A DNA stretch of 64,000 nucleotides from Halorubrum xinjiangense (GTDB taxonomy: Archaea; Halobacteriota; Halobacteria; Halobacteriales; Haloferacaceae): positions 1 to 64,000 of the forward strand of contig NZ_FNBO01000003.1 in the NCBI RefSeq assembly GCF_900102375.1. Reading direction: 5' to 3'. Made by a program: the position numbers and the translations under genes. The stretch's first letter is position 1. Each line of letters begins with the position of its first letter. The notes beneath the pieces are model-generated. The model was not told the origin of the DNA. It saw only the letters and a list, made by a program, of their open reading frames with translations, and made no database searches. This document shows, one piece after another, positions 1 to 64,000 of the stretch.

Positions 1-260
1 GCTTTCTGATCGACCGCAACGCGATCCGGGCTCTCACCGTCAGCTGGCTGTAGATCGGCTTTCTGTACCCAATTGTGAACAGCAACACGACTTCGATCGA
101 CACCCAACTCCTCAAGAAGAATAACTGTATTCGAAAGTGATAGTCCAGCGAGATGGTGGCGAATACCCTTTTCAATGATCTCGCGGGGTGTCCGTTCTCG
201 CTCCACAAACCCCAAGTCGATCCACTCGGTAGACTCGGTGAGGCGGGCGGTTTTCGGCAT
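1..260 (-). mobile_element. IS6-family transposase, N-terminal part (cut by window edge)
   Basis: Reading leftward from the ATG at 260 gives about 86 residues beginning MPKTARLTESTEWIDLGFVE, then a helix-turn-helix-like segment (HLAGLSLSNTVILLEELGVD) and VHNWVQKADLQPADGES. This matches the opening of the IS6-type transposases common in haloarchaea, where the HTH precedes a DDE catalytic core. The DDE residues would lie outside the window, so I cannot tell whether the element is intact. No terminal inverted repeat could be identified with confidence. The element sits about 60 bp from the first repeat unit of the structured element at 316-712. Confidence 0.8.
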
Positions 261-315
261 AGGCACTGAATCCTCGTCCCGCCTCATTCTTAACTTAACA
301 CCGCGCAAAGACCTA

Positions 316-427
316 GCCTTTCGCTTATAAATGATTGATTGTGGTTCGGCGGCGAACGGCTCTAACCTCTCAGCCGCTCGTTTATAACTGGGTGCCAGTC
401 GATTGGCGGTGAACGACTCCAAAGCCC
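316..427. repeat. 57-bp direct repeats with TTATAA, copy 1 array
   Basis: CGCTTATAA at 322 recurs as CGTTTATAA at 379, exactly 57 bp later. CAGCCG at 371 recurs at 428, again 57 bp later, where the unit runs into the left arm of the inverted repeat. The units also share a (C/G)GGCG(A/G)TGAACG-like segment. The same period and core are seen in the array at 50783-51019. Each unit carries a haloarchaeal TATA-like hexamer. Confidence 0.8.
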
Positions 428-656
428 CAGCCGTGAGGCGGGCGCACGCTCGTTGCGCTCCTCGCTCGTTCGCTCCGCTCACTCGCTGCGGTGCTTACGT
501 CACCTGCGCCCGCCTCACGGCTGCCCCTTTGAGTCCCGCCCAGCACCGCAACCGCAGCCTCACGCCTCCCCAGCCTCGTCGGTCGCCGTCGCTTCGCTCG
601 GCGACCGACTCCCTCGCGCGTGCGACTCGCGCCCTCCGGGCGCTCGTCGGCACGCG
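428..656. other. Structured repeat element, copy 1 (inverted arms, conserved block, two further stems)
   Basis: Left arm 428-446 (CAGCCGTGAGGCGGGCGCA) is perfectly complementary over 19 bp to 505-523, enclosing a 58-nt loop that contains GTGCTTACGTC (491-501). A block at 521-580 follows that is 58/60 identical to copy 2. A 10-bp stem pairs 578-587 with 600-609, and a 6-bp stem with a TCC loop (629-643) lies inside a 7-bp stem pairing 617-623 with 650-656. Copy 2 at 51020-51484 has the same order of parts with matched changes in the stems. I cannot tell whether it acts as RNA or DNA. Confidence 0.75.
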
Positions 657-748
657 CCACCGCTCACCGTATAACTGATCGTCGCGGTCGCTCAGATCCT
701 ATTTAAATATCGCACCGCTGCCGATCACGGCGCCCGCTCTCGCACGGA

Positions 749-1729
749 TCACCCTTCCCACTCCTCGAACGACCGGTAGACGCCCTTCGAGAGGTAGCGC
801 TCGGAGGAGTCGGGGAAGACGGTGACGACCGCGTCGTGCGGGGCGTCGATCTCGCCGTCGCGGATCTCGCGGGCGACCCGCTTCGCCGCGATCGCGTTCG
901 CGGCCGACGAGGAGGCGACGAGGTGGCCCTCCTCGGCCGCGAGCCGAGCCATCTCCTCGTGGACGTCGCGGTCGTCGATCGCGTCGATCTCGTCGACGAG
1001 GTCCGGGTCGAACAGCTCGTTTGTGTCGATGTCGTGCGTGCCGATCCCCTCGGTCTTGTACTCCTCGTGGTCGACCTCCTGGCCGAGGAACTCGCGGTAC
1101 GCGGAGCCGGCGGGCTCGACCGCGACGACGTGGGTGTCAGGGTCGGCCTCACGGAAGTAGCGGGCCATCCCCATCAGCGTCCCGCCGGTGCCGCAGCCGG
1201 CGACGACCGCGCCGACCTCGCCGTCGAGCGCCGCGTCGATCTCGGGCGCGGTCGTCTCGTAGTGCGCCTCCGCGTTGAGGGGGTTCGAGAACTGCTGAGG
1301 GACGACCGCGTCGTCCAGCTCCTCGGCGATCCCGTGCGCGCGGTCGATCGCGAGCCCCATCCCGTCCTCGCTGGGCGTGTTCACGACCTCCGCGCCGAGC
1401 GCGCGCATGAGCTGCTGTTTCTCCACCGAGAACCGCTCGGGGACGACGAAGATCGCCTCTAACCCCAGCTGCTTGGCCGCGACGGCGAGCCCGATCCCGG
1501 TGTTGCCGGCGGTCGGCTCGATCACGGTGCCGCCCTCGCCGAGGTCGCCGCGCTCTAACATGCGTTCGAGCATGTACTTCCCGATACGGTCCTTGATGCT
1601 CGCGCCGGGGTTGAACGACTCCAGCTTGGCGTACACCGGCACCGCGTCCGGCGCGTCGTGGACCTCGACGAGCGGCGTCTCCCCGATCGCCTCCAACACC
1701 GACGACAGGGGTTCCCGATGACCGGTCAT
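749..1729 (-). CDS. cysK: Cysteine synthase (PLP-dependent)
   Basis: A 326-residue fold-type II PLP enzyme of the cysteine synthase/cystathionine beta-synthase family, expected to make cysteine from an activated serine and sulfide in the cytoplasm. The PLP lysine is K46 in NPGASIKDRIG. The substrate loop is TAGNTG (73-78), where most family members have TSGNTG. The phosphate-binding loop GCGTGGT is at 178-184, and the family C-terminal motif PDSSERYLS is present. The ATG at 1729 gives the normal N-terminus; the frame stays open further upstream, but that part is arginine-rich and unlike the family. O-acetylserine, O-phosphoserine or serine could be the substrate; sequence alone does not decide. 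Confidence 0.85.
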   Translation of the reverse strand: MTGHREPLSSVLEAIGETPLVEVHDAPDAVPVYAKLESFNPGASIKDRIGKYMLERMLERGDLGEGGTVIEPTAGNTGIGLAVAAKQLGLEAIFVVPERFSVEKQQLMRALGAEVVNTPSEDGMGLAIDRAHGIAEELDDAVVPQQFSNPLNAEAHYETTAPEIDAALDGEVGAVVAGCGTGGTLMGMARYFREADPDTHVVAVEPAGSAYREFLGQEVDHEEYKTEGIGTHDIDTNELFDPDLVDEIDAIDDRDVHEEMARLAAEEGHLVASSSAANAIAAKRVAREIRDGEIDAPHDAVVTVFPDSSERYLSKGVYRSFEEWEG

Positions 1730-1926
1730 AGGCCGGCAAACGTTGCCGCGGGATTTGTGTGTTGCCATCCCTTCCGCCGGATCCGGGGCTCCCGAACTGC
1801 GGCGTGACTTGCCGGAGTCCGGCACCCGGCTCCGCACGTCGCTGCGCCGGAAGGGGGTTCGCCGAGCGTGCGAGCCCGCGCCACGGATCGAACACACTTA
1901 TGCCGGTCGTCCGGCTCCGATACCGT

Positions 1927-3876
1927 ATGAGCGAGACCGATGCGGAGGCCGAGGTGACGGTCGTCCTGCCGGACGGATCAGAGCTAGCCGTTCCGGCGGG
2001 GTCGACAGTCGAGGACGTCGCCTTCGAGATCGGCCCCGGGCTCGGTCGCGACACCGTCGCGGGGAAGATCGACGGCGAACTCGTCGAAAAGCACGCCGAG
2101 GTCCACGACGGCGCGCGGATCGAGATCGTCACCGACCAGTCGGACGAGTACCTCACGGTGTTGCGCCACTCCGCGGCCCACGTGTTCGCGCAGGCGCTCC
2201 AGCGGGTCCACCCGGAGGCGACCCTGACGATCGGCCCCCCGACCGACGACGGCTTCTACTACGACGTGACCGACGTCGACGTCGACGAGGACGATCTGGC
2301 CGCCATCGAGGCGGAGATGGACGAGATCATCGCCGCCGACTACGACATCGAGCGTGAGGTCCGCTCGCGCGAGGAGGCGAAGGAGGTCTACGCCGACAAC
2401 GAGTACAAGCGACAGATCTTAGACGAGGAGGCCGACGGCGAGGAGGTCACCTTCTACGTTCAGGACGGCTGGCGGGACCTCTGTCAGGGCCCGCACGTCG
2501 AGTCGACCGGCGAGATCGGCGCCGCGACCCTCCTCGAGGTTTCGGCCGCCTACTGGCGCGGCGACGAGGAGAACGACACGCTGACGCGCGTGTACGGCAC
2601 CGCCTTCGCCAGCGAGTCCGACCTCGAGGAGCACTTGGAGCTGCGCGAGGAGGCGTTAGAGCGCGACCACCGGAAGATCGGGCAGGAGATGAACCTCTTT
2701 TCGATCCCGACGGTGACGGGTCCGGGCCTCCCGCTGTACCACCCCCCGGGGAAGACCGTGCTGCGCGAGCTGTCGGACTTCGCGAACGAGCTCAACCGCG
2801 ACCACGGCTACGAAGAGGTCGAGACGCCGCACGTGTTCCGGACGGAGCTGTGGAAGCAGTCCGGCCACTACGAGAACTACAAGGACGATATGTTCCTCCT
2901 CGACGTCAACGACGAGGAGTACGGCCTGAAGCCGATGAACTGCCCGGGCCACGCGACCATCTTCGACCAGCAGTCGTGGTCGTACCGCGACCTCCCGCAG
3001 CGCTACTTCGAGAACGGGAAGGTGTACCGGAAAGAGCAGCGCGGCGAGCTGTCTGGGCTCTCCCGCGTCTGGTCGTTCACCATCGACGACGGCCACCTGT
3101 TCGTCCGCCCCGACCAGATCCGCCAGGAGATCGAGTCGGTGATCGAGATGATATTCGAGGTCGTCGAGACGCTCGATCTGGAGGTCGAGGTCGCCTTAGC
3201 GACCCGCCCCGACAAGTCCGTCGGCGGCGACGAGATCTGGGAGTCCGCGGAGGAACAGCTGCGCGACGTGCTCGAGTCCGGCGGCTACGACTACGACATC
3301 GAGCCCGGCGACGGCGCCTTCTACGGCCCGAAGATCGACTTCGGCTTCGAGGACGCGCTCGGCCGCGTCTGGGACGGCCCGACGGTCCAGTTGGACTTCA
3401 ACATGCCCGACCGGTTCGATCTGACCTACACGGGCGAGGACAACGAGGACCATCAGCCCGTGATGATCCACCGGGCGCTGTACGGCAGCTACGAGCGCTT
3501 CTTTATGGTCCTCATCGAGCACTTCGACGGCAACTTCCCGCTGTGGCTCGCCCCGGAGCAGGTCCGGATCCTCCCCGTCTCGGACGAGACGCTCGGCTAC
3601 GCCCACCGCGTGAAAAACGAGCTGGAGGATGCCGGCTTCCGCGTCGAGGTCGAGGACCGCGACTGGACCGTCGGCCGCAAGATCCGCGCGGGCCACGACG
3701 ACCGCCTCCCGTACATGGTCATCGTCGGCGACGACGAGCAGGAGGCGGGCACCGTCTCGGTCCGCGACCGCTTCGAGAACCAGCGCGGCGACGTCGACCT
3801 CGACGACTTCGTCGACCACCTCGTCGAGGAACGCGAGGAGAAGCGGACGGAGCCCGACTTCGTCGACGCCGAGTGA
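1927..3876 (+). CDS. thrS: Threonyl-tRNA synthetase
   Basis: A 649-residue class II synthetase charging tRNA-Thr. Domains in order are TGS (about 1-70), the bacterial-type editing domain with HSAAH (H81, H85) and CQGPH, the catalytic core, and the anticodon-binding domain (from about 545). Zinc ligands expected in the core are visible: C339 in MNCPGH, the His of DDGHLF and the His of IHRALYGS. Motif 2 ([14 protein letters not shown]) is intact. This is the bacterial-type layout found in haloarchaea, not the DTD-like N-terminal domain of many other archaea. The ATG at 1927 is chosen because the TGS domain starts there and ACACTTATG lies about 30 nt upstream. The stop is 6 nt from the convergent kinase gene. 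Confidence 0.96.
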
Positions 3877-3882
3877 TCGAGG

Positions 3883-5484
3883 TCAGGCCGGCTCGACGCC
3901 GCTGACCTCGAACCGCGCACCGCCCGTTTCGGACTCGACTACCCGGACGTCCCAGCCGTGCGCGTCCGCGATCTCGGCGACGATGTTCAGGCCGAACCCG
4001 GTTCCGTCGGCCGACGTGGTGTACCCCGTCTCGAACACCTGTTCGCGCTCCTCTTCGGGGATTCCCCTCCCGTCGTCGGCTACGTAGAACCCGTCGCCGT
4101 CCGCGAGGGCCCCAACGGTGACGGTCACGCCGTCGCCGCCGTACTCGCCGTCGCCGCCGCGCTCGCTGTCGCCGCCGCGCTCGCCGGCGTCGTCGGGCTT
4201 CGCCCGACTGCTCGCGGAGTTGTGCTCCACCGCGTTGCGGAACAGGTTCTCCAGCAGCTGTCGGAGCCGCGCCTCGTCGGCCAAGATCTCGAACTCGTCG
4301 ACCGCCCTCTGGAGCGTTCCGCTCCCGCTGTCCGTCGTCTTCCAGGCGTCGGTCGCGAGCGCAACGAAGCTGACCGGTTCCGGGTCGTCGACGGCGTCCC
4401 CCTCGCGCGCCAGCGCGAGCAGGTCGTCGATGAGCGTCTCCATCCGCGAGAGCGACCGCTCGACGGCCTCGACGTGCTCGCTGTCGCACTCTTCAGCGAG
4501 GAGGTCGGCCCGACCCCTCGCGGCCGTGAGGGGATTCCGGAGGTCGTGGCTCACGACGCTCGCGAACTCGTCGAGCCGGTCGCGCTCGCGCTCCAGCCGT
4601 TCCGCCGCGCGCTGCCGTTCTAGCTCGTAGCTCACCCACCGCGTCAACAGCTCGACGAACGTCCGCTGCGTGTCGGCGAACGGCTCGCCGCGCGGGGCCG
4701 TGTCGGCGAAACAGAGCGTGCCGTACCGCTCGCCGTCGATCTCGACTCGCCCGCCGATGTACGTTTCGAGCCCGAACGTCTCGTGTGCGGGGTCGCCGGC
4801 CCACCCCTCCTCGGTCGCGTCGACGACCGTCAAGAGCGTGTCGCGCTCGACAGTGCGCTTACAGTACGCCTCGTCGAGTGGACAGGCCTCGCCGGGCTGT
4901 AAGAGCGGGTGGTCGGCGTGGGAGACCTCGACGTGTTGGGTCCCGTCCTCGATGCGGGTGAGGAACCCGTTCGGCACGTCGAGGTATTCGCAGCCGAGCG
5001 TCAGGATGGCCTCGACCTTCTCCGCGAACGTGCGCTCGTGGTCCGAGGAGACCGCGTAGAGCCGCTGGATGGCGTGGAGGCTCTCCCGCTGTCGCCGCTC
5101 CAGCTCCCGCTGGTCGGTGACGTCTCGCAGGTAGACGGAGAGGCCGCTGTCGGAGGGGAACGCGCGGACCTCGAACCAGGTGTCCAGCGGCTCGTAGAAC
5201 GAGTCGAACGAGACTGCGGTCTGGGTCTCCATGGCGCGGTGGTACTCGTCGTAGAACTCGGTCTCGGCGGAGCCGGGGATCGAGTCCCACAGATGGCGCC
5301 CCTCGACCGACCCGTCCGCTCCGACCGCATTGTTGCTCATCGCCGACCGGAGGATCCGGCGCCCCTCCTCGTTGGCGTAGGTGACCGTCCAGTCCGTGTC
5401 GAGGGCGAAGAAGCCGTCCGCCATCCGATCGAGGACAGTTCGGAGGTCTTGGTCCGAGTCCGATTCACGCGCCGGGTCGGGCAT
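3883..5484 (-). CDS. PAS-GAF sensor histidine kinase
   Basis: A 533-residue kinase without membrane segments, so probably a cytoplasmic sensor. It has a PAS domain (about 13-125), a GAF-like domain (about 150-290), a dimerisation/phosphoacceptor helix with H313 in VSHDLRNPLT, and a HATPase domain (about 405-530) with the N box LLENLFRNAVEHN and G box VADDGRGIPEEE. A Gly/Asp-rich insert at about 424-453, with GGD repeated several times, separates the N box from the next strand. No receiver gene lies next to it. The signal is unknown. It is convergent with thrS. Confidence 0.9.
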   Translation of the reverse strand: MPDPARESDSDQDLRTVLDRMADGFFALDTDWTVTYANEEGRRILRSAMSNNAVGADGSVEGRHLWDSIPGSAETEFYDEYHRAMETQTAVSFDSFYEPLDTWFEVRAFPSDSGLSVYLRDVTDQRELERRQRESLHAIQRLYAVSSDHERTFAEKVEAILTLGCEYLDVPNGFLTRIEDGTQHVEVSHADHPLLQPGEACPLDEAYCKRTVERDTLLTVVDATEEGWAGDPAHETFGLETYIGGRVEIDGERYGTLCFADTAPRGEPFADTQRTFVELLTRWVSYELERQRAAERLERERDRLDEFASVVSHDLRNPLTAARGRADLLAEECDSEHVEAVERSLSRMETLIDDLLALAREGDAVDDPEPVSFVALATDAWKTTDSGSGTLQRAVDEFEILADEARLRQLLENLFRNAVEHNSASSRAKPDDAGERGGDSERGGDGEYGGDGVTVTVGALADGDGFYVADDGRGIPEEEREQVFETGYTTSADGTGFGLNIVAEIADAHGWDVRVVESETGGARFEVSGVEPA

Positions 5485-5660
5485 ACGAGTAGGAACACGT
5501 CCCGACGGTTTATGTGCCGGGGATCAGCGGTCGGAGCGCCCTCACGGACGGCGTTTCGAATCGATACACCCTCCGGTGGCGCTCGGGCCACAGGACCGTT
5601 TCGGCGCCGATCGTCCCCGGTTCCGTCGGGTTTTTCACGTCGCTCGTCCGGATCCGAGGT

Positions 5661-6827
5661 ATGTCGAACTCCCACGCGGAACTCGGCGCCGACGAGCGAC
5701 CGCCCGAGGTCGGAGAGCTGACGCCGCCGGACCGCACGCTGATGGGCCCCGGCCCCAGCGACGTCCACCCGCGCGTGCTCAAGGCGATGAGCACGCCGCT
5801 CGTCGGTCACCTCGACCCCTCGTTCGTCGAGATCATGGACGAGGTCCAGGAGCTGCTGCGCTACACGTTCCGGACGGACAACCAGTGGACGATCCCGGTG
5901 TCGGGGACGGGGTCCGCTTCGATGGAGGCCGCCATCGGTAACCTCGTCGAGCCGGGCGACACGATGCTGGTGCCGACGAACGGCTACTTCGGCGGACGGA
6001 TGCGGTCGATGGCCGAGCGCGCGGGCGGCGAGGTCGTCGAGGTCGACGCCCCGTGGGGCGAGCCGCTCGACCCCGTCGACGTCGAGCGCGCGTTCGACGC
6101 ACACCAGCCCGACGTGTTCGGGTTCGTTCACGCGGAGACGTCGACGGGCGTCCGCCAGCCGGACGTCCCCGAGCTGACCGACATCGCGCACGATCACGAC
6201 GCGTTCGTGATCGCCGACTGCGTCACCTCCCTCGGCGGCGTCGAGATGCGCGTCGACGAGTGGGGGATCGACGCCGCCTACTCCGGCCCGCAGAAGTGCC
6301 TCTCGTGTCCGCCCGGCGCGAGCCCGCTCACCCTCAACGACCGCGCGATGGACAAGGTGCTCGACCGCGAGGAACAGCCTCGGTCGTGGTACCTCGACCT
6401 CTCCCTCTTAGAGGGGTACTGGGGCGACGACCGCTCGTATCACCACACCGCGCCGATCACGAACGTGTACGCGCTGCGCGAGGCGCTCCGGCTCGTCGCC
6501 GAGGAGGGGATCGAAGCGCGGTGGGCCCGTCACCGCGACGTCGCCGGCGACCTGAAGGCGGGGCTCCGAGACCTGGGGCTTGAGATGAACGCGCCCGACG
6601 AGTACTGGCTGCCGAGCCTGAACGCGGTGCGGGTGCCCGACGGCGTCGACGACGGGGCCGTCATCGAGTACCTCCTCGACGAGTACGACCTCGAGATCGC
6701 CTCGGGCCTCGGCGACCTCGAAGGCGACATCTGGCGGATCGGCTGTATGGGCTACTCCGCCCGCCCGAAGAACGTCGAGTACGTCCTCGCCGCGCTGGAG
6801 GACGCGCTGGCCGAGCAGGGCTTCTGA
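5661..6827 (+). CDS. Class V aminotransferase, alanine-glyoxylate / serine-pyruvate type
   Basis: A 388-residue fold-type I PLP enzyme resembling alanine-glyoxylate and serine-pyruvate transaminases. The Schiff-base lysine is K212 in SGPQKCLSCPPG, preceded by the aspartate of VIADCVTSLGGVEM. The N-terminal LMGPGPSDVHPRVLKAMS and the glycine-rich SGTGSASMEAAIGN segment are family hallmarks. The ATG at 5661 places the family N-terminus correctly; the longer open frame from 5514 lacks similarity. The amino donor and acceptor cannot be read from sequence. Roles in serine/glyoxylate metabolism are usual for the family. Confidence 0.88.
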   Translation: MSNSHAELGADERPPEVGELTPPDRTLMGPGPSDVHPRVLKAMSTPLVGHLDPSFVEIMDEVQELLRYTFRTDNQWTIPVSGTGSASMEAAIGNLVEPGDTMLVPTNGYFGGRMRSMAERAGGEVVEVDAPWGEPLDPVDVERAFDAHQPDVFGFVHAETSTGVRQPDVPELTDIAHDHDAFVIADCVTSLGGVEMRVDEWGIDAAYSGPQKCLSCPPGASPLTLNDRAMDKVLDREEQPRSWYLDLSLLEGYWGDDRSYHHTAPITNVYALREALRLVAEEGIEARWARHRDVAGDLKAGLRDLGLEMNAPDEYWLPSLNAVRVPDGVDDGAVIEYLLDEYDLEIASGLGDLEGDIWRIGCMGYSARPKNVEYVLAALEDALAEQGF

Positions 6828-6905
6828 CCGCCTGGGACGGCGCGTTTGCGGGGGTCCCGACCATCGAGGGGTTTTTGCGTGTCCGTCTCTCCCCTCGGTA
6901 AGGGT

Positions 6906-8015
6906 ATGAACGATCTACGAACCGGTCTGAGCTACGGGGACGTGCTGCTCGTCCCGCAGCGGTCGCCCGTCGACAGCCGGAGCGACGTGGACCTCTCGAC
7001 GCGGCTCACGCCGAGCGTCGAACTGGAGACGCCGCTCGTCTCGGCGGCGATGGACACCGTCACCGAGGCCGAACTGGCGATCGAGCTCTCGCGGGCCGGC
7101 GGGATCGGCGTCCTCCACCGCTTCCTCACCGTGGACGAGCAGGCCGCACAGGTCGAGCGGGTCGCCGCCGCCGGCGAGCGGGTCGCCGCCGCGGTCGGCA
7201 TCAACGAGGACTACCTCGCCCGGAGCGGAGCGCTGGTCGAGGCCGGCGTGGACGCCGTCGTCGTCGACGTCGCGCACGGCCATCTCGACCGGACGGTGGC
7301 GGCCGTCGAGGAGATCGCCGAGGCGGTCCCGGAGACGGACCTCGTCGCCGGCAACGTCGCCACGCCCGCGGGCGTCGAGGACCTCGCGGCCGCCGGCGCC
7401 GACTGCGTGAAGGTCGGCATCGGGCCGGGGTCGCACTGTACCACGCGGAAGGTCGCCGGCGCTGGCGTCCCGCAGCTGACCGCGGTCGACGACTGCGCGG
7501 CCGCGGCCGAGGAGCTGGACGTGACGATCTGCGCCGACGGCGGGATCCGGACCTCCGGCGACGCGGTGAAGGCGCTCATGGCGGGCGCCGACACGGTGAT
7601 GCTCGGCAGCCTCTTCGCCGGGACGGAGGAGGCGCCGGGCGCGGTCGTTGAGGTCGACGGGACGCGGTACAAGCGGTCGCGCGGCATGGCGACGACCGCC
7701 GCCGCGGAGGCCCGCGACGACAAGGGCGCGGACGTGGGCGCCGACGAGGGCGTCGAGGCGCTGACGCCGTACAAGGGGCCGGTCGCGACCGTCGCCGAGG
7801 AGTTCTGTCAGGGGATCCGCTCCGGGCTCTCGTACTGTGGCGGGCACGCGATCGAGGGCGCCCGCGAGAAGGCGGAGTTCATCCGCGTCGCGCCCGGCGC
7901 GAAGGAGCGCGAGGGGTTCCACACCGACGACGACTGGGAGGGGATCAGCGTGGATAGCGAGACGAAGCGCGTCGCCGACTCGCCGACCGGGTCGGCGGCC
8001 GAGAGCGACGACTGA
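6906..8015 (+). CDS. IMP dehydrogenase / GMP reductase family protein without CBS domains
   Basis: A 369-residue TIM-barrel protein. The catalytic cysteine is C178 in [15 protein letters not shown], followed by [16 protein letters not shown] and [14 protein letters not shown] for phosphate binding. Typical IMP dehydrogenases are about 490 residues with two CBS domains inserted in the barrel; those are absent. The length therefore fits GMP reductase or a CBS-less IMPDH. Flap and C-terminal segments ([22 protein letters not shown]) are intact. It acts in guanine nucleotide metabolism either way. ATG at 6906 is the only sensible start. Confidence 0.87.
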
Positions 8016-8201
8016 CAAATAAATCGCGGCGACGACCTCGACGGCCCCGACGACTCCGGCCGACCCGGCGACGGCCAATCGGTCCATGTAACGGCGAACC
8101 CGACGACACCCGACCGGATCGGGAACGGCCACCGGTCCCGGTGTGTCACTGCGAGGCGATCTCACGGACCGCTTTTGACGCGCGACGGACAGGTCCGGCG
8201 C
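8016..8201. other. Intergenic, no gene seen
   Basis: A GC-rich stretch of about 185 bp. GACAAATAAATCG just after the IMPDH-family stop (8017-8029) is its only AT-rich patch. I see no RNA gene or clear promoter close to the methyltransferase start. Confidence 0.4.
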
Positions 8202-8921
8202 ATGGCCGACGCCTTCGGACGCGCGATCCGCGATCACCACCGCGGCGACCGGACCGAGCCCCTCCTTCAGGGCGACGGGGAAGAGACGCGTGAGCATCCG
8301 ATCGAGGAGTTCTACTTCACCGAGTTCGACCCCGAGAGCGACGCGGGATCGTGGCTGGCGTCGCGGCTGGCCGGTCCCCTCGTCGACCTCGGCGCCGGCG
8401 CGGGACGTCACGCGCTGCGGTTCCAAGAGCGGTTCGAGACGGTGGCCGTCGAGAGCAGTCCGGCGCTCGTCGAGACGATGCGCGACCGCGGCGTCGCGGA
8501 CGCCCGCGAAGGCGACATGTTTGCGCTCCGCGACTCGTTCGGGCGCGACCGGTTCGCGTCGGCGCTCGCGATCGGGACGCAGGTCGGCCTCGCGGGGTCG
8601 ATGCGGGGGCTCTCCGCCTTCCTCGCCGACCTCGCGTTCGTGACGGCGCCCGACGCGACCGCCGTGATCGACTGCTACGACCCGGACCACCCGGAGGCGG
8701 CGGACCTCCTCGGGTACCGCGAGGATCCGATGCCGGGGCTCGCGCACCGCGTACTGTGGTTCGCGTACGACGGCGAGACGGACCCGACGCTCTACTTCAG
8801 ACTGTTCTCGCCCGACCGACTCCGGGAGGCGGCCGTCGGGACCGGCTGGGAGGTGTCGGCGATCGATCGCGCGGGCTCCGGGGACGGCCCTCACTACCGG
8901 GCCGCGCTCCGGAAGCGGTAG
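8202..8921 (+). CDS. Class I SAM-dependent methyltransferase
   Basis: A 239-residue Rossmann methyltransferase. Motif I is LVDLGAGAGRHAL, followed by the acidic residue ending strand 2 (VAVESSPALVETM) and EGDMFAL. The region after TAVIDCYDPDHPEA resembles small-molecule methyltransferases, but the substrate is not identifiable. The frame is also open from a TTG at 8175; ATG at 8202 is preferred. No operon partner is evident, and the MFS gene downstream is convergent. Confidence 0.75.
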   Translation: MADAFGRAIRDHHRGDRTEPLLQGDGEETREHPIEEFYFTEFDPESDAGSWLASRLAGPLVDLGAGAGRHALRFQERFETVAVESSPALVETMRDRGVADAREGDMFALRDSFGRDRFASALAIGTQVGLAGSMRGLSAFLADLAFVTAPDATAVIDCYDPDHPEAADLLGYREDPMPGLAHRVLWFAYDGETDPTLYFRLFSPDRLREAAVGTGWEVSAIDRAGSGDGPHYRAALRKR

Positions 8922-8967
8922 GCGATCGCTACGCGCGGCGGACGGCGAATCCGACCGCGCACGCCCC

Positions 8968-10260
8968 CTACCACGCGGTCAGGGCCGCGCGGCCGTGGTC
9001 GTGCGCGAGGACCGCGAGGAACGCGAGGACCCCGGTGACCGCGAACGCGCCGCCGACGTAGAAGACGGACGCCATGCTCACCTCGACCATCAGCCAGCCG
9101 GCGATGAGGGGGCCCGCCACCGAGCCCGGCCGCCAGACGAGTTCGCGGATGCCGAAGCTGGAGGCGACGCCGCCGTCGTCCGTCCCCTCGTCGGCGAACA
9201 GCGCCATGCTCGCGGGCTCACGGAAGGAGTCCGCCGCGCCGAGCAGCCCGGAGAGCGCGACGAGCGGGAGGTACGCCGCGGGGAGCTGCCCCAGTATCGG
9301 GACCGTGACGCCGGTCCCGAGCGCGGCGCCGATCGCAGCCGAGAAGGGGATCGCCATCGCGATCGCGCCGTACGCGCCGCCGCCGGCGAAGACGAAAAGC
9401 GACCGGCCGTACGCGTCGGAGAGCCGGCCGGTGAACAGCTGGCCGACCATGTTCGTCGCCTTCTCGGCGGTGACCGTCACCGCGACCGCGGTCGCGCCGA
9501 CCGCGAGCCCGCCTGCGGCCAGTTCGGTCCCGGCGTAGATCGGGACCCACGTCCGAACCATCGTCACCGCGAAGGCGTACTGCGCGCGGAACGTCGAGAT
9601 CGTCAGGATCTTGCGGTTGACCGCGAGGTCGCTGAACGGGAACCCCTCGACCCGGGTCGGGTCGTCGTCGAGGAACCCCCACGTGACGAGCCAGGCCGCG
9701 ATCATCAGCGCCGTGATGAGCGCGAACACCGGCCCGAAGCCGACCGCGTCGTAGACGGCGCCAGCGCCGAGCGACCCGAGGATGGAGGCCGCGAACGACG
9801 CGGCGTTCGCCTTGCCGATCTTGTCCGCCCGCGTCCCGGCGGCGGCGATCTGCCCGACGAGCGAGAGCGTCATCAGCCCCGCGCCGGTGACGACGAGCCC
9901 CTGAAATGCGCGGACGACGACGAACGTCGCCGAGGAGTCGACGAGCGGAAACAGCGCGTAGACTCCCGCCCCGGCGCCGAGCACGGCGAGCAGCACGAGG
10001 CGCTTGTCGAAGCGGTCGCCCGCCCACGCGAGCGGGATCACGGCAACCGTCTGCGCGAGCGTGAAGCCGGTCGTGTACATCCCGATGATGAACCCGGCCG
10101 AGACCGTGACGCCAAGCACTGTCGTCGCCTGCGGGTCCAGCGTGTTGATGTACGTCGGCAGTAGCGTCAACAGGGTGATGAAGCCGAACCCCTCCGCGAA
10201 GCGGGTGAGGTAGAGCGCCCAGAACTGCGTTCGGCTCGCCCCGTCAGTCGCGTGGCTCAC
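8968..10260 (-). CDS. Major facilitator superfamily transporter
   Basis: A 430-residue polytopic membrane protein with about 12 predicted hydrophobic segments and the MFS loop motif GDRFDKR between helices 2 and 3, with a second GRLSDAYGR in the C-terminal half. The substrate cannot be inferred. It starts at a GTG (10258-10260). A TATA-like TTTTAAATAG about 20 nt upstream on this strand supports this start and leaderless transcription. It is convergent with the methyltransferase. Confidence 0.85.
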   Translation of the reverse strand: MSHATDGASRTQFWALYLTRFAEGFGFITLLTLLPTYINTLDPQATTVLGVTVSAGFIIGMYTTGFTLAQTVAVIPLAWAGDRFDKRLVLLAVLGAGAGVYALFPLVDSSATFVVVRAFQGLVVTGAGLMTLSLVGQIAAAGTRADKIGKANAASFAASILGSLGAGAVYDAVGFGPVFALITALMIAAWLVTWGFLDDDPTRVEGFPFSDLAVNRKILTISTFRAQYAFAVTMVRTWVPIYAGTELAAGGLAVGATAVAVTVTAEKATNMVGQLFTGRLSDAYGRSLFVFAGGGAYGAIAMAIPFSAAIGAALGTGVTVPILGQLPAAYLPLVALSGLLGAADSFREPASMALFADEGTDDGGVASSFGIRELVWRPGSVAGPLIAGWLMVEVSMASVFYVGGAFAVTGVLAFLAVLAHDHGRAALTAW

Positions 10261-10343
10261 ACCGGATCGGCGCCCAGCTATTTAAAAGGGATTTCGGTTC
10301 GAAACGCCCGCCGGCCGACCGGTCCCCCGGTCCCGATCCGGGA

Positions 10344-10718
10344 TTACTCGCCCGCGGCCGCCGCCGCGTACGCCTCGGTGGCGGCGCGGAGCCGGCGCTC
10401 GACCGCTCCCTCCCGGCTCCGAACCTGCTCCGTCTCGTTGTCGTACGTGACGAGCCCCGCCGCGGCCAGCTTCGGGAGGTGGATATGTCGCAGCGCGGCT
10501 CGGACCCGTCGCCGGTCTTCGTCGACGGCCGGGCTCGGACCGTCCGCGTCGTCGCAGACGGCCTCGACCAGCGCGTCGAGGTCGGCGGCGTCCCCCCCGG
10601 TCGCGCGGAGCGCGTCGAGAACCGTTCTGCGACGCTCGTGGGCGACCGCCGCGAAGACCCCGTCGAGGCCGCGTTCGGGGTCGCCGCTCGCGGCGTCGTC
10701 CGCCGAGTGCTCGATCAC
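10344..10718 (-). CDS. DUF7344-type winged-helix regulator
   Basis: About 124 residues from a GTG at 10718. The core, LDGVFAAVAHERRRTVLDAL followed by RAALRHIHLPKLAAAGLVTYD, is the winged-helix pattern (H.HLPKL..A..) of the haloarchaeal DUF7344 family, likely DNA-binding. The frame stays open to an ATG at 10817, but the extra 33 residues look unlike the family, so I prefer the shorter form. Two further members lie in this window (23630 and 25105), and this one lacks their membrane segments. Confidence 0.7.
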   Translation of the reverse strand: MIEHSADDAASGDPERGLDGVFAAVAHERRRTVLDALRATGGDAADLDALVEAVCDDADGPSPAVDEDRRRVRAALRHIHLPKLAAAGLVTYDNETEQVRSREGAVERRLRAATEAYAAAAAGE

Positions 10719-10827
10719 GAGCCGCGTCCTCCGTGGTTCGCGGGCGTCGCTCGCAAGAAAGTGACCATATGCGTTCCACTGCGCGGCGCCGCCTATCGGT
10801 TCGCCATGACACACCATGGCCGCTCGC

Positions 10828-11478
10828 CTATTCGTCGTCGACCGGGAGCGTGTAGGACACGAGCGCCACGATCGCGCGCCGGAGCCGCTCTGTGACGGCC
10901 TGTCCGGAGATGCCGAGCTCGTCGGCGAGTTCCTTCGTCGTACAGCCGCGAGGGATATCGTAGTACCCCCGTCTAATCGCGAGCGTGAGTGCCTCGAACT
11001 GGGGTTCGGTGAGGCCGTACCAGGGCTGGACGTCCGGCTCCGCGGGGTTGTACACCCGGATCACCTCGAGGCCGATCCCCTCCTCCGCCGCGGTCGTCGA
11101 AAACGCGCTCAGCGTCTCGTGGGAGGGGAACCGGACCTCAAGCTTCCACGACGCGGACGTGCCGACGGCGCTCGTCACCTGTCCCTCGTTCGCCCGCAGC
11201 GCGTCGATGAGGCGGTCCTGCTTCGCGTCCCACTTCAGTGTGAACAGCGTCCGGTCGTCGAACACGTCGACCACGTGCGCCTCGTCGACGCTCGGGTGTC
11301 CCTGAACGCCCTCGACGAACGAGTCGCGCGAGGAGTTGTGGACCCAGAAGAGAGGGACGGTGGCCTCGCCGAGCGGGACGAGGCGTTCGAGTTCGACGGT
11401 GGAGTTCCCCTCGACCGAGAGGATCTGGCCGAGTTCGAAGTTGCCGGCCGAAACGCGGAACTCCACGATGACACTCAT
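10828..11478 (-). CDS. Bacterio-opsin-activator-type HTH regulator
   Basis: A 216-residue regulator with an N-terminal sensing domain and a C-terminal HTH_10 domain. The last 60 residues contain LTEPQFEALTLAIRRGYYDI, then KELADELGISGQAVTERLRR, the hallmark of the Bat-type family. The divergent neighbour at 11651 is a paralogue with the same layout (VELERL..., GYYD.PR, LGIS.Q..). The two start codons are about 170 bp apart, so they could share or cross-regulate the promoter region. The effector is unknown. Confidence 0.88.
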   Translation of the reverse strand: MSVIVEFRVSAGNFELGQILSVEGNSTVELERLVPLGEATVPLFWVHNSSRDSFVEGVQGHPSVDEAHVVDVFDDRTLFTLKWDAKQDRLIDALRANEGQVTSAVGTSASWKLEVRFPSHETLSAFSTTAAEEGIGLEVIRVYNPAEPDVQPWYGLTEPQFEALTLAIRRGYYDIPRGCTTKELADELGISGQAVTERLRRAIVALVSYTLPVDDE

Positions 11479-11620
11479 CAGTTGACTCTGATTTGTCCGT
11501 TATCGATCCCCACATAAAGAATCGCACCTTGGTATATCAGGCTCCGGCCGAATCGGAGCGGTGTGAGTGCGTGCGGCGAAATCCGAAAGCGGCCGGGCGG
11601 CATGACACATCACCCTCGGC

Positions 11621-11630
11621 GACTATATTG
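11621..11630 (+). promoter_or_regulatory. TATA box for the HTH regulator at 11651
   Basis: GACTATATTG lies about 25 nt before the ATG at 11651. That spacing fits leaderless haloarchaeal transcription. Confidence 0.55.
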
Positions 11631-11650
11631 GTCCGGACCGAACGGCCGGT

Positions 11651-12292
11651 ATGGCAACCGTCATGGAGTTCGCGAGCCCGGTCGACGAGTTCCCGCTGGG
11701 GACCGTGTTCGAGAACCTCCCGGAGGTGACGGTGGAGTTAGAGCGGCTCATCCCGGACGAGTCGCTGATCATCCCGTACTTCTGGGTCCGCGGGGCGGAA
11801 GCGAAGGACATCGAGGCCGCCTTCGAGGCGCACCGCGGCTTCGAGAGCGTTCGGCTCATCGACGACGTCGACGAGGAGTACCTCATGAGCGCAGAGTGGA
11901 ACGACGAGTACTACGGCCTCCTGAGCGCGCTCGCGCACGCCAGCATCGTCGTCCTCTCGGGGATCGGAACCAAGGAGGGGTGGAAGTTCGAGGTCCGCGG
12001 CGAGACCCGCGAGCGGATCGGCGAGTTCCGCAGCGACTGCCAGGCCCACGACATCCCGATCGAGATCACCGCGGTCCACTCGCTGCTGCCGGCCCAAGGG
12101 GACGGGTACGAGCTGACCGACACCCAGCGGGAGGCGCTGGTGTTGGCCTACGAGATGGGCTACTACGACTCCCCGCGAGCGGTGTCCTTGGAGGAGGTGG
12201 CGGCGGAGCTCGGCATCTCACAGCAGTCGCTCTCTTCGCGGCTCAAGCGGGGCAACCGCCGGCTGATAGAGCGGACGCTCGCGTCGGAGTGA
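11651..12292 (+). CDS. Bacterio-opsin-activator-type HTH regulator (paralogue)
   Basis: 213 residues with the same two-part layout as the divergent gene at 10828: an N-terminal domain starting MATVMEFASPVDEFPLGTVF and a C-terminal HTH_10 domain (LTDTQREALVLAYEMGYYDS, then LGISQQSLSSRLKRGNRRLI). It probably controls transcription, but the target is unknown. The divergent arrangement suggests an ancient inverted duplication or a co-regulated pair. Confidence 0.88.
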   Translation: MATVMEFASPVDEFPLGTVFENLPEVTVELERLIPDESLIIPYFWVRGAEAKDIEAAFEAHRGFESVRLIDDVDEEYLMSAEWNDEYYGLLSALAHASIVVLSGIGTKEGWKFEVRGETRERIGEFRSDCQAHDIPIEITAVHSLLPAQGDGYELTDTQREALVLAYEMGYYDSPRAVSLEEVAAELGISQQSLSSRLKRGNRRLIERTLASE

Positions 12293-12393
12293 CCACGCGT
12301 GCCCGAGTCGGTGTCGGCGGCCCACCGTCGACATAAATACCCTCTGTACTATCAGTGGGATAATTCAACCGAGGCAGACGGCTACCTGAACAC

Positions 12394-12750
12394 ATGCACG
12401 CAACAGAAGCCGGAATTACCCTCGACTCGTTTTCCTCCTGCTCCGAGTCGGGCTCGAAGACGTATCTGGCGCGGTACGATCGGACGCGGACCCGAGCCAG
12501 CATGGCCGTCGTCGCGGTCGTCTCGAAGGCGCTCGGTCGCGACCCCGTCGAGATAGACCAGCTCCACTACGCCGTCGACGCGGACGCGCTCGACGATCTG
12601 TTCGACGACGAGGAGACCGGCAACGACGTCTGCGTGACGTTCTCCTACGAGGGCCACGAGATAACGGTGACCGCCGACGAGGTGACCGCGGTCCACCGGT
12701 CGCCGGACGCAGGGAACGACGGTCGGGGCGGTGAGTCCGCTTCCGTATGA
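12394..12750 (+). CDS. HalOD1 output-domain protein
   Basis: A 118-residue protein made up mostly of a HalOD1 domain, the haloarchaeal signalling output domain. Family features seen are AVVAVVSKALGRDPVEIDQL, the acidic DALDDLFDDEE and the final strand VTFSYEGHEITVTADEVTAV. It has no receiver domain of its own. Its last codons overlap the next gene by ATGA (12747-12750), which suggests translational coupling. Two other HalOD1 proteins occur at 16425 and 26143. Confidence 0.78.
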   Translation: MHATEAGITLDSFSSCSESGSKTYLARYDRTRTRASMAVVAVVSKALGRDPVEIDQLHYAVDADALDDLFDDEETGNDVCVTFSYEGHEITVTADEVTAVHRSPDAGNDGRGGESASV

Positions 12751-12941
12751 GTGCCAAAGACGACACGCTCTCCGACGACGCCTCGTTCCGATCCGAACTG
12801 CGGGCGCTGCTGCGCCGCGCGCACGAATCGGGCGTCGACGTCAAGGGCGGCTGGGAGTGCCGGAACGGCGACGGGAAGCCCGACTGGGACGTCGTCGTCA
12901 CGGAGGTCGAAAAGCGGGCGGACTCGGACGCGGACCAGTAG
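12747..12941 (+). CDS. Small acidic protein, unknown function
   Basis: A 64-residue protein starting MSAKDDTLSDDASFRSELRA, with a basic helix ELRALLRRAHESGVDVKGGW and a conserved-looking PDWDVVVTEVEK. It overlaps the HalOD1 gene by 4 bp, so the two are almost certainly cotranscribed. I do not recognise a named family. A C.N/W pattern (GGWECRNGDGKPDWD) is the most distinctive feature. Confidence 0.65.
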   Translation: MSAKDDTLSDDASFRSELRALLRRAHESGVDVKGGWECRNGDGKPDWDVVVTEVEKRADSDADQ

Positions 12942-12973
12942 CGGGCGAGCGCCCGGCGGGACCCGAGTAACGG

Positions 12974-12984
12974 CTCTATACTAA
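12974..12984 (+). promoter_or_regulatory. TATA box for the GlmU-like gene
   Basis: CTATACTAAAG lies about 30 nt before the ATG at 13013, giving the expected leaderless promoter spacing. Confidence 0.55.
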
Positions 12985-13012
12985 AGTCCGGACGTCTGCG
13001 ACGGAGTCGGGT

Positions 13013-14263
13013 ATGCAAGCAGTCATTCTCGCCGCGGGGCGGGGGACGCGTATGGGGCCGCTCACGGAGACCACGCCGAAGCCGCTGTTGCCCGTCGCCG
13101 ACAGACCGCTCGCCGCGCACGTCGCGGACGCGGCGGTCGCGGCCGGCGCCGACGAACTGATCCTCACCGTCGGCTACGGCGGCGACCGGGTGCGCGAGTA
13201 CTTCGGCGACGAGCGCGCCGGCGTGCCGGTGCGGTACGCCGAACAGCCCGCCCAGCTCGGCACGGCCGACGCGCTGGCCGTCGCGGCAGACCTGATCGAC
13301 GTCGACTTCGCCGTGTTGAACGGCGACTCGCTGTACGAGGCGGCCGACCTGCGGCGGCTGTTCGCGGCGGCGCCGCGGGTGGGCGCGGTCGAGGTGTCGA
13401 ACCCGTCCGCGTATGGGGTGTTGGTCACCGACGGCGACGTCGTCACCGAGGTGCGAGAGAAGCCGGCGGACCCGCCCTCGAACCTCATCAACGCCGGCGC
13501 GTACAGCTTCCCCGCGGACGCCGTCGACCTCCTCGACGTGCCGGAGAGCGAGCGCGGCGAGCGCGAGCTGACGGACGTGTTGGACCGCGTCGTGGAGCGC
13601 GACGAGCTCGAGGTCGTCCGCTTCGACGAGTGGCTGGACGTGGGGCGTCCGTGGGAGCTGCTGGAAGCGAACGAGCGTCGGCTGCCCGGGCGCGCGGACG
13701 AGAGCGCCGCCGGGGCCGCGCCGGACGGCGGCGTGCGGTCGGCGGAGGGAGAGTCCGGTCCCGCCGACCCGGCGTCGCCGCGCGTCCACCCGGACGCGAC
13801 GCTCCGCGGCGACGTGGTAGTCGAGGCCGGCTCGTCGGTGGGCCCCGGCGTCGTGATCGACGGCCCCGTCCGCGTGCGCTCGGGCGCGACCGTGGGGCCG
13901 AACGCCTACCTCCGCGGTGCGACCCTCGTGGGCGAGGGCGCGCACGTCGGCCACGCGGTCGAGATCAAAAACAGCGTCCTGCTGGCCGGCGCGACCGTCG
14001 GCCACCTCTCGTACGTCGGCGACAGCGTCCTCGGCCGCGACGTGAACCTCGGCGCGGGGACCAACGTGGCGAACCTCCGGCACGACGGCGAGGCCGTGTC
14101 GCTCGACGTGAAGGGCGAGCGGACCTCCACGGGACGGCGCAAGTTCGGGACCGTCCTCGGGCCGGACGTGAAGACCGGGATCCAGACGGGCATCGACGCG
14201 GGCGTCACCCTCTCGGCCGGGGCGCGGACCGAACCGGGCGAGAACGTGACCCGCGACCGGTGA
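13013..14263 (+). CDS. glmU: GlmU-like sugar-1-phosphate nucleotidyltransferase
   Basis: A 416-residue protein with an N-terminal nucleotidyltransferase domain (LAAGRGTRMGPLTETTPKPL near residues 6-25, NGDSLYEA, GAYSFPADAVDLL) and a C-terminal left-handed beta-helix of hexapeptide repeats from about residue 260. It fits bifunctional GlcNAc-1-phosphate uridyltransferase / GlcN-1-phosphate acetyltransferase, or a related glucose-1-phosphate thymidylyltransferase. With glmS at 51587 it could complete a UDP-GlcNAc route feeding the glycan cluster. A Gly/Ala/Pro linker at about 225-260 joins the domains. The exact nucleotide and sugar remain inferred. Confidence 0.85.
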   Translation: MQAVILAAGRGTRMGPLTETTPKPLLPVADRPLAAHVADAAVAAGADELILTVGYGGDRVREYFGDERAGVPVRYAEQPAQLGTADALAVAADLIDVDFAVLNGDSLYEAADLRRLFAAAPRVGAVEVSNPSAYGVLVTDGDVVTEVREKPADPPSNLINAGAYSFPADAVDLLDVPESERGERELTDVLDRVVERDELEVVRFDEWLDVGRPWELLEANERRLPGRADESAAGAAPDGGVRSAEGESGPADPASPRVHPDATLRGDVVVEAGSSVGPGVVIDGPVRVRSGATVGPNAYLRGATLVGEGAHVGHAVEIKNSVLLAGATVGHLSYVGDSVLGRDVNLGAGTNVANLRHDGEAVSLDVKGERTSTGRRKFGTVLGPDVKTGIQTGIDAGVTLSAGARTEPGENVTRDR

Positions 14264-14298
14264 GACGCCGCCCCGGCGCCTCCGCTCGCGACTCGGAG

Positions 14299-14499
14299 CT
14301 ACCGCCAGTCGCTGCCCGCCCGGTCGGCGGCGGCGCGCTCGGCGGCTTCGCCGTCCGCCAACCGCTGCCTCGTAAGGCAGTCTAAGCAGCCGTGAACGCG
14401 GTTCGACGCCCCGAACACCCGCACGAACTGCCTGGTGACCGCTCCGCCACATCTCGTACATCGCCTGTTGACGTCTGTCATGCTCTCGCGTTCGGACAT
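14299..14499 (-). CDS. Small zinc-finger protein (DUF7563-like)
   Basis: 66 residues with two CxxC motifs, CTRCGG and CLDC, flanking QFVRVFGASNRVHG. This matches the small haloarchaeal DUF7563-type zinc ribbon. An alternative ATG at 14481 would give 60 residues. GAGTATACGCG about 30 nt before the first ATG could serve as a TATA box. Function unknown. Confidence 0.7.
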   Translation of the reverse strand: MSERESMTDVNRRCTRCGGAVTRQFVRVFGASNRVHGCLDCLTRQRLADGEAAERAAADRAGSDWR

Positions 14500-14661
14500 G
14501 GTCGCGACACGAGCGGACCGGATTTGAGTATACGCGAACTACGAGATCCCGCGCCGCGATCGGCGCCGGTTGGCCTCTCTTACCGACGGTTCGCGAGCGC
14601 GACGGAAGAGAGGGACACCCGTTCGTGATCTGGACGGTGGAAAGAGACGAGGGGCGCGAGT

Positions 14662-15843
14662 CTACGATCCCACGGGAGGGATCGGCTGTCGCGACTCCGC
14701 CGACTCGGGGCCGGTCCGAACGACTTCCGTCCCGCCGACGAAGACGCGGTCGGCCGTCGGGGTCGCGCCCGGGTCGACGAGGACGAGGTCCGCGCGGGCG
14801 TCGACAGCGATCCGGCCGCGGTCGCTGAGGCCGACTACGTCGGCCGGGTTCCGCGTCACGCGGTTCACCCGGGTCGCGAGCGACTCGCCGGTCTCGACGA
14901 ACGGCGCCGCCAAAAGCGACGGCGGGTGGTAGTCGGCACAGAGGACGTCGACGACGCCGCGGTCGATCGCTTCGCTCGCGGCGAGGTTGTCCCAGAGGCT
15001 CCCGCCGCGCACGAGGTTCGGCGCCCCCACGGCCGTCGCGAGTCCGAGGTCGTGCGCACGGACCGCGGCGTCGAGGGTGAGCGGGTACTCGCTGACGGTG
15101 ACCCCGCGCTCCGCCATCTCCTCGACCGACGCCGCGGAGTCGTCGTCGTGCGACGCGACCGGGACGCCCGCCCGGCGCGCGATCTCGAGGACTCGGTCGA
15201 TCCGTTCGCTCCGCGTCGCACCGTCGAGCGAGTCGCGCCGCGCCGCGACCTCGTCTATCGCCTCGGCGGGCCAGTTCCGGTCCTCGACGTAGTGCCGCTC
15301 GAACTCGCCGTCGTCGTACTGGCCGTCGCCCGGCGCGTGGTGCATCACCGAGAGGAGGTCGACTCCGGCCTCCGCGGCGACGCGGTCGACGGTCTCCACG
15401 CTCCCGGCGGTCAGCTCGCACCGCGCGTGGAGGCGGTTGTCACCGAGCGTGTACCCCTCGGTCGCGAGTTCGTCGGCGAGCGCGGTCGCCTCGTCGAGCG
15501 ACCGCCCGTCGTCGGGGGCGTCCTCGAACGCCACCGCGTGGTACTTCGTCGTCACGCCGCAGAGCAGGTTCGCGCGGTCGGCGGTCGTGACCGCTGTCCG
15601 GAGGTCCGTCCGCGCGCCCGACCGCGGCGAGCGGTGGTGTTCGATGTCGTCGCCGTGGAGATCGACGAGCCCGGGCATGAGGACGCGACCGTCGGCGTCG
15701 ACGGTCTCGGCCCCCGACACGGGGCGGCTCGGCGTCGGTCCCACGCGGGCGATGCGGTCGCCCGCGACGACGACGTGACCGTCGTCGACGACCCCGCTCG
15801 GCGTCACCACTCGCGCGTGTCGGATCTCGGTGCGGGCGGTCAT
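14662..15843 (-). CDS. phnM: PhnM-type alpha-D-ribose 1-methylphosphonate 5-triphosphate diphosphatase
   Basis: A 393-residue amidohydrolase-superfamily protein. It has the metal-site strand GLVDLHGDDIEHH (H63), the candidate bridging lysine in GVTTKYHAVAFED, the SHDDD motif and a late D in CADYHPPS, all typical of PhnM, which removes diphosphate from the ribose triphosphate intermediate of phosphonate C-P lysis. No phnGHIJKL genes are seen in this window, so it may act with a distant cluster or on another substrate. ATG at 15843 fits the family start; the longer frame to 15978 does not. CGTAACAAAGT lies about 116 nt upstream. Confidence 0.85.
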   Translation of the reverse strand: MTARTEIRHARVVTPSGVVDDGHVVVAGDRIARVGPTPSRPVSGAETVDADGRVLMPGLVDLHGDDIEHHRSPRSGARTDLRTAVTTADRANLLCGVTTKYHAVAFEDAPDDGRSLDEATALADELATEGYTLGDNRLHARCELTAGSVETVDRVAAEAGVDLLSVMHHAPGDGQYDDGEFERHYVEDRNWPAEAIDEVAARRDSLDGATRSERIDRVLEIARRAGVPVASHDDDSAASVEEMAERGVTVSEYPLTLDAAVRAHDLGLATAVGAPNLVRGGSLWDNLAASEAIDRGVVDVLCADYHPPSLLAAPFVETGESLATRVNRVTRNPADVVGLSDRGRIAVDARADLVLVDPGATPTADRVFVGGTEVVRTGPESAESRQPIPPVGS

Positions 15844-16196
15844 CGCCCTACCGAACGCCGGACGCGGTCGGGCCGTTCGGTTGAGGTACTGGGGGAGGTC
15901 GCCGTCTGATCGGCGCGGGGGTACCCGGATAGCATGCCCGCCCGTTCCGCGGGTCGACACTTTGTTACGCTGTGGCAAACACGCGTTCCCGCCGGCCGAG
16001 GCGCCCGGTACTCGGCGGCTACCCGGACCGGCCCGCGGCAGTTCGGCACTTTCGGCGGTGGTACGGAGGGGATATCGCGATTGACGCCCGGATCCGGCAA
16101 AAAGTACAAACTCGATACCGGAATAATGGGACTGATTACCAAGCGTCCGCCGTAGGCGCGATATTACTATGGGATCGCGACGGCTCCTTCGCCTGT
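15844..16196. other. Intergenic region between phnM and a small gene
   Basis: About 350 bp. It holds the TAACAA motif pointing at phnM (15959-15969) and an AT-rich patch, CGATATTACTATGG, at 16159-16172, suited to be the TATA box of the small gene at 16197. I see no RNA gene. Confidence 0.45.
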
Positions 16197-16304
16197 ATGC
16201 CGAGCTTCCTGTCCGAAGGCGACCGAGACCGGATCGCGAAATTCATCGCCACGCCCCAACACGAGCGCGAACCGGAGATGCTGATACCGACCGAAGAGGA
16301 CTGA
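16197..16304 (+). CDS. Very small acidic protein (35 aa)
   Basis: A 35-residue frame from ATG 16197, starting MPSFLSEGDRDRIAKFIATP and ending EPEMLIPTEED. It has the acidic composition of the other genes here, whereas the open frame upstream does not. ATATTACT lies about 32 nt before the ATG, the usual leaderless spacing. I do not know a family for it. It could be a longer protein with an upstream start, but the upstream translation looks non-coding. Confidence 0.5.
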   Translation: MPSFLSEGDRDRIAKFIATPQHEREPEMLIPTEED

Positions 16305-16424
16305 CGGCGCCCCGGGAGCGACCTCCGCGTCGGGGGGGCGAACCGCGTGCCTGCGGCGGCTCTCGTCTCGTCTCGTTCCGTTCCTAGCTGCCCCTTTTCA
16401 AGAACCAGACGGACTCCCCCGCGG

Positions 16425-16694
16425 TCACCGGTCCGTCGGCGCGTACACCGTAACTGCGTCGGCGGTGATCGCCGTCGGGTGGTCCCACACCTCCGTCGAG
16501 ACGCACAGCGCCTCGTTCGAATCCCAGCTGAGTTCGCTGAGCGAGTCGCAGTCGACCCAGTCGTCGAGCGTCGTGTCGCGCTCGTATGGGTCCACGTCCG
16601 CCCGCCGGAACGCGGCGGTGATGGCACCGGCCAAGCTCTCGTCGTCGCCGATGCTGTACCGGGCGATGACGGCCGCGTCGTCCGGAATGGCCAT
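16425..16694 (-). CDS. HalOD1 domain protein
   Basis: 89 residues forming a single HalOD1-like domain: VIARYSIGDDESLAGAITAAF, the acidic middle DDWVDCDSLSEL and a final strand TAITADAVTVYAP. It probably takes part in haloarchaeal signal output, partner unknown. The rightmost TATA-like segment GTTTATTATTCC (minus strand, 16714-16725) lies about 25 nt before the ATG. Confidence 0.75.
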   Translation of the reverse strand: MAIPDDAAVIARYSIGDDESLAGAITAAFRRADVDPYERDTTLDDWVDCDSLSELSWDSNEALCVSTEVWDHPTAITADAVTVYAPTDR

Positions 16695-16765
16695 GTAATG
16701 ACTACGGCTGCCGGAATAATAAACCTCAGTGGTCGCCTCGGCGCTCTCGTCGCCCCGGGAGGGGG

Positions 16766-17041
16766 CTACGCGAGGTTCTGCGCCTCGATGGTCTCCCAGA
16801 CCGTAGTTCCGCTGTCGGTGATCCCGTAGACGCGTCCCTTCTGTCGCTCCTCGGAGACCAGGAGGTCGACCAGGCCGTGGTCGCGGAGCCCCTGGAGCGC
16901 CCGCGAGACGTGGGTGATCGGTCGCCCGGTGTCGGCCGCGATCGAGGACGGGGTCGCCGGCGAGTCGGCGAGCCGCTGTAACACCGCCACCCGGTACGAG
17001 GAGCTGATCACGTAGCTGACCTCGTCCCAGTTATCCGTCAT
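16766..17041 (-). CDS. ArsR-like winged-helix protein
   Basis: 91 residues with a winged-helix fold: YRVAVLQRLADSPATPSSIA, TGRPITHVSRALQGLRDHGL and a wing KGRVYGITDSG. It probably binds DNA. Its start overlaps the end of the HAD gene by 11 bp (17031-17041), so it is the last gene of the 20874-to-16766 run and likely translated by coupling. It could regulate the glycan genes upstream of it, but that is inference. Confidence 0.8.
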   Translation of the reverse strand: MTDNWDEVSYVISSSYRVAVLQRLADSPATPSSIAADTGRPITHVSRALQGLRDHGLVDLLVSEERQKGRVYGITDSGTTVWETIEAQNLA

Positions 17042-17762
17042 CGTCGCCCCCGTCTGCCCGCCGCTGGCGCGCGGCCATCGGCGGCCGCCCGGCGAGAAGC
17101 GCCGGCAGCTCGTCGAGCGACGCGATCTCGTGGTCCGGCGCGGCCGCGTCGCTCTCCGGCTCGAGGTCGGCGTAGCGCCCCCGCCGGAGCCGGACCGTCG
17201 TCATCGACATGGCGTTCGGCACGCGGAAGTCGATCCGCGGGTCGTCGCCGACGTAGACGGCGGCCTCCGGCGGCGTCGACAGCCGGAACAGGACGTGGTC
17301 GAAGACGGCGCGCTCGCGCTTCGAGCGCCCGACCGTCGGCGTGACGAGCACCTCGTCGAACCGGTCCGCGAGCCCGAGCCGGCGGAGCTTTGCGTGCCCG
17401 CCGCGACCGTCGGTTATCAGTCCGAGCGCGAACCGGCCGTCGAGCGCCGACAGCACCGCCTCCGTCTCCGGGTACGGTTCGAGCGGCGTCTCGGCGCCGT
17501 GGTACGCCGCGACCAGCTCGCCGACGACATCGTCGCCGAGGTCGTGGCGCTCGCGGACGTCGTAGCGGTCGAGACACACGTCGAAGGTGCCGTCGGTGAC
17601 GCCCTCGTCGAAGTAGATCCGGCGCAGCGCCTCGTGGTAGCGCCGGCCGGTCAGCGACGCCAGCCGGTCGGCGGCGGCGTTGAGCCCCGCCCGGGCGTAG
17701 CGCTCGTAGTCGTAGAGCGTGTCGTCGAGATCGAAACAGACCGCTTCGACGCGGTCGGTCAT
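17031..17762 (-). CDS. HAD-superfamily hydrolase
   Basis: 243 residues with all HAD motifs: CFDLDDTLYDY (motif I), LITDGRGGHAKLRRL (II), a lysine in VGRSKRERAVFDHVL (III) and YVGDDPRIDFRVPNAM (IV). A helical cap lies between motifs I and II. It is likely a small-molecule phosphatase or dehalogenase-like enzyme. The start overlaps the stop of the ATP-grasp gene by 4 bp (17759-17762), placing it in the glycan operon. Confidence 0.87.
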   Translation of the reverse strand: MTDRVEAVCFDLDDTLYDYERYARAGLNAAADRLASLTGRRYHEALRRIYFDEGVTDGTFDVCLDRYDVRERHDLGDDVVGELVAAYHGAETPLEPYPETEAVLSALDGRFALGLITDGRGGHAKLRRLGLADRFDEVLVTPTVGRSKRERAVFDHVLFRLSTPPEAAVYVGDDPRIDFRVPNAMSMTTVRLRRGRYADLEPESDAAAPDHEIASLDELPALLAGRPPMAARQRRADGGDDDG

Positions 17763-18901
17763 CGCGACTGCGGCCCCGTCACCGAGAGCGGTCGGTCGGT
17801 CGACTCCTCGCCGACGTGGTACTCCCGGCCGTCGGGCGACCGGAACAGCTCCTGCCAGTACCGGACCATCCGCGTGCCCCACTCGACGTCGACTGGCGGG
17901 ATCGGCTCGCCGAGCGCGTGTTTCACGCCGAGGTACGGGAGGTTGGCGCCCGCGCCGACGCACATAACGATCGTCCCCGCGACGCGGGGGTTGATCTCGA
18001 TCACCTTCGCCGTCCCGTCGGCGTCGTACTTGAACTGGACGTTAACGTTGTACTCTAACCCGAGCCCGCGGCAGATCGCGGCCGCCTCGTCGATGAGGTC
18101 CGCGCGCCGCTCGACGGTACCCTCGAAGGAGATACCCGCCCGCGTCCGGGCGCGGGACCGGGGGATCACTGGCCCGACCTCGTCGCCCATCGCGAGTACG
18201 TCGACGCTGTACTCCTCGCCCGGCAGGTACTCCATCACCGCCAGCTCCGGGAACGACTCGGCCGAGGAGAGCACCGGCAACACCTCCGAGAGCGTGGTGA
18301 CCGCCGTGTCGGGCTTCTCCTCCAGCAGGCGCGTCAGGCGGTCCGTGCGCTCGTCTAGCACGCGGAACCCGCGCATCCCGCTCGCGACTGGCGGCTTGAA
18401 ACAGACCGGCGCGTCGGGGTAGCCGAGCGCCTCGACCGCCTCGACGAACGCCTCGCGGGTGTCCACGCGGCGGTACGCGGGCGCCGACGAGAACCCCTCC
18501 TCGGCGAGGTACTCGTACAGCTGTCCCTTGTCGTTGGCGACGGCGAGCGGACCGGGGTCCGAGACCATCACCGCGGCGTCGAACGCCTCGCGCGCGGCGG
18601 CCAGGGGCTCTATCTCGGCGGTCGTGAGCGGGAGGACCACGTCGACCGACTCCCGCTCGGCGACGTCGAGCAGCCGGTCGACGTAGCCGTCGGCGCCCCC
18701 GGCCGGCACGGTGTACGACTCGTCGACCAGCGCGAAGCCGTACGCCTCCTCGTCCATGTCGACGCCGACGATCTCGATCTCCCGCTCGTCGGTCGCCCGG
18801 AGGCTCCTGACGATTCCGGACGCGCCCGGCGCGCCCGCGCCCGTCATCAACACCGTGAGGTCCGACTCGGCGTCCGCGCCCGCGGGCGGGTCTGCGCTCA
18901 T
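17759..18901 (-). CDS. ATP-grasp protein, carbamoyl-phosphate-synthase-like
   Basis: 380 residues. An N-terminal Rossmann segment (VLMTGAGAPGASGIVRSLRA) is followed by an ATP-grasp domain with CFKPPVASGMRGFRVL, MEYLPGEEYSVDVLAM and metal-binding VIEINPRVAGT. ATP-grasp enzymes of this type join a carboxylate to an amine or thiol. In sugar clusters they often modify sugars with amino acids, but no substrate is evident. Starts and stops overlap both neighbours by 4 bp. Confidence 0.82.
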   Translation of the reverse strand: MSADPPAGADAESDLTVLMTGAGAPGASGIVRSLRATDEREIEIVGVDMDEEAYGFALVDESYTVPAGGADGYVDRLLDVAERESVDVVLPLTTAEIEPLAAAREAFDAAVMVSDPGPLAVANDKGQLYEYLAEEGFSSAPAYRRVDTREAFVEAVEALGYPDAPVCFKPPVASGMRGFRVLDERTDRLTRLLEEKPDTAVTTLSEVLPVLSSAESFPELAVMEYLPGEEYSVDVLAMGDEVGPVIPRSRARTRAGISFEGTVERRADLIDEAAAICRGLGLEYNVNVQFKYDADGTAKVIEINPRVAGTIVMCVGAGANLPYLGVKHALGEPIPPVDVEWGTRMVRYWQELFRSPDGREYHVGEESTDRPLSVTGPQSR

Positions 18902-20079
18902 GATCCCTCCGCCGGCGAGGCCTCGCTCGACGCCTCGTCGGACTCGGTCGCGTCGGTCGGCCCGCCGCCGACCGCGGTTGGTCCGTCCGCGCCGTCGCCC
19001 GGGGCGTCGTCGACGACCGACGCGAAGTCGCCGTTCGCGTGGGGCTCGGGGTCGGCGCCGTTTCCGGCCTCGTCGAGCGACGCCGCGGCCTGCGCGGGGC
19101 CGTCGTCGTCGCCGACCCGGTGTTCGAGGTGGGCGTTCGCCTCCTGATCGCGGATCGTCGCGTACAGGAGCGTCAGGGCGCCGACCAGCGTCGCAGTCAT
19201 CCACGAGCCGCCGTCCGCGTCGCGGTCGAAGACGGAGCGGGCCACCCCCGCGGCGCCGACGCCGGAGGCGACCGCGCCGAGGAGGTACAGCGGCGCGATC
19301 GGACTGTAGCCGGTCATGAGGTACTTCCGGCGAAGCCGCCACCAGAAGGCGCGGGCCAGCATCAGCGACACCTTCGGAATGTACTCCGTGTAGTCGATGT
19401 GGCTCTTCCACCCCTCGCTGTAGGCGTACTCCGACGAGCGCGGGACGTCGGCGACGACCACGTCGGCCGCGTTCAGCCGGACGAGGAGGTCGTTGCAGTA
19501 GCCGTAGTACTCGTACATCCCCTCGATGTCAGTCCGCTCTAACGCGTCGAGCGAGACGGCGGTGTAGCCGTTCTGGGAGTCCATCGTCTCCCAGTAGCCG
19601 CTCGCGACCTTCGTGAGGTACGAGAGGATCACGTTGCCGAGGAGGCGGAACCGCGGCATCTCCGCCCAGTCCTCGGCGCGCGCGAAGCGGTTCCCCTTCG
19701 CATACCCCGCGACGCCCTCGACGATCGGGTCGAGGTAGCCGGTGAGCACCCGCGGGTCCATCTGGTCGTCGCCGCCGAGGACGGCGGTGACGTCGATCCC
19801 CTCCGCCCGGGCGCGCTTGTACCCTGTCTTGATGGCGCCGCCGACGCCGCGGTTCTCGTCGTGGCGGATCGGGACCACGAGGTCGTCGAACTCCCCGTCG
19901 TGGGCCGCGTTCCGGCGCTCGGCGTGCTCGCGGATCTCCGCCCACGTGCCGTCAGTCGAGCCGTCGTCGACGAGGTACGCGCGGTCGACGAACGCCGGCA
20001 GGTCATCGATGACGGCGCCGACGAACCCCGCCTCGTTGTACGCGGGCACCACCACGGCGACGGTGTGGTCTCTATACAT
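18898..20079 (-). CDS. Family 2 glycosyltransferase, dolichyl-phosphate-sugar-synthase-like
   Basis: 393 residues. The GT-A domain is at about 1-230 with AVVVPAYNEAGFVGAVIDDL, VDDGSTDGTW, GVGGAIKTGYKRA and the metal motif GGDDQMDP. Two hydrophobic segments follow (about 265-320), and then an acidic, disordered tail of about 75 residues rich in Asp, Gly and Ala. The layout suits transfer of a sugar to a lipid (dolichol phosphate) on the inner face of the membrane. The long tail is unusual. The 3' end overlaps the ATP-grasp start by 4 bp. Confidence 0.88.
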   Translation of the reverse strand: MYRDHTVAVVVPAYNEAGFVGAVIDDLPAFVDRAYLVDDGSTDGTWAEIREHAERRNAAHDGEFDDLVVPIRHDENRGVGGAIKTGYKRARAEGIDVTAVLGGDDQMDPRVLTGYLDPIVEGVAGYAKGNRFARAEDWAEMPRFRLLGNVILSYLTKVASGYWETMDSQNGYTAVSLDALERTDIEGMYEYYGYCNDLLVRLNAADVVVADVPRSSEYAYSEGWKSHIDYTEYIPKVSLMLARAFWWRLRRKYLMTGYSPIAPLYLLGAVASGVGAAGVARSVFDRDADGGSWMTATLVGALTLLYATIRDQEANAHLEHRVGDDDGPAQAAASLDEAGNGADPEPHANGDFASVVDDAPGDGADGPTAVGGGPTDATESDEASSEASPAEGS

Positions 20080-20118
20080 CGGCCCCTCCGGCGGGCTGTC
20101 GCGGCGACGCGGCGGCGG

Positions 20119-20874
20119 TCATCTGACCGACCCCCCGTCGAGGAACTCGGCGCGGGTCGCGCGTCCGGCCCGGGTACAGGCGTCCGAGATGGCCCGCTCG
20201 ACCCGCCCGGAGAACCCGGCGTCGCGCTCGCCCCACAGCCCCGGGTGGGTCAGCAGCTGGAGCGTCTCCGGCAGGTCGTCGACGAACGACGGGTCGTCGC
20301 GCCAGCGCTGGTTCGAGTCGGCGACGTAGCCGATCTCGCTGAAGAACTTCGGGGCGTACGCGTTCCGGAAGCCATCGAACTCGCGGTCCAGCACCCACGG
20401 CGGCGGGCGGTGGAACGACACCGCGTCGCTCGGCGAGACAACGGTCTCTAACACGGTGCGCTCCTCGTCGACACGCTGCTCGATCGCGGCCGCGTCCGGG
20501 ACCTCCCCCTCGGTCCAGTACGCGTGCGTGCTGACGTGGGGGATAACGTCGTGGCCCAGCGACTCGATCTCCGCGAGCGACCGACGGTGCTCCCCTTCCA
20601 GCGGGTTGTACAGCGGCGACGAGAGCAGGACGCAGTAGGTAGACTCGACGCCGAGGTCGGCCTCGATCCGCGCCATCGCGACCGCGGCCTCGAGCGACAG
20701 GTCGACGTCGTGCCGGAGGACGACGTCGCGGTCGCCGAGCGGATCGCCGAACGAGCAGAACTCGTAGCCTGCGGCGGTGAGCCGCCGGAGGAACCGACGG
20801 TACCAGTCGTACGTGAACTCGACCCCGTCGGTCGAGCGGTCGATCTGTGCGGATTGGTCGGCGTGTTCGGCCAT
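20119..20874 (-). CDS. Polysaccharide-deacetylase-like protein
   Basis: 251 residues. VVLRHDVDLSLEAA holds the HDxD metal motif, and IPHVSTHAYW and FHRPPPWVLD look like the later deacetylase/NodB-type active-site motifs. It would remove N-acetyl or O-acetyl groups from sugars. Compared with NodB enzymes it is divergent, so the call rests on motif order and on context. CAATTACTACC about 30 nt upstream on this strand may be the promoter of the 20874-to-16766 run. Confidence 0.65.
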   Translation of the reverse strand: MAEHADQSAQIDRSTDGVEFTYDWYRRFLRRLTAAGYEFCSFGDPLGDRDVVLRHDVDLSLEAAVAMARIEADLGVESTYCVLLSSPLYNPLEGEHRRSLAEIESLGHDVIPHVSTHAYWTEGEVPDAAAIEQRVDEERTVLETVVSPSDAVSFHRPPPWVLDREFDGFRNAYAPKFFSEIGYVADSNQRWRDDPSFVDDLPETLQLLTHPGLWGERDAGFSGRVERAISDACTRAGRATRAEFLDGGSVR

Positions 20875-20968
20875 TCTGACTCGGAGGAGGCGGCAAACAC
20901 CGGTAGTAATTGGTCACATACCCGCCGACAAGCGAGGACTACTCGCGCCCGGTTCGAGAATTGACTGC

Positions 20969-21060
20969 CAGACGGCGTCGGCCCGCAGTCGCGGGCCCGC
21001 CGCAACCGCCCGACGGCGTCGGCTCTCAGTCGCGGGCCCGTCGCCACCGCCCGACGGCGT
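20969..21060. repeat. 41-bp tandem repeat across the 3' end of the YdjM-like gene
   Basis: GACGGCGTC occurs at 20971, 21012 and 21053, spaced 41 bp. The units also share CAGTCGCGGGCCCG and CCACCGCC/CAACCGCC. The rightmost unit encodes the C-terminal RRWRRARD of the 21026 gene, so the copy beyond the stop is a duplicated gene end. Confidence 0.8.
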
Positions 21061-21610
21061 CTCGGACCGGACCGAGACCCGGGGTCCCGTCGCGGATCCA
21101 GACGGCGAGCGTGAACAGCGGGAGCAGCAGGTATCCGACGAGGAGCGTGACCGGGTCCAGCGCGGCGATTGAGCCCACGAACTCGGTGAAGTACGCGAGC
21201 CCGCGGCCCGCGCCGAGATCCTCCTCGTAGGGCGTCCCGGTCACCGCGGGCCACAGGACGCGCCCGAAGAGCGGCGCGCCGCCGGCGCGGATCGGGTTCA
21301 ACGCGTCGGCGGCGAGGTGCGCCCAGTAGCCCGCGACGACCGCGGCCCCGAGCCGGAACCGGTCGCGGGCGCGGCCCGCCGCGAGGACCGCCGCTCCGAC
21401 GGGGAGGGCGACGAACGCGGAGTGGCCGAGCGCGTACCCGGTGGGGAAGACGCCGAACACCCACGAGAGCGGCTTGTCGACGAGGTCGGGGATCTGCGTG
21501 GCGACCAGCAGCGCGACGGCCTCGCGGTCCCCCGGCGGGTCCCGGGCGAGCGCCCGGAGTCCGAGCGAGTAGACCAGGTACCCGACCGCCGCGTGCTCCC
21601 ACGGCCACAT
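21026..21610 (-). CDS. YdjM-like membrane-bound metal-dependent hydrolase
   Basis: 194 residues with four or five hydrophobic segments. HAAVGYLVYSL, ATQIPDLVDKPL and HSAFVALPVGA carry the His/Asp residues of the YdjM (inner-membrane metal-dependent hydrolase) family; HLAADALNPI adds a further HxxxD. Substrate unknown. It follows the aminotransferase gene by 43 bp on the same strand and so is probably in the operon that starts at 23419. Confidence 0.78.
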   Translation of the reverse strand: MWPWEHAAVGYLVYSLGLRALARDPPGDREAVALLVATQIPDLVDKPLSWVFGVFPTGYALGHSAFVALPVGAAVLAAGRARDRFRLGAAVVAGYWAHLAADALNPIRAGGAPLFGRVLWPAVTGTPYEEDLGAGRGLAYFTEFVGSIAALDPVTLLVGYLLLPLFTLAVWIRDGTPGLGPVRDAVGRWRRARD

Positions 21611-21653
21611 CAGCGGCCTCGCGGGCCGCGGCGGCCGCCAGAAGGCGGTCCCG

Positions 21654-22748
21654 TCACGCCGCGATCGTCCGGGGGACCGCCCGAATTGCGGCGGCGATCC
21701 GGTCGAGCTCCTCGTCGGTCAGCCCGGGGTGGACGGGGAGCGAGAGCACCTCCTCGGCCGCGCGGTCGGCGACCGGGACGTCGGCGTCGTAGCCGTCGTA
21801 CGCGCCGAGCCGCGGGATCGGCGTCGGGTAGTAGACGCCGGTGTCGACGCCGGCGTCCGCGAGGTGGTCGGCGAGGGCGTCGCGGTCCGCGCACCGCACC
21901 GTGTACTGGTGGTAGGCGTGCTCGGCGCCGTCGGGCGCGACCGGGGGTTTGACGCCCGGAACCTCGTCGAGGGCCTCGCTCAGCCGGGCCGCGTTCGACC
22001 GACGCGTCCGCACCCACTCGGGGAGCCGCTCCAGCTGGACGCGCCCCATCGCGGCCGCGAGGCTCGTCATGCGGTAGTTGCTCCCCAGACGCTCGTGCGC
22101 GTAGCCGCCGGCCGCGGAGCGCCCGTGATTGACGTAGCTCGCGGCGCGGTCGGCGACGGCGGCGTCGTCGGTCAGGACCATCCCGCCCTCGCCGGTGGTC
22201 ATGTTCTTCGTCGGGTAAAACGAGAAGGCCGCGGCGTCGCCGAACGAGCCGACCGGTTGACCGCGGTAGGCGGCGCCGTGCGCCTGCGCGGCGTCCTCGA
22301 TCAGCCTGACGTCCTCGTCGGCGGCCAGGTCCCGGAAGGCGTCCATCTCCGCCGGCAGCCCGTAGAGGTGGACGACGAGGACCGCGTCGGCGTCGGTCTC
22401 GCGGACCGCTCGCCGGGCCGCCCCCGGGTCGAGGTTGTACGTCACCGGGTCGATGTCGGCGAACACCGGCTCCGCGCCGGCGAGGCGGATCGCGTTCGCG
22501 CTGGCGACGAACGACAGCGGCGTCGTGACGACGCGGTCGCCGTCGCCGATCCCGAGCGCCTCGAACGCGGCGTGGAGCGCGACGGTCCCGTTGGCGACCG
22601 CGACGCCGTTGTCCGCGCCGGCGTAGTCGGCGAACGCCGACTCGAACTGGCGGACCTCGGGGCCGTCGGCGACCATCCCGTCTTCGAGCACCCGGCGGAC
22701 GGCGGCGATCTCCTCGTCCCCGAACTGGGGGTCGGCGAGCGAGATCAT
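21654..22748 (-). CDS. DegT/DnrJ/EryC1/StrS aminotransferase
   Basis: 364 residues, fold-type I PLP enzyme that converts a keto group on a nucleotide-linked sugar to an amine. The PLP lysine is K181 in FSFYPTKNMTTGEGGM, with the cofactor aspartate in LIEDAAQAHGA and VANGTVALHAAFEAL for phosphate binding. The C-terminal YYPTPIPRLGAY and LSLPVHPGLT are typical. Its start overlaps the acyltransferase stop by 4 bp. Together they suit synthesis of an N-acylated amino sugar. Confidence 0.92.
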   Translation of the reverse strand: MISLADPQFGDEEIAAVRRVLEDGMVADGPEVRQFESAFADYAGADNGVAVANGTVALHAAFEALGIGDGDRVVTTPLSFVASANAIRLAGAEPVFADIDPVTYNLDPGAARRAVRETDADAVLVVHLYGLPAEMDAFRDLAADEDVRLIEDAAQAHGAAYRGQPVGSFGDAAAFSFYPTKNMTTGEGGMVLTDDAAVADRAASYVNHGRSAAGGYAHERLGSNYRMTSLAAAMGRVQLERLPEWVRTRRSNAARLSEALDEVPGVKPPVAPDGAEHAYHQYTVRCADRDALADHLADAGVDTGVYYPTPIPRLGAYDGYDADVPVADRAAEEVLSLPVHPGLTDEELDRIAAAIRAVPRTIAA

Positions 22749-23419
22749 CGCTCCCCGTTCCCGCCCGCGAGCTCGTCGGGGAGCGGTCGGTGGTCGGCGG
22801 GGACGCCGACGGCGAGCGTCTCCGGCGGGACGTCGTCGACGACGACGGCGCCGGCGGCGACGAACGCTCCCTCGCCCACGGTGACTCCGGGGAGGACCGT
22901 CGCGTTCGCGCCGATCGAGACGTCGTCGCCGAGGGTCGGCCCGTCGAGGTCGGCGTCGACGCGGAGCGGGTAGGGGTCGTTGGTCAGCACCGCGTTCGGC
23001 CCGAGGAAGACTCGGTCGCCGATCTCCGTCTCCGGTGGGACGTAGACGCCGGTCTGGACGCTGACGTCGTCGCCGACGGTCACGTCCCCGTCGAGGACCG
23101 ACTTGGTGCCGAGGGTGACGCCGTCGCCGATCGCGGTGCCGGCTCGTACGAGCGCGTCGTGCCCCGTGGCGAAGCCGCGGCCGATCACAACGTCGGCGTA
23201 GATGGTCGTGCCCGCCCGCACGAGCGCGTCGTCACCCAGGACGGTCGGCGGTTCGCCGGGCGCGTGCCCGTACCCCACCGTCGCGTCCGCGTCGACGCTG
23301 GCGTTCGCCCCTAGCTCGACGGCCGGGTCGCGATCGGCGGCCGAGGCGGATTCGGCGGTCGACGCCGGATCGCCGTCCGGCTCCGACCCGGCGGTCGACT
23401 CGGACTCCGGCGGCGTCAT
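22745..23419 (-). CDS. Hexapeptide-repeat sugar acyltransferase
   Basis: 224 residues. The first 35 are low-complexity Ser/Ala/Asp. The rest is a left-handed beta-helix of hexapeptide repeats, with VFLGPNAVLTNDPYPL and SIGANATVLPGVTVGEGAFV as in WbpD/PglD-like N-acetyltransferases. It probably acylates the amino sugar made by the neighbouring aminotransferase. It is first in its operon, with the motif ATAACAATAC 124 nt before its ATG. Confidence 0.87.
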   Translation of the reverse strand: MTPPESESTAGSEPDGDPASTAESASAADRDPAVELGANASVDADATVGYGHAPGEPPTVLGDDALVRAGTTIYADVVIGRGFATGHDALVRAGTAIGDGVTLGTKSVLDGDVTVGDDVSVQTGVYVPPETEIGDRVFLGPNAVLTNDPYPLRVDADLDGPTLGDDVSIGANATVLPGVTVGEGAFVAAGAVVVDDVPPETLAVGVPADHRPLPDELAGGNGER

Positions 23420-23543
23420 CCGGCCACCGCGTCCGCGGTTCGTTCGTCGCTCTGCCCGGTCGTGAACGGTGTTGGTGGCGTCATCTGTGGATCGGTTCGG
23501 GGGGCGCGGCGCCCGCCGTCGGGCCAGCCTACCGCCGAAACGG

Positions 23544-23553
23544 GTATTGTTAT
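23544..23553 (-). promoter_or_regulatory. ATAACAATAC motif before the acyltransferase operon
   Basis: Reads ATAACAATAC on the minus strand, 124 nt upstream of the acyltransferase start. Identical ten-base copies occur before three other glycan genes (27696, 37317, 46092), always in the same direction as the gene. It could be a promoter element with a long leader or a regulator site. Confidence 0.6.
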
Positions 23554-23629
23554 TCGTCGCCTTCCCGCGGGGCCCGGGCGCCGCGGCTCCGGGTCGGCGG
23601 CGTCGTCGGAAGGTGAACGTCCCCGCTCG

Positions 23630-24469
23630 CTAGCGGCCGGTCCCGTCGGTGTCGGCCGCTCGCGCCGAGCGGAGGCCGAGCAGCGCGTACGCCAGAAACG
23701 AGAGGAGGATCAGCGCGACGGCGCCCTCAACGACCGGAAGGGCCGTCGCCGGTTGGACGGCCATCGCGGCAACCAGCACCACCAATCCGAGGGCCGACAG
23801 CGTCGCGGAGTAGGCGTGCCGCGGCCGCTCCGGCTCCTCATCGTCCTCGTCGAGGTACTCGAACACCTCCTCGGCGTGGTCGTCGAGGTCGATGGTGCCG
23901 CGCGGCTTGTTGAACGAGACGATATCCATCGAGTCCATCTTCGGGAGGTGACACTGGTAGAGCCCCACGTACACCCGCTTCCGCTCCGCGGAGGAGATCT
24001 GCGCGACGTCCTTGTCGTTCTCTTGGGCCGCGATCTGCTCGGCGGTCTCGCTCAGCGAGACCGTCCCCTCCGTCTCCTTGAGGAACCGCAGGACTCGGCG
24101 GCGACGCTTGTTCTTCAGAATCCCGAACACGTGGTCGAGCGAGAGCGGCTCCACGCCCGAGCCCGCCTCGTCTTCGCCCGTCGTCTCCCCTGGCCCGGTG
24201 TCCGCCTCGGAGGGCTCTCCCTGCCTGGACTCCGCTTCGGAGCGCTCTCCTTGCCTGAACTCCGCTTCGGAGCGCTCTCGCTGCCTGGACTCCGCCTCGG
24301 AGCGCTCCCCGGCGGCTGCGTCAGTCGACGAGTCCCGCGCGCGAGCGTCGGCCGCTGACTCCGCGGCGGCTGGCCGCGCCGCTGCCTCGGTCGTCGACGC
24401 TGTGCCGGCCGTGTCTTCCGTGTCGGTGTCGTTTGCCTTTCGTGTCATTTTCTGTGGTACGTCGTTCAC
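23630..24469 (-). CDS. DUF7344 winged-helix membrane protein with repeat-rich N-terminus
   Basis: 279 residues from a GTG at 24469. The alternative ATG at 24448 is possible, but a TATA box at 24500-24508 favours the GTG. Residues 1-105 are low complexity and include four near-repeats of GERSEAESRQ. A DUF7344 winged helix follows (LDHVFGILKNKRRRRVLRFL, KRVYVGLYQCHLPKMDSMDI), then two hydrophobic helices near the C-terminus. It is probably a membrane-tethered regulator, like the gene at 25105. Confidence 0.8.
   Translation of the reverse strand: MNDVPQKMTRKANDTDTEDTAGTASTTEAAARPAAAESAADARARDSSTDAAAGERSEAESRQRERSEAEFRQGERSEAESRQGEPSEADTGPGETTGEDEAGSGVEPLSLDHVFGILKNKRRRRVLRFLKETEGTVSLSETAEQIAAQENDKDVAQISSAERKRVYVGLYQCHLPKMDSMDIVSFNKPRGTIDLDDHAEEVFEYLDEDDEEPERPRHAYSATLSALGLVVLVAAMAVQPATALPVVEGAVALILLSFLAYALLGLRSARAADTDGTGR
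24190..24310. repeat. 30-bp in-frame repeats encoding GERSEAESRQ
   Basis: Four imperfect 30-bp units with TCCGC(C/T)TCGGA(G/G)(C/G)GCTC in the plus strand encode (G/R)E(R/P)SEAE(S/F)RQ units. The period keeps the frame, so copy number could change without breaking the gene. Confidence 0.75.
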
Positions 24470-24498
24470 ATCGGCGTTGTCTCCGGGTTCTGGGGAGG

Positions 24499-24510
24499 GT
24501 ATTTATACTG
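24499..24510 (-). promoter_or_regulatory. TATA box for the DUF7344 gene at 23630
   Basis: The sequence GTATTTATACTG (plus strand 24499-24510) gives CAGTATAAAT on the minus strand, about 32 nt before the GTG start at 24469. Confidence 0.5.
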
Positions 24511-25104
24511 TAAGGGACAGCGAAATATTCCGTCACAGCCGTCGTCGCAGCCCTCGGCATTGTCCCATCGTCGTTCATTGGATCCGACAGCCACCGGATA
24601 ATCATATGGCATGGTGTGTAAATTCATTTATACGATACCGTTCGTGGAGGGTCGAAACGGCCGGATCGACCGCCGTCGTGACGCGGCTCTCGGCCCGTTC
24701 GAACGGGCACGGTAATGGCCCCATTCCCGTCGGGCTCTTCGGCGACGGCCGCGACGAAGCGTCGACCGTGACGTCCCCGGCGGCGGTTCGCGCCGATCGC
24801 TCGACCGCGCCTGCCCCACCGGGTCGGCTCGGCCTCCGGACGTCTCCGACAGCGACCCGCTACCGACGCCGACCGAACCGACCGGGTAGCCGCACCGCAC
24901 TCCCGTCGTCACAACGTGGGCGCGCCAAGAACACGCCGCGAGCGCGGCGCTCGTCCGGCTTCCGACGAGACCGCTATCCGCGGAGTAAGCTCGTTGTACG
25001 CCGGTTATTGAGGCCGTAACAAAGCGGGTACGACCTGTTCGACCGGACATGACTGCGTCGACACCGCACGGCGGTCTCGCGCGGGGACGCGTGATCTGCC
25101 GACG
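24511..25104. other. Gene-poor interval between two DUF7344 genes
   Basis: The long plus-strand frame here is Arg/Ser/Pro-rich, lacks acidic residues and is the shadow of nothing convincing, so I leave it unannotated. The region contains CGTAACAAAG at 25015-25024, 80 nt before the gene at 25105 and pointing at it, and AT-rich patches near 24600-24640. No RNA gene seen. Confidence 0.45.
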
Positions 25105-25665
25105 ATGAGCCCCGAGGCGAACCCGTCGGACGAGCTGTCGCCTGACCTCGTCTTCGAGATACTGAGCAACACGCGCAGGCGCATGGTCCTGTACTACCTG
25201 CGATGGTACGGCGGGTCGGTGAGCGTCCAGGAGCTCGTGGGGGAGGTCGCGGCGCTCCAGAACGACGTCGCCGTCGAAGACCTGACGCGCCAGCAGCGCA
25301 AGCGGGTGTACGTCTCGCTGTACCAGACTCACCTCCCGAAGCTGGAGGAGGCGGGCCTCATCGAGTACGATGACGACGAGGGGATCGTCCGGCTCACCGA
25401 CAGCGCGGACGAGATCGACACGTATCTCACGCCCGCGTCGGAGCCCGCGCGTCGGTGGCAGCTGCCGTACGTCTGGCTCTCGCTCGTCGGCGGGCTGCTG
25501 TTCGTCCTCTCCGTGATCGGCGTCCCGGTCGTCGCGTCGATCCCGACGGCCGGCCTCGGGCTCGCGCTCATGGTCGGGTTCGCCACGCTGGCCGCGCTAC
25601 AGTACTGGCGACACCGGAAACGACGCCAAGAGATCCCGGACGAACTGCTCAAACACGAGGGGTGA
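25105..25665 (+). CDS. DUF7344 winged-helix protein with membrane anchor
   Basis: 186 residues. The winged helix at about 12-110 has SPDLVFEILSNTRRRMVLYY and RKRVYVSLYQTHLPKLEEAG, followed by LIEYDDDEGIV as the wing. Two hydrophobic helices follow (about 120-165), then a basic tail. It shares domain order with 23630, in the opposite orientation. It may be a membrane-bound transcription regulator; ligand and targets unknown. Confidence 0.83.
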   Translation: MSPEANPSDELSPDLVFEILSNTRRRMVLYYLRWYGGSVSVQELVGEVAALQNDVAVEDLTRQQRKRVYVSLYQTHLPKLEEAGLIEYDDDEGIVRLTDSADEIDTYLTPASEPARRWQLPYVWLSLVGGLLFVLSVIGVPVVASIPTAGLGLALMVGFATLAALQYWRHRKRRQEIPDELLKHEG

Positions 25666-25700
25666 CGACCCCAGAGCGCCTCGGTGGGCCCGCCCCGCGC

Positions 25701-25919
25701 TCACCGGCACTCGTCGAGGCGACAGATGCTGCCCGGGTCGGCGACGAGGAACTCCTCGTCGCGGAGTCTCGCCTCATCTTTCGGGAGTATCATGTACTGC
25801 CCGCCGCAGTTCTCGTCGAGTTTGACCACCGTCAGCGGCCGCGTCTCGTAGCCGAGGTCGTCGTGGGGGTCCGGGTCCGGCGCCGCCGCCGCCCACGCGT
25901 CGTCGATGGAGGAGGTCAC
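25701..25919 (-). CDS. Small protein, distant DUF7511-like
   Basis: 72 residues. The C-terminal half, VVKLDENCGGQYMILPKDEA followed by EEFLVADPGSICRLDE, lines up position by position with the clearer DUF7511-like protein at 53796 (YEDRPDECTLHP ... TTEWMTAKRGAYVALGMWR). Family placement is tentative because few residues are identical. Acidic composition and codon use look like a real gene. Function unknown. Confidence 0.55.
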   Translation of the reverse strand: MTSSIDDAWAAAAPDPDPHDDLGYETRPLTVVKLDENCGGQYMILPKDEARLRDEEFLVADPGSICRLDECR

Positions 25920-26142
25920 GACGACGCCCCCGCGGTTCGGGGTTCGGCGAACCGCCGGCGGACCGACCGCCGGCCGTCGCCGATCGCCCCCGATTCCGGG
26001 GTGTCTCCGCGTCGTTTGGCTCTCCCTACTGGGTCGGCGTCTGGCTGCATGAACGGTAGGAGAGCCTTACGGGGTATAGCCGTTCTGTCCGGGTTGTTAC
26101 CACCTTGTCGTCGAGACGCCCCGGCGTCCGTACCGGGTCGAT

Positions 26143-26460
26143 TCAGGCGCCCGCCGCCGGGCCGTCGGTGATCGTGATCTCGCCGGCGGCGGTCACGGTC
26201 ACCCCGTACCCGTCGATCGGGAACGTGACGCGCCCCTCGCGCTCCACCCCCTCGATCGGTCGGAAAAGGTTGTCGAGCGCTCCCAGATCGATCTGCTCGA
26301 AGACCACGCCGTCGGCCTCCTCGATGTCGTACCCCGGGACCTCGTCGAGGGCCATGAGGACGCTCGTGCTGAGTTCGCTCCCGTCGTCGGGGTCGTGTCT
26401 CGCGGTGACGACCGGTTCGGCCGCGCCGCCGTGAACGTTCGACGTGCCACTTCGAGCCAT
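26143..26460 (-). CDS. HalOD1 domain protein
   Basis: 105 residues. STSVLMALDEVPGYDIEEAD, VVFEQIDLGALDNLFRPIEG and the closing strand VTVTAAGEITITDGPA match the HalOD1 domain. ATG at 26460 is chosen since TTTTACTTAT lies about 25 nt upstream on the minus strand. It is the third HalOD1 protein in the window. No kinase is adjacent. Confidence 0.78.
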   Translation of the reverse strand: MARSGTSNVHGGAAEPVVTARHDPDDGSELSTSVLMALDEVPGYDIEEADGVVFEQIDLGALDNLFRPIEGVEREGRVTFPIDGYGVTVTAAGEITITDGPAAGA

Positions 26461-26564
26461 CGAGCGTGGCTCAGGAGAGCATAAGTAAAAGTGATCGCAT
26501 ATCAGCGTTGAGAAACGACGCCGTTCACGGGTCGCTCCAGGCGGTCTCGGGGGCGGGTCGCGCG

Positions 26565-27566
26565 CTACGGCTCCCCGTGGAACGTCTCGCCCGGGGCGAC
26601 GACCTCGACCGAAGCCACCGGGTACGTCTCCGGGTCCCGCGTCGGCCGCCCAAGTCCGACGGCGATGCCGAGGAGTCCGATCGCCTTCGCGGCGACGAAG
26701 TTGACCGCGTCCGCGACGCCGAGACGGGCGGCGACCGCGGCGAACGCGGCGACCGAGAGGAGGAGCCAGCCCCGCCGGCGGAGACGCGAGGGGGCCGCGG
26801 CGATCCCGGCGAGGAGCCACGCCAGCAGCCCCAGCTTGTAGCGCTGGCGACCGATCAGTAGCCGGAGCACGCTCGGGGAGCCGGCGCGCTTCCGGATCGC
26901 CTGCCCCGGCGCGACGGCGTACCCCTGTCGCCAGCGCCGGATCGGTTCGACGATCGTCCCGCCTTCGTCGTGGTGTTGGGCGGACACCTCCGGGAGCCGG
27001 ACGAGCCGGTAGCCCGCGCTCTTCAGCTGGAACCCGACGTCGACGTCCTCGTAGCCGAGGAGGTAGGGGTCGAAGCCGCCGACCTCGGCGAGCGCGCGCG
27101 CGTCATACAGCATGACGCCGCCCACCTTGTTCACCTCGCGGATCTCCGTCTGCGTCGACTGATCGAGACACCCCTCCACCGCGGCGGCGTCCGCGTGCTC
27201 GTCGAGGTATTCGATGGCCCGCGGGAGCCACGTCTCGGTCAGAGTCATGTCGCCGTCGACGTGGCAGACGAGCTCGCCGCTCGCCACCTGGTCGCCGACG
27301 TACCGCCCCGCCCCGCAGGAGATGGCGTGTTCCTCAGGGATCCGGAGAATCGTGATCGGGTACTCCGACGCGCGCTCGACCGTGCGGTCGGTGGAGGCGG
27401 AGTCGACGAGGATCACCTCGTACGCGGCGACGCCGCGACAGGCCGCGAACACCGACTCGATGCACTCCCGGATCCGGTCCTCCTCGTTTTCGGCGATAAT
27501 CACCACCGACAGCAGCACTCGCCCCTTCGTCGAGCGCGTCGTCGGATCGACCGCCAACGACGTCAC
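26565..27566 (-). CDS. Family 2 glycosyltransferase with C-terminal membrane segments
   Basis: 333 residues. The GT-A core is LSVVIIAENEEDRIRECIES, LVDSASTDRTVE, CHVDGDMTLTE (DxD motif) and GGFDPYLLGYEDVDVGFQLK. About two to three hydrophobic segments near 240-300 may anchor it. Donor and acceptor are unknown. It is divergent from the flippase across a 416-bp gap that carries the ATAACAATAC motif 129 nt before this start. Confidence 0.88.
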   Translation of the reverse strand: MTSLAVDPTTRSTKGRVLLSVVIIAENEEDRIRECIESVFAACRGVAAYEVILVDSASTDRTVERASEYPITILRIPEEHAISCGAGRYVGDQVASGELVCHVDGDMTLTETWLPRAIEYLDEHADAAAVEGCLDQSTQTEIREVNKVGGVMLYDARALAEVGGFDPYLLGYEDVDVGFQLKSAGYRLVRLPEVSAQHHDEGGTIVEPIRRWRQGYAVAPGQAIRKRAGSPSVLRLLIGRQRYKLGLLAWLLAGIAAAPSRLRRRGWLLLSVAAFAAVAARLGVADAVNFVAAKAIGLLGIAVGLGRPTRDPETYPVASVEVVAPGETFHGEP

Positions 27567-27982
27567 GCCGGCCGCCCTCCTCCGGGTGGCATCGCCGGTC
27601 GGGACTCCGTTCGAGCGGCGTGCTCGGGCCGCGGTCGGTCCCGCTGAACGGACGGACGTGGGGGAGACACTAGTTCGACGGCAGGCGGACGACGCGTATT
27701 GTTATCCCCCGGCTACGCCGGGACCGAGACCTCACGGCCGGGTTCGGTCCTCCCGAGGGGCCGTTATGTCCTTCATACTAACGTGACGACGGGCGGAGGG
27801 CCGACCCATGTACGATGACCTCGGGCCCGCCGTCGCGGGGGTCCGGAGGCCGAGCCGACAGGGCGGAGACCGCCGTCGACCCGCCGCCGGGTGTCGATGG
27901 TAGCGGCGCGGCCGCCGCGGGACCCGAGCGGTCGGCGACCGGGCCGCCGTGACGGCCGCCGGCAGATCGGGGCCGAGAGCCG
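27567..27982. other. Divergent promoter region between glycosyltransferase and flippase
   Basis: About 416 bp, GC-rich, without a convincing gene. It contains the ATAACAATAC motif (27696-27705, minus strand) serving the glycosyltransferase. TTCATACTAA at 27773-27782 could be a promoter patch for the flippase, roughly 200 nt before its ATG, leaving a long leader if so. Confidence 0.45.
27696..27705 (-). promoter_or_regulatory. ATAACAATAC motif before the GT2 gene
   Basis: Exact copy of the ten-base motif on the minus strand, 129 nt before the ATG at 27566. Its flanks (GGGGG before, GCGTCG after) differ from the other copies, so only the core is conserved. Confidence 0.6.
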
Positions 27983-29497
27983 ATGAGCGGCACGGCGAAC
28001 CTCCTCGACCGGTTCCTCTCGCTGGCGAGCGCGAAGGTGGCCACCACCGTCCTCGCCGTCCTCTCGACCCCGATAATCGTCCGCCTGCTCGGCCCGACCG
28101 GGTACGGCGACTACGCCGTGCTCCTCTCGGTCTTCTCGCTGTACATGATCCCCATCAGCGCGATGGTGACCGAGGGGGTCCAGAAGTTCGTGGGCGAGGA
28201 CCGCGACGATCCGGGGTGGACCGAGGCGGTCGTCGGATTCTACGGGGTCGTCGCCGTCGCGGTGCTGTCCGTCGGCGCGCTCCTCCTGCTGGTCGCGACC
28301 CTCGCGGGGCTGCCGTCGCGCTTCTTCGGCGACGGGTTCGACCGGTACTTCCTGTTCCTCGTCGCGTTCGTGATCGCCTCGCAGTTCCGCGCGCTCGGGT
28401 CGCACACGGTGTTGGGGCTCGGCCTCGAACGCATCGACGGGCCGCTCTCCGTGGTGAACAAGTTCGGGACCGTCTCGATCGGCATCCTGCTCGTGGCTGG
28501 CGGCTACGGCGTGACCGGGATGCTCGCCGGCCATATCGCCGCGAACGTGGTTGTGGCGGTGCTGGCCGGCGTCGTCGTCGTGCGCCGGCTCTCCCTGCGG
28601 CGCGTGTTCGACCCGCCGACTATCCCGTACCGGTCGCTTTTGTCGTTCAACGTGATGAACGTCGGGCTGGTGCTGCTGTCGATGTCTCTGTACCACGTCG
28701 ACGTGATCATGCTACGGGCGCTGACCGACGGGGAGACGACCGGGTTCTACAAGGGGGCGCTGGCGATCGCCGAGTACCTCTGGTTCGTGCCGATCGTCGT
28801 CCAGCGGCTCCTCCTCCACTCGACGTCCGACCTCTGGGCGGACGACCGCGTCGAGGCGGTGACGGCGCTCTCGGGGCGGGTGACCCGACAGATACTCCTC
28901 TTCGTCCTCCTGTTGAGCGTCGGGCTGGCCCCCATGGCGAACCGCGTGATGCGGCTGTACTACGGCCCCGAGTTCGTCGTTGCGACGACGGCGCTCCTAA
29001 TCCTGCTGCCGGGCACCATCGCCTTCTCCGTCGCGCGACCGCTGAAGGCGATCGCGCAGGGCTCCGGGCGCCTCCGCGAGCTGGCGGTCGCCATGGGCGC
29101 GGCCGCGGGGCTCAACGTCGCGCTGAACGCGCTGCTGATCCCGCGATACGGGATGACCGGCGCGGCGGTCGCCACGAGCGTGGGGTACGGGTCGATGTTC
29201 GCGTTCACGGTGGTCGCCGCACGCCGGATCGGGTTCCACCCGCTCTCCGACCTCCGACCGGTCCGGATCGCGGTCACGGCCGGGGTCACCGCCGTCCCGG
29301 TGGTCGGACTCAACCGCCTCCTCGCCCCCGACGTCTTCGCCTTCGCGGTCGTGCCGCCGGTCGGCGGCGTCGTCTTCCTTGTCGCCGCCGTCGCCACCGG
29401 CGCGCTCGACGGAGAGGACTTGGACCCGGTCGTCGAACGGCTCCCGGGGCGGTACGCGGACGCGGTCGCGAGCGCGACGGCCCGCATCGAGCCGTGA
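27983..29497 (+). CDS. Wzx-like polysaccharide flippase (MATE/MOP superfamily)
   Basis: 504 residues, with about 12-14 hydrophobic segments. It begins NLLDRFLSLASAKVATTVLA and contains RLLGPTGYGDYAVLLSVFSL, the typical opening of O-antigen/oligosaccharide translocases. It probably flips lipid-linked glycan across the membrane for surface assembly, next to the sugar genes around it. A short polar/Ala-rich C-terminal stretch ends the protein. The next gene is on the other strand with a 33-bp gap. Confidence 0.9.
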   Translation: MSGTANLLDRFLSLASAKVATTVLAVLSTPIIVRLLGPTGYGDYAVLLSVFSLYMIPISAMVTEGVQKFVGEDRDDPGWTEAVVGFYGVVAVAVLSVGALLLLVATLAGLPSRFFGDGFDRYFLFLVAFVIASQFRALGSHTVLGLGLERIDGPLSVVNKFGTVSIGILLVAGGYGVTGMLAGHIAANVVVAVLAGVVVVRRLSLRRVFDPPTIPYRSLLSFNVMNVGLVLLSMSLYHVDVIMLRALTDGETTGFYKGALAIAEYLWFVPIVVQRLLLHSTSDLWADDRVEAVTALSGRVTRQILLFVLLLSVGLAPMANRVMRLYYGPEFVVATTALLILLPGTIAFSVARPLKAIAQGSGRLRELAVAMGAAAGLNVALNALLIPRYGMTGAAVATSVGYGSMFAFTVVAARRIGFHPLSDLRPVRIAVTAGVTAVPVVGLNRLLAPDVFAFAVVPPVGGVVFLVAAVATGALDGEDLDPVVERLPGRYADAVASATARIEP

Positions 29498-29530
29498 CCG
29501 GCGCCGCCGTCGGCGGGCGACGCGTCCGTT

Positions 29531-30391
29531 TTAGACCCACCGCCCGCGACCGCCAGGTCGGGGGCGGCCGTGAGAGAGATGTCGGAGGTCGGCGCCGCCA
29601 AGGTTAAACTCGCGGAGGTCGGGGTGGCCGAGGTGTCGCCGGACGGCTGGGGAGAGGTCGTCGACGGTCGCCGCCGCGGCGACGGCGTCGCGGACCGACT
29701 GCCACTCGGCGTGACGGATCAGCACCTCGACCGGGACCGTGTCGATCCCGACCAGTCGGCTCAGGTAGAAGCGGTGGCGGCCGCCGCTCCCGAACAGTAG
29801 GTCGCCGTCCCGGCCGACGTGGACGCGACAGCAGACGGGCGACAGCGAGCGGTCGTACCCCTCGTCGCGCAGCGTCCGGTAGAGGTCCTCCCGCTCCGTC
29901 TCGTAGCGTCGCACGATGTCCGCACGCGAGCCGCAGCCGTGTTCGATCGTCTCCGCGTCGCTCGCGGCCAACTCCGCAGCGAGCCGGTCGATAATGCCCG
30001 TCTCGGCCCACGATTCGCCCTCGACGCGGGCCGCGCAGGCGCGGTACTTCGGCTGCGCCTCCACCCGCGGGAGGCCGCGGTCCCAGTCGCCGCCGCGAAC
30101 GACGCCCAACAGGGCGCGCGGGGACGCCTCGTCGAAGCGCGAGAGCGCGACGTGCCGTTCGACCGACGCGGGGTCGACGTCGATGGTCGCCGTTGGGTCG
30201 GGGACCGCGACCATCCCAGCGCGGCGGTAGCGAGCGCGTCGCACCCGCCGCCGCGCGCGGAGCCCCAGCTCCGTGAGGCCGGTGACGCAGAGCCACACCG
30301 GCGCCTCGCGGAGCAGCGCGAGCGCGCCCTCCCGGCGGAGTTTCTCGGCGGCCAACGCGGGGAGCGGCCCGCGACGGTCGCGCACGGTCAC
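29531..30391 (-). CDS. Uncharacterised protein with ParB-like segment
   Basis: 286 residues from a GTG at 30391 (a second GTG lies at 30385). The C-terminal third contains HVGRDGDLLFGSGGRHRFYL followed by SRLVGIDTVPVEVLIRH. This resembles the ParB/sulfiredoxin-type fold, where a DG.HR motif precedes a variable strand ending VPV.V. The N-terminal part has a basic amphipathic helix (RRRVRRARYRRAG) and YRACAARVEGESW. The family is not one I can name. It sits among glycan genes, so a nucleotide-dependent sugar-modifying or signalling role is possible but inferred. Confidence 0.65.
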   Translation of the reverse strand: MTVRDRRGPLPALAAEKLRREGALALLREAPVWLCVTGLTELGLRARRRVRRARYRRAGMVAVPDPTATIDVDPASVERHVALSRFDEASPRALLGVVRGGDWDRGLPRVEAQPKYRACAARVEGESWAETGIIDRLAAELAASDAETIEHGCGSRADIVRRYETEREDLYRTLRDEGYDRSLSPVCCRVHVGRDGDLLFGSGGRHRFYLSRLVGIDTVPVEVLIRHAEWQSVRDAVAAAATVDDLSPAVRRHLGHPDLREFNLGGADLRHLSHGRPRPGGRGRWV

Positions 30392-30464
30392 GCACCCCCG
30401 GTCGCGACAGGCGGGCCGATTCGGGGGAACCTTGCGCCGGTCGGTTCGGGCTCGTCTCCCCCGT

Positions 30465-31904
30465 TCACGACGCCCACGCCTCCGGTCGGAAGTCACCCGG
30501 TCCGGCGTCCATCCGGTCGACGTGTCGCTCGCCGTCCGGGGTGACGAACGTGGTGTTCCGGATCGCCACGCTGGCGTCCCTGAGGATGAGCGGGTACCCG
30601 GTGACGTCGACCCGCGAGTCGACCAGCTCGCAGTCCTCGGAGTACGCGAGCCGGATCCCGTCTCTGTTGCCGCCGGACTGCTCGATGGCGCAGTTCCTGA
30701 TGCTCGTCCCGTTTCTCCCCTCCACGTCGACGGCGAACCCGCGCCTGGCCTCGCCGTCGATTGTGAGGCCCTCGAGGACGGGCGCCCCACCCGCCTCGTC
30801 GGTCGCGTAGAACGCCCTGACCGCGGGGACGCCGTCGCTATCGACCGTGACATGTGAGTCGATCACGCGCGCGCCCCGGTTGTCGGCGTGGTAGACGATC
30901 GCGCCGAAGCTCTCCCTGACCGCCGAGCCGAACCGCACCTCGCAGTCCTCGACCGTCTGTTCGGAGCCGCGTCGGAACCGGATCCCGCGGAGGTTCACCC
31001 GCTCGGCGTCGGGCGCGGACTCGACGACGACGCTGTCCCCGCGGGCGGTGGATCCGGTTGACCCGAGGCGGATGTTCGAAATGTTGTTGTTCTCGAACCG
31101 GCCGTCGACGGTGTGGACGGCGCCGTCGCCCCCGCCCTCGACTCCCGGCGCCGACCCGTAGAGGCCGTTGTCCGTGAACTCGCTGAACTCGCAGCCACGG
31201 AAGGTGATCTCCCCCGAGTGCTCCTCGCCGACGTACGCGCCGGTCATCCAGGTGCTGTCCTGGTCGTCGCGCACCCGGACGTTCTCCGCGACGCCCGTCC
31301 CGTCGGGGTTCCGGATCTCCATCCGGAACATCGAGGTCTGATTCCGGCAGCTCCCCTCGACGGTGACGTCGCGGACCACGGCGTCGCCCGCCGCGATGAC
31401 GGCGACCGAGCCGCCCGCGCCCTCCGCCCCGAATTCGAAGTCGATCCCGTCAAGCAGGAAGTCGGTGACGTCGAGGAACCGCGCGTGGCGTCCCATGTCG
31501 CCGCAGCTCCCGGCCGGCGCGCGGAAGGTCGGGCGCTCGTCGCCGGCGGCCGCGATTCCGAGGTGGTCGAACCCGGAGAGCTCGACCCGCGGGAACCGGT
31601 AGGTCCCGGCGGGAAACGACAGCAACGTGTCGTCGCCGGCGAGGTCGGTGAGAACGTCGCCGATAGGCTCGCTGCCCGACGGGTCCGCGCCGGCGCGAAC
31701 GACGTCGGCGACCGTTCCGAACTCGTCGGCGTACCGCGGCGGCGGCTCCTCGTCGTCCTCGGCCGGCGGGTCGCTGTCATTCGGCGCCGATTCGCCCGCG
31801 CCGGCGGGCTCGCCGTCGTCCCGGAGCCGGTCGTACGCGACGATCCCCGTCACTCCCACGGCGCCGCCGACGCCGGCCCGCTTCAGCAGCTCTCTGCGTT
31901 CCAT
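30465..31904 (-). CDS. Exported right-handed beta-helix protein
   Basis: 479 residues. The N-terminus MERRELLKRAGVGGAVGVTG resembles a twin-arginine signal, followed by an acidic linker. The rest is made of parallel beta-helix repeats of the pectate-lyase-like kind (GCEFSEFTDNGLYGS, VVESAPDAERVNLRGIRF, EGLTIDGEARRGFAVDVEG). It may bind or cut polysaccharide outside the cell; no catalytic residues could be assigned. It is divergent from the sulfatase-like gene. ATTACAAATGG about 25 nt upstream is a plausible promoter. Confidence 0.8.
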   Translation of the reverse strand: MERRELLKRAGVGGAVGVTGIVAYDRLRDDGEPAGAGESAPNDSDPPAEDDEEPPPRYADEFGTVADVVRAGADPSGSEPIGDVLTDLAGDDTLLSFPAGTYRFPRVELSGFDHLGIAAAGDERPTFRAPAGSCGDMGRHARFLDVTDFLLDGIDFEFGAEGAGGSVAVIAAGDAVVRDVTVEGSCRNQTSMFRMEIRNPDGTGVAENVRVRDDQDSTWMTGAYVGEEHSGEITFRGCEFSEFTDNGLYGSAPGVEGGGDGAVHTVDGRFENNNISNIRLGSTGSTARGDSVVVESAPDAERVNLRGIRFRRGSEQTVEDCEVRFGSAVRESFGAIVYHADNRGARVIDSHVTVDSDGVPAVRAFYATDEAGGAPVLEGLTIDGEARRGFAVDVEGRNGTSIRNCAIEQSGGNRDGIRLAYSEDCELVDSRVDVTGYPLILRDASVAIRNTTFVTPDGERHVDRMDAGPGDFRPEAWAS

Positions 31905-32075
31905 CTTCCGGGGAGCAGGCCGCGAGAGCCATTTGTAATGGGCGTCTTATCCGGCGACTGCGGCGATTTCGGCCGGCGGGTCCGACCGGCTCGGAGCGGT
32001 CAGACCGGCGGGGAGCCGCGACGAACCGCCGGTAGCCGGGTCCTACTTTTCTCTCCCGGGTCGGGACGTCCACCC

Positions 32076-33089
32076 ATGACCATCGAGGTGCGGGAGTGGC
32101 TCGCGAAGGCTCGGGCGGTGATGGACGACGACGACGTCGCCGGCGGGCTCAAACTCGGCGCGTACTACCTCTACGTCGGCCTCTGGCTGACCCTCAGCAC
32201 GCGTGTGCGGTTTGCGACCCCGGCGTTCGAGCGCGAGTGGGACCTGCTGGTCGTGCTGGACACCTGCCGGACCGACGCGCTGGCGGCCGTCGCCGACGAG
32301 TACGACTTCCTCGACGACCGCGACTCCGTCCGGTCGCCGGGCAGCACCTCCGGCGAGTGGGTCGCGCACACGTTCGACCGCGCGTACGCGGACGAGATTT
32401 CCCGGACCGCGTACGTGACGGCCAACCCGCACTCGAACGCGGTCCTCCGGGACCGGCTGCTGCCGCCGCAGTACGTCCCGGCCCCGGCCACCTGGCCGGA
32501 TTGGGACCCGGTCGCACCCGATGAGGTCGGCCTGCTCGACGAGGTGTGGGCGGACGCGCGCGACGACCGGCTGGGCGTCGTCCCGCCGGCGACGGTCACC
32601 GACCGCGCGATCGCGGCGGGGCGCGAGGCCGACCTCGACCGCCTCGTCGTCCACTACATGCAGCCGCACGCGCCGTACATCGCCGGCGTCGTCGACGGCG
32701 AGGACCCCCTCTCCGAGGCGTGTGCCGAGCCGTTCGAGGCGCTCCGCCGCGGCGAGGTCGACCGGGAAGAGATGTGGGACAGTTACCTCGACAACCTGCG
32801 GCTGGCGCTCGACGAGGTGGAGAGCCTGTTGGAGAACGTCGACGCCGAGCGGGTCGTCATCACCGCCGACCACGGCGAGGCGTTCGGCGAATGGGGGTTC
32901 TACGAACACCCGGTCGGCTGCCCGCTGCCCGCCGTCAAGCGCGTCCCGTGGGTCGAGACGACGGCGACGGACCGCGGCACGCGGAGTCCGACGCCGGCTG
33001 CGAGCGAGTCGGCCGCGAGCGAATCGGTCGCGAGCGACCCGGCCGAGCGCGACGTCGACGAGCAGTTACGCGACCTTGGCTACCGCTGA
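32076..33089 (+). CDS. Sulfatase / alkaline phosphatase superfamily protein
   Basis: 337 residues. LLVVLDTCRTDALAAVADEY supplies the first metal-binding aspartate, VVHYMQPHAPYIAG the conserved MQPHxPY, and VVITADHGEAFGEWGFYEHP the ADHGE metal site. The sulfatase C-x-P-x-R signature is not seen, so it may be a phosphotransferase or phosphatase of the same superfamily. The end DEQLRDLGYR is a family-typical LGY tail. TACTTTTC about 28 nt upstream is a likely TATA box. Probably acts on surface glycan. Confidence 0.85.
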   Translation: MTIEVREWLAKARAVMDDDDVAGGLKLGAYYLYVGLWLTLSTRVRFATPAFEREWDLLVVLDTCRTDALAAVADEYDFLDDRDSVRSPGSTSGEWVAHTFDRAYADEISRTAYVTANPHSNAVLRDRLLPPQYVPAPATWPDWDPVAPDEVGLLDEVWADARDDRLGVVPPATVTDRAIAAGREADLDRLVVHYMQPHAPYIAGVVDGEDPLSEACAEPFEALRRGEVDREEMWDSYLDNLRLALDEVESLLENVDAERVVITADHGEAFGEWGFYEHPVGCPLPAVKRVPWVETTATDRGTRSPTPAASESAASESVASDPAERDVDEQLRDLGYR

Positions 33090-33096
33090 GGCGCGC

Positions 33097-35496
33097 TCAG
33101 AGCCACGGCCGGTCGGCCATCCCCGGGTGGTTCTCGATGACGTCCGCGGGGTTGTGTGCCCCCTCGTCGCCGTAGACGTTCCCGCCGTCGCTGACCTCGG
33201 AGAAGTTGTCGAAGTACGCGGACCCCTCGTCGAAGAACCAGTTGTCCGCCACCGCGAGCGATCCCCCGTTGAAGCCGCCGGAGTAGCCCGCGACGCCCTC
33301 CGCGGCGGGGTTGTCCCACGTCCGCGACTCGCCGTTCTCGACGATGTTCGACTCGATGGTCGTGTCGCCCTGGAACGGGTCGTGGATGTCGCAGATGTGC
33401 ATCACCGAGACCGGCGAGAAGTGGTTGTACCGCGCGGTGTAGCCCGGCGCATCGTAGGCGCAGGTCACCGAGTGGCGGTTGTTGTGGAAGTAGTTGTACT
33501 CGATGAGACACTCCTTGTTCGCGGCCACGCCGTAGCCGAGCCCCTGACCGTTGTTGTCGTAGATGTAGTTGTGGTGGACGTGTCCGCGGGAGCGCTTGAC
33601 GGCGATCGCGCGGTCGGGCCAGCCCCACACCTCGCAGTTGTCGACCTCGACGTCACGGCCCTCCAGGCTCAGCGCGTACGTCGGCGTGTCGAAGGAGATG
33701 CCGTCCCGATGGGTCACGGTCCTCCCGGGCGAGTGCCCGCGGAGCCGCAACCCGGTCACCCGCGCGTCGGCCTGCGGGCGCAGCATGATCTGGGGCGTCT
33801 CGTCGGTGTAAAGCAGCGCGCCGGGCGCGCCGTCCTCGCCGCGGTTCGAGGCGAGGGTGACGCCGTCGGGCACGTCCATCGAGCGCCCGCCGGTGTCGAT
33901 CGTGGCGCCGCCGGCGACGAACACCACGTCGCCCGCCGACGCCCCTGAGAGCGCGCTCGCTAGGTCGCTTGCGTTGTCGACCACGGCATCGGCGTCCGCG
34001 CGGGTCACGATCCGGTCGTACCCGGACCCGCCGCCCAGCGCGACCCCGTCGGGCGCGGGCTCCGTCGCGGTGTGGTCGCCATCCTGCCACGGGAACCCGG
34101 TCTTCCAGGCGTCGCCGGATGCGGAGTCGCGCGGGTAGTAGTCGAGCCCGGAGTCGACCCCGTTGACGGTCGGGTGCGCGTCGCCCTCGATCGTCACGTC
34201 GGCGACGAGGCTGTCGAACGCGTACGCGTGCGTCTCGCCCGGCTGGACTCGACCGGCGGCCTTCGTTCCGCCGTCGCCGATCCAGAAGAACTCGTAGTCG
34301 ACCGTCGCGTCGTCGACCGTCGAGGGGATCAGGTCGCCCCCGTCCTCGACCTCGATGTAGTAGTCGGCGTACTCGTCGCCCGTCGCCTCGAACGAGTACC
34401 AGTGGGTCCGCTCCTCGCCGGCGATCTGCCACGGGAAGTACCCCTTCCAGTGGTCGCCGGAGGCGGAGTCGCGCGGGTAGTAGTCGAGCCCGGAGTCGTT
34501 GCCGTTGACGGTCGGGTGGGCGTCGCCCTCGATCGTCACGTCGGCGACGAGGGTGTCGAACGCGTACGCGTGCGTCTCGCCCGGCTGGACTCGACCGGCG
34601 GCCTTCGTCCCGTCGTCGTTGACCCAGTGGGCGCCGTCGACGATCGTCGCGTCGTCGACCGTGGAGGGGACCATGTTGCCGCCGTCCTCGACCTCGATGT
34701 AGTAGTCGGCGTACTCGTCACCCGTCGCCTCGAACGAGTACCAGTGCTCGCGGTCGGGGTTCGGGTCGGCGGGCTCTTCCTCCTCCTCGGGTGGCTCCTG
34801 TCCGGTCAACTCGGTGACCGTCGTCTCCTCGCCGTTGAAGAAGAGCGTGAAGTCGCCGGTCACGGGCTCGAACCGATCGATCGACCCGGAGAAGTCGTAG
34901 GTGTCGCCGCCGCCGTTCCGCGTCGCGCCGTCGACGAGCCACGTCCCGTCGTCGGCCTCCGTCACCGTGTCCTCGGCGTCCGCCGGGCGCTCCGTCTCCG
35001 CGAGCACCTTCGTCACCGCGTCGGCGCTCTCGATACGGTAGTCGACCTCGCCGTCGGCGGTCGAGACCACTTCGAGCCGGTCGGTCGCCGGAGACGGGCC
35101 GCCACCGTAGTAGAGGCTTACCGCCGCGGTGCCGTCGACGTCGAGGTGCGAGAGGGTGCCGCCGAACAGGTAGGCGTGGACTTCCGAGCCGAGGTCGCCG
35201 GCCACGTGACCCCCGTTTATCCGATCGCCGCTCTCGTTCGATCCCAGGTCGGGATGGACGGCGGCCTCGTCCGTCACCAGGAACTCGTAGGCCGCGCCTC
35301 CGTCGGATTCGGAGCCGTCGACCACGATCGTGTTCGCGAGTTCGTCCTCACCGGCGCTCGCTCCGGCGGCGCCGAGCGCCGACAGTGCGAGACCGGCTCC
35401 GCCGATCTGTACCAGCCGTCGCCGGCTGAGTAGACTGTCGCTAACGGCGTTCTCGGGCGGTTCGTCGTCGGTAGGCGCATCATGCCTGTTTGGCAT
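33097..35496 (-). CDS. TAT-exported beta-helix protein with internal duplication
   Basis: 799 residues. A twin-arginine signal SRRRLVQIGGAGLALSALGA lies at about 24-45, with a likely cleavage after ASAGEDE. The middle carries two near-identical modules of about 114 residues, each with HWYSFEATGDEYADYYIEVE, a PSTVDDAT segment and HPTVNG..SGLDYYPRDSAS. The C-terminal 330 residues form a right-handed parallel beta-helix (VDNCEVWGWPDRAIAVKRSR, NNGQGLGYGVAANKECLIEYN). It looks like an extracellular polysaccharide-active or carbohydrate-binding protein. The TATA box CGATTTATAAG lies about 20 nt before the ATG. Confidence 0.83.
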   Translation of the reverse strand: MPNRHDAPTDDEPPENAVSDSLLSRRRLVQIGGAGLALSALGAAGASAGEDELANTIVVDGSESDGGAAYEFLVTDEAAVHPDLGSNESGDRINGGHVAGDLGSEVHAYLFGGTLSHLDVDGTAAVSLYYGGGPSPATDRLEVVSTADGEVDYRIESADAVTKVLAETERPADAEDTVTEADDGTWLVDGATRNGGGDTYDFSGSIDRFEPVTGDFTLFFNGEETTVTELTGQEPPEEEEEPADPNPDREHWYSFEATGDEYADYYIEVEDGGNMVPSTVDDATIVDGAHWVNDDGTKAAGRVQPGETHAYAFDTLVADVTIEGDAHPTVNGNDSGLDYYPRDSASGDHWKGYFPWQIAGEERTHWYSFEATGDEYADYYIEVEDGGDLIPSTVDDATVDYEFFWIGDGGTKAAGRVQPGETHAYAFDSLVADVTIEGDAHPTVNGVDSGLDYYPRDSASGDAWKTGFPWQDGDHTATEPAPDGVALGGGSGYDRIVTRADADAVVDNASDLASALSGASAGDVVFVAGGATIDTGGRSMDVPDGVTLASNRGEDGAPGALLYTDETPQIMLRPQADARVTGLRLRGHSPGRTVTHRDGISFDTPTYALSLEGRDVEVDNCEVWGWPDRAIAVKRSRGHVHHNYIYDNNGQGLGYGVAANKECLIEYNYFHNNRHSVTCAYDAPGYTARYNHFSPVSVMHICDIHDPFQGDTTIESNIVENGESRTWDNPAAEGVAGYSGGFNGGSLAVADNWFFDEGSAYFDNFSEVSDGGNVYGDEGAHNPADVIENHPGMADRPWL
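34080..34760. repeat. 342-bp in-frame tandem duplication inside the beta-helix gene
   Basis: CGAACGAGTACCAGTG appears at 34389 and again at 34731, 342 bp apart, and long stretches around each are almost identical, including GTCGTGACGGCGTACTCGTC-type blocks and GCGTGCGTCTCGCCCGGCTG. The protein therefore repeats a module of 114 residues. The near-identity at silent sites points to recent duplication or gene conversion. Confidence 0.85.
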
Positions 35497-35508
35497 GGGC
35501 GGGTATGA

Positions 35509-35525
35509 CCCACTTACTTATAAAT
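35509..35525 (-). promoter_or_regulatory. TATA box for the TAT beta-helix gene
   Basis: CTTACTTATAAATCG (plus strand) gives CGATTTATAAGTAAG on the minus strand, ending about 15-25 nt before the ATG at 35496. Suits a leaderless transcript. Confidence 0.6.
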
Positions 35526-35647
35526 CGGTTTTCGCAGCAATGCGTTCAGATGGTAGCCGGGACGCCCCCGAAGCGGGCGCGGATACCGACGACTACTGAC
35601 CGGTTCGAGACCACGTGCGCACCGGATCACGACGACTCGACCCGAGG

Positions 35648-35688
35648 CGGTTAGGAAGCGGTTTCGAGAGGTAAGGCGCTCCTAACCG
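35648..35688. promoter_or_regulatory. 9-bp inverted repeat upstream of the aminotransferase gene
   Basis: CGGTTAGGA (35648-35656) is matched by TCCTAACCG (35680-35688) with 23 nt between. The half-sites would lie on the same helix face three turns apart. It sits 106 nt before the ATG at 35794 and could be a regulator site, though it is equally placed for the TAT gene on the other side. Confidence 0.4.
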
Positions 35689-35793
35689 GCCACAGAGCGA
35701 CGGTACGCCCTCCCGACTGCGACCCCGCCGAATGTCGCGCGCGGGCCGGTAAGCGACGCATTCCTTTCGGACTCCCGGCGCACGCCTCAGGGA

Positions 35794-37179
35794 ATGACCA
35801 GTGAGCGCGCGCCGCAGGGCGCGGACTGCGAGGGGGAGGATCGAGCCGACAGAGACGATCGAGCCGACGGAGACGATCGAACCGACGGAGACAATCGAGC
35901 CGGCGGAAACGATCGAACCGACGAGGACGGTCGAGAGGCAGGCCTGGGCGAACCCGCCCGATGGACGGCCAGGACGCGGCGTTTCAGACGGCTCCCTCCC
36001 GCCGTCACGCCGCTCAGCGCCGGGGACCTCCTCGCCGGGCTTGCCGGCCAGCGAGCGGGCACCGGCCGCGACGAGTTCCGGGCCGAGATCGCCGGGTTCC
36101 TCGACGCGACTTCGACGGGGACGTACACCTCGTTCCGCCGCGCGCTCTGCGCGTGCCTCCTCGCCCTCTCGGCGGCTGACGACGAGGACCGGACCAACGT
36201 GCTCGTCCCGGCGTTCTGTAGCTCCGACTTCCCCGAGGCGATAGACGGCGCCGGGCTGAACGCAGTTCGCTACGACGTCGACCCGGCGTCGCTGGCGCTC
36301 GACCCGGAGGCGGCCGCCGCGAAGCTCGACGCGGATACCCTCGCGCTGGTCTCGGTGAACGTGCTGGGCTACGGCTCGGAGCTGGACCGGATCGCCTCGC
36401 ACTGCGAGTCGGTGGGCGCCTTCCTCGTGGAGGCGCTCGGCTACGCCGTCGGCGCGTCGTACGACGGCGACCGGCTCGGTACCTTCGGCGACTGCTCGGT
36501 GCTGAACTTCCAGCAGGGGAAGCCGATCCCGGTCGGCGGCGGGATGGTCGCGTCCCGCGACCCGGACGTCGAGTTCGCCGACGAGGGGCGCGAGCCCGTG
36601 GCGCCGAACGTCGCGGCCCTGTCCGGGTACGCCGCGCTCGGCCGCCCCCGCCCCTACTACTGCTACTCGCGGGTCACGTCGCTGCTCGACCGGCACGGCG
36701 GGTCGGCGACGAGACACAGCACCCACCCCGAGTCGAAGTTCGACGTCCCCTACGCCCCGCCGTTCGCGACGATGTCTGACTTCCAGGGGGCGATCGGCCG
36801 CCGCGTCTTCGGGCGCCTCGGAGACGACAGGCGCCACCGGGATCGGACCGCGACCGCGTACGCCGCCGAGCTGGCCAACTGCCCGCACGTCGACCGGGTG
36901 CGCCCCGTCGCCGGCCTGAGCGACCACCAGCACGTCCGCTACCCGCTGTTGGTCGACGACCCGGCCGTCCGAGACGAGGTCGCGGCGGCCCTTGACGAGC
37001 TCGGCGTCGAGGCCTCCCCGCTGTACGACTGGCCGCCGATCGAGCCCGAGCGGTTCCCCGGCGCCGCGCGCCTCCAGCGGGAGATACTCACGCTCCCGAC
37101 GCACCCCTACGTCGACGCCGCCGACCGCCGTCGGATCGCGCGGACGATCCGGCGCGTGGCCGAGCGGGATCGGTCGTGA
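35794..37179 (+). CDS. DegT-like PLP aminotransferase with repetitive N-terminus
   Basis: 461 residues. K243 in NFQQGKPIPVGGGMVA takes the PLP-lysine place in the DegT/DnrJ family fold, though the local motif differs from the classic SFxPTKN. GTYTSFRRALCACLLAL marks the phosphate-binding side. About residues 15-48 consist of six-residue repeats such as DDRADG/DDRTDG with no family counterpart, so the true start might lie later. It may be a divergent sugar aminotransferase. No sugar partner gene overlaps it. Confidence 0.75.
   Translation: MTSERAPQGADCEGEDRADRDDRADGDDRTDGDNRAGGNDRTDEDGREAGLGEPARWTARTRRFRRLPPAVTPLSAGDLLAGLAGQRAGTGRDEFRAEIAGFLDATSTGTYTSFRRALCACLLALSAADDEDRTNVLVPAFCSSDFPEAIDGAGLNAVRYDVDPASLALDPEAAAAKLDADTLALVSVNVLGYGSELDRIASHCESVGAFLVEALGYAVGASYDGDRLGTFGDCSVLNFQQGKPIPVGGGMVASRDPDVEFADEGREPVAPNVAALSGYAALGRPRPYYCYSRVTSLLDRHGGSATRHSTHPESKFDVPYAPPFATMSDFQGAIGRRVFGRLGDDRRHRDRTATAYAAELANCPHVDRVRPVAGLSDHQHVRYPLLVDDPAVRDEVAAALDELGVEASPLYDWPPIEPERFPGAARLQREILTLPTHPYVDAADRRRIARTIRRVAERDRS
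35835..35940. repeat. 18-bp tandem repeats at the 5' end of the aminotransferase gene
   Basis: Units close to ACGATCGAGCCGACGGAG repeat about five times, each 18 bp. In frame they give (D/N)(D/N)R(A/T)(D/G)(G/E). All three frames stay open across the array because of the repeat, so it cannot by itself prove the coding frame. Confidence 0.85.
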
Positions 37180-37477
37180 CCGCCGGCGGCCGGACGCGAC
37201 GAGGGCAGTGAGTCAGCCCGGAAGGGAGCGCGTTCGCCCGCCCCGCGACCCCGCCCCTCGGAACCCGGAGGAACTGCCGTGAGCCGTATACGCGGCCTAT
37301 CTCCGGCAAGCATGCCATAACAATACGGCCGCCGCCAAGACGAAGTCTTGTGTACCATCGAGAAGACGGATACCACGGCCGAATCCCCCGCCGTCGGCGC
37401 GAATCGACGGGGGTAACGGCGGCTTACGCGAACGAAATGCGGTCGAACGAGGGCGGGACCGGAGCGCGGATCGCCGC
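37180..37477. other. Upstream region of the Gfo/Idh operon
   Basis: About 298 bp without a gene. It holds ATAACAATAC at 37317-37326. The 151 nt between that motif and the ATG at 37478 contain GAAGTCTT..., CCCCCGCCGTCG...CGACGGGGG (an inverted pair) and no start codon that opens a good frame. Confidence 0.5.
37317..37326 (+). promoter_or_regulatory. ATAACAATAC motif before the Gfo/Idh operon
   Basis: Exact ten-base copy, 151 nt before the ATG at 37478. The copy at 46092 lies 150 nt before its gene, nearly the same spacing. Confidence 0.6.
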
Positions 37478-38479
37478 ATGAGCGGGACGACTGACGCCGA
37501 CCGGAACGCAGACGGCGGCCCGCTCGCGGCGGGCGTCATCGGCGTCGGGTCGATGGGGAAACACCACGCGCGGGTGTACAGCGAGCTGCCGGGCGCGGAG
37601 CTGGTCGGCGTCACGGACGTGGACGCGGAGCAGGCCGAGGAGGTCGCCGCTGAACACGGAACCCGCGCCGTCGACCGCGCGGACCTGCTCGCGGCCGCCG
37701 ACGTCGTCTCCGTGGCGGTCCCGACGGCGTACCACTACGAGACCGTGCTAGAATGTATCGACCGCGGCGTCGACGTCCTCGTCGAGAAGCCGTTCGTGGA
37801 CGACCGCGAGAAGGGCCGGGAGTTGGCCGAGCGGGCCGAGGCCGCGGGAGTCACGCTCCAGGTCGGGTTCATCGAGCGGTTCAACCCGGCGACGCGCGTG
37901 CTCGCGGACATCGTTCCCGACCTCGACGTGGTCGCGATCGACGTCGACCGGCTCGGCCCGCCCGTCGACCGCCAGGGCGAGGACAGCGTCGTGATGGACC
38001 TGATGATCCACGACATCGACATCCTGCTGTCGCTCGTCGACGCGGAGATCGAGTCGCTGTCGGCGATCGCCCGCGACGAGGGGCACGCCACGGTCCAGTT
38101 CCGCTTCGACAACGAGAGCATCGCGGCGCTGACCGCCAGCCGGCTGACCCAACAGAAGGTCCGGCAGCTCTCGGTCACCGCCATCTCCTGTCGGGTGAAC
38201 GTCGACTTCATCTCGCAGACGGTCGAGATCCACCGCCACTCGGTCCCGGAGTACGTCGAGTCGAACGGCGACATCCGCTACCGACACGAGAGCGTGATCG
38301 AGCGCCCGATAGTCGAGAACGGCGAGCCACTGAAAGCCGAGCTCGAGGCGTTCGTGACGGCCGCGCGCGACGGGACGGAACCGGTCGTCACCGCAGAGGA
38401 CGCGCTCCGGGTGCTGGAGGTCGCGGAGCGGATCGAGCGGCTGGCGCTGCCGAAGAAGCTCGTCGCGGGGTCGCAATGA
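37478..38479 (+). CDS. Gfo/Idh/MocA-family oxidoreductase
   Basis: 333 residues. An N-terminal NAD(P)-binding Rossmann domain (AGVIGVGSMGKHHARVYSEL) is followed by the family EKPF motif (DVLVEKPFVDDREKG) and a C-terminal alpha/beta domain with DLMIHDIDILLSLV. These enzymes oxidise or reduce hydroxyl groups on sugars, including UDP-linked ones. First gene of a run of six (37478-43324), nearly all joined by 4-bp ATGA overlaps. Confidence 0.88.
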   Translation: MSGTTDADRNADGGPLAAGVIGVGSMGKHHARVYSELPGAELVGVTDVDAEQAEEVAAEHGTRAVDRADLLAAADVVSVAVPTAYHYETVLECIDRGVDVLVEKPFVDDREKGRELAERAEAAGVTLQVGFIERFNPATRVLADIVPDLDVVAIDVDRLGPPVDRQGEDSVVMDLMIHDIDILLSLVDAEIESLSAIARDEGHATVQFRFDNESIAALTASRLTQQKVRQLSVTAISCRVNVDFISQTVEIHRHSVPEYVESNGDIRYRHESVIERPIVENGEPLKAELEAFVTAARDGTEPVVTAEDALRVLEVAERIERLALPKKLVAGSQ

Positions 38480-39861
38480 GCGAGCAGGCAACGGGCCGCG
38501 CGGCCCTCTACGGCGCCACCGACGACGAGGCGGCACAGCGGGCCGCGTTCACCGGCGGCGAGGTCCCCGTCGCCGTCTACGGCCTCGGGAAGATGGGGCT
38601 CCCCCTAGCGGCGGTGTACGCCGACGTCTCGGGGAACACCGTCGGCGTCGACGTCGACGAGTCGGTCGTCGAGACGGTGTCCGCCGGCGAGTGCCACGTC
38701 AAACGCGAGCCGGGCCTCCGGTCGCTCGTCGCGCAGACAGTCGCCGACGGGTCGCTCCGCGCGACGACGGACTCGCGGGCGGCCGCCGCCTCGGCCGCGG
38801 TCCACGTCCTCATGGTCCCCACGCTGCTGACGGAGGCCGAGGAGCCGGACCTCTCCGTGCTGCTTTCGGCCGTCCGCGACGTGGCCGCCGGGCTCTCGCC
38901 AGGCGACCTCGTCGTCGTCGAGTCCACCGTCCCGCCACGGACGACGACGGACGAAGTAGTCCCGCTGCTCGTCGCGGAGTCCGGGCTGCCCCCGGAGGCG
39001 TTCGGCGTGGCGGCGTGTCCGGAACGCACCGTGAGCGGCGAGGCGCTCGCGGACATCCGCGGCACGCACCCGAAGGTCGTCGGCGGCGTCGACGACGAGA
39101 GCGCGCGCGCCGCCGCGCTGATATACGACGAGATCAGCGACAACGAGGTGATCGAGACGTCGGACGCGACGGTCGCGGAGGCCGTGAAGGTGTTCGAGGG
39201 CGTCTACCGGGATGTCAACATCGCGCTCGCGAACCAGCTCGCGAAATACGCCGAGGCGCTCGACGCCGACGTCACCGAGGCCATCGACGTGGCCAACACT
39301 CAGCCGTTCTGCGACATCCACGACCCCGGGCCGGGCGTCGGCGGCCACTGTATCCCGGTGTACCCGTACTTCCTTACCGGCGCGTTCGACGTCGACGACC
39401 CCCTGCTCACGACGGCCCGCGAGGTCAACGACGGGATGGCCGAGTACACGGTGACGCTGCTCGAACGGATCCTCTCGGCCCACGGCGTCGACCGCCCGGA
39501 CCTGCGGATCCTCCTCCTCGGGCTGACGTACAAGGCGAACATCGAGGAGCTCCGGAACACGCCCGCGCTCCCCGTCGCGCGGTTCCTCCGGGAGGCCGGC
39601 GCGAGCGTCGTCGGGGTCGACCCGATGCTCGACGACTGGAGCGACGCGCCCCCCGACCACGAGCTTGCCGGTATCGAGCGGTGCGCCGTCGACGACATGT
39701 ACGACGCGGCCGCCGACGCCGTCGTCCTCGTGACGCCGCACGACGAGTTCGCGGGCGCCGACTGGGCGGCGTTCGACGCCCCGGTGCTCGACGGCCGCGG
39801 GGCGATCGACGCCGCGTCGACCGAGGCGCCGGTGTACCTCATCGGCGGGCGGTGGCCCTGA
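38476..39861 (+). CDS. UDP-glucose/GDP-mannose-type nucleotide-sugar dehydrogenase
   Basis: 461 residues, three-domain layout. VPVAVYGLGKMGLPLAAVYA binds NAD, the central helix AEAVKVFEGVYRDVNIALAN follows, and the catalytic cysteine is C292 in PGVGGHCIPVYPYFL. The C-terminal domain has LGLTYKANIEELRNTPALPV, the sugar/nucleotide-binding signature. It resembles UDP-N-acetylmannosamine dehydrogenase most, producing a uronic acid nucleotide. Overlaps the preceding gene by ATGA. Confidence 0.93.
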   Translation: MSEQATGRAALYGATDDEAAQRAAFTGGEVPVAVYGLGKMGLPLAAVYADVSGNTVGVDVDESVVETVSAGECHVKREPGLRSLVAQTVADGSLRATTDSRAAAASAAVHVLMVPTLLTEAEEPDLSVLLSAVRDVAAGLSPGDLVVVESTVPPRTTTDEVVPLLVAESGLPPEAFGVAACPERTVSGEALADIRGTHPKVVGGVDDESARAAALIYDEISDNEVIETSDATVAEAVKVFEGVYRDVNIALANQLAKYAEALDADVTEAIDVANTQPFCDIHDPGPGVGGHCIPVYPYFLTGAFDVDDPLLTTAREVNDGMAEYTVTLLERILSAHGVDRPDLRILLLGLTYKANIEELRNTPALPVARFLREAGASVVGVDPMLDDWSDAPPDHELAGIERCAVDDMYDAAADAVVLVTPHDEFAGADWAAFDAPVLDGRGAIDAASTEAPVYLIGGRWP

Positions 39862-39862
39862 G

Positions 39863-41002
39863 ATGTCCCTGAACGCCGCCGTCAGGTCCGCGGCGGACCG
39901 ACCGGGGCGCGAGGTACCGGCGCCGACCGAGTCGGACACCGGGCTGCGCGTGCTGTTCGACGTGGGCCACCCGGCCCAGGTCCACCTGTTCCGGAACGCG
40001 ATCGACGTGCTCGAACGCGCGGGCCACGAGACGTTCGTCGCCTCCCGAGAGAAGGAAGTCACGGTCGACCTCCTCGACGCCTACGGAATCGCCCACCTGC
40101 CGCTGACGAAGCGGGGCGACTCCTTCCCGGCGCTGCTGTGGGAGCTCGCCTGCCGGGAGCGGCGCCTGCTGTCCGTCGCGCGGCGGTTCGAGCCCGACGT
40201 GGTCGCCAGCCGGCTCAGCCCGGCGGCGGCGCACGTCTCGCGGCTCGTCGGCTGCCGGAACGTCGTCGTCAGCGACACGCACATCGACTCGCCGGTGATG
40301 CGGCTGCTCAGCCAGCGACTGACGCTGCCGTTCGTCGACACGGTCTGTGCGCCGGCCGACTTCGACCTCCCGGTTCCGAAGGGGAAGCGCCGCGCGCTCG
40401 ACTTCCAGGAGCTGGCGTACCTCCACCCGGAGTACTTCCGCCCGGACCCGGTCGGGCTCGCCGAGGCCGGCGTCGACCCCGGGGAGCCGTACTTCTTCGT
40501 CCGGCTCGCCGGGTGGGACGCCTACCACGACGTGGGGCACACCGGGCTCTCGCCGGACGCCGTGCGCGAACTCGTCTCGTTCCTCTCGGACCACGGGAGC
40601 GTGTACCTCTCGGCGGAGGCGGAGCTCCCCGCCGACCTCCGCGAGCACCGCCTTCCGGCGCCGCCCGAGTACGTCCACGACGTACTCTACTACGCCGACC
40701 TCTACGTGGGCGACTCCGGGACGATGTCGACGGAGGCGGCGCTCCTCGGCACGCCGGCGGTGCGGACGAACACGCTCGTCGGCGACGACGACGAGAACGT
40801 CTTCCGCGAGCTGGAGCACCGATACGGGCTGCTCTCCTCGTTCGCGGACGAGGACAAGGCGATCGCCGAGGTGCGGCGGCTCGTCGAGGCCGGCATCGAC
40901 GAGCGCGAGTGGCACCGGCGGCGCGACCGGCTCGTCGACGAGCAGCCGAACGTCACCGAGCGGCTGGTCGACGTGATCCTCGAAGGGGCGGTGCCGTCAT
41001 GA
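39863..41002 (+). CDS. DUF354-family GT-B glycosyltransferase-like protein
   Basis: 379 residues. VLFDVGHPAQVHLFRNAIDV and FEPDVVASRLSPAAAHVSRL belong to the DUF354 group, which shares a GT-B fold with UDP-GlcNAc-type transferases. The C-terminal DLYVGDSGTMSTEAALLGTP binds a nucleotide-like ligand and is followed by EDKAIAEVRRLVE. It probably transfers a sugar in surface-glycan assembly. It follows the dehydrogenase with one base between and overlaps the next gene by 4 bp. Confidence 0.82.
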   Translation: MSLNAAVRSAADRPGREVPAPTESDTGLRVLFDVGHPAQVHLFRNAIDVLERAGHETFVASREKEVTVDLLDAYGIAHLPLTKRGDSFPALLWELACRERRLLSVARRFEPDVVASRLSPAAAHVSRLVGCRNVVVSDTHIDSPVMRLLSQRLTLPFVDTVCAPADFDLPVPKGKRRALDFQELAYLHPEYFRPDPVGLAEAGVDPGEPYFFVRLAGWDAYHDVGHTGLSPDAVRELVSFLSDHGSVYLSAEAELPADLREHRLPAPPEYVHDVLYYADLYVGDSGTMSTEAALLGTPAVRTNTLVGDDDENVFRELEHRYGLLSSFADEDKAIAEVRRLVEAGIDEREWHRRRDRLVDEQPNVTERLVDVILEGAVPS

Positions 41003-41292
41003 CCGAGCGAGACCCCGACGCGGCCGACGGGGGGGCGGGCGGCGCGCTCCCGACCAACGCGCAGGTCCGCGTCCCCGTCGGTCTCCGACAGAAGATCGAG
41101 TCCCGGCTCGGCGAGACGGAGTTCGACTCGGTCGACGAGTACGCGGCGTTCGTCCTGACGGCGGTGTTGCGGGAGATCGACGAGCGCGACGATGGCGACC
41201 CGCGGGACGGAGACGCGCCCGCCGACGTCGGCGACGACTCGGTCGACGGCGAGGCCGTTCAGGACCGCCTGGAGTCGCTCGGATACCTATGA
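40999..41292 (+). CDS. Small acidic protein with ribbon-helix-helix-like core
   Basis: 97 residues. NAQVRVPVGLRQKIESRLGE followed by FDSVDEYAAFVLTAVLREID has the strand-helix-helix pattern of RHH proteins, but it could also be a small partner of a neighbouring enzyme. The end QDRLESLGYL resembles the LGY(L) tail of haloarchaeal sulfatases (compare 32076). It overlaps both neighbours by ATGA, so its dose is tied to theirs. Function unknown. Confidence 0.75.
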   Translation: MTERDPDAADGGAGGALPTNAQVRVPVGLRQKIESRLGETEFDSVDEYAAFVLTAVLREIDERDDGDPRDGDAPADVGDDSVDGEAVQDRLESLGYL

Positions 41293-42254
41293 GCCGCGGA
41301 ACCGTCGTCATCTCGCTGGACGCCGAGCTCGGGTGGGGGTTCCACGACCACGAATCGCTCCCGACCGAGCGGGTCGCCGGGGCCCGCGGCGCGTGGCGCT
41401 TCCTCGTCGACCTGTTCGAGGAACACGAGATCCCGGCGACCTGGGCGGTCGTCGGTCACCTCTTCCTCGCCGAGTGCGACGGCGTCCACGCAGACCACCC
41501 GGCCGGCCCGGAGTGGTTCGCCCGCGACCCGGGCGCGCGATACGACGCGGGCGGGACGGTCGACCCGAATGGGGAACCCGACTCGCGGTCGCACTGGTTC
41601 GGTCGCGACCTGATCGACGCGATCCGCGGCGGCGACGTCGACCACGAAATCGCGTCTCACACGTTCTCGCACGTCGAGTTCGGGAAGTCTGACACGTCGA
41701 GGGAGGTCGCCGCGGCGGAGCTTCGGCGGAGCGTCGCCGCCGCGGCCGAACGCGGCGTCGAGCTCGAATCGATCGTCTTCCCGCGGAACAGGGTCGGTCA
41801 CCGAGCCCTGCTTCGCGATCACGGGTTCTCCTGCTACCGGGGACGCGCGCCGAACCGGTGGTACGACGGGCGACCGCTGAGGCGGCCCGGAAAGCTCGCG
41901 ACGTACGCGCTCGGGGCCGCCGGGCCGCCGATCGTCGAACCGACCGTCGACGAGTACGGGCTGGTGAACGTCCCGGCGTCGCTGTACCTGTACGCGTTCG
42001 ACGGCGCCGCGCGAGACGCGATCGAGGCCCTCTCCGAGGACCCCGTCGGCCGACAGGTCCGGCTCGGGCTCGAACGGCTCCGCGATCGGAACCGGGGCGT
42101 CTTCCACCTCTGGCTCCATCCGAACAACGTCGTGACCGCTCGCGACCGCGAGCGACTGGCTCGGATTGTGTCGACGATCGCCTCGTACCGCGACGAGTAC
42201 GGGATCGGCGTCGACACCGTCTCCGGCGTCGCCGCGGCGGAGGGCGCCCGATGA
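41289..42254 (+). CDS. Polysaccharide-deacetylase-family protein
   Basis: 321 residues. VVISLDAELGWGFHDHESLP supplies the first Asp, IPATWAVVGHLFLAE is family-typical, and HEIASHTFSHVEFGK carries the HxxxH metal motif. FPRNRVGHRALLRDHGFSCY and FHLWLHPNNVV complete the NodB-like set. It would deacetylate amino sugars. Overlaps the genes on both sides by 4 bp. Confidence 0.86.
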   Translation: MSRGTVVISLDAELGWGFHDHESLPTERVAGARGAWRFLVDLFEEHEIPATWAVVGHLFLAECDGVHADHPAGPEWFARDPGARYDAGGTVDPNGEPDSRSHWFGRDLIDAIRGGDVDHEIASHTFSHVEFGKSDTSREVAAAELRRSVAAAAERGVELESIVFPRNRVGHRALLRDHGFSCYRGRAPNRWYDGRPLRRPGKLATYALGAAGPPIVEPTVDEYGLVNVPASLYLYAFDGAARDAIEALSEDPVGRQVRLGLERLRDRNRGVFHLWLHPNNVVTARDRERLARIVSTIASYRDEYGIGVDTVSGVAAAEGAR

Positions 42255-43324
42255 GCGACTACGAGATCCGCCCGTTCGAGCCCGGCGACGCCGACGGGTT
42301 CCGCTCGCTGTACGCGACGGTAATGGGCGAGCGGAAGGGACAAGAGTGGTTCGCGTGGAAGTACGCCGAGAACCCCTACGCGGAGGAGGTCCCGGGGATG
42401 GTCGCGGTGCGCGACGAAACGCTCGTCGCGGCGAGGCCGCTGCTCGCGCTCCCGATGCGCGTCGACGGCGAGCGCGAGGTCGCGCTCCAGCCGGCGGACA
42501 CGATGGTCCACCCGGACCACCGGCGGCAGGGGCTGTTCACGCGGATGACGGAGCGAGCGATGGAGCGCTACGGTGACCGCCCGTTCTTCTTCAACTTCCC
42601 GAACGAGCGGTCCCGCGCCGGGTACCGCAAGCTGGGCTGGGCGGTCGTCTCGGAGCGCGAGAGCTACTACCGGATCTCGAACCCCCGGGCCCTCGGGCGC
42701 TCGCGCGGCGGCGGGGCGGCGGTCCGGCTCGCGAGCGCGGCCGCGACGCCGGTCGCCCGCGCGTACTACGGGATCCGGGACCGAACCGCACCAGATCCGC
42801 CCGAAATCGTGGTCGAGACGGCGTCCGATCCCGCCGCGACGCTCGCCGAGCTGGCGGCGTCCCCGCCGCCGGACCGGATCCACGCCGCCCGCGACGAGGA
42901 GTTTTACCGGTGGCGGCTCGGGAACCCCGACTGGGAGTACACCGCCTACGTCGCCGAGCGGGAGGGCGACCCGGCGGCGGCCGTCGTCGCCGGCACGGCG
43001 ACCGATTCGGGAGTGACGACGACACGGATCCTCGACGTCGCGCCGCTCGAAGGCGCCCCGGAGGACGCGCTCGCGGCCGCAGTCGGGCAGATTGTGGCAG
43101 ACCACGCGGCGACGGATGTGTTCGTGGCGCCGCCGCAGGGGATCCCGGCGGGCGTGCTGCGGGCGTTCGGATTCCACGCCGACTCGGTCCCGCCGCTCTC
43201 GCGGGTCGCGTCGCCGACGTCGCACGTCGTGCGGGCGCTTCCCGCAGACCGGGCCACGGAGGAGTCGGCCCTCACCGACCCGGACGACTGGCTGCTGACG
43301 TTCGCCGAGGCCGACACGAGCTAG
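42251..43324 (+). CDS. GNAT-family acetyltransferase
   Basis: 357 residues. The N-terminal GNAT domain has IRPFEPGDADGFRSLYATVM, QPADTMVHPDHRRQGLFTRM (acetyl-CoA pyrophosphate loop R/QxxG/A) and FNFPNERSRAGYRKLGWAVV. The C-terminal half is not recognisably another domain, though it looks like a second GNAT-like fold (ADHAATDVFVAPPQGIPAGV, RAFGFHAD). It may acetylate a sugar or amine. Last gene of the run; no overlap downstream. Confidence 0.83.
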   Translation: MSDYEIRPFEPGDADGFRSLYATVMGERKGQEWFAWKYAENPYAEEVPGMVAVRDETLVAARPLLALPMRVDGEREVALQPADTMVHPDHRRQGLFTRMTERAMERYGDRPFFFNFPNERSRAGYRKLGWAVVSERESYYRISNPRALGRSRGGGAAVRLASAAATPVARAYYGIRDRTAPDPPEIVVETASDPAATLAELAASPPPDRIHAARDEEFYRWRLGNPDWEYTAYVAEREGDPAAAVVAGTATDSGVTTTRILDVAPLEGAPEDALAAAVGQIVADHAATDVFVAPPQGIPAGVLRAFGFHADSVPPLSRVASPTSHVVRALPADRATEESALTDPDDWLLTFAEADTS

Positions 43325-43343
43325 GCGGCGAGGAGAATCGACG

Positions 43344-43357
43344 TTTTGCTATTTTTG
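43344..43357 (+). terminator. T-rich terminator between convergent genes
   Basis: TTTTGCTATTTTT, about 20 bp after the GNAT stop. Two T runs in a GC-rich context suit archaeal termination for the 37478-43324 operon. Confidence 0.5.
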
Positions 43358-43431
43358 CTGGGTCCGTGTCGCGTCGACACTGCCGCGTTAGGTTTCACCG
43401 AGTCAGACACAGCCGAGTAGGTCCCGCCGAG

Positions 43432-44736
43432 TCAGACGCTGTTCCGGTCGACGACCCGCCGCGCCGCCGCGTGGATCCGCTCCGTCTCGGCCGCGTCGGC
43501 GTCGATCCGACCGAGCCGGCGACCGAGTTCGGTCATCACGCCCGGCCGCGCCGCGGAGACGTCGTTCCGTTCGCCGGGATCGACGGCGAGGTCGAACAGG
43601 CTGGCGTCGTCGCCCAACTCCACGCGCTTGAACGGGACGCCCCGCATCGCGCGGTTGCTCCCGCACTCGCTGGACGCGACGACGTAGGGGGCCGTGGCGG
43701 CCTCGGGGTCAAACGTTCCGGTCCGCGCGATTTCGAGCGCGGTGTCGTGGACGGACGCCAGCGAGGTCGGCTCCGTCACGTCCGCGCTCACACCGGCGTT
43801 GTGGACGAGGTACGGGACGCGGATGTTCTCCTCGTACACCTCCCGGTGATGGTGGCCGTAGTTCCCGTGGTCGCCGAACGACTCGCCGTGGTCGGAGTGG
43901 ACGAGGAGAGCGGGGTCGTCGCGGGCGAGGTCGGAGCGAAGCGTATCGACGAAGGCGTCGGCCGACCGGACCGTGTCGCGGTAGCTCCGCAGCACCGACT
44001 CGCGGACGCGGGGCGACAGCTCGCCGCCTTTCCCCCGCATCGGGTCCGACGAGCGGTAGGCGCTGTAGTACGTGCCGAACAGGCTCTGCTCCTCGCGGTG
44101 CCTCCGGGCCGGAATGAACGGGAAGTGGGTGTCGAGGACGAACACCCACAGGAAGTAGGGCTCCGAGAGCGACTCGCGGACGCGCTCGATGTCGTCGTAC
44201 AGCGACTCCCAGCGCGCGAAGAACTCGCTGCCGGAGACCAGGTTCGAGACGAGTTCCACCGGCCGCGCGCCGGCGTCAACGCCGGGGATCCGGTCCGCGA
44301 CCGAGGAGACCCACCCGCCGGAGTCGGTCTCCGAGACGTCGACGAACTCGTCGAAGCCGCGGTCGAATCCGGACGCGCTCGACGTCCACGGGTTCGGCGT
44401 GACCGCGCCGGTGTCGTACCCCCGTTCCCTGAGGCGCTCGGCGAGCGACGCGTGCCGCCGCATGTGCTCGTTTATCGCCGCGAGCCGTCGCTCCCAGTGG
44501 GTCCGCTGCGGGTACTCGTCGAGCGAGGTCGGCCGCCGCCGCCGGCCGGTGAACACCGCCGGCATCGACGAGAACGTCTGCGGGCCGGGCGCGATCGCGT
44601 TCCGGTACGCGACGCCCTCCGACGCGAGCGAGTCGAGCGTGGGCGTGAGGTCGCGGTCGCCCCCGAGGAACCCGCAGTGGTCGCCGCGGAGGCTGTCGAT
44701 CGACACGAGGACGAGGTTCCGGGAGTCAGTCGACAT
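43432..44736 (-). CDS. Sulfatase-family hydrolase
   Basis: 434 residues. LVLVSIDSLRGDHCGFLGGD and GPQTFSSMPAVFTGRRRRP give the metal site and the nucleophile region; LLVHSDHGESFGDHGNYGHH is the late metal motif. The residue aligned to the formylglycine cysteine seems to be Ser/Thr, as in phosphoethanolamine-transferase or phosphatase relatives. It ends without the LGY tail. Divergent from the GT4 gene at 45079. CGTAACAAAC lies 165 nt upstream. Confidence 0.87.
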   Translation of the reverse strand: MSTDSRNLVLVSIDSLRGDHCGFLGGDRDLTPTLDSLASEGVAYRNAIAPGPQTFSSMPAVFTGRRRRPTSLDEYPQRTHWERRLAAINEHMRRHASLAERLRERGYDTGAVTPNPWTSSASGFDRGFDEFVDVSETDSGGWVSSVADRIPGVDAGARPVELVSNLVSGSEFFARWESLYDDIERVRESLSEPYFLWVFVLDTHFPFIPARRHREEQSLFGTYYSAYRSSDPMRGKGGELSPRVRESVLRSYRDTVRSADAFVDTLRSDLARDDPALLVHSDHGESFGDHGNYGHHHREVYEENIRVPYLVHNAGVSADVTEPTSLASVHDTALEIARTGTFDPEAATAPYVVASSECGSNRAMRGVPFKRVELGDDASLFDLAVDPGERNDVSAARPGVMTELGRRLGRIDADAAETERIHAAARRVVDRNSV

Positions 44737-45078
44737 CGGTGTCCTCGACGGTCGGTTCCGAGCGAGGCGCGCCGGCGATCGTTGGGAGTCGGTCGACGCC
44801 GGGAGTCCTTGCGAGGCGGCCGCCGAACGGCGGCGCCCGAGCGCGCTCGGCGTTCGTCGTGGGCTGTGACATTGTTGTCACGATGTCGGCGCGTCGAACG
44901 GTTTGTTACGCGGAGCCAACCCGCGCTCGACGCCGCAGCCCCGCGTCGCCCGCCCCGCTCCGCGTCGCGGCTCCGAGCCGATTCCGGCGGTAGGGACGAG
45001 ATAACAAACCCCGCCGGCCGCCCCGGTCGCTCCAGACGCGTCGAGCGCTCGCTCGGTCGAGCGCTTCGCCCCGCATCC
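44737..45078. other. Divergent promoter region, sulfatase and GT4 genes
   Basis: About 340 bp with no gene. GTGACATTGTTGTCAC at 44866-44881 is an inverted repeat with 5-bp arms. CGTAACAAAC (minus, 44901-44910) faces the sulfatase gene, and ATAACAAAC (plus, 45001-45009) faces the GT4 gene 69 nt away. Confidence 0.5.
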
Positions 45079-46008
45079 ATGCACGTCCTGAACCTCGTCA
45101 CGAACTCGCAGGCCCCGTTCTTCGAGCAGCAGGTCGCCGCCGTATGTGACAGGGGCGTGTCGACGACGACCGTCGCGGTCGCCGGCGACCGCCGCACCAC
45201 CGACGAGGAGACGAGCGGCCGATCCGTCCTCGACTACGGCCGGTTCTACGCGCGCGTCCTCCGGCGCGCGACCGAGTCGTACGACCTCGTCCACGCCAAC
45301 TACGGGCTGACGGCGCCGATGGCGCTCGCGCAGCCGCGACGGCCGGTCGTCCTCTCCTTTTGGGGGTCCGACCTGCTCGGGAACGTCGGGCGACTCAGCC
45401 GGTGGTGCGCGCGCCGCGCGGACGCCGTCATCGTGATGAGCCGAGCGATGGCGGACGAGGTCGGGACCGACTGCCACGTGATCCCGCACGGCGTGGACCT
45501 CGACCTGTTCCGGCCGATTCCGCGGCGGGACGCCCGCGAGGCGGTCGGCTGGGAGCGGGACGGCAGGCAGGTGCTGTTCCCGTACGCGGCGAAGCGGGAG
45601 ATGAAGGACTACCCGCGGGCGGAGCGCGTCGTCGAGGCCGTCCGCGCCCGGACCGACGAGCCGGTGGCGCTCCGGACGCTCCACGGCGTGCCCCACGCCC
45701 GGATGCCGCTGTACCTGAACGCGGCCGACGCCCTCCTCCTGACCTCGAAGAGTGAGGGGTCGCCGAACTCGGTCAAGGAGGCGATGGCCTGTAACCTCCC
45801 GGTGGTCGCCACCGACGTCGGCGACGTCGCGGAGCGGCTGGCCGGGGTCGACGCGTCGCACGTCTGCCGGAGCGACGAGGAACTCCGCGACGGCCTGATT
45901 GACGTCCTCGAACGCGGCGAGCCCTCGACCGGCCGGGCCGCCGTCGAGTCGCTCGGACTCGAGCGTATGGGCGAGCGGATTCGTGACGTGTACGAGTCGG
46001 TTATCTGA
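45079..46008 (+). CDS. GT4-family glycosyltransferase
   Basis: 309 residues with a GT-B fold. The C-terminal nucleotide-sugar half contains ADALLLTSKSEGSPNSVKEA MACN (the EX7E-type motif with E at both ends), while the N-terminal half has YDLVHANYGLTAPMALAQPR and VIPHGVDLDLFRP. ATG at 45079 fits the family start MHVLNLVTNSQAPFFEQQV. Donor unknown. It stands alone between the divergent sulfatase and the membrane protein. Confidence 0.9.
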   Translation: MHVLNLVTNSQAPFFEQQVAAVCDRGVSTTTVAVAGDRRTTDEETSGRSVLDYGRFYARVLRRATESYDLVHANYGLTAPMALAQPRRPVVLSFWGSDLLGNVGRLSRWCARRADAVIVMSRAMADEVGTDCHVIPHGVDLDLFRPIPRRDAREAVGWERDGRQVLFPYAAKREMKDYPRAERVVEAVRARTDEPVALRTLHGVPHARMPLYLNAADALLLTSKSEGSPNSVKEAMACNLPVVATDVGDVAERLAGVDASHVCRSDEELRDGLIDVLERGEPSTGRAAVESLGLERMGERIRDVYESVI

Positions 46009-46251
46009 AGCGTTTCGACCCCGTGAGGCACCGAATCGAGGGAGTTCTGCCGGCCAGAAGCTCTCGGCCGGTTCGACCCGTTAGGGCGGCCATAACAATA
46101 CCGAGTTCGTTGCTACTCGAGGCAAGCACAACGCGCTGCGACGAACCATGAACGAACGACGCTCCAGTCGAGCCGCAGTGTATCGCCTCCGATCCGACCG
46201 CCCCTCGCTCGACCGCCCTCCGGCCGGCGCGAGACCGGCGGGGCGGGACAG
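46009..46251. other. Leader region of the 46252 operon
   Basis: Contains ATAACAATAC (46092-46101), then 150 nt to the ATG. I see no small gene or stable RNA in between. A GCCGCAGTG..CGGCCGGCGC region is GC-rich and could fold weakly. Confidence 0.4.
46092..46101 (+). promoter_or_regulatory. ATAACAATAC motif before the GT39-like operon
   Basis: Exact ten-base copy, 150 nt before the ATG at 46252 and directed toward it. Confidence 0.6.
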
Positions 46252-48216
46252 ATGAGCGGAGAACACGCCTTCAGGGGCTTGCTCTCGCTCGACCGCCCGG
46301 ACGTGGCCGTCGCGCGGCTCGGCGTCGTCGCCTGCCTGCTCCTGCTCGGGCTCCGGCTGCTGACGTCACAGCCGCTGCTCGTGATCATCCCGGTCGCCGG
46401 CGGCGCCGGCTGCCTCCTCTACCTCGGCGCTCGGCGCCGGCGGTCCGCCGCCTTCGAGTACCCGACGATCCCCCGGAGCGCGGCCGGCTACCTACCCGCG
46501 GGCGTGTTCGCGGGGCTGGCTGGCCTCGTCGTGTTGCTCCGCCTCTCGGGGACCCGCACGCTCCCGATATACCTCCTGACGGGGGCAATCGGGGCGGCCG
46601 TCCTCGGGCAGGCGCTGTTCACGCCCGACGACGAGCTGGCGCCCGGCCTGGTGGTGACGCAGATCGTCGTCGCCGCCGTCGTGATCCGGTTCTCGGTGCT
46701 TTTCGCGACACCCGGGTTCATCGGCGTCGACGTCTGGACGCACGTCCCGGACTTCGTCGCGGGCATCGTCGAGGCAGAGTCGCTGTCCGCCATCGCCGAG
46801 AGCAAGTACAGCATGGCGCCGTTCTACCACGCGATCGGCGCCGCCGGGGCGCTCGTCCTCGGGTCGGCGCGCGTGGGGACGTACCTCACAGTCGGGCTGC
46901 TCGTGCCGCTGTCGGCGCTGTTCGTCTACGCCGCCGGGAGCCTGATCCTCCCGGTCCGGTGGGCGCTGGCCGCGACCGCGCTGTACGCGTTCGCGGACCA
47001 GTTCGTCAGGTGGGGGCTCCACGTCATCCCGACGAGCCTCGGCCTCGTCTTCTTCCTCGGGGCGCTGTACGCGCTCACGGCGCTGCTCGTCACCGACGAC
47101 CTCCGGGCCGGCGGGCTCCTCGCCGCGTTCAGCCTCGCGACCGTGTTCACCCACCAGGTGTCGACGGCGGTCGTCCTCGTGCTGCTCGGCGCCGCGGCCG
47201 CGTCGGTCCTCGCGATTCGGGTGTTCGGCGGGCCGCTCGACGGTCCCCCGGCCGCGACCGCGGTGACGGTCGTCGGGACCTTCCTCGCCACGCTCGTCGT
47301 GACCGTCGTCTCGTGGGTGAACACGCCGTGGTACGGCGACGACCCGTTCCTCTGGCAGATCCTCGACACGCTCGCCGCGACGCTGGTCGGCGAGGCCGGC
47401 TTCCTCAACCTCGCCGGCGGGTCCGGGGGCGGTGCCGGCGCCGCGGAGGCGGCGGGACCGCTCGCCGGCGTCGTGCCGTACGTCGAGTGGTTCGGCTTCG
47501 CCGTGCTGCTCGGGGCGGCGATCGTCGGCGGGCTGGCGATGGCGCGCTCCGAGACGCCGCCCGCGGTCACGCTCAGCTACCTCGCGAGCGCGGCCGCGAT
47601 GTTCGTCGTCGTGTTCGGCTTCTCGATCTTCGGCGTCCGGACGATCATGCCCGGCCGGTGGATCGCGTTCATGTACGCGCCGTTCGCGATCGTCGCCGCG
47701 CTCGGGCTGTTCCACCTCTCGCAGCACGCGTCGCGGCGCGTGATACTCGTCGTGTTCGTCGTGGTCGCGCTCGGCTACCCCGCGACGATGGTCGTCGCCG
47801 AGAAGGCGACGCTCGACAGCCCGGCGTTCGACGACGAGTACCCGCGCTTCTCGTACACGGAGTCCGAGATCGCCGCGGTCGAGTCGATCAGCGCGGCGTA
47901 CCCGCCCGGAGAGGACCGGGCCGACATCCGGAGCGACCACCCGTACTACACCCTCCTCGAACGGTACGGCGGTTACAGCGGCGACCGGATCGCGGTCGAC
48001 GAGTCCGGGGCTGATTCCGCCCAGCCGTTCGTCTTCCGCGAGTACCAGACGACCGGTCCGGCGACGTTCGAGACCACGGCCGAACCGGCCGGGACGGTCC
48101 GGAGCCGGACGTTCGGCGCCGACCACGTCTGTTCCGGCGCCCGGAACCACGTGTACGCAAACGGCGACGTCACGCTGTGTACGGCCGCCGCCGCGGGACC
48201 GGGGGCGGACGCGTGA
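46252..48216 (+). CDS. Polytopic membrane protein, GT39-like
   Basis: 654 residues, with about 11-13 hydrophobic segments. FIGVDVWTHVPDFVAGIVEA lies in an exterior loop like the acidic motif of membrane glycosyltransferases of the PMT/GT39 type. The last 120 residues are soluble (SDHPYYTLLERYGGYSGDRI, SYTESEIAAVESI). The WWDYG motif of AglB is absent, so it is not the oligosaccharyltransferase. It could use a lipid-linked sugar donor. It overlaps the next gene by GTGA. Confidence 0.75.
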   Translation: MSGEHAFRGLLSLDRPDVAVARLGVVACLLLLGLRLLTSQPLLVIIPVAGGAGCLLYLGARRRRSAAFEYPTIPRSAAGYLPAGVFAGLAGLVVLLRLSGTRTLPIYLLTGAIGAAVLGQALFTPDDELAPGLVVTQIVVAAVVIRFSVLFATPGFIGVDVWTHVPDFVAGIVEAESLSAIAESKYSMAPFYHAIGAAGALVLGSARVGTYLTVGLLVPLSALFVYAAGSLILPVRWALAATALYAFADQFVRWGLHVIPTSLGLVFFLGALYALTALLVTDDLRAGGLLAAFSLATVFTHQVSTAVVLVLLGAAAASVLAIRVFGGPLDGPPAATAVTVVGTFLATLVVTVVSWVNTPWYGDDPFLWQILDTLAATLVGEAGFLNLAGGSGGGAGAAEAAGPLAGVVPYVEWFGFAVLLGAAIVGGLAMARSETPPAVTLSYLASAAAMFVVVFGFSIFGVRTIMPGRWIAFMYAPFAIVAALGLFHLSQHASRRVILVVFVVVALGYPATMVVAEKATLDSPAFDDEYPRFSYTESEIAAVESISAAYPPGEDRADIRSDHPYYTLLERYGGYSGDRIAVDESGADSAQPFVFREYQTTGPATFETTAEPAGTVRSRTFGADHVCSGARNHVYANGDVTLCTAAAAGPGADA

Positions 48217-49373
48217 CGCCCCCGAAACGCGGCTCCCGAGGCGAGTCCGCCGGCGTCGTCGGGGGGTGGGGCGACCTCGCGGTCGCGGCGGTCCTGACGG
48301 TGGCCGCGGCCGCCGTCCTCCTCTCCGCGGCTCCACCGCCGCCGCTCCGGTGGGGGTTCGGCGTCCCGTTCCTCCTCGTTTGGCCGGGGTACGCGGTGGT
48401 CTCCGCGCTGTATCCCGAGCGGCCGAGTGAGGAGAGCACCGCGGCCTCTGGGACGCATTTCGGGGGGAGAAATTCGGGGGGAACGTATTCGGAGACCGCG
48501 TCCCGCGCGGCGGCGCTCGCGAATCCGGGGTGGACGGCACGGGCCGCGCTCTCGCTCGCGTCGAGCGGCGTCGTGGTCGCGCTGGTCGTGATCGCGGCGA
48601 ACCGGGTGGCCGCCGTCCGCACCGGCCCCGTCGTCGTCGGCCTCCTCCTCGTCACGCTCGCGGGGCTCGGCGTCGCCGCGGGCCGTCGCCTCCTCGTCGC
48701 GCCAGAAGACCGGGCGGCGCCCGTCGGGGCGATGACCGGAGGCGTCGCGACGGTGCGGGAGGGCGGCAGCGGACCCGCCGGCGGACCGAGCGGCGGTCCC
48801 TTCACTCGCGGGACCGGCGGCGGGTCGGCCGCGACGAAGCGGCAGACCGTCGCGCTTGTCGTCGCCGCGGCCCTCTTGGTCGTGACCGTTGCGGTCGCCG
48901 GCGCGGTCCCGCCGCAGGGCGAGGGGTTCACCGAGGCGACCCTGCTCGCCGAGAACGAGAGCGGCGACCTCGTCGCGACCGACTACCCGACGACGTTCGT
49001 CGCGGGCGAGGGACACCCCCTGACGGTCGCGATCGAGAACAACGAACACCGGCCGGTCACCTACGAGGTGGTCGTCCTCGCACAGGACGTCGACGCGGAC
49101 GGCTCCGTAACGGCGCAGCGGCAGATCGACGAGTTCGACGTCGACACGGACCACGGCGAGCGCGAACTCGTCGAGCGACAGATCGCGCCGGAGACGACCG
49201 GGGAGGGCGTCCGCCTGCGCTTCCTGATTTATACCGACGGGGCGGACGGAGCCGACGGCGAAGGGAGCTCGGCGGCCAACGGGAGCGACACGGCGGACGC
49301 CGAGGTCGACCCCGAGGACGCGGACCAGGTGCTCCAGCTGTGGATCGACGTCGTCGACGAGCGCGACGAGTGA
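48213..49373 (+). CDS. DUF1616 membrane protein
   Basis: 386 residues from a GTG that overlaps the previous stop (48213-48216). Four hydrophobic segments are followed by an extracellular-type domain with HPLTVAIENNEHRPVTYEVV. PLRWGFGVPFLLVWPGYAVV is the DUF1616 opening. A Gly/Ser-rich linker occupies about 190-215. Members of this family frequently adjoin GT39-like genes in haloarchaeal glycan regions; the biochemical role is unknown. Confidence 0.82.
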   Translation: MTPPKRGSRGESAGVVGGWGDLAVAAVLTVAAAAVLLSAAPPPPLRWGFGVPFLLVWPGYAVVSALYPERPSEESTAASGTHFGGRNSGGTYSETASRAAALANPGWTARAALSLASSGVVVALVVIAANRVAAVRTGPVVVGLLLVTLAGLGVAAGRRLLVAPEDRAAPVGAMTGGVATVREGGSGPAGGPSGGPFTRGTGGGSAATKRQTVALVVAAALLVVTVAVAGAVPPQGEGFTEATLLAENESGDLVATDYPTTFVAGEGHPLTVAIENNEHRPVTYEVVVLAQDVDADGSVTAQRQIDEFDVDTDHGERELVERQIAPETTGEGVRLRFLIYTDGADGADGEGSSAANGSDTADAEVDPEDADQVLQLWIDVVDERDE

Positions 49374-49539
49374 GGCGGGAGGGGCTGTAAGTCCGGCTCG
49401 AACATCGTCGTCTCAGGCGTCCGCGACGATGCGGTGACCGCCGCCGAAATCTCGTCCGGTTGTTCCTGAAATCACCCACCTTGGGAACTGTGCTATGCCT
49501 CCCCGTCTAACGAGTAGCGTCCCGAGGCCGCTCGACCAG

Positions 49540-50079
49540 TCAGACGATCTCGTCGAGTAGCTCGAATCCGTCTTTAAATTGGACGCGGTCTTCGAAGCCG
49601 TTCGCTGTGAGCGCAGTGACGACGCCCTCCCCCGCATCTGTATCCGTCGTCACGACGGCGATGAACTCCACGTCACCGTCGCTCAGACGTTCAACGGCGA
49701 CGGCCCCGAGCGCGGTATCTGCTTTCTCGATTCGGTCCTCGTCGCGGTTCGAGGAGGCAGCGATGTACGAGCGGACACCGTCCATGACCCGTGACACCGT
49801 GCCGTCCGTGTAATCTGGTTCGTCGGCAACCGCCACCCATCCGGCGTCGATCGCGCTCCTGATCGGCGTCTGACCGGGCGTACTGCGGTCAGGTGCGCCG
49901 CCAAGTTCGTCGTAGACGCGCCGTGGGATCACGAACGTGATGTCGTTCCCGCGGGCGAATCGTTCGAGAGCGGTGTACTTGTTGTTCTGTTGGCGGCCGC
50001 ACGCGATGAACAGCCCGGAATCCGCGATCCACGTTACGGCACCGTCGGCGTCGTCGAACGGCAGGTCCTCGTCGGCCAT
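49540..50079 (-). CDS. PIN-domain-like toxin candidate
   Basis: 179 residues. WIADSGLFIACGRQQNNKY, VIPRRVYDELGG and ADTALGAVAVERLSDG give acidic residues in the order expected for PIN-type ribonucleases, with VVTTDTDAGEGVVTALTANG near the end. It starts 3 bp after the winged-helix gene upstream, so they form one unit. The residues of this active-site set differ slightly from VapC, so the toxin call is an inference from layout and pairing. Confidence 0.7.
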   Translation of the reverse strand: MADEDLPFDDADGAVTWIADSGLFIACGRQQNNKYTALERFARGNDITFVIPRRVYDELGGAPDRSTPGQTPIRSAIDAGWVAVADEPDYTDGTVSRVMDGVRSYIAASSNRDEDRIEKADTALGAVAVERLSDGDVEFIAVVTTDTDAGEGVVTALTANGFEDRVQFKDGFELLDEIV

Positions 50080-50082
50080 CCA

Positions 50083-50676
50083 TCAGTCCTCTGTCGCTGG
50101 AGGGTACTCGCGGGCGTCCCGAATGTCCTCGAAGTGCGGGTCCACCGACTCCATCTCGTGAACTACGTCCCGGAGCGCCTGTAGTACGGCGACGCCGAAC
50201 GCGTACTGAAGGTCCAGTTCACGAGCGGCAACGCGCTCCGACATGTTCCCGTTCGCGTATGGAACCGCGTAGGTGAGCGCGGCAGCGAGTTTGCCGAGCC
50301 CGTACTTCTCGACAAGGAGATCGAGATCTCGGTCGTGAGGGGAGCGACCGAACGCGTCGACGAGCGTCGGGGTGACCGTGTACTCGTCACCGTCGAGCGT
50401 CGCCGTGAGCGTGATCGGGACCGCCGAGTAGGTGTGCGTCTTCTGGTCGTCGTCCCGGGCCAGGACGCTGAGTTCGACGAGCGTGCCCGTATCCGAGTAC
50501 GCGGTCGTCCGTGGTATCTCCAACTCGTCGGTGATCTCGTCGATCGTCACTTCGCCTTCCCGAAGCACGAACGAGTACAGTCGCGCCAGCCGTGGCTCCT
50601 CGAGAAGCCGGGCGACCGACAGGAGACCACTGACCGCTCGCTCGGGGCCCGCTGTGGCCTTCGACATACAATACAT
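50083..50676 (-). CDS. Winged-helix antitoxin candidate (DUF7437-like)
   Basis: 197 residues from 50676, or 194 from the ATG at 50667. VARLLEEPRLARLYSFVLRE and TIDEITDELEIPRTTAYSDT form the winged helix. The second half (LVEKYGLGKLAAALTYAVPY) may contact the partner. It is followed after 3 bp by the PIN-like gene. The overlapping inverted repeat at 50669-50689 covers the start codon, as expected for autorepression. Confidence 0.75.
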   Translation of the reverse strand: MYCMSKATAGPERAVSGLLSVARLLEEPRLARLYSFVLREGEVTIDEITDELEIPRTTAYSDTGTLVELSVLARDDDQKTHTYSAVPITLTATLDGDEYTVTPTLVDAFGRSPHDRDLDLLVEKYGLGKLAAALTYAVPYANGNMSERVAARELDLQYAFGVAVLQALRDVVHEMESVDPHFEDIRDAREYPPATED

Positions 50677-50689
50677 AATTCGTGTATTG
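50669..50689. promoter_or_regulatory. Inverted repeat over the start of the winged-helix gene
   Basis: CAATAC (50669-50674) and GTATTG (50684-50689) form perfect arms around ATAATTCGT. GTTATTACT just beyond, at about 50690-50698 on the minus strand, is a probable TATA box. The placement would let a bound regulator block initiation. Confidence 0.6.
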
Positions 50690-50782
50690 AGTAATAACGG
50701 TTGGGGCGGCAGGCACCGAGTCCCTTCCTGCGGGACCGCGGTCCACGCTAGCCGGGGACCTACGGATCGGCTCCGGTGGACG

Positions 50783-51019
50783 TTTTCGCCGCAGCCGCTC
50801 TTTTATAAATAGACAACGCCGGATCGACGACGAACACCGCCAAAGCCCCAGCCGCTCGTTTATAAACAATCGACGACGGATCAGCGGTGAACACCTCCAA
50901 AGCCCCAGCCGCTCGCTTATAAATAGTTGCCTGCGTCTCGGCGGTGAACACCGCCAAAGCCCCAGCCGCTCACTTATAAATAATTGACTGCGTCTCGGCG
51001 CAGAACACCTCCAAAGCCC
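50783..51019. repeat. 57-bp direct repeats with TTATAA, copy 2 array
   Basis: CAAAGCCCCA at 50841, 50898, 50955 and 51012 is spaced exactly 57 bp. GCCGCTC at 50794 and 50851 carries the period one unit further left. Each unit has AGCCGCTC(G/A)(C/T)TTATAAA. The last unit merges into the left arm of the inverted repeat. 57 = 3 x 19, so a leftward frame gives the 19-residue repeat YKRAAGALEVFTADPSSIV; I treat this as a by-product of the period. Confidence 0.9.
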
Positions 51020-51484
51020 CAGCCGCGAGGACGGCGCACGCTCGTTGTCGCCCGAAAATCGGAGATTTTCGGGATGTCGTCAGAATCCTTTGGATTCTGA
51101 CTGCTAGCCAGAAATCTCTGATTTCTGGCGATGACGAGAGAGCTTTGCTCTCTCGAACCACGCGCTTCAGTCGCTCGCTTCGCTCGCTCCTTCCAGTGCT
51201 TACGTCGTCATCAGAACGCGAAGCGTTCTGATTGGCTCACGAGAGCTCCGCTCTCGTGAACGCCTGCGCCGTCCTCGCGGCTGCCCCTTTGAGTCCCGCC
51301 CCGCACAGCAACCGCAGCCTCACGCCTCCCCAGCCTCGTCGGGCGCGTCTTCGGGCTCCCTCCGGTCGCCCTCGTCGCGCCCGACTCCCTCGCGCGTGCT
51401 GACTCGCGGCCGCCGATGGCGGCCGCTCGCAGGCACGCAGGGAGGCGCGACGCGCCTCTTGCAGCCGGCGGCAGAGCCGCCGGC
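51020..51484. other. Structured repeat element, copy 2 (with string of 3-nt-loop hairpins)
   Basis: Left arm 51020-51038 (CAGCCGCGAGGACGGCGCA) pairs perfectly over 19 bp with 51265-51283. The enclosed loop holds five perfect 23-bp hairpins (10-bp stems, 3-nt loops) and one of 21 bp. A 60-bp block at 51281-51340 matches copy 1 at 58 of 60 positions. The 10-bp stem 51338-51347 / 51376-51385 and the 9-bp stem 51406-51426 (GAT loop) occupy the same places as in copy 1 but with different, still complementary bases. Two more hairpins lie at 51442-51458 and 51464-51484. Copy 1 is at 428-656. Confidence 0.8.
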
Positions 51485-51586
51485 GACGCCACCGCATTCA
51501 TTTATAAATGTACGTCGCCGCCGCTCCCGGCTTATTAAATAGCGTTCGAGCCGCGGTCGTCGTCGCCGAGCCCGACGGGGAGCGCG
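51485..51586. other. AT-rich tail of copy 2, before glmS stop
   Basis: CATTTATAAATG (51499-51510) is a perfect palindrome with a TATA core. TATTAAATAGCG (51533-51544) mirrors TATTTAAATATCG of copy 1 (700-712). In both copies this tail lies within 50 bp of the stop codon of a minus-strand gene. Confidence 0.55.
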
Positions 51587-53398
51587 CTACTCGACAGTGA
51601 CGCTCTTCGCGAGGTTGCGCGGCTTGTCGATGGACCGGTCCATCGCGTCGGCTGCGTGGTACGCGATCAGCTGGAGCTGGACGTTCGCGAGGACTGCCAC
51701 GAGGTCCGGGTGGGTCGCCGGGACCGGGAGGAACTCGTCGGCGGCGTCCATCAGGTCGGTGGCGGTCCGCGGGGCGACGGCGACGACGGGGGCGCCGCGC
51801 GCGCGGACCTCGTTGATGTTGCTCTCCAGCCGGTTCCCGTGTTGGCCGGTCCCGATCGCGAAGACGGGCGTGTCGGACGTGACGAGGGCGAGCGGGCCGT
51901 GTTTCAGCTCGCCGGCGGCGAACCCCTCAGCGTGCTCGTAGGTGATCTCCTTGAACTTCAGCGCCCCCTCAAGCGCGACCGAGAAGGCGTTCCCGCGGCC
52001 GACGAAGAAGTGCCCGTCGTCGCCGAGGCGCTGCTGGGCGATCGCCTCCGCTCGGGTGTCCGTCGTCACGGCCTCGACGTGTTCGGGGAGGTCGGCCAGC
52101 GCGTCTAAGCGCGCCTCGTGGTCGGCGGTCGGCTCGCCGGTGACGTCGCGGACGAGCCGCTCCGCGAGCAGGGTCAGCGTCGCGACCTGCGAGGAGAACG
52201 TCTTGGTGGCCGCCACGCCGATCTCGGGGCCGGCGCGGATGAAGAGCGCGTCGTCACAGGTCCGTGCGGCGGTGGAGCCGATGACGTTCGTCAGCGCGAG
52301 CGTGCGCGCGCCGCGGTCGCGGGCGCTCTGTAGCGCCTCCAGCGTGTCCGCGGTCTCGCCGCTCTGCGTGACGCCGATCACCAGCGTCTCCTCGTCGACC
52401 GGCGCGGGGTAGGCGGCGTACTCGCTCGCGATGAACGTGTTGGCGTCAATGCCGTCGTTCGAGAGGAGCCACTCCCCGTACGCGCCGGCGTGGTACGACG
52501 TTCCACACGCGACGAGTTGGACGCGGGAGATCCCCTCGAAAGAGCCCGGCGGGAAGTCCTCTAAGACGACGTCGTCGCCGTCGATCCGCCCGTGGAGCGT
52601 TTGCCGGAGCGCCATCGGCTGCTCGTGGATCTCCTTCAGCATGAAGTGGTCGTAGCTCCCCTTCTTGGCGTCCTCGGGGGTCCAGTCGACCGTCTCGACC
52701 GGGCGGACGACCGGGTCGCCGGCGCCGTCCGTCACCCGGTAGCCGTCGGTCGTGAGGACGACGACGTCGTCGTCCTCTAGGTAGACCACGCGGTCGGTGA
52801 ACTCGAGGAACGCCGGCACGTCGCTGGCGAGGAAGTGTTCCGAGTCGCCGACGCCGACGACCAGCGGCGACCCGCTCCGGGCGGCGTAGATTGCCGGCTC
52901 GTCTCCGAGGACCATCGCGACCGCGTAGCTCCCCTCGAGCTGGTCGACCGCGCTCCGGAAGGCGGTCTCCGGGTCGTGGCCGTCTTCGAGCCGCTCTTCG
53001 ATCAGGTGCGGGATCACCTCGGTGTCGGTGTCGCTCGTGAACTCGTGGCCGCGCCCCCGCAGTCCCTCGCGGAGCGCGGCGTGGTTCTCGATGATCCCGT
53101 TGTGGACGACCGCGACCCGCCCGTGGCAGTCCGTGTGCGGGTGGGCGTTCTCGTCGGTCGGCGGCCCGTGCGTGCTCCAGCGCGTGTGCCCGATACCGAT
53201 CGAACCGTCCGTCATACCCGCCGAAACGGCCGACTCCAGCTGTGCGACCTCGCCGCCGCACTTCTTGATCTCGACGCCGTCCCCGTTACGGATCGCGACG
53301 CCCGCGGAGTCGTACCCGCGGTACTCGAGGTTTTTGATGCTGGTCAACAGCGGTCCGAGCGAGCCCTCCTCGCCGATACGGGCGCTGATGCCGCACAT
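51587..53398 (-). CDS. glmS: Glutamine-fructose-6-phosphate aminotransferase
   Basis: 603 residues, the normal length. The glutaminase domain starts at Cys2 (MCGISARIG) after removal of Met. It contains IGHTRWSTHGPPTDENAHPH and VVHNGIIENHAALR. Two SIS domains follow with AYGEWLLSNDGIDANTFIAS, ALTNVIGSTAARTCDD and the C-terminal KPRNLAKSVTVE ending. It makes glucosamine-6-phosphate, first step to UDP-GlcNAc. The frame continues upstream to 53455, but Cys2 must be N-terminal, which fixes the ATG at 53398. CATAACAAAGG lies about 137 nt upstream. Confidence 0.97.
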   Translation of the reverse strand: MCGISARIGEEGSLGPLLTSIKNLEYRGYDSAGVAIRNGDGVEIKKCGGEVAQLESAVSAGMTDGSIGIGHTRWSTHGPPTDENAHPHTDCHGRVAVVHNGIIENHAALREGLRGRGHEFTSDTDTEVIPHLIEERLEDGHDPETAFRSAVDQLEGSYAVAMVLGDEPAIYAARSGSPLVVGVGDSEHFLASDVPAFLEFTDRVVYLEDDDVVVLTTDGYRVTDGAGDPVVRPVETVDWTPEDAKKGSYDHFMLKEIHEQPMALRQTLHGRIDGDDVVLEDFPPGSFEGISRVQLVACGTSYHAGAYGEWLLSNDGIDANTFIASEYAAYPAPVDEETLVIGVTQSGETADTLEALQSARDRGARTLALTNVIGSTAARTCDDALFIRAGPEIGVAATKTFSSQVATLTLLAERLVRDVTGEPTADHEARLDALADLPEHVEAVTTDTRAEAIAQQRLGDDGHFFVGRGNAFSVALEGALKFKEITYEHAEGFAAGELKHGPLALVTSDTPVFAIGTGQHGNRLESNINEVRARGAPVVAVAPRTATDLMDAADEFLPVPATHPDLVAVLANVQLQLIAYHAADAMDRSIDKPRNLAKSVTVE

Positions 53399-53534
53399 CA
53401 GTCGCTCACCGAGGGCTGGGCGTCGTTCCGCGCCGAGTCGAAGAAGCGAGCCCACGGGCCGTCCGCGGGGTGATCGGTTCCCGTGCCGCGCTGCGAGTTG
53501 CTGTGTCGCATACGCGTCAACGGGCCGAGATTCC

Positions 53535-53543
53535 CTTTGTTAT
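53535..53543 (-). promoter_or_regulatory. TAACAA motif before glmS
   Basis: ATAACAAAG on the minus strand, about 137 nt before the glmS ATG. It is a variant of the ATAACAATAC motif found before glycan operons and has similar spacing. Confidence 0.45.
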
Positions 53544-53795
53544 GGAGCGGTAACCAACGACGACTCCGCGGCGGGCCTTGGTACGATGGTACTACTCCGA
53601 GAAGAGTTTCGACGAAAACGACGGTCTCACGGCGGTTCTCTTCGGAAGGAGCTCGTTACCGTCCCGCGTGGGTGGCGGTTCGTTCGGGGAGGGTGATCGA
53701 GCCGTTCCGAGCCGCCGGACGACTCGGCGGAGGCCGGTCATCGACGCGTTCGAAACGGCGACCGTTCGGACGTCCGGGCGCGGTCCGACCGTCCC

Positions 53796-53975
53796 TCACC
53801 GCCACATCCCGAGCGCGACGTACGCCCCGCGCTTCGCCGTCATCCACTCCGTCGTCCGCCGCTCCTCGTCGGGGTGGACCGGGTGGAGCGTACACTCGTC
53901 TGGACGGTCCTCGTACCGCGCGAACGTGGCTTTGATCCGCGCTTCGCGACCGCTTCGGTCCTTGGTCGATCTCAT
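53796..53975 (-). CDS. DUF7511-like small protein (59 aa)
   Basis: Starting from the ATG at 53975, the minus strand encodes 59 residues beginning MRSTKDRSGREARIKATFAR, then YEDRPDECTLHPVHPDEERR and TTEWMTAKRGAYVALGMWR before TGA. The pattern YED.PDECT..P, (T)T.W.TA..G.Y..L. is the haloarchaeal DUF7511 family, as I remember it. TCTATTACAATACGC at about 30-40 nt upstream could be its promoter. Other frames in this stretch are non-coding. Function unknown. Confidence 0.7.
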   Translation of the reverse strand: MRSTKDRSGREARIKATFARYEDRPDECTLHPVHPDEERRTTEWMTAKRGAYVALGMWR

Positions 53976-54124
53976 CGCTAACCGCGGATGAGACCCGTTC
54001 GCGTATTGTAATAGACGTCCTAATCGAGGTCACGAGGGTGTCCGACGACGCGCTGGAGCGAGTTCTCGGTCGTCCGCCGTGCCGCCCTCAGGAGCGCTCC
54101 GTGTCGGCCCCAGATCGCAGCCCT

Positions 54125-54187
54125 GTCGCCCCGGAGCGAGGCTGGGTCGCCCCGGAGCGAGGCTGGGTCGCCCCGGAGCGAGGCCGT
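54125..54187. repeat. 21-bp tandem repeat, three copies
   Basis: GTCGCCCCGGAGCGAGGCTGG occurs at 54125 and 54146, and with two changes near the end at 54167. A degenerate fourth unit follows (GTCGCCTCCGGAGCGCGG). The multiple of three keeps reading frames open, which explains the repeated PGRPSLA in a minus-strand frame. Confidence 0.85.
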
Positions 54188-54370
54188 GTCGCCTCCGGAG
54201 CGCGGCGACGTCGCGTTCCGACAGCCGTCCGGGCCCGAGAGCTGTGTACGGCTGAGTTACTCGCTGCGGGCCGGCCATACCGGGCGACGGCGTCGCCGCG
54301 ATCGGCACGTCCGCCGCCGCGCCGCCGCGGCGGCCGCCGCTCAATAAGCTGAGCGAAGTCATTTATACCA

Positions 54371-54384
54371 GATATATAACAAAC
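54371..54384 (+). promoter_or_regulatory. TATA region with ATAACAAAC before the ferritin-like gene
   Basis: GATATATAACAAAC contains both a TATA box and the TAACAA core 17-30 nt before the GTG at 54402. Here the motif sits at normal promoter distance. Confidence 0.5.
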
Positions 54385-54401
54385 TACCCGGCCGCGGTAC
54401 G

Positions 54402-55364
54402 GTGGGTGTGGTGAATTCGAACACAGACGACGGCGAACGGTCGACGGATGACGGGGGCACAAACACGCGACGCCAGTTCGTGGCCGGATCGGCCGGCGCG
54501 CTCGGCGGCGCCGCGCTCGGGGGATCGCTCGTGGGGTCGGCGGTCGCACAGACCGACGACGAGGACGGCGAGGACGGCGAGGACGGGGAAGACGGCGGAG
54601 ACGGCGAAGAGCCGGTCGAAAACGAGTTCGAGGACGACGTCGACATCCTCAACTTCGCCCGCACGCTGGAGTTCCTCGAAGCGAGCTTCTACGCACAGGG
54701 GTTAGAGAACATCGGCGAGGAGGACCTCTGTAACTGTCAGCTTTTTGGCGAGGAGGACGACCCGCGCCGCGAGCAGGTCTACGAGGAGCTCCAGACGGTC
54801 CTGGCGCACGAGGAGGCCCACGTGGAGGCCCTCGGCGCGGCGGTCGAGGAGCTCGGCGGCGAGCCCGTCGAGGAGCCCGAGTTCGACTTCGGGCTCGCGG
54901 TACAGTACCCGGTGGCGTTCCTCGCGACGGCGGCGCAGCTGGAGGACGTCGGCGTGTCCGCGTACGCCGGCGCCGCGCCCTACATCGAGAACGAGGCCCT
55001 GGTCGCCCCGGCGCTCGGGATCCACAGTGTCGAGGCCCGCCACGCCTCGTTCCTGCGGACGCTCAACGGGGACTCCGGGTTCCCGAACGCGGTCGACGAG
55101 GCCCGGTCGCGCTCGGAGGTCGAGGCGCTCATCGCTCCCTTCGTCGTCGGCATGGAGGCGCCCGAGGGCGAAGCGCCCGACGACGGCATGGACTCGCCCG
55201 ACGGTAACGGGACGGACACGCCCGACGACAACGGCACGGACATGCCCGACGACAACGGGACAGACATGCCCGAAGACAACGGCACGGACGTTCCCGAGGA
55301 TAACGGAACGGACGTCCCCGACGGCAACGGCACGGACGACAACGGCACTAACACCAGTTCCTAA
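54402..55364 (+). CDS. TAT-exported ferritin-like protein with NGT-rich tail
   Basis: 320 residues from a GTG (others lie at 54408 and 54411). A twin-arginine signal with RRQFVAGSAGALGGAALGGS lies at about 25-45, then an acidic (DGE)n stretch. The ferritin-like domain (about 80-250) has EFLEASFYAQGLENI, AHEEAHVEALGAAVEEL and GIHSVEARHASFLRTL for the helix-bundle metal sites. The last 55 residues repeat DNGTD(M/V)P and hold seven NGT sequons plus NTS. It is likely secreted or surface-bound and N-glycosylated. A T6 tract follows the stop. Confidence 0.82.
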   Translation: MGVVNSNTDDGERSTDDGGTNTRRQFVAGSAGALGGAALGGSLVGSAVAQTDDEDGEDGEDGEDGGDGEEPVENEFEDDVDILNFARTLEFLEASFYAQGLENIGEEDLCNCQLFGEEDDPRREQVYEELQTVLAHEEAHVEALGAAVEELGGEPVEEPEFDFGLAVQYPVAFLATAAQLEDVGVSAYAGAAPYIENEALVAPALGIHSVEARHASFLRTLNGDSGFPNAVDEARSRSEVEALIAPFVVGMEAPEGEAPDDGMDSPDGNGTDTPDDNGTDMPDDNGTDMPEDNGTDVPEDNGTDVPDGNGTDDNGTNTSS

Positions 55365-55423
55365 CGCGATCGGCGACGCGGTCGAACCGGGACGACCGCG
55401 GCCGCTCCGTTCGGTCACTCCGC

Positions 55424-55429
55424 TTTTTT
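55424..55429 (+). terminator. T6 tract after the ferritin-like gene
   Basis: GCTTTTTTCCCC, 60 nt after the stop codon. A short T run of this kind is enough for archaeal termination. Confidence 0.45.
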
Positions 55430-55622
55430 CCCCGCTGGCGTCGACCGTCGATCGACCGGACGGATCGAGTCCTGGTCGGCGGACTCGCGGTCGGCGGGCC
55501 CGAACGGCGACTCGTCGAACCCGGTTGGCCGAACGTACTCGAAGGTAACGCAGTCTTGTGAATTGTGCGCCTCGGATACGAACTCGATAACAAAGCCGAG
55601 ACGGGTCGTGTGTCCGGACGCG

Positions 55623-55868
55623 ATGGAACGAACGACAGTCACGGACGACGATGAGGGGAAGCGCGTCGTGAACGCCAGCGGCACCGAGATCGGCATGGTC
55701 AGCACGGTCAGGGACGGCGTCGCGCACGTCGACCCCGACCCGGGGATGACCGACACGATCCGGTCTAAGCTCGGGTGGGGGGACGCCGATCAGGGCGACT
55801 ACGCCTTGGAGGCGACGCGCATCGACACGGTGACCGACGACGAGATCCGGCTGAAAGACGAGTTCTAA
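55623..55868 (+). CDS. PRC-barrel-like small protein
   Basis: 81 residues from ATG 55623. GKRVVNASGTEIGMVSTVRD followed by AHVDPDPGMTDTIRSKLGWG looks like a PRC-barrel-type domain (V.ds.G..iG.V..v..), then DYALEATRIDTVTDDEIRL. Function unknown; such domains usually bind partners. The frame extends upstream to 55563, but the ATG fits better. GATAACAAAGCC lies about 35 nt before this ATG. Confidence 0.75.
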   Translation: MERTTVTDDDEGKRVVNASGTEIGMVSTVRDGVAHVDPDPGMTDTIRSKLGWGDADQGDYALEATRIDTVTDDEIRLKDEF

Positions 55869-55994
55869 GCCGAGCGGGAACACGGACAGGTCGACCGACA
55901 CGGATCCGCTCCGCGGCTTTTCGCCCGCTTCGACGCCCGCTCGCCGCGTAGCCGGCGGCTACTAATCCCGCCGCTCGCGCAACGCCGAGTCAGC

Positions 55995-56915
55995 ATGGAC
56001 GGAAAACGCGTACTCGTGACTGGCGGATCGGGGTTCATCGGCGGAGCGATCGCGGCGTCGCTCCGGGCGGACAACGACGTGCGGACGCTCGACACCGACC
56101 CCGATCCCCCGGCGGGAGTCACCGCGATCGAAGGCGACGTGCGTGACCGCGAGGCCGTCGAGGAGGCGGTCGCGGACGTCGACGTGGTGTTCCATCAGGC
56201 GGCGATCGTCAGCGTCGAGCGGTCGATCGACGACCCGAACGAGACCCACGCGGTGAACGCGACGGGGACCCTGCGCGTGCTGGAGGCCGCCCGCCGACAC
56301 GACGCCCGGGTCGTGGCGGCGTCGAGCGCGGCGGTGTACGGCGACCCGGAGGGGGTCCCGCTCGCCGAGGGCGCCCGGCTCGAACCGACCTCGCCGTACG
56401 GGCTGAGCAAGCTGGCGCTGGACCACTACCTCCGGCTATACCACGAGCTGTACGGCCTCGAGACCGTCGCGCTCCGCTACTTCAACGTCTACGGGCCGGG
56501 ACAGACCGGCGGCGACTACGCCGGCGTCATCGAGGCGTTCCTGCGCGCGGCGCGCTCCGGAGAGCCCCTGACGGTCCACGGCGACGGCGAGCAGACGCGC
56601 GACTTCGTCCACGTCGACGACGTCGTGCGGGCCAACCTCCTCGCCGCGGAGACGGACGCGGTCGGCGCGTCGTACAACGTCGGCACCGGCGACTCGGTGA
56701 CGATCCGCGGCCTCGCGGAGCGCATCCGACGCGCGGTCGGGAGCGATTCGCCGATCGTCCACGGCGACGCGCGCGACGGCGACGTCCGCCACAGCCGCGC
56801 CGACATCAGCAAGGCCCGCGAGGAGCTCGGATACCGGCCGTCCGTCGGCCTCAGCGAGGGACTCGAGACGCTCGTCGAGGACCGACGGGTCTCCTCCGCC
56901 TCGCAGAACAGGTGA
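55995..56915 (+). CDS. NAD-dependent epimerase/dehydratase, nucleotide-sugar type
   Basis: 306 residues, extended SDR. VLVTGGSGFIGGAIAASLRA binds NAD, AASSAAVYGDPEGVPLAEG and YGLSKLALDHYL carry the active-site Ser and YxxxK. LRYFNVYGPGQTGGDYAGVI and DFVHVDDVVRANLLAAE are typical of UDP-glucose 4-epimerase-like enzymes. It suits the sugar theme. CTACTAATCC about 30 nt upstream is a probable promoter, and T7 follows the stop. Confidence 0.91.
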   Translation: MDGKRVLVTGGSGFIGGAIAASLRADNDVRTLDTDPDPPAGVTAIEGDVRDREAVEEAVADVDVVFHQAAIVSVERSIDDPNETHAVNATGTLRVLEAARRHDARVVAASSAAVYGDPEGVPLAEGARLEPTSPYGLSKLALDHYLRLYHELYGLETVALRYFNVYGPGQTGGDYAGVIEAFLRAARSGEPLTVHGDGEQTRDFVHVDDVVRANLLAAETDAVGASYNVGTGDSVTIRGLAERIRRAVGSDSPIVHGDARDGDVRHSRADISKAREELGYRPSVGLSEGLETLVEDRRVSSASQNR

Positions 56916-56933
56916 CCGGCCGCGCCGTCGCTC

Positions 56934-56941
56934 CTTTTTTT
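56934..56941 (+). terminator. T-rich terminator after the epimerase gene
   Basis: CTCCTTTTTTTGC, ending at 56941, starts 20 nt after the stop. It marks the left edge of an AT-rich stretch. Confidence 0.5.
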
Positions 56942-57112
56942 GCTCTGCTGAAACCTCAGCCAATTACAAGTTTTCGGAGGCGTGCTGAATATAGAGCGCG
57001 AGTCCGGCATATGAGCTGAGTTAATTTCACCGACTAATATTGCGCGTGGCATGAAAATATGACTACAGAGATATCAAACTCTATTTTCTTGGAATGTAAT
57101 CACCCATAAACG
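56942..57112. other. AT-rich spacer before HAD gene
   Basis: About 170 bp with more than half A+T, against roughly a third elsewhere. It includes AACCTCAGCCAATTACAAG and ATATTGCGCG and no gene. GGAATGTAATCACC lies about 20 nt before the ATG. Confidence 0.5.
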
Positions 57113-57766
57113 ATGAAGACATCAGTTTACTTCGATCTTGATGGCACTCTTCTCAATTACAGTACCCCTTTTTCGGAACTTTTCGTACAGACACTTCCAA
57201 CTGATGCTACCGAAGAGATGATTGAAACGTATTCTGAACAGGTACTTACGAGTATTACACAGGTAGAGGACGAACCGTACCAGCGGGCTTTCGACGCGGT
57301 TTGCGAACAATACGACCTCGACCTGGATACAGAGCGGCTCGCAGCAGAATACATTGAGAAGGAAGCGAGTTCAACACACATCCCTCACACAGTACGACAG
57401 CTTGTTGCGTCCATCGCAGTTCGCCACCAGACCGGTATCCTCACAAACGGCGACGGACGGATGCAACGTCGGAAAATCGAGGAACACGGGCTCGACGAGT
57501 TCGTTGACACAGTTATCGTTTCGAACGAGATTGGGACACGGAAACCGAATCGAGAGATCTTTGAAGCGGCCAAAGAGCGACTTCCCGCAGAAGTGTTCGT
57601 CTATATCGGAGATACGTTCGAGGAGGACATCACTCCAGCACGCGAAGCGGGATTTGAGACCGTCTACGTGGGCGAGGAACCCCATCCGGACACGTCGGTG
57701 GCCTCGAGAGGAACAGAGGAACTGGCGACGTTGCTCCTTCCGTTAATCGAAGAAGGTTCGGCATAG
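57113..57766 (+). CDS. HAD-superfamily hydrolase, probably acquired
   Basis: 217 residues with the HAD motifs: YFDLDGTLLNY (I), ILTNGDGRMQRRKIEEHGLD (II), RKPNREIFEAAKERL (III, K) and YIGDTFEEDITPAREAGFET (IV), and a small helical cap. It is a phosphatase-like or pyrophosphatase-like enzyme. Codons use A/T at third positions far more often than any neighbour (for example TTCGATCTTGATGGCACTCTTCTC), and the flanks are AT-rich, which suggests horizontal transfer from a less GC-rich donor. ATG is likely but not tested. Confidence 0.84.
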   Translation: MKTSVYFDLDGTLLNYSTPFSELFVQTLPTDATEEMIETYSEQVLTSITQVEDEPYQRAFDAVCEQYDLDLDTERLAAEYIEKEASSTHIPHTVRQLVASIAVRHQTGILTNGDGRMQRRKIEEHGLDEFVDTVIVSNEIGTRKPNREIFEAAKERLPAEVFVYIGDTFEEDITPAREAGFETVYVGEEPHPDTSVASRGTEELATLLLPLIEEGSA

Positions 57767-57891
57767 TTGAGAGCGGCACTGTTCTGACGGTAGCCAGTCA
57801 GAATGTATTCCTGCGGAGGATTTCAACAGAGCCTATTTTTCAAAAGTCAGATTTTGACGCGTTGGCCTTTCAAAAACCACCGCCCGCGTCG
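57767..57891. other. AT-rich spacer after HAD gene
   Basis: Includes TCCTGCGGAGG and CCTATTTTTCAAAAGTC. GGCACTGTTCTGA at 57774 looks a little like an insertion-sequence end, but I cannot match it to a partner. Confidence 0.35.
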
Positions 57892-59586
57892 TCACTCCCG
57901 CCGACGGCCGCGCGTTGCGACGCCCGCCGTGACCGCCAGTGCGAGGAGCGCGGCGACGACGCCGAACCCGGGCGTCTCGTCCTCGCTCGCCTCCGTCGCG
58001 TCCGTCGTCGAGTCGTCCGCCGTTTCGGTCTCCGAGTCGTTCGACGCCGCGTCCTCGTCCGTCTCGTCGGCACCCGTCTCGTCGGTGTCCGTCGAGTTGG
58101 TGTCCGTCGAGTTGGTGTCCGTCGAGTTGGCGTCCGTCTCGTCGGTGTCCGTCGAGTTGGCGTCCGCGTCCGCCGCCTCCGAGTCGGCCGTCTCGTTCGC
58201 GCTCGACGTGGCGTTCGCGTCCGCCGCCGCCTCCCCACCCGGGGTCGTGTTCGCGGGCGACTCCGCCCCGGCGGTCGCGTTCGACTCGCCCCCAGTCGTC
58301 ACCGCGAACAGCGAGAAGCCGCGGGTCTCGGCGTCGACGGTGACCCGTCCGTCGGCGCTCGTGGCCTCGGCGTCGAGCTCGGTCCAGGCCGTCCCGTTCC
58401 AGCGCACGACCTCGACGCGGTCGAGGGCCGACTCCTCGAGCGTCTCGTTCGAGTAGGCGAACGTGACCGTCGCGTTCTCGTCCGCGAACTCGTCGTCCGG
58501 GTCGATCCGATACATCCCGACCGCCTCGTCGGGCGCGGTTACGCCCTCGGGGAGCTCGCGGAGCTTGTCGACGATGAGCAGGCCCGAGACGGTCTCCCGA
58601 TCGAAGTCGACGACGGCCACCTCGTTGGCCGGGAGCTCGACGACGCCGTCCCCCTCAACTGCCCCGTTGTCTCGCTTCTCGACATACGTCGGGATGCTCC
58701 AGCCGGAGCTGGACCCCTCGTCGTCATCCTTCGCGGAATCGTCGGAGGAGTTCGCGGACCCGCCGTCGTCATCGTCCGTGGACTCGTCCGAGCCGTCCGT
58801 GGAATCGTCCGAGCCGTCCGAGCCGTCTGAGCCGTCCGTCGACTCCGACGACTCCGACTCGGTGACAGTGACCTCGGTCGTCAGTCGGTCGCCGGTCGTG
58901 GCGGCCGCGAGCGACCAGTTTCCGGCGCTGTCCGCCGTGTCCGTCCACGTGAGCGTCTGGCTTTGAGTCTCGCCCGGCGCGAGCTCCACCGCACTCTCCG
59001 CGACGCTGTCGCCGTCGACCTCGATCCACACGTCTCGCGTCGTGACGTTCGGGTCGTCGTTCGTCACGGTGACTGTCGCCGTCAGGTCGTCGCCGGCCTC
59101 GACGGGCGAGTCGGTCTCGACGCCCTCGACGGTGAAGAACGAGCCCTCGTCGATCTGGACCGTCCGGTTGTCCGCCCCGTGGTCGCTCACCACCTTGATG
59201 CGCTCCGTCCCGGCGTCACCCGGGCCGGTGTCCCACGTGAGCGTCACGTCCTTGCTCTCGTTCGGTTCGAGCGTCAGTGCCGGGCTGGCCACCGAGTCGA
59301 CAATATTGTTGCGGTCGTCTTTGAGGTGGATCTGCTGGCTGTCCGCTGTCGTCCCCTCGTTCGTGACCGTCGCCTCGACGACGAGCGCGTCGCCCTCGGT
59401 CACCGCGGCGTCGTAGTCGGTTATCTCCACCGCGAAGAACGGGTCGCCGTCGGCCGTCTGCGACGGCGCCTCGGCCGCGACGCCGACCGCGCTCAGCGCG
59501 CCGAGCGCGCCGAGGACGAGCAGCAGTGCGGCGAGCGTTGCGATAACCACGAACTTCGTCGGTCTGTCGGGTGACTCCGATCGCAT
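57892..59586 (-). CDS. PGF-CTERM surface protein with CARDB-like domains
   Basis: 564 residues. A hydrophobic N-terminal segment (VVIATLAALLLVLGALGALS) is likely a signal. Two CARDB-like Ig modules follow: FAVEITDYDAAVTEGDALVV, ESKDVTLTWDTGP and SFFTVEGVETDSPVEAGDDL. A Ser/Asp-rich linker leads to a PGF-CTERM-like pre-domain; the tail TPGFGVVAALLALAVTAGVA plus RRRE is the archaeosortase recognition. The low-complexity stalk has several NST sequons. Its product is presumably anchored to the cell surface and glycosylated. Opposite in direction to the HAD gene. Confidence 0.87.
   Translation of the reverse strand: MRSESPDRPTKFVVIATLAALLLVLGALGALSAVGVAAEAPSQTADGDPFFAVEITDYDAAVTEGDALVVEATVTNEGTTADSQQIHLKDDRNNIVDSVASPALTLEPNESKDVTLTWDTGPGDAGTERIKVVSDHGADNRTVQIDEGSFFTVEGVETDSPVEAGDDLTATVTVTNDDPNVTTRDVWIEVDGDSVAESAVELAPGETQSQTLTWTDTADSAGNWSLAAATTGDRLTTEVTVTESESSESTDGSDGSDGSDDSTDGSDESTDDDDGGSANSSDDSAKDDDEGSSSGWSIPTYVEKRDNGAVEGDGVVELPANEVAVVDFDRETVSGLLIVDKLRELPEGVTAPDEAVGMYRIDPDDEFADENATVTFAYSNETLEESALDRVEVVRWNGTAWTELDAEATSADGRVTVDAETRGFSLFAVTTGGESNATAGAESPANTTPGGEAAADANATSSANETADSEAADADANSTDTDETDANSTDTNSTDTNSTDTDETGADETDEDAASNDSETETADDSTTDATEASEDETPGFGVVAALLALAVTAGVATRGRRRE
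58075..58165. repeat. 15- to 18-bp repeats encoding NSTDT(N/D)
   Basis: GTGTCCGTCGAGTTG recurs five times with small gaps. In the coding direction it gives NSTDTNSTDT. Each repeat adds an N-glycosylation sequon. Confidence 0.75.
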
Positions 59587-59671
59587 AGTCGGCGCGAAGC
59601 GGGAGCGTAACTAAAGTACGGACAGCTTATCGCGCGGAAGCCGCCGGCTAACCCCGTCTTCGGCGGTGCTG

Positions 59672-59682
59672 GAGTTATTACG
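59672..59682 (+). promoter_or_regulatory. TATA box for the 40-residue zinc ribbon gene
   Basis: GAGTTATTACG lies about 26 nt before the ATG at 59704. Confidence 0.55.
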
Positions 59683-59703
59683 ATTCGACGGGGAACGCCG
59701 GCC

Positions 59704-59826
59704 ATGGGCGATTCGGCTTGCGACCGTCGGTTCTGTCCGCAGTGCGACCTGGCGCTCTCCCGCGCCGACGGGACCTGCCCGGAGTGCGGGGCGCGGATCG
59801 AGTGCCGCGACGACGGCGACCGCTGA
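59704..59826 (+). CDS. Tiny zinc-ribbon protein (40 aa)
   Basis: Forty residues from ATG 59704: MGDSACDRRFCPQCDLALSR, then ADGTCPECGARIECRDDGDR, TGA at 59824-59826. Two CxxC pairs (CPQC, CPEC) are spaced for one zinc. A TATA box sits 26 nt upstream. The type is common in haloarchaea but too short to name. It runs toward the SDR gene on the opposite strand; only 16 nt separate the stops. Confidence 0.65.
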   Translation: MGDSACDRRFCPQCDLALSRADGTCPECGARIECRDDGDR

Positions 59827-59842
59827 CCTCGCGCCGCCGCGC

Positions 59843-60563
59843 TTACATCGTGTCCGAGTACTTATCTCGCCGGTAGAGGTCTATCTCGTGCGCGGACGAG
59901 CCGGACCGCGACGCGGCGAAGGCGATGGCCTCCGCGACCTCCGCCGGCTCGGTGACGCTCCCGGGCTCGAACCGCTCCTCGAACGGCTCGCCGTCCTCGC
60001 TGCCGAACTCGGTCCGGACCTCCGAGGGGTTGACGACCGAGACCGCCACGCCCTCGTCGCCGACCTGCGCCGCGACGCTGTGCGCGAACCCGCGGATCCA
60101 CCACTTCGTCGCGGCGTACACGGGGTTGAACGGCCGGGGAAACTCTCCGGCGAAGCTGCCGACCGCGACGAGGGTCCCCTCGCTCTCCCTGAGGTGCGGG
60201 AGCGCCTCGCGCGTGAGGAAGAACGCGCCGTCGACGTTGGTCTCTTGCATCGCGAAGTACTCCTCGTCGGTCATCGTCGCCACGTCGCTCCCGCGGGCGA
60301 GCCCCGCGTTGACGACGGCGACGTCGAGGCCGCCGAACTCCTCGACCGCGGCTTCGACCGCCGCCGCCGACGTCGCCGGCCGCGACGACCGCCTCGACGC
60401 CGTACTCGGACCGCACGTCGTCCGCGACCGATTCGAGCGCCTCGCGTCGCCGCGCCACGAGGACGAGGTTCGCGCCGCGCTCGGCGAGCGCGTGCGCCGT
60501 TGCTTCGCCGATTCCCGAGCTCGCTCCGGTGATCACCGCCGCCGCGCCGTCGAGGTCCGTCAT
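59843..60563 (-). pseudogene. Short-chain dehydrogenase/reductase with one-base frameshift
   Basis: The first part (from ATG 60563) gives AAVITGASSGIGEATAHALA, LVLVARRREALESVADDV and AAGDVGGGG, then leaves frame. The second part carries VVNAG, GSFAG, the catalytic YAATK and IRGFAHSVAAQVGD. Deleting one C in the CCG-rich tract at about 60358-60369 restores VEAAVEEFGGLDVAVVNAG, and the total of 721 bp then becomes 720, coding for 239 residues, the normal SDR length. Either this is a recent mutation or a sequencing error. No other damage is seen. Confidence 0.8.
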
Positions 60564-60781
60564 GTCCGTGGGATCGGCGAGGGCGGAAATAAAAGGTCGC
60601 GTCTGTGGGAGCCGACTCGGGAACGTGCCTTCTGCGCGCCCGCCGCGAAGGCCCGTCGAAGTCCCTCCCGGAGGCGAGTCGACCCCTGATCGCCGGGCGT
60701 TTTTCAGGCGAAAGTACCGACCGGAGCGGAAGCGGGCCATACCGTGCGACTAACTACCTCGGTCGGCGCCGAAGAGGGGGC

Positions 60782-60931
60782 ATGGCGATTCGAACGACGA
60801 TAGGGTGGTCGCTCATCACGTCCGGCGTCGTAACGCTGCTGCTCGCGTTTCTCCCGTTTCCGTCCGTCTACTGGGGGGTCGCGCTCATCGTCGTCGGCGT
60901 CCTCGTCTTCGTCACCCGACGGGCCACGTGA
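60782..60931 (+). CDS. Small two-helix membrane protein (49 aa)
   Basis: Forty-nine residues from ATG 60782: MAIRTTIGWSLITSGVVTLL, LAFLPFPSVYWGVALIVVG and VLVFVTRRAT. Two hydrophobic helices are joined by PFPSVYW. GACTAACTACC about 35 nt upstream may be its promoter. The longer frame from 60605 adds a basic, unlikely extension. Function unknown. Confidence 0.6.
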   Translation: MAIRTTIGWSLITSGVVTLLLAFLPFPSVYWGVALIVVGVLVFVTRRAT

Positions 60932-61005
60932 GGCGGTCACCCGGTGCGACCCGTCGACCGAGCCCGAACGCGACCGGTCACCCCACGGCGGCCGATCCTC
61001 CGCAG

Positions 61006-61461
61006 TCAGTCGTTCCGGTACTCCTTCTGGAACCCCTTGAATTCGCTTCGGTGGGCCTCTTCGTCGGCGAGGATGCCGACCGCGAGGTCCTCGGTCACCG
61101 GGTCGTCCGCCTCCTCGGCGGCGTCTATCAGGTCGTGATACGTCGAAATGGCGGCCTCCTCAGCGTCGAGGACGCCCTCGATCACCGCGAGGACGTCCGT
61201 CGAGTCCTCGGGCGGCTGAAGCGACTCCTGTCGGGCCGTGAAATCGGTCGAGGACGGGGGTCGCGCGCCCAGCTGCTTGAGGCGTTGGCCCAGTTCGTTC
61301 GAGTGGGCGAGCTCCGCCTGGATGTCCTCGTGGAGGCTCTCTTTGATCTCCTCGGCCCGAACGCCCTCGAGGATGATCGCGTTCGTCTGGTAGTTCATCA
61401 CGGTCTCGATCTCGTCCTCGTAGCTCCGCCGCAGCAGCTCGACGACGCGTTCTGATGACAT
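61006..61461 (-). CDS. Ferritin-like domain protein
   Basis: 151 residues, four-helix bundle. EDEIETVMNYQTNAIILEGV, DIQAELAHSNELGQRLKQLG, EGVLDAEEAAISTYHDLIDA and DEEAHRSEFKGFQKEYRND carry Glu/His at the positions of the di-iron or Dps-type site. It looks like the short archaeal ferritin-like family near DPSL/bacterioferritin. It probably stores iron or handles peroxide. ATG at 61461 is preceded by GTATACTCGGCC-like AT-rich sequence to the right. Confidence 0.85.
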   Translation of the reverse strand: MSSERVVELLRRSYEDEIETVMNYQTNAIILEGVRAEEIKESLHEDIQAELAHSNELGQRLKQLGARPPSSTDFTARQESLQPPEDSTDVLAVIEGVLDAEEAAISTYHDLIDAAEEADDPVTEDLAVGILADEEAHRSEFKGFQKEYRND

Positions 61462-61596
61462 GGCGCCGGACCGTTGAGCTGAGGGCCGTATAAGTATACT
61501 CGGCCTATCTACGTCTCGGTTTCCGGCGGAGCCTCCAGCGCGGCGGCAGCGCGCCGAGACCGGGACGACCTCGGGAGGGGCCGTGGTCGCCGCCGA

Positions 61597-62604
61597 TCAG
61601 TTAAGCGAGAAGATCCCGGCCGACGCCGTGAGTCTGGCGACCGCGGAGAGCCGGAGCATGTAGGCGGTGAACACCAGGTACGGCGCGAGCGAGATCGTGA
61701 ACGCCGCGGCGACGAACGTCTGGAGCGGCGGGAGACCGAGCACCCAGAAGTCGGGGAGGAGCCCGGCGTTTATGGCGAGGATCGTCGACGCGTTGATCAG
61801 GATCGCCGGGAGGGAGGTCACCAGCAACGTCTGCGAGAGCTTCGACACCTCCTTGGTGTAGTACAGCGTTTTGAAGTACTCCTTGCCGACGGCGAACAGC
61901 TCCAGCGCGTCGGTGAGGTGGTTGAGCTGGTCCTCGAGGTTGTCGGCCGCCTCGCCCTTGTGAGCGGACCTGAGCGTCCCGGACCGTTCCATCTGCGCGC
62001 CGTATCTGAACTCCATCCCCTTCCAGAGGACGGCGAACTCGGCCCCGCCCGTGTTCTCGACGGCGCCGAGTTTGTCGGCCATCTCCGCGACGGTCGACGC
62101 GTAGGTCCGAATGTCCTCAGACCCCTCCGAGTCGAGCCCGTCGTCGTCGAGTCGTTCGGCGCGCTCCCGGATCTCCCGCGACATGACCTTCAGGAACGAC
62201 GCCGGGTCGGACGGGTTCTCCTCGGGCCGAGACAGCTTGCTCAGCTTCTCGCGGAAGTCCGACGCTCCCTCGACGCGGTCCGATTGGTTGGAGACGGAGC
62301 TCATGTCGTGCGAGAGGACGATCGAGTTTATCGACACGACGATCGACACGAGGAGGATCATCCCGCTCAGGAGCGTGTCGAGTATCGTCTGGACCGCCGA
62401 CGTCTCCGTCAGCAGGTTCTGCATCTCGAACGTCCAGACGGTCCCCAAGAGCACGAAGGAGACGAAGACGAACGTGAGCAGCGCCCCGGTGACGGCCAGC
62501 CGGTTGGCCTCCAGTAGCACCCACCGGATGATACCGAACTCGCCGTCCGCGGACGGAATGGGAAACCAGTCTCGCCACCGGCGAACGGCGCGTCCCAGGT
62601 TCAT
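61597..62604 (-). CDS. Membrane protein of unknown function
   Basis: 335 residues. Hydrophobic segments lie at about 30-55 (AVTGALLTFVFVSFVLLGTV), 70-95 (ILDTLLSGMILLVSIVVSIN), 270-290 (QTLLVTSLPAILINASTILA) and 300-325 (FVAAAFTISLAPYLVFTAYM). The soluble middle contains charged helices (REIRERAERLDDDGLDSEGS). A conserved-looking RWRDWFPIP starts the protein. No known family recognised. ATG at 62604 avoids an arginine-rich upstream extension. Confidence 0.72.
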   Translation of the reverse strand: MNLGRAVRRWRDWFPIPSADGEFGIIRWVLLEANRLAVTGALLTFVFVSFVLLGTVWTFEMQNLLTETSAVQTILDTLLSGMILLVSIVVSINSIVLSHDMSSVSNQSDRVEGASDFREKLSKLSRPEENPSDPASFLKVMSREIRERAERLDDDGLDSEGSEDIRTYASTVAEMADKLGAVENTGGAEFAVLWKGMEFRYGAQMERSGTLRSAHKGEAADNLEDQLNHLTDALELFAVGKEYFKTLYYTKEVSKLSQTLLVTSLPAILINASTILAINAGLLPDFWVLGLPPLQTFVAAAFTISLAPYLVFTAYMLRLSAVARLTASAGIFSLN

Positions 62605-62958
62605 GGCCGCTCGACCCGTCGAGACCCGCCGGTGTTCCGCCGCGCGTTCGGTTCCATGGCAGCAACACCGGGAAAGAGCGGCAAAACCCTGCGGCCAATA
62701 CACTACAATGATCCGGACCGCGGGGGCTCTGCTGTCCGCGACCCGCCCGTCGGAACCGACCGGCGCGCGCCGATAGGTCGCGATTACTTAATCCGCGTGA
62801 GCGTCTCGCCAGCGTATGGATCTCGAGGGCCGGACGACGCCCCCGGCGGGTGGCCGGCCGATGGGTTCGGCCGAGGACGGGGGCCGCATCGGGCGGGTTC
62901 GATCGGTCACCGCGCGCCGGAGGGGCTCAAAGAGACCGGACGGTCGACCGACGAGCGG

Positions 62959-63873
62959 ATGATGACGGCGCCGTTCGCAGCGACGTCCTTCACGACGGCG
63001 GCGCTCCAACTGCCCACCGAGCCCGACCCCGGCCCGGACGAACTGGCCGTGTTCTGGCCGCTCCTCGTTCAGCTCGGCTGGTTCCTCGCCGGCTTCCTCA
63101 CGGTCGTCCTGATCGGGTGGCTCCTCGTCCAGCCGGTCCTCAAGCGGGCAGTCCGGCGTCGGAACCGCAACAACCCGACGCTTCAGGCGGCCGTCGTCCT
63201 GTACTTCCGCCTCCTCGTGGCGCTGGCGGGCACGCTGGTCGGAGTGGCGGTCGCCGGCTACGGAGGGTTCCTCGGCGACTCCGCGCTCGTCATCAGCGCG
63301 GTCGCGCTGGCGGTCGGGATCGCCGCGCGCGAGGTGATCGGCTCGCTCGTCAGCGGCGTCGCGCTGGTCTTAGACCCGGAGTTCAACGTCGGCGACCACA
63401 TCGAGTGGGACGGCGGTGCGGGCGTCGTCCAGTCGATCGCCCTCCGGATCACCCGCGTCGAGACCGCCGCCGGCGAGCTCGTGACGATCCCGAACACGAT
63501 CCTGACCGCCGGCGAGATCACCCGCCCCTACGGGCGGGGGAACCATCGGATCGTCCAGGAGCTCGGAGTCGGGTACGAGGCCGACCTCGACGAGGTGCTG
63601 GAGCAGCTCACGGACGTCGCCGGCGAGACGGAGGGGGTCCTCGCGGAGCCGTCCCCGGCCGCGTACGTCGACGACCTCGGCGCCGACGAGGTGTCGGTCC
63701 GGGTCCACTACTGGATCACCGACCCGACTCGACGCGACGTCTTCGCGGTCAGGTCGGCGTACGCTCGCGGGGTCAAAGACCGGTTCGAGGCCGAGGGTAT
63801 CACCGTCAACCAGCCCGCCGAACGCGAGCTCTCGGGGCGGATCCGTCTCGGCGACGACTCCGCGTCCGAGTGA
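62959..63873 (+). CDS. Small-conductance mechanosensitive channel (MscS family)
   Basis: 304 residues. Three hydrophobic segments, then the pore helix and beta domain: ALVLDPEFNVGDHIEWDGGA, VQSIALRITRVETAAGELVTIPNTILT (the MscS signature) and the C-terminal alpha/beta domain EGVLAEPSPAAYVDDLGADE. It opens on osmotic downshock. The first ATG of an ATGATG pair is used; the next is at 62962. The frame further upstream (from 62632) translates to Gly/Arg-rich sequence unlike the family. Confidence 0.9.
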   Translation: MMTAPFAATSFTTAALQLPTEPDPGPDELAVFWPLLVQLGWFLAGFLTVVLIGWLLVQPVLKRAVRRRNRNNPTLQAAVVLYFRLLVALAGTLVGVAVAGYGGFLGDSALVISAVALAVGIAAREVIGSLVSGVALVLDPEFNVGDHIEWDGGAGVVQSIALRITRVETAAGELVTIPNTILTAGEITRPYGRGNHRIVQELGVGYEADLDEVLEQLTDVAGETEGVLAEPSPAAYVDDLGADEVSVRVHYWITDPTRRDVFAVRSAYARGVKDRFEAEGITVNQPAERELSGRIRLGDDSASE

Positions 63874-64000
63874 GACGACCGCGACCGGGAGGGAATCGGT
63901 CCACAGACCCGGAGTTCGGGGGTGTCGCAGCCGGGGGCATCTTCCGGTAGTTCCGATTTCGCGGGGTAAGACGCGATTACAGGCCCGTTAAGCGGCGTGT
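63874..64000. other. Window end, no gene seen
   Basis: The last 127 bp are GC-rich with GTAGTTCCGATTTCG and AGACGCGATTACAGGCCCG. I see no gene start. Confidence 0.4.

Follow-up and report, generated by a model that had tools for sequence, protein, structure and literature searches.

Small two-hairpin units, very probably mobile and stacked within a larger mobile element, at a string of perfect hairpins in Halorubrum xinjiangense

The hairpin string and its surroundings

The analyzed window, a stretch of 64,000 nucleotides from Halorubrum xinjiangense (contig NZ_FNBO01000003.1, positions 1 to 64,000), contains two copies of a dispersed non-coding repeat with a folded core of about 250 bp, referred to here as the host element. 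Copy 1 (415-663, minus strand) is the base form without cassettes, matches the covariance model with 142 bits and lies at a site whose orthologs were located by a cysK-like gene. Copy 2 (51007-51495, RNA sense on the minus strand) carries cassettes inside, and its assignment is based on BLAST copies in the same genome, on covariance-model copies of the base form and on a covarying fold. In copy 2, one arm of host stem I (51021-51038) pairs with the other (51265-51282), both on the minus strand and supported by covariation across 40 copies and 13 genera. Host hairpin II (51338-51385, minus strand) is self-complementary in copies that differ in sequence and length, and the apical helix of host hairpin III (51406-51426, not assigned to a strand), which is not part of a cassette, is shared, with compensatory changes, by the copies aligned in A1. 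Tandem satellite units of about 62 bp with TTATAAA-like motifs (50790-51012, not assigned to a strand; self-match at 50788-50912) adjoin the RNA 3' end. The satellite units at 50790-51012 and at 296-414 show TTTATAAA-like TATA motifs at regular spacing. Beside the satellites, ARAGORN calls a tRNA-Arg (CCT) at 50696-50785, which has no other support and may be spurious.

The sequence-only reading had described the DNA between 51051 and 51484 as nine perfect hairpins. All nine are indeed perfect and lie where it had placed them, with stems of 10, 10, 10, 9, 10, 10, 9, 7 and 9 bp and a loop of 3 nt in every case, and the 6-bp stem that it had noted in copy 1 (629-643) is present as well. Of the 10 hairpins in the 64-kb window that combine a stem of at least 9 bp with a 3-nt loop, 8 fall in this string, while dinucleotide shuffles of 51013-51494 averaged 0.008 such hairpins and never exceeded 1, versus the 8 observed. 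For the 40 element copies (12.6 kb), 79 hairpins of this class were counted, versus 7 in a background of 115 kb of flanking and window DNA; with stems of at least 10 bp, the numbers are 40 and 0, respectively. The surplus in these copies is restricted to 3-nt loops. As the density of such hairpins is about 100-fold over the background, the equal density that had been proposed as evidence against the nine-hairpin claim was not what was found. A chance origin of the string is excluded by the shuffles and the background density.

Comparison of the host copies revealed that the natural unit is the hairpin pair, rather than the single hairpin. Since copies differ by pairs of hairpins at fixed positions, copy 2 of the window holds four cassettes, and eight of the nine hairpins are thus four two-hairpin cassettes, none of them assigned to a strand. 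Cassette A+D (51048-51160; hairpins 51051-51073 and 51135-51155), recognized by copy comparison, carries in its linker cassette B+C (51077-51131; hairpins 51079-51101 and 51107-51129), a 55-bp unit of the form TC...GA with TG on both sides. Cassette E+F (51208-51260; hairpins 51210-51232 and 51237-51259) is a 53-bp unit of the form TC...AA with CG at 51206-51207 and 51261-51262. The limits of cassette G+H (51439-51487; hairpins 51442-51458 and 51464-51484) were set by copies without it. The ninth hairpin (51406-51426) is the helix of the host element mentioned above, with its counterpart in copy 1 at 629-643. The cassettes measure about 50-60 bp and consist of two perfect stems of 7-11 bp closed by 3-nt loops.

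Spread and fold of the host element

In its own genome, the host was found as 103 BLAST pieces and as 146 matches with the covariance model of one domain; the 40 copies that were read thus understate the copy number. The model used for searching was built from 19 cassette-free minus-strand copies of the Halorubrum genome. It matched 290 of 392 Halobacteria genomes, representing 70 of the 86 genera sampled, with up to 85 copies in genomes of other families. A simple GC3 gene call placed 13 of the 40 copies between convergent genes, 25 between tandem genes and 2 between divergent genes, such that divergent promoters are avoided. The host is present in both orientations, which excludes a cis-regulatory element of fixed orientation.

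Presence and absence of the host were followed at orthologous sites. The cysK-like gene was used as the anchor for the first of these, glmS being unsuitable with best relatives about 75% identical. At this site, 6 of 30 Halorubrum genomes contain the host, with differing stems and cassettes, and in most of the remaining genomes the convergent genes are nearly adjacent without it. A second site, in the genus of genome G300, differs from genome to genome. G300 has a host pair, G398 a pair containing an E+F-like cassette, and G400 one in which an arm is inverted. The host is single or reduced in G385 and G399, and others, such as G227, G401 and G402, have no host copy there. In G400 (L410, orthologous to L193:520-790), it is the left arm that seems inverted, as a block of about 90 bp between its own inverted repeats and with the outer ends unmoved, a large-scale version of the loop flips described below. 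Between the flanks of the same site, G401 (L413) contains a different inverted-repeat element, AGAGCCTGTCCGAAAA ... TTTTCGGACAGGCTCT.

In other genera, the host usually occurs as head-to-head pairs around a palindromic center of about 27 bp with a consensus near GTAGCCGGTTGGTCAACCGGC. Such a pair measures about 268 bp and has long inverted ends, with GGGGCTTTCTGGCTGT as the outer ends, and the two ends are separate folds. Outer-end tandem satellites adjoin the host in several genomes, as they do at 50790-51012 of the window. One locus of G398 (L407) contains about five tandem copies of a satellite of about 45 bp with this host outer end, next to a host pair, which in related species is accompanied by far fewer such satellites. 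Among haloviruses, 31 viral contigs contained a 15-mer from the host core, a number not above chance expectation, and a host pair had no match in phage records. The host matched none of the 4227 Rfam models, even at E<=0.1, and no description of it was found in the open-access literature searched, where full-text matches to the core sequence came from unrelated work.

When aligned on the minus strand, the 19 cassette-free copies present a branched fold in which 23 pairs show double changes, and RNA folding favored the minus strand in 40 of 40 copies, with a mean gain in stability of 24 kcal/mol. For 38 matches from other genera, double changes were seen in 29 of 36 pairs, with a covariation score of 0.600, versus 0.168 in shuffled alignments and at most 0.094 in slid versions; double-changed cells number 297, versus 83 after shuffling. 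The recurring TC/CT mismatches of the plus strand are tandem G-A pairs on the minus strand, a common stable motif. Unpaired purine-rich motifs (GUAAGCAC, GCGCAGCGAG) are conserved, and on the sense strand, G-U is found over A-C by 53 to 13.

The very strong covariation, the conserved unpaired motifs, the G-U excess on one strand and the higher stability of the minus-strand RNA all speak for the host and its hairpins being a functional structured non-coding RNA, with the hairpins as expansion segments selected for RNA folding. Nonetheless, we consider this explanation unlikely for the system as a whole. The most variable host helix presents few wobbles (7 of 493 cells), although selection favoring strong stems at high salt and a GC content of 70% might also explain such scarcity, and head-to-head pairs about 27 bp apart leave no space for two ordinary promoters. 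As for the cassettes, their loops are strand-symmetric and they occur in protein genes too, as described below. A structured RNA thus fits the host better than it fits the cassettes, and we infer that the host is compatible with acting either as RNA or as folded single-stranded DNA.

Two-hairpin cassettes inside and outside the host

A pattern scan of named genomes for E+F yielded at least 109 sequence stretches and at least 110 copies, and plasmid searches located it on plasmids of Natrinema, Halostagnicola, Halomarina and Natronomonas, while no match was found in haloviruses. Among the copies listed, 77 lie within the host, and a motif test flagged 33 as outside. Of these 33, a few (e.g., L296, L315 and L384) seem to be host copies in which the motif is damaged, and at least 23 are clearly outside, in IS6 genes and at TnpB-side sites. 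The contexts outside the host comprise IS6-type transposase genes, positions beside TnpB in IS605/IS1341 elements and an ABC-transporter gene. CG is found on both sides of the unit in 103 of the 110 listed copies, with a single CG in the empty sites. Compared with intact annotated IS6 genes, ...TTCGC-CG-TCGG becomes ...TTCGC-CG-[TCCTCAG...GTGGA]-CG-TCGG, a gain of 56 bp, and compared with intact relatives of the ABC-transporter gene, ...GTGT-CG-TTG becomes ...GCGT-CG-[TCATCAG...GTGAA]-CG-TTA, a gain of 55 bp. Many haloarchaeal IS6-type genes (L282, L401-L403, L405 and others) contain E+F at one common site. As this single site is occupied in several species, most IS6 insertions are probably one event that was carried along, and the spread of IS6 genes with E+F is apparently that of a disrupted lineage, which may be non-autonomous. 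The IS6 copies of E+F show a short terminal match only (TCC...GGA).

Twelve of the outside contexts of E+F share one common site, and OrfB_IS605 and TNB domains were identified in 7 of the 8 neighbors tested. Such proximity to TnpB genes would be in line with the host being a palindrome-associated element (PATE) derived from IS200/IS605 and the cassettes being its modules or TnpB guide-RNA modules, as would the fact that such palindromes are a known target of SMR-A elements in Haloquadratum (PMC3119063). We regard this explanation as very unlikely, however, since genome G135 contains 85 host copies with neither TnpB nor a Y1 transposase, G231 contains 79 copies and no Y1, and TnpB loci with a nearby host copy are few, at about the chance rate. 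Moreover, host pairs have matching inverted ends (G300, G231 and G003), which PATEs lack. With a host-rich genome free of TnpB and Y1 and no TnpB association beyond chance, derivation of the host from IS605 is unsupported.

The other cassettes were compared among host copies. A+D is found without B+C in L010, L012, L013, L017, L030 and L037, while the complete A+B+C+D is found in L009, L011, L016, L025 and copy 2 of the window. Copies with A+D only carry a single TG, and insertion of B+C converts A-TG-A to A-TG-[TC...GA]-TG-A. L204, from a family other than that of Halorubrum, has an A+D cassette at the same host position but turned around, and no flanking duplication was seen for A+D in the copy comparison. 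G+H is missing in most short copies and present in L010, L019, L024 and others, and its duplication is ambiguous. With A+D lacking a clean duplication and G+H being ambiguous, the comparisons do not establish a single insertion rule for all cassettes. Further hairpin pairs occur at other host sites. On a plasmid of Halomicrobium urmianum (L284:680-795), all of A+B+C+D is present as an array whose stems differ, and the surrounding DNA shows no strong host match.

These comparisons bear on several points of the sequence-only reading. The stems, which it had considered unrelated, belong to units that recur in other copies, genera and families. Its view that units are gained and lost while the frame of the element is kept agrees with what was seen across the 40 copies and with an orthologous host copy that lacks a cassette in G300 and contains an E+F-like one in G398. 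Confinement of the hairpins to this element holds for the hairpin GCCGGCGGC-N3-GCCGCCGGC, which was within the host at every inspected site in the Halorubrum genome, at several positions and in both orientations, but does not hold for E+F across haloarchaea. Recognition of shape, rather than sequence, is plausible, as the shape is conserved and the sequence is free.

In the unbiased set of 40 copies from the same genome, cassette stems are nearly mismatch-free, and stems vary between cassettes by paired changes (e.g., TCAGAACGC versus TCAGAAATC in E). The E and F loops are each homopurine or homopyrimidine in 95 of the 110 listed copies (about 86%), versus the 25% expected for free letters, and both triloops are found in both orientations on identical stems. 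As a requirement acting on RNA of one strand would favor one loop orientation, a DNA-level process, in which either strand folds and loops invert, is a better fit for the cassettes. It had been suggested that polymerase fold-back or template switching produced the hairpins individually at their present positions, in which case a constant size would reflect a process and not descent. The near-mismatch-free stems, the inverting triloops and the one inverted arm of about 90 bp are signatures of hairpin-templated DNA events, yet many copies, also in other families, have identical stem sequences at corresponding sites, and E+F enters unrelated genes as a whole of 53-54 bp, for which the empty sites are exact. 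The hairpins are instead inherited and copied as two-hairpin cassettes. Production of the hairpins one by one is very unlikely, and fold-back as their origin is largely refuted, although it may be a means of keeping stems perfect and inverting loops.

Taken together, the string at 51051-51484 is very probably a set of small mobile elements stacked and nested in a larger mobile element. Direct support comes from the identity of cassettes across copies and genera, exact empty sites, nesting and the occurrence of both orientations and, for the host, from covariation and from presence or absence at orthologous sites.

Possible mechanism and relation to known systems

In this reading, the host is a multi-copy non-coding mobile repeat of haloarchaea, the minus strand of which adopts a conserved branched structure, and its guests are two-hairpin cassettes, each copied as one unit. 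For E+F at least, insertion takes place at a CG dinucleotide, leaving CG on both sides. We infer that a trans-acting enzyme may take up the folded single-stranded two-hairpin unit, recognizing it by the shape of the paired hairpins and by a short foot (TC...GA adjoining CG or TG), and may join it at CG or TG, preferably in DNA that itself folds. Perfect stems and inverted loops would follow from repair that uses one arm as the template for the other. Cassettes may pile up in palindromic mobile DNA because a self-folding insert would do little harm there; as an insert lengthens a stem-loop while leaving the rest of the fold intact, it would persist. No mobilizing enzyme was found, and Y1 and TnpB are both absent from at least one host-rich genome.

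Several known systems share some of these features. In bacteria, REP/BIME/REPIN sequences with RAYT (Y1) are moved as a unit of two short hairpins, are extragenic and present a short conserved foot beside the hairpin. E+F resembles these in being a two-hairpin unit that is moved whole, with exact empty sites. The cassettes differ, however, in lacking a conserved foot of the GTAG/GGAG type, in having free stem sequences that differ between families and in having a flanking repeat of 2 bp, and Y1 transposases are missing from genomes rich in host copies. The host pairs of other genera are MITE-like in their matching inverted ends (ACAGCCAGAAAGCCCC ... GGGGCTTTCTGGCTGT), non-coding nature and high copy number. 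Unlike in MITEs, each host end is a covarying fold of about 110 nt and the two ends have different stems; no parent transposon was found, and one orthologous host site showed no clean duplication. While covariation and conserved internal loops liken the host to an Rfam RNA family, the host differs in being mobile, with up to about 146 copies per genome.

The closest likeness is to SMR-A of Haloquadratum walsbyi (HqIRS42, HqIRS43 and HqIRS55), which are about 110 bp long, end in prominent inverted terminal repeats and do not duplicate their target (PMC3119063). These tiny elements target near-terminal palindromes of mobile elements, notably IS605-type elements with TnpB and PATEs, and their mobilization was called enigmatic (PMC3119063). 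Like SMR-A, the cassettes are non-coding, at 53-55 bp too tiny to code for a transposase, are multi-copy and comprise several unrelated sequence families with the same habits, and E+F is found at TnpB-side sites of IS605-type elements, as well as in host stems. In contrast to the approximately 110 bp of SMR-A, the cassettes measure about 50-60 bp, consist of two hairpins and occur in many genera. They lack prominent inverted terminal repeats, and although A+B+C+D reaches about 113 bp, it is two nested units. Moreover, CG and TG are duplicated at the flanks of E+F and B+C, respectively, whereas SMR-A shows no duplication. As habits are shared while size, terminal repeats and duplication differ, and as the comparison is by description and not by sequence, the cassettes are kept apart from SMR-A members.

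We tentatively propose, with somewhat less than even confidence, a two-tier system across Halobacteria, composed of an undescribed folded mobile element and of shape-recognized two-hairpin units of about 53 bp that insert at CG or TG. If true, the host would be read as RNA or single-stranded DNA by some protein, at up to about 146 copies per genome, and the units of about 53 bp would rank among the smallest mobile elements known. The host covariation is strong enough to suggest a putative dedicated RNA- or single-stranded DNA-binding partner, and the strand-symmetric loops and perfect stems would preserve traces of hairpin-templated DNA repair in natural genomes. What looked like a curious row of palindromes thereby becomes a concrete and testable mobile-element system and, as a cassette with defined ends, a target dinucleotide and empty sites is at hand, the question of what mobilizes SMRs becomes approachable in any transformable haloarchaeon.

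Follow-up and report, generated by a model that had tools for sequence, protein, structure and literature searches.

The window analysed is a stretch of 64,000 nucleotides from Halorubrum xinjiangense, and the gene under study, at 54402-55364 on its forward strand, was read as an open reading frame of 320 amino acids with a GTG start codon. The GTG codons at 54408 and 54411 appear equally likely as starts, because the relatives L003 to L005 align from VVNP/VVHP. The features of the locus are as follows.

54362-54367, forward strand: TATA-like box (tttata), read directly some 40 bases before the start codon and presumably a promoter element
54402-54548, forward strand: putative Tat signal peptide, residues 1-49, with the twin arginine at residues 23-24, the cleavage site AVA/Q and no lipobox
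54549-54635, forward strand: acidic N-terminal linker, residues 50-78, without sequons (pLDDT about 40 over the first 20 residues)
54636-55151, forward strand: Ferritin_2 four-helix bundle and C-terminal helix, residues 79-250
55152-55361, forward strand: predicted disordered acidic tail, residues 251-320, with eight N-X-S/T sequons, the first at 55206 and the last at 55350
55362-55364, forward strand: stop codon; the tail is a free C-terminus with no hydrophobic anchor

A 21-bp tandem repeat (GTCGCCCCGGAGCGAGGCTGG, 3.9 copies) lies at 54125-54206 of the window, in the gap that precedes the gene.

The twin arginine is followed by a hydrophobic run and then by an AxA site of the signal peptidase I type, and the match to the NCBIfam model TAT_signal_seq (TIGR01409) was sub-threshold (14.7 bits; cut-off, 16.7). 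The arrangement given in the earlier note, a ferritin-like domain behind a twin-arginine signal, was confirmed, with PF13668 (Ferritin_2) matching at amino acids 78-222 (E 2.6e-39; 135 bits against a curated Pfam cut-off of 24.7). PF13668 was the sole Pfam family up to E 1, and PF00210 (classical ferritin/Dps) gave no match in the protein. The gene is the sole Ferritin_2 match of its own genome; among 52 genomes of the genus, 9 matched the protein at E 1e-10 or better, and a Ferritin_2 match was obtained in 128 of 391 genomes sampled from the larger group that makes up the class. Bacterial plasmid homologues were found in 22 plasmid records. The window holds a second ferritin-superfamily gene (61009-61461, reverse strand) with a PF00210 match, weaker similarity to rubrerythrin and no evident export signal, which is unrelated to the protein with the sequon tail.

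Relatives were collected from the better-scoring matches listed and the hits within the genus, together with four loci from a separate search, and the resulting 147 ORFs were reduced to 136 distinct sequences by exact identity. With Tat and lipobox labels called by regular expressions, on stretches some of which cut the N-terminus or end of the ORF, 102 of the 103 single-domain haloarchaeal relatives among the matches listed carry a Tat-like signal and none carries a lipobox. Export is thus ordinary for Ferritin_2 proteins; the view that it is odd because ferritin-like proteins are usually cytoplasmic, expressed in the earlier note, rests on ferritins in general and does not hold for this family. 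The single-domain protein differs from the two-domain haloarchaeal Tat lipoproteins (e.g. L043 and L047), in which the Ferritin_2 domain occurs twice behind a Tat-type signal; among the matches listed, 29 of the 33 two-domain forms combine that signal with a lipobox, and none has a tail.

By sequence, the nearest solved structure is that of the tardigrade protein RvY_06210 (E 3e-9). An AlphaFold2 model built from five sequences had a mean pLDDT of 70, with blocks mostly of 82-96 over helices 1-3 and 57-88 around a split fourth helix; most of the tail scored under 50. With this model RvY_06210 ranked first in Foldseek (E 1.7e-5) and also in VIA, where it scored Z 20.8 and the next-best family 15.2. 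The accessible part of PMC11616004 identifies RvY_06210 as RvFeMP-1 (Ramazzottius varieornatus; PDB 8kce, 8w9k and 8wai), a Ferritin_2 protein reported to be a metabolite phosphatase, and its assignment as the tardigrade Mn-dependent peroxidase was rejected; g12777 is described as a beta-sandwich protein in the available part of PMC9145152.

Candidate metal ligands (E90, E93, E137, H140, E181 and E211, with H214 also conserved), distributed over all four helices of the bundle, were mapped by sequence alignment to RvY_06210 and the ligands given in PMC11616004, with residue numbers shifted by three. RvFeMP-1 shares with the haloarchaeal protein the Ferritin_2 four-helix bundle and an export signal (a secretory one is reported), at about 25% identity, and its Glu51, Glu90, His93, Glu132 and Asp162 match E90, E137, H140, E181 and E211; the bundle would bind two metals. 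The pattern E90, E93, E137, H140, E181, G184, E211 and H214 is intact in 100 of the 103 single-domain relatives among the matches listed. The two proteins differ in that Asp135 on helix 3, which is essential in RvFeMP-1, is absent here and replaced by Gly184, in the additional glutamate E93 on helix 1, and in the IgG-like domain of RvFeMP-1, in place of which the haloarchaeal protein has the sequon tail.

Deinococcus DRB0118, plant PCC13-62 and yeast Rds1 form a clade that, like the haloarchaeal protein, has no IgG-like domain. As far as the accessible text of PMC11616004 describes it, DRB0118 is a Ferritin_2 protein likewise reported to be a metabolite phosphatase, with low activity measured on an MBP fusion; it has Gly at the Asp135 position, a loss that a Glu on helix 1 is proposed to offset, and no sequon tail is mentioned in that text. 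By analogy, E93 could compensate for Gly184. Since DRB0118 carries the glycine and is reported active, the haloarchaeal core may work in the manner of DRB0118 and not exactly through the site of RvFeMP-1; that it is a dimetal hydrolase of the DRB0118 kind is a real, if tentative, possibility. Somewhat more doubtful is the alternative that the bundle is an exported iron- or peroxide-handling ferritin-like protein and no phosphohydrolase, for the dimetal motif (E, ExxH, E, ExxH) is common to the ferritin superfamily and the second-best fold matches were bacterioferritins and Dps, but the protein matches PF13668 and not PF00210, RvFeMP-1 is clearly the best match by both sequence and fold, and two tardigrade members and DRB0118 are reported as phosphatases in the part of PMC11616004 available.

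The tail comprises 70 residues and, as the earlier note had read it, seven NGT sequons and a final NTS, spaced by 8, 8, 8, 8, 8, 5 and 3 residues. It is encoded by a 24-bp tandem repeat (55178-55337, 6.7 copies), the copies of which are not identical DNA, because the NGT codons vary synonymously (six different 9-mers among the eight sequons) while the peptide is unchanged. Shuffling of the tail gave a mean of 1.14 sequons against the 8 observed, and the description of the tail as rich in sequons therefore stands beyond its composition.

Among the matches listed, the 103 single-domain relatives comprise 47 with tails shorter than 20 residues, 40 with low-complexity acidic tails and 16 with other, longer C-terminal extensions that are not of low complexity (e.g. 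L074, L093 and L127). Of the 40 low-complexity tails of the same matches, 30 contain sequons, numbering three or more in 18 of these, and 10 contain none; the total is 125 sequons, whereas the shuffled mean was 34.4 and the maximum 56 in 1000 shuffles. The serine or threonine falls at +2 from asparagine in 125 of 190 cases (66%) and in no more than 38% at any other position between -5 and +5, again among the matches listed. Repeats within one tail are not independent, and the fairer figures are hence those obtained with identical contexts collapsed (94 of 143 at +2, at most 36% at other offsets) and per tail: among the 31 listed tails holding both N and S/T, 30 lie above their own shuffle, and N-X-S/T is commoner than the reversed motif in 23 and rarer in 2. 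Proline, which makes up 181 of the 2481 tail residues, never occupies X in the 125 sequons, and NXT to NXS stands at 109:16 compared with a T to S ratio of 384:123 in the tails, among the matches listed.

Outside the tails, sequons are scarce. The cores of the same 40 proteins contain 4 in 6819 amino acids, the 40-residue stretches that precede them 1 in 1600, and the acidic, Thr-rich linkers of the 29 Tat lipoproteins 1 in 1146, all among the matches listed. The 215 ORFs of the own genome were called by a codon-bias heuristic, which mislabels a few of them (it marks the epimerase at 55995 as exported and AglB as cytosolic), and with these flags the low-complexity stretches contain 3 sequons in 1136 amino acids when cytosolic (AglB accounts for two and a DUF1616 protein for one) and 17 in 504 when exported (8 in the ferritin-like tail and 9 in the protein at 57892-59586). 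The comparison of sequon positions between Tat and Sec proteins of the own genome covered 24 ORFs flagged exported, a small sample with crude calls. The enrichment of sequons is real at the level of the family and specific to the free tails, and the family-wide pattern is sharp and testable. In the literature searched, with most subscription journals outside it, no report of sequon tails on haloarchaeal Ferritin_2 proteins was found.

These counts bear on the alternative that the tail is a mere disordered acidic solubility or spacer segment, in which the sequons are a by-product of slippage in D/N/G/T-rich repeats and glycosylation is absent or incidental. The 24-bp tandem repeats agree with it, as do the differences in unit between sister proteins, which slippage predicts, the tails among the matches listed that have no sequon, and the sharing of units by neighbouring repeats, which robs the counts within one tail of independence. 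Against it stand the preference for +2 even after collapsing, the absence of proline at X and the favouring of NXT among the matches listed, and the near absence of sequons from the comparable linkers of the listed lipoproteins and from cytosolic stretches; we regard this alternative as unlikely. The trait is nevertheless dispensable, since among the matches listed a sequon is lacking from 10 of the 40 low-complexity tails and a real tail from 47 of the 103 relatives.

In a quick tree of the 103 single-domain cores among the matches listed, all 40 low-complexity tails fall within one group of 59 rows (support 87), and the label of three or more sequons changes 10 times, at least 7 of these changes being forced by the starred branches. 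The repeat unit is DNGTDMP here, DNGTDTP in L008, EENGTDAP in L003 and GNETDTGNGT in L005, and in further relatives NGTDNGMDDST (L006), NGTEMPTD (L053) and NLTNGD (L130); as near relatives differ in their unit, the units turn over while the sequons persist or return. L010 (genome G042, contig C3, 3851-4813) joins the small clade of the Halorubrum protein (support 94) and is likely a dead enzyme, judging from the replacement of most ligands (pattern GQKHASEH); its tail is poly-Glu and ends in PENG repeats without a sequon. It is one case of enzyme site and sequons decaying together, in a genome that has AglB.

The own genome encodes one STT3/AglB-type oligosaccharyltransferase, on contig C21 and not on the contig of the window. 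AglB was found in all 39 genomes that bear tails, in 37 by PF02516 and in two by protein query, and in one of the 39 (G035, 79% complete) as a fragment only; loss of AglB as the cause of the sequon-free tails was accordingly rejected. The protein combines an export signal and N-X-S/T sequons with an oligosaccharyltransferase in its genome; its tail is probably a substrate of AglB. In Haloferax volcanii, AglB-dependent glycans are reported on the predicted Tat substrates HVO_1945 (four sites), HVO_C0054 (three) and HVO_1624 (one) in the accessible part of PMC8241124, Table 1 of which also gives the DUF1616 protein HVO_2173 as N-glycosylated at four sites. The window encodes a DUF1616 protein at 48177-49370 (forward strand), one low-complexity stretch of which includes a sequon.

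The earlier note had paired the tail with glycan assembly in the window and had taken it for a possible glycan-decorated anchor. The first part stood in so far as genes for a glycosyltransferase, a DegT aminotransferase, a GFO/IDH oxidoreductase, a sulfatase and an epimerase do lie in the window. A conserved gene neighbourhood was rejected, because tblastn of the window genes against the loci of six relatives recovered the ferritin-like gene alone (with flanks of about 1.5 kb on each side for L008 and L010), and AglB lies on another contig. As to the anchor, no lipobox, no C-terminal hydrophobic window and no match to PGF-CTERM or another NCBIfam sorting signal was found in the protein, and to judge from these the tail itself is no anchor. 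A glycan-decorated tail that fixes the protein in the S-layer, or to a polysaccharide of the cell surface synthesised by the window's glycan genes, would be consistent with their presence there and with the relatives, since the lipid-anchored ones are two-domain forms (29 of 33 among the matches listed) without a tail, so that the tail could replace lipid retention. It is nonetheless improbable, given the missing sorting signals, the lack of any window neighbour near the six relatives and the position of AglB; moreover, the association of lipobox with domain number may be no more than a feature of a single clade.

Haloarchaeal surface glycoproteins of the same genome that are unrelated to the ferritin-like protein also carry sequon arrays, in segments of low complexity that are acidic or rich in Gly/Pro; one of these proteins ends in a hydrophobic segment and one is a lipoprotein. 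The window encodes at 57892-59586 (reverse strand) an exported protein without a Pfam match, in which 17 sequons follow the signal; many of them fall within an acidic stretch rich in Ser/Thr (NSTDTNSTDT) that precedes a hydrophobic segment at the C-terminus. It appears to be a surface glycoprotein of the PGF-CTERM type. At about 136.7 kb of contig C4 (L173) lies a gene for a Tat-like lipoprotein consisting nearly entirely of acidic repeats with 9 sequons, and at about 20.8 kb of contig C12 (L172) one for an exported protein whose tail, rich in Gly/Pro/Ser, contains 19 sequons. As the C4 and C12 proteins carry such arrays, the tail is a shared surface module and not unique to this enzyme; as one of the own-genome proteins with similar tails is a lipoprotein and one has a signal that does not look like Tat, the link to Tat is not exclusive.

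The reading that we prefer, with moderate confidence, is that of a secreted dimetal enzyme which is folded before Tat export and the flexible tail of which is glycosylated by AglB after export. The Tat system carries folded cargo. The bundle would fold in the cytoplasm with its two metals bound, be exported in the folded state and be released by signal peptidase I at AVA/Q, and the oligosaccharyltransferase would have poor access to sequons buried within it because the cargo is folded. The C-terminal tail would stay unfolded and accessible, and membrane-bound AglB would modify several of its sequons after export. The resulting acidic, glycan-bearing brush may maintain the solubility of the enzyme, shield it from proteases and retain it in the cell-surface layer, a role in solubility, protection or retention that we put forward with reserve. 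The metal site would then act at the cell surface, and its most likely activity would be that of a metabolite phosphohydrolase, as in RvFeMP-1 and DRB0118. In this account the actual glycosylation, its timing, the retention and the enzyme activity are what we infer. Sequons in the folded part are compatible with Tat export, since the cores of 11 of the 16 relatives with other extensions carry one, among the matches listed.

A broader and more speculative form of the preferred reading, which we hold to be rather unlikely, is that archaeal Tat cargo is N-glycosylated by way of dedicated, fast-evolving, disordered C-terminal landing tails, with sequon arrays repeatedly rebuilt by selection from unrelated units and replacing the lipid anchor for retention or stability. 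Since few sites in a folded core can be reached, selection would rebuild the sequons at the free end.

Organisms able to withstand desiccation and UV repeatedly turn out to carry Ferritin_2 proteins, and DRB0118 appears, in the accessible part of PMC1274311, to be essential for desiccation resistance. The haloarchaea are a group in which an export signal is carried by nearly all single-domain Ferritin_2 forms (102 of 103 among the matches listed). If the tail is glycosylated, the site of action would be fixed outside the cell; the cleaning of nucleotide pools, the role proposed for tardigrades, would then need rethinking, and a possible role outside would be to scavenge nucleotides or phosphate from brine as it dries. 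The tails would also provide a clean test of how pre-folded Tat cargo becomes N-glycosylated.
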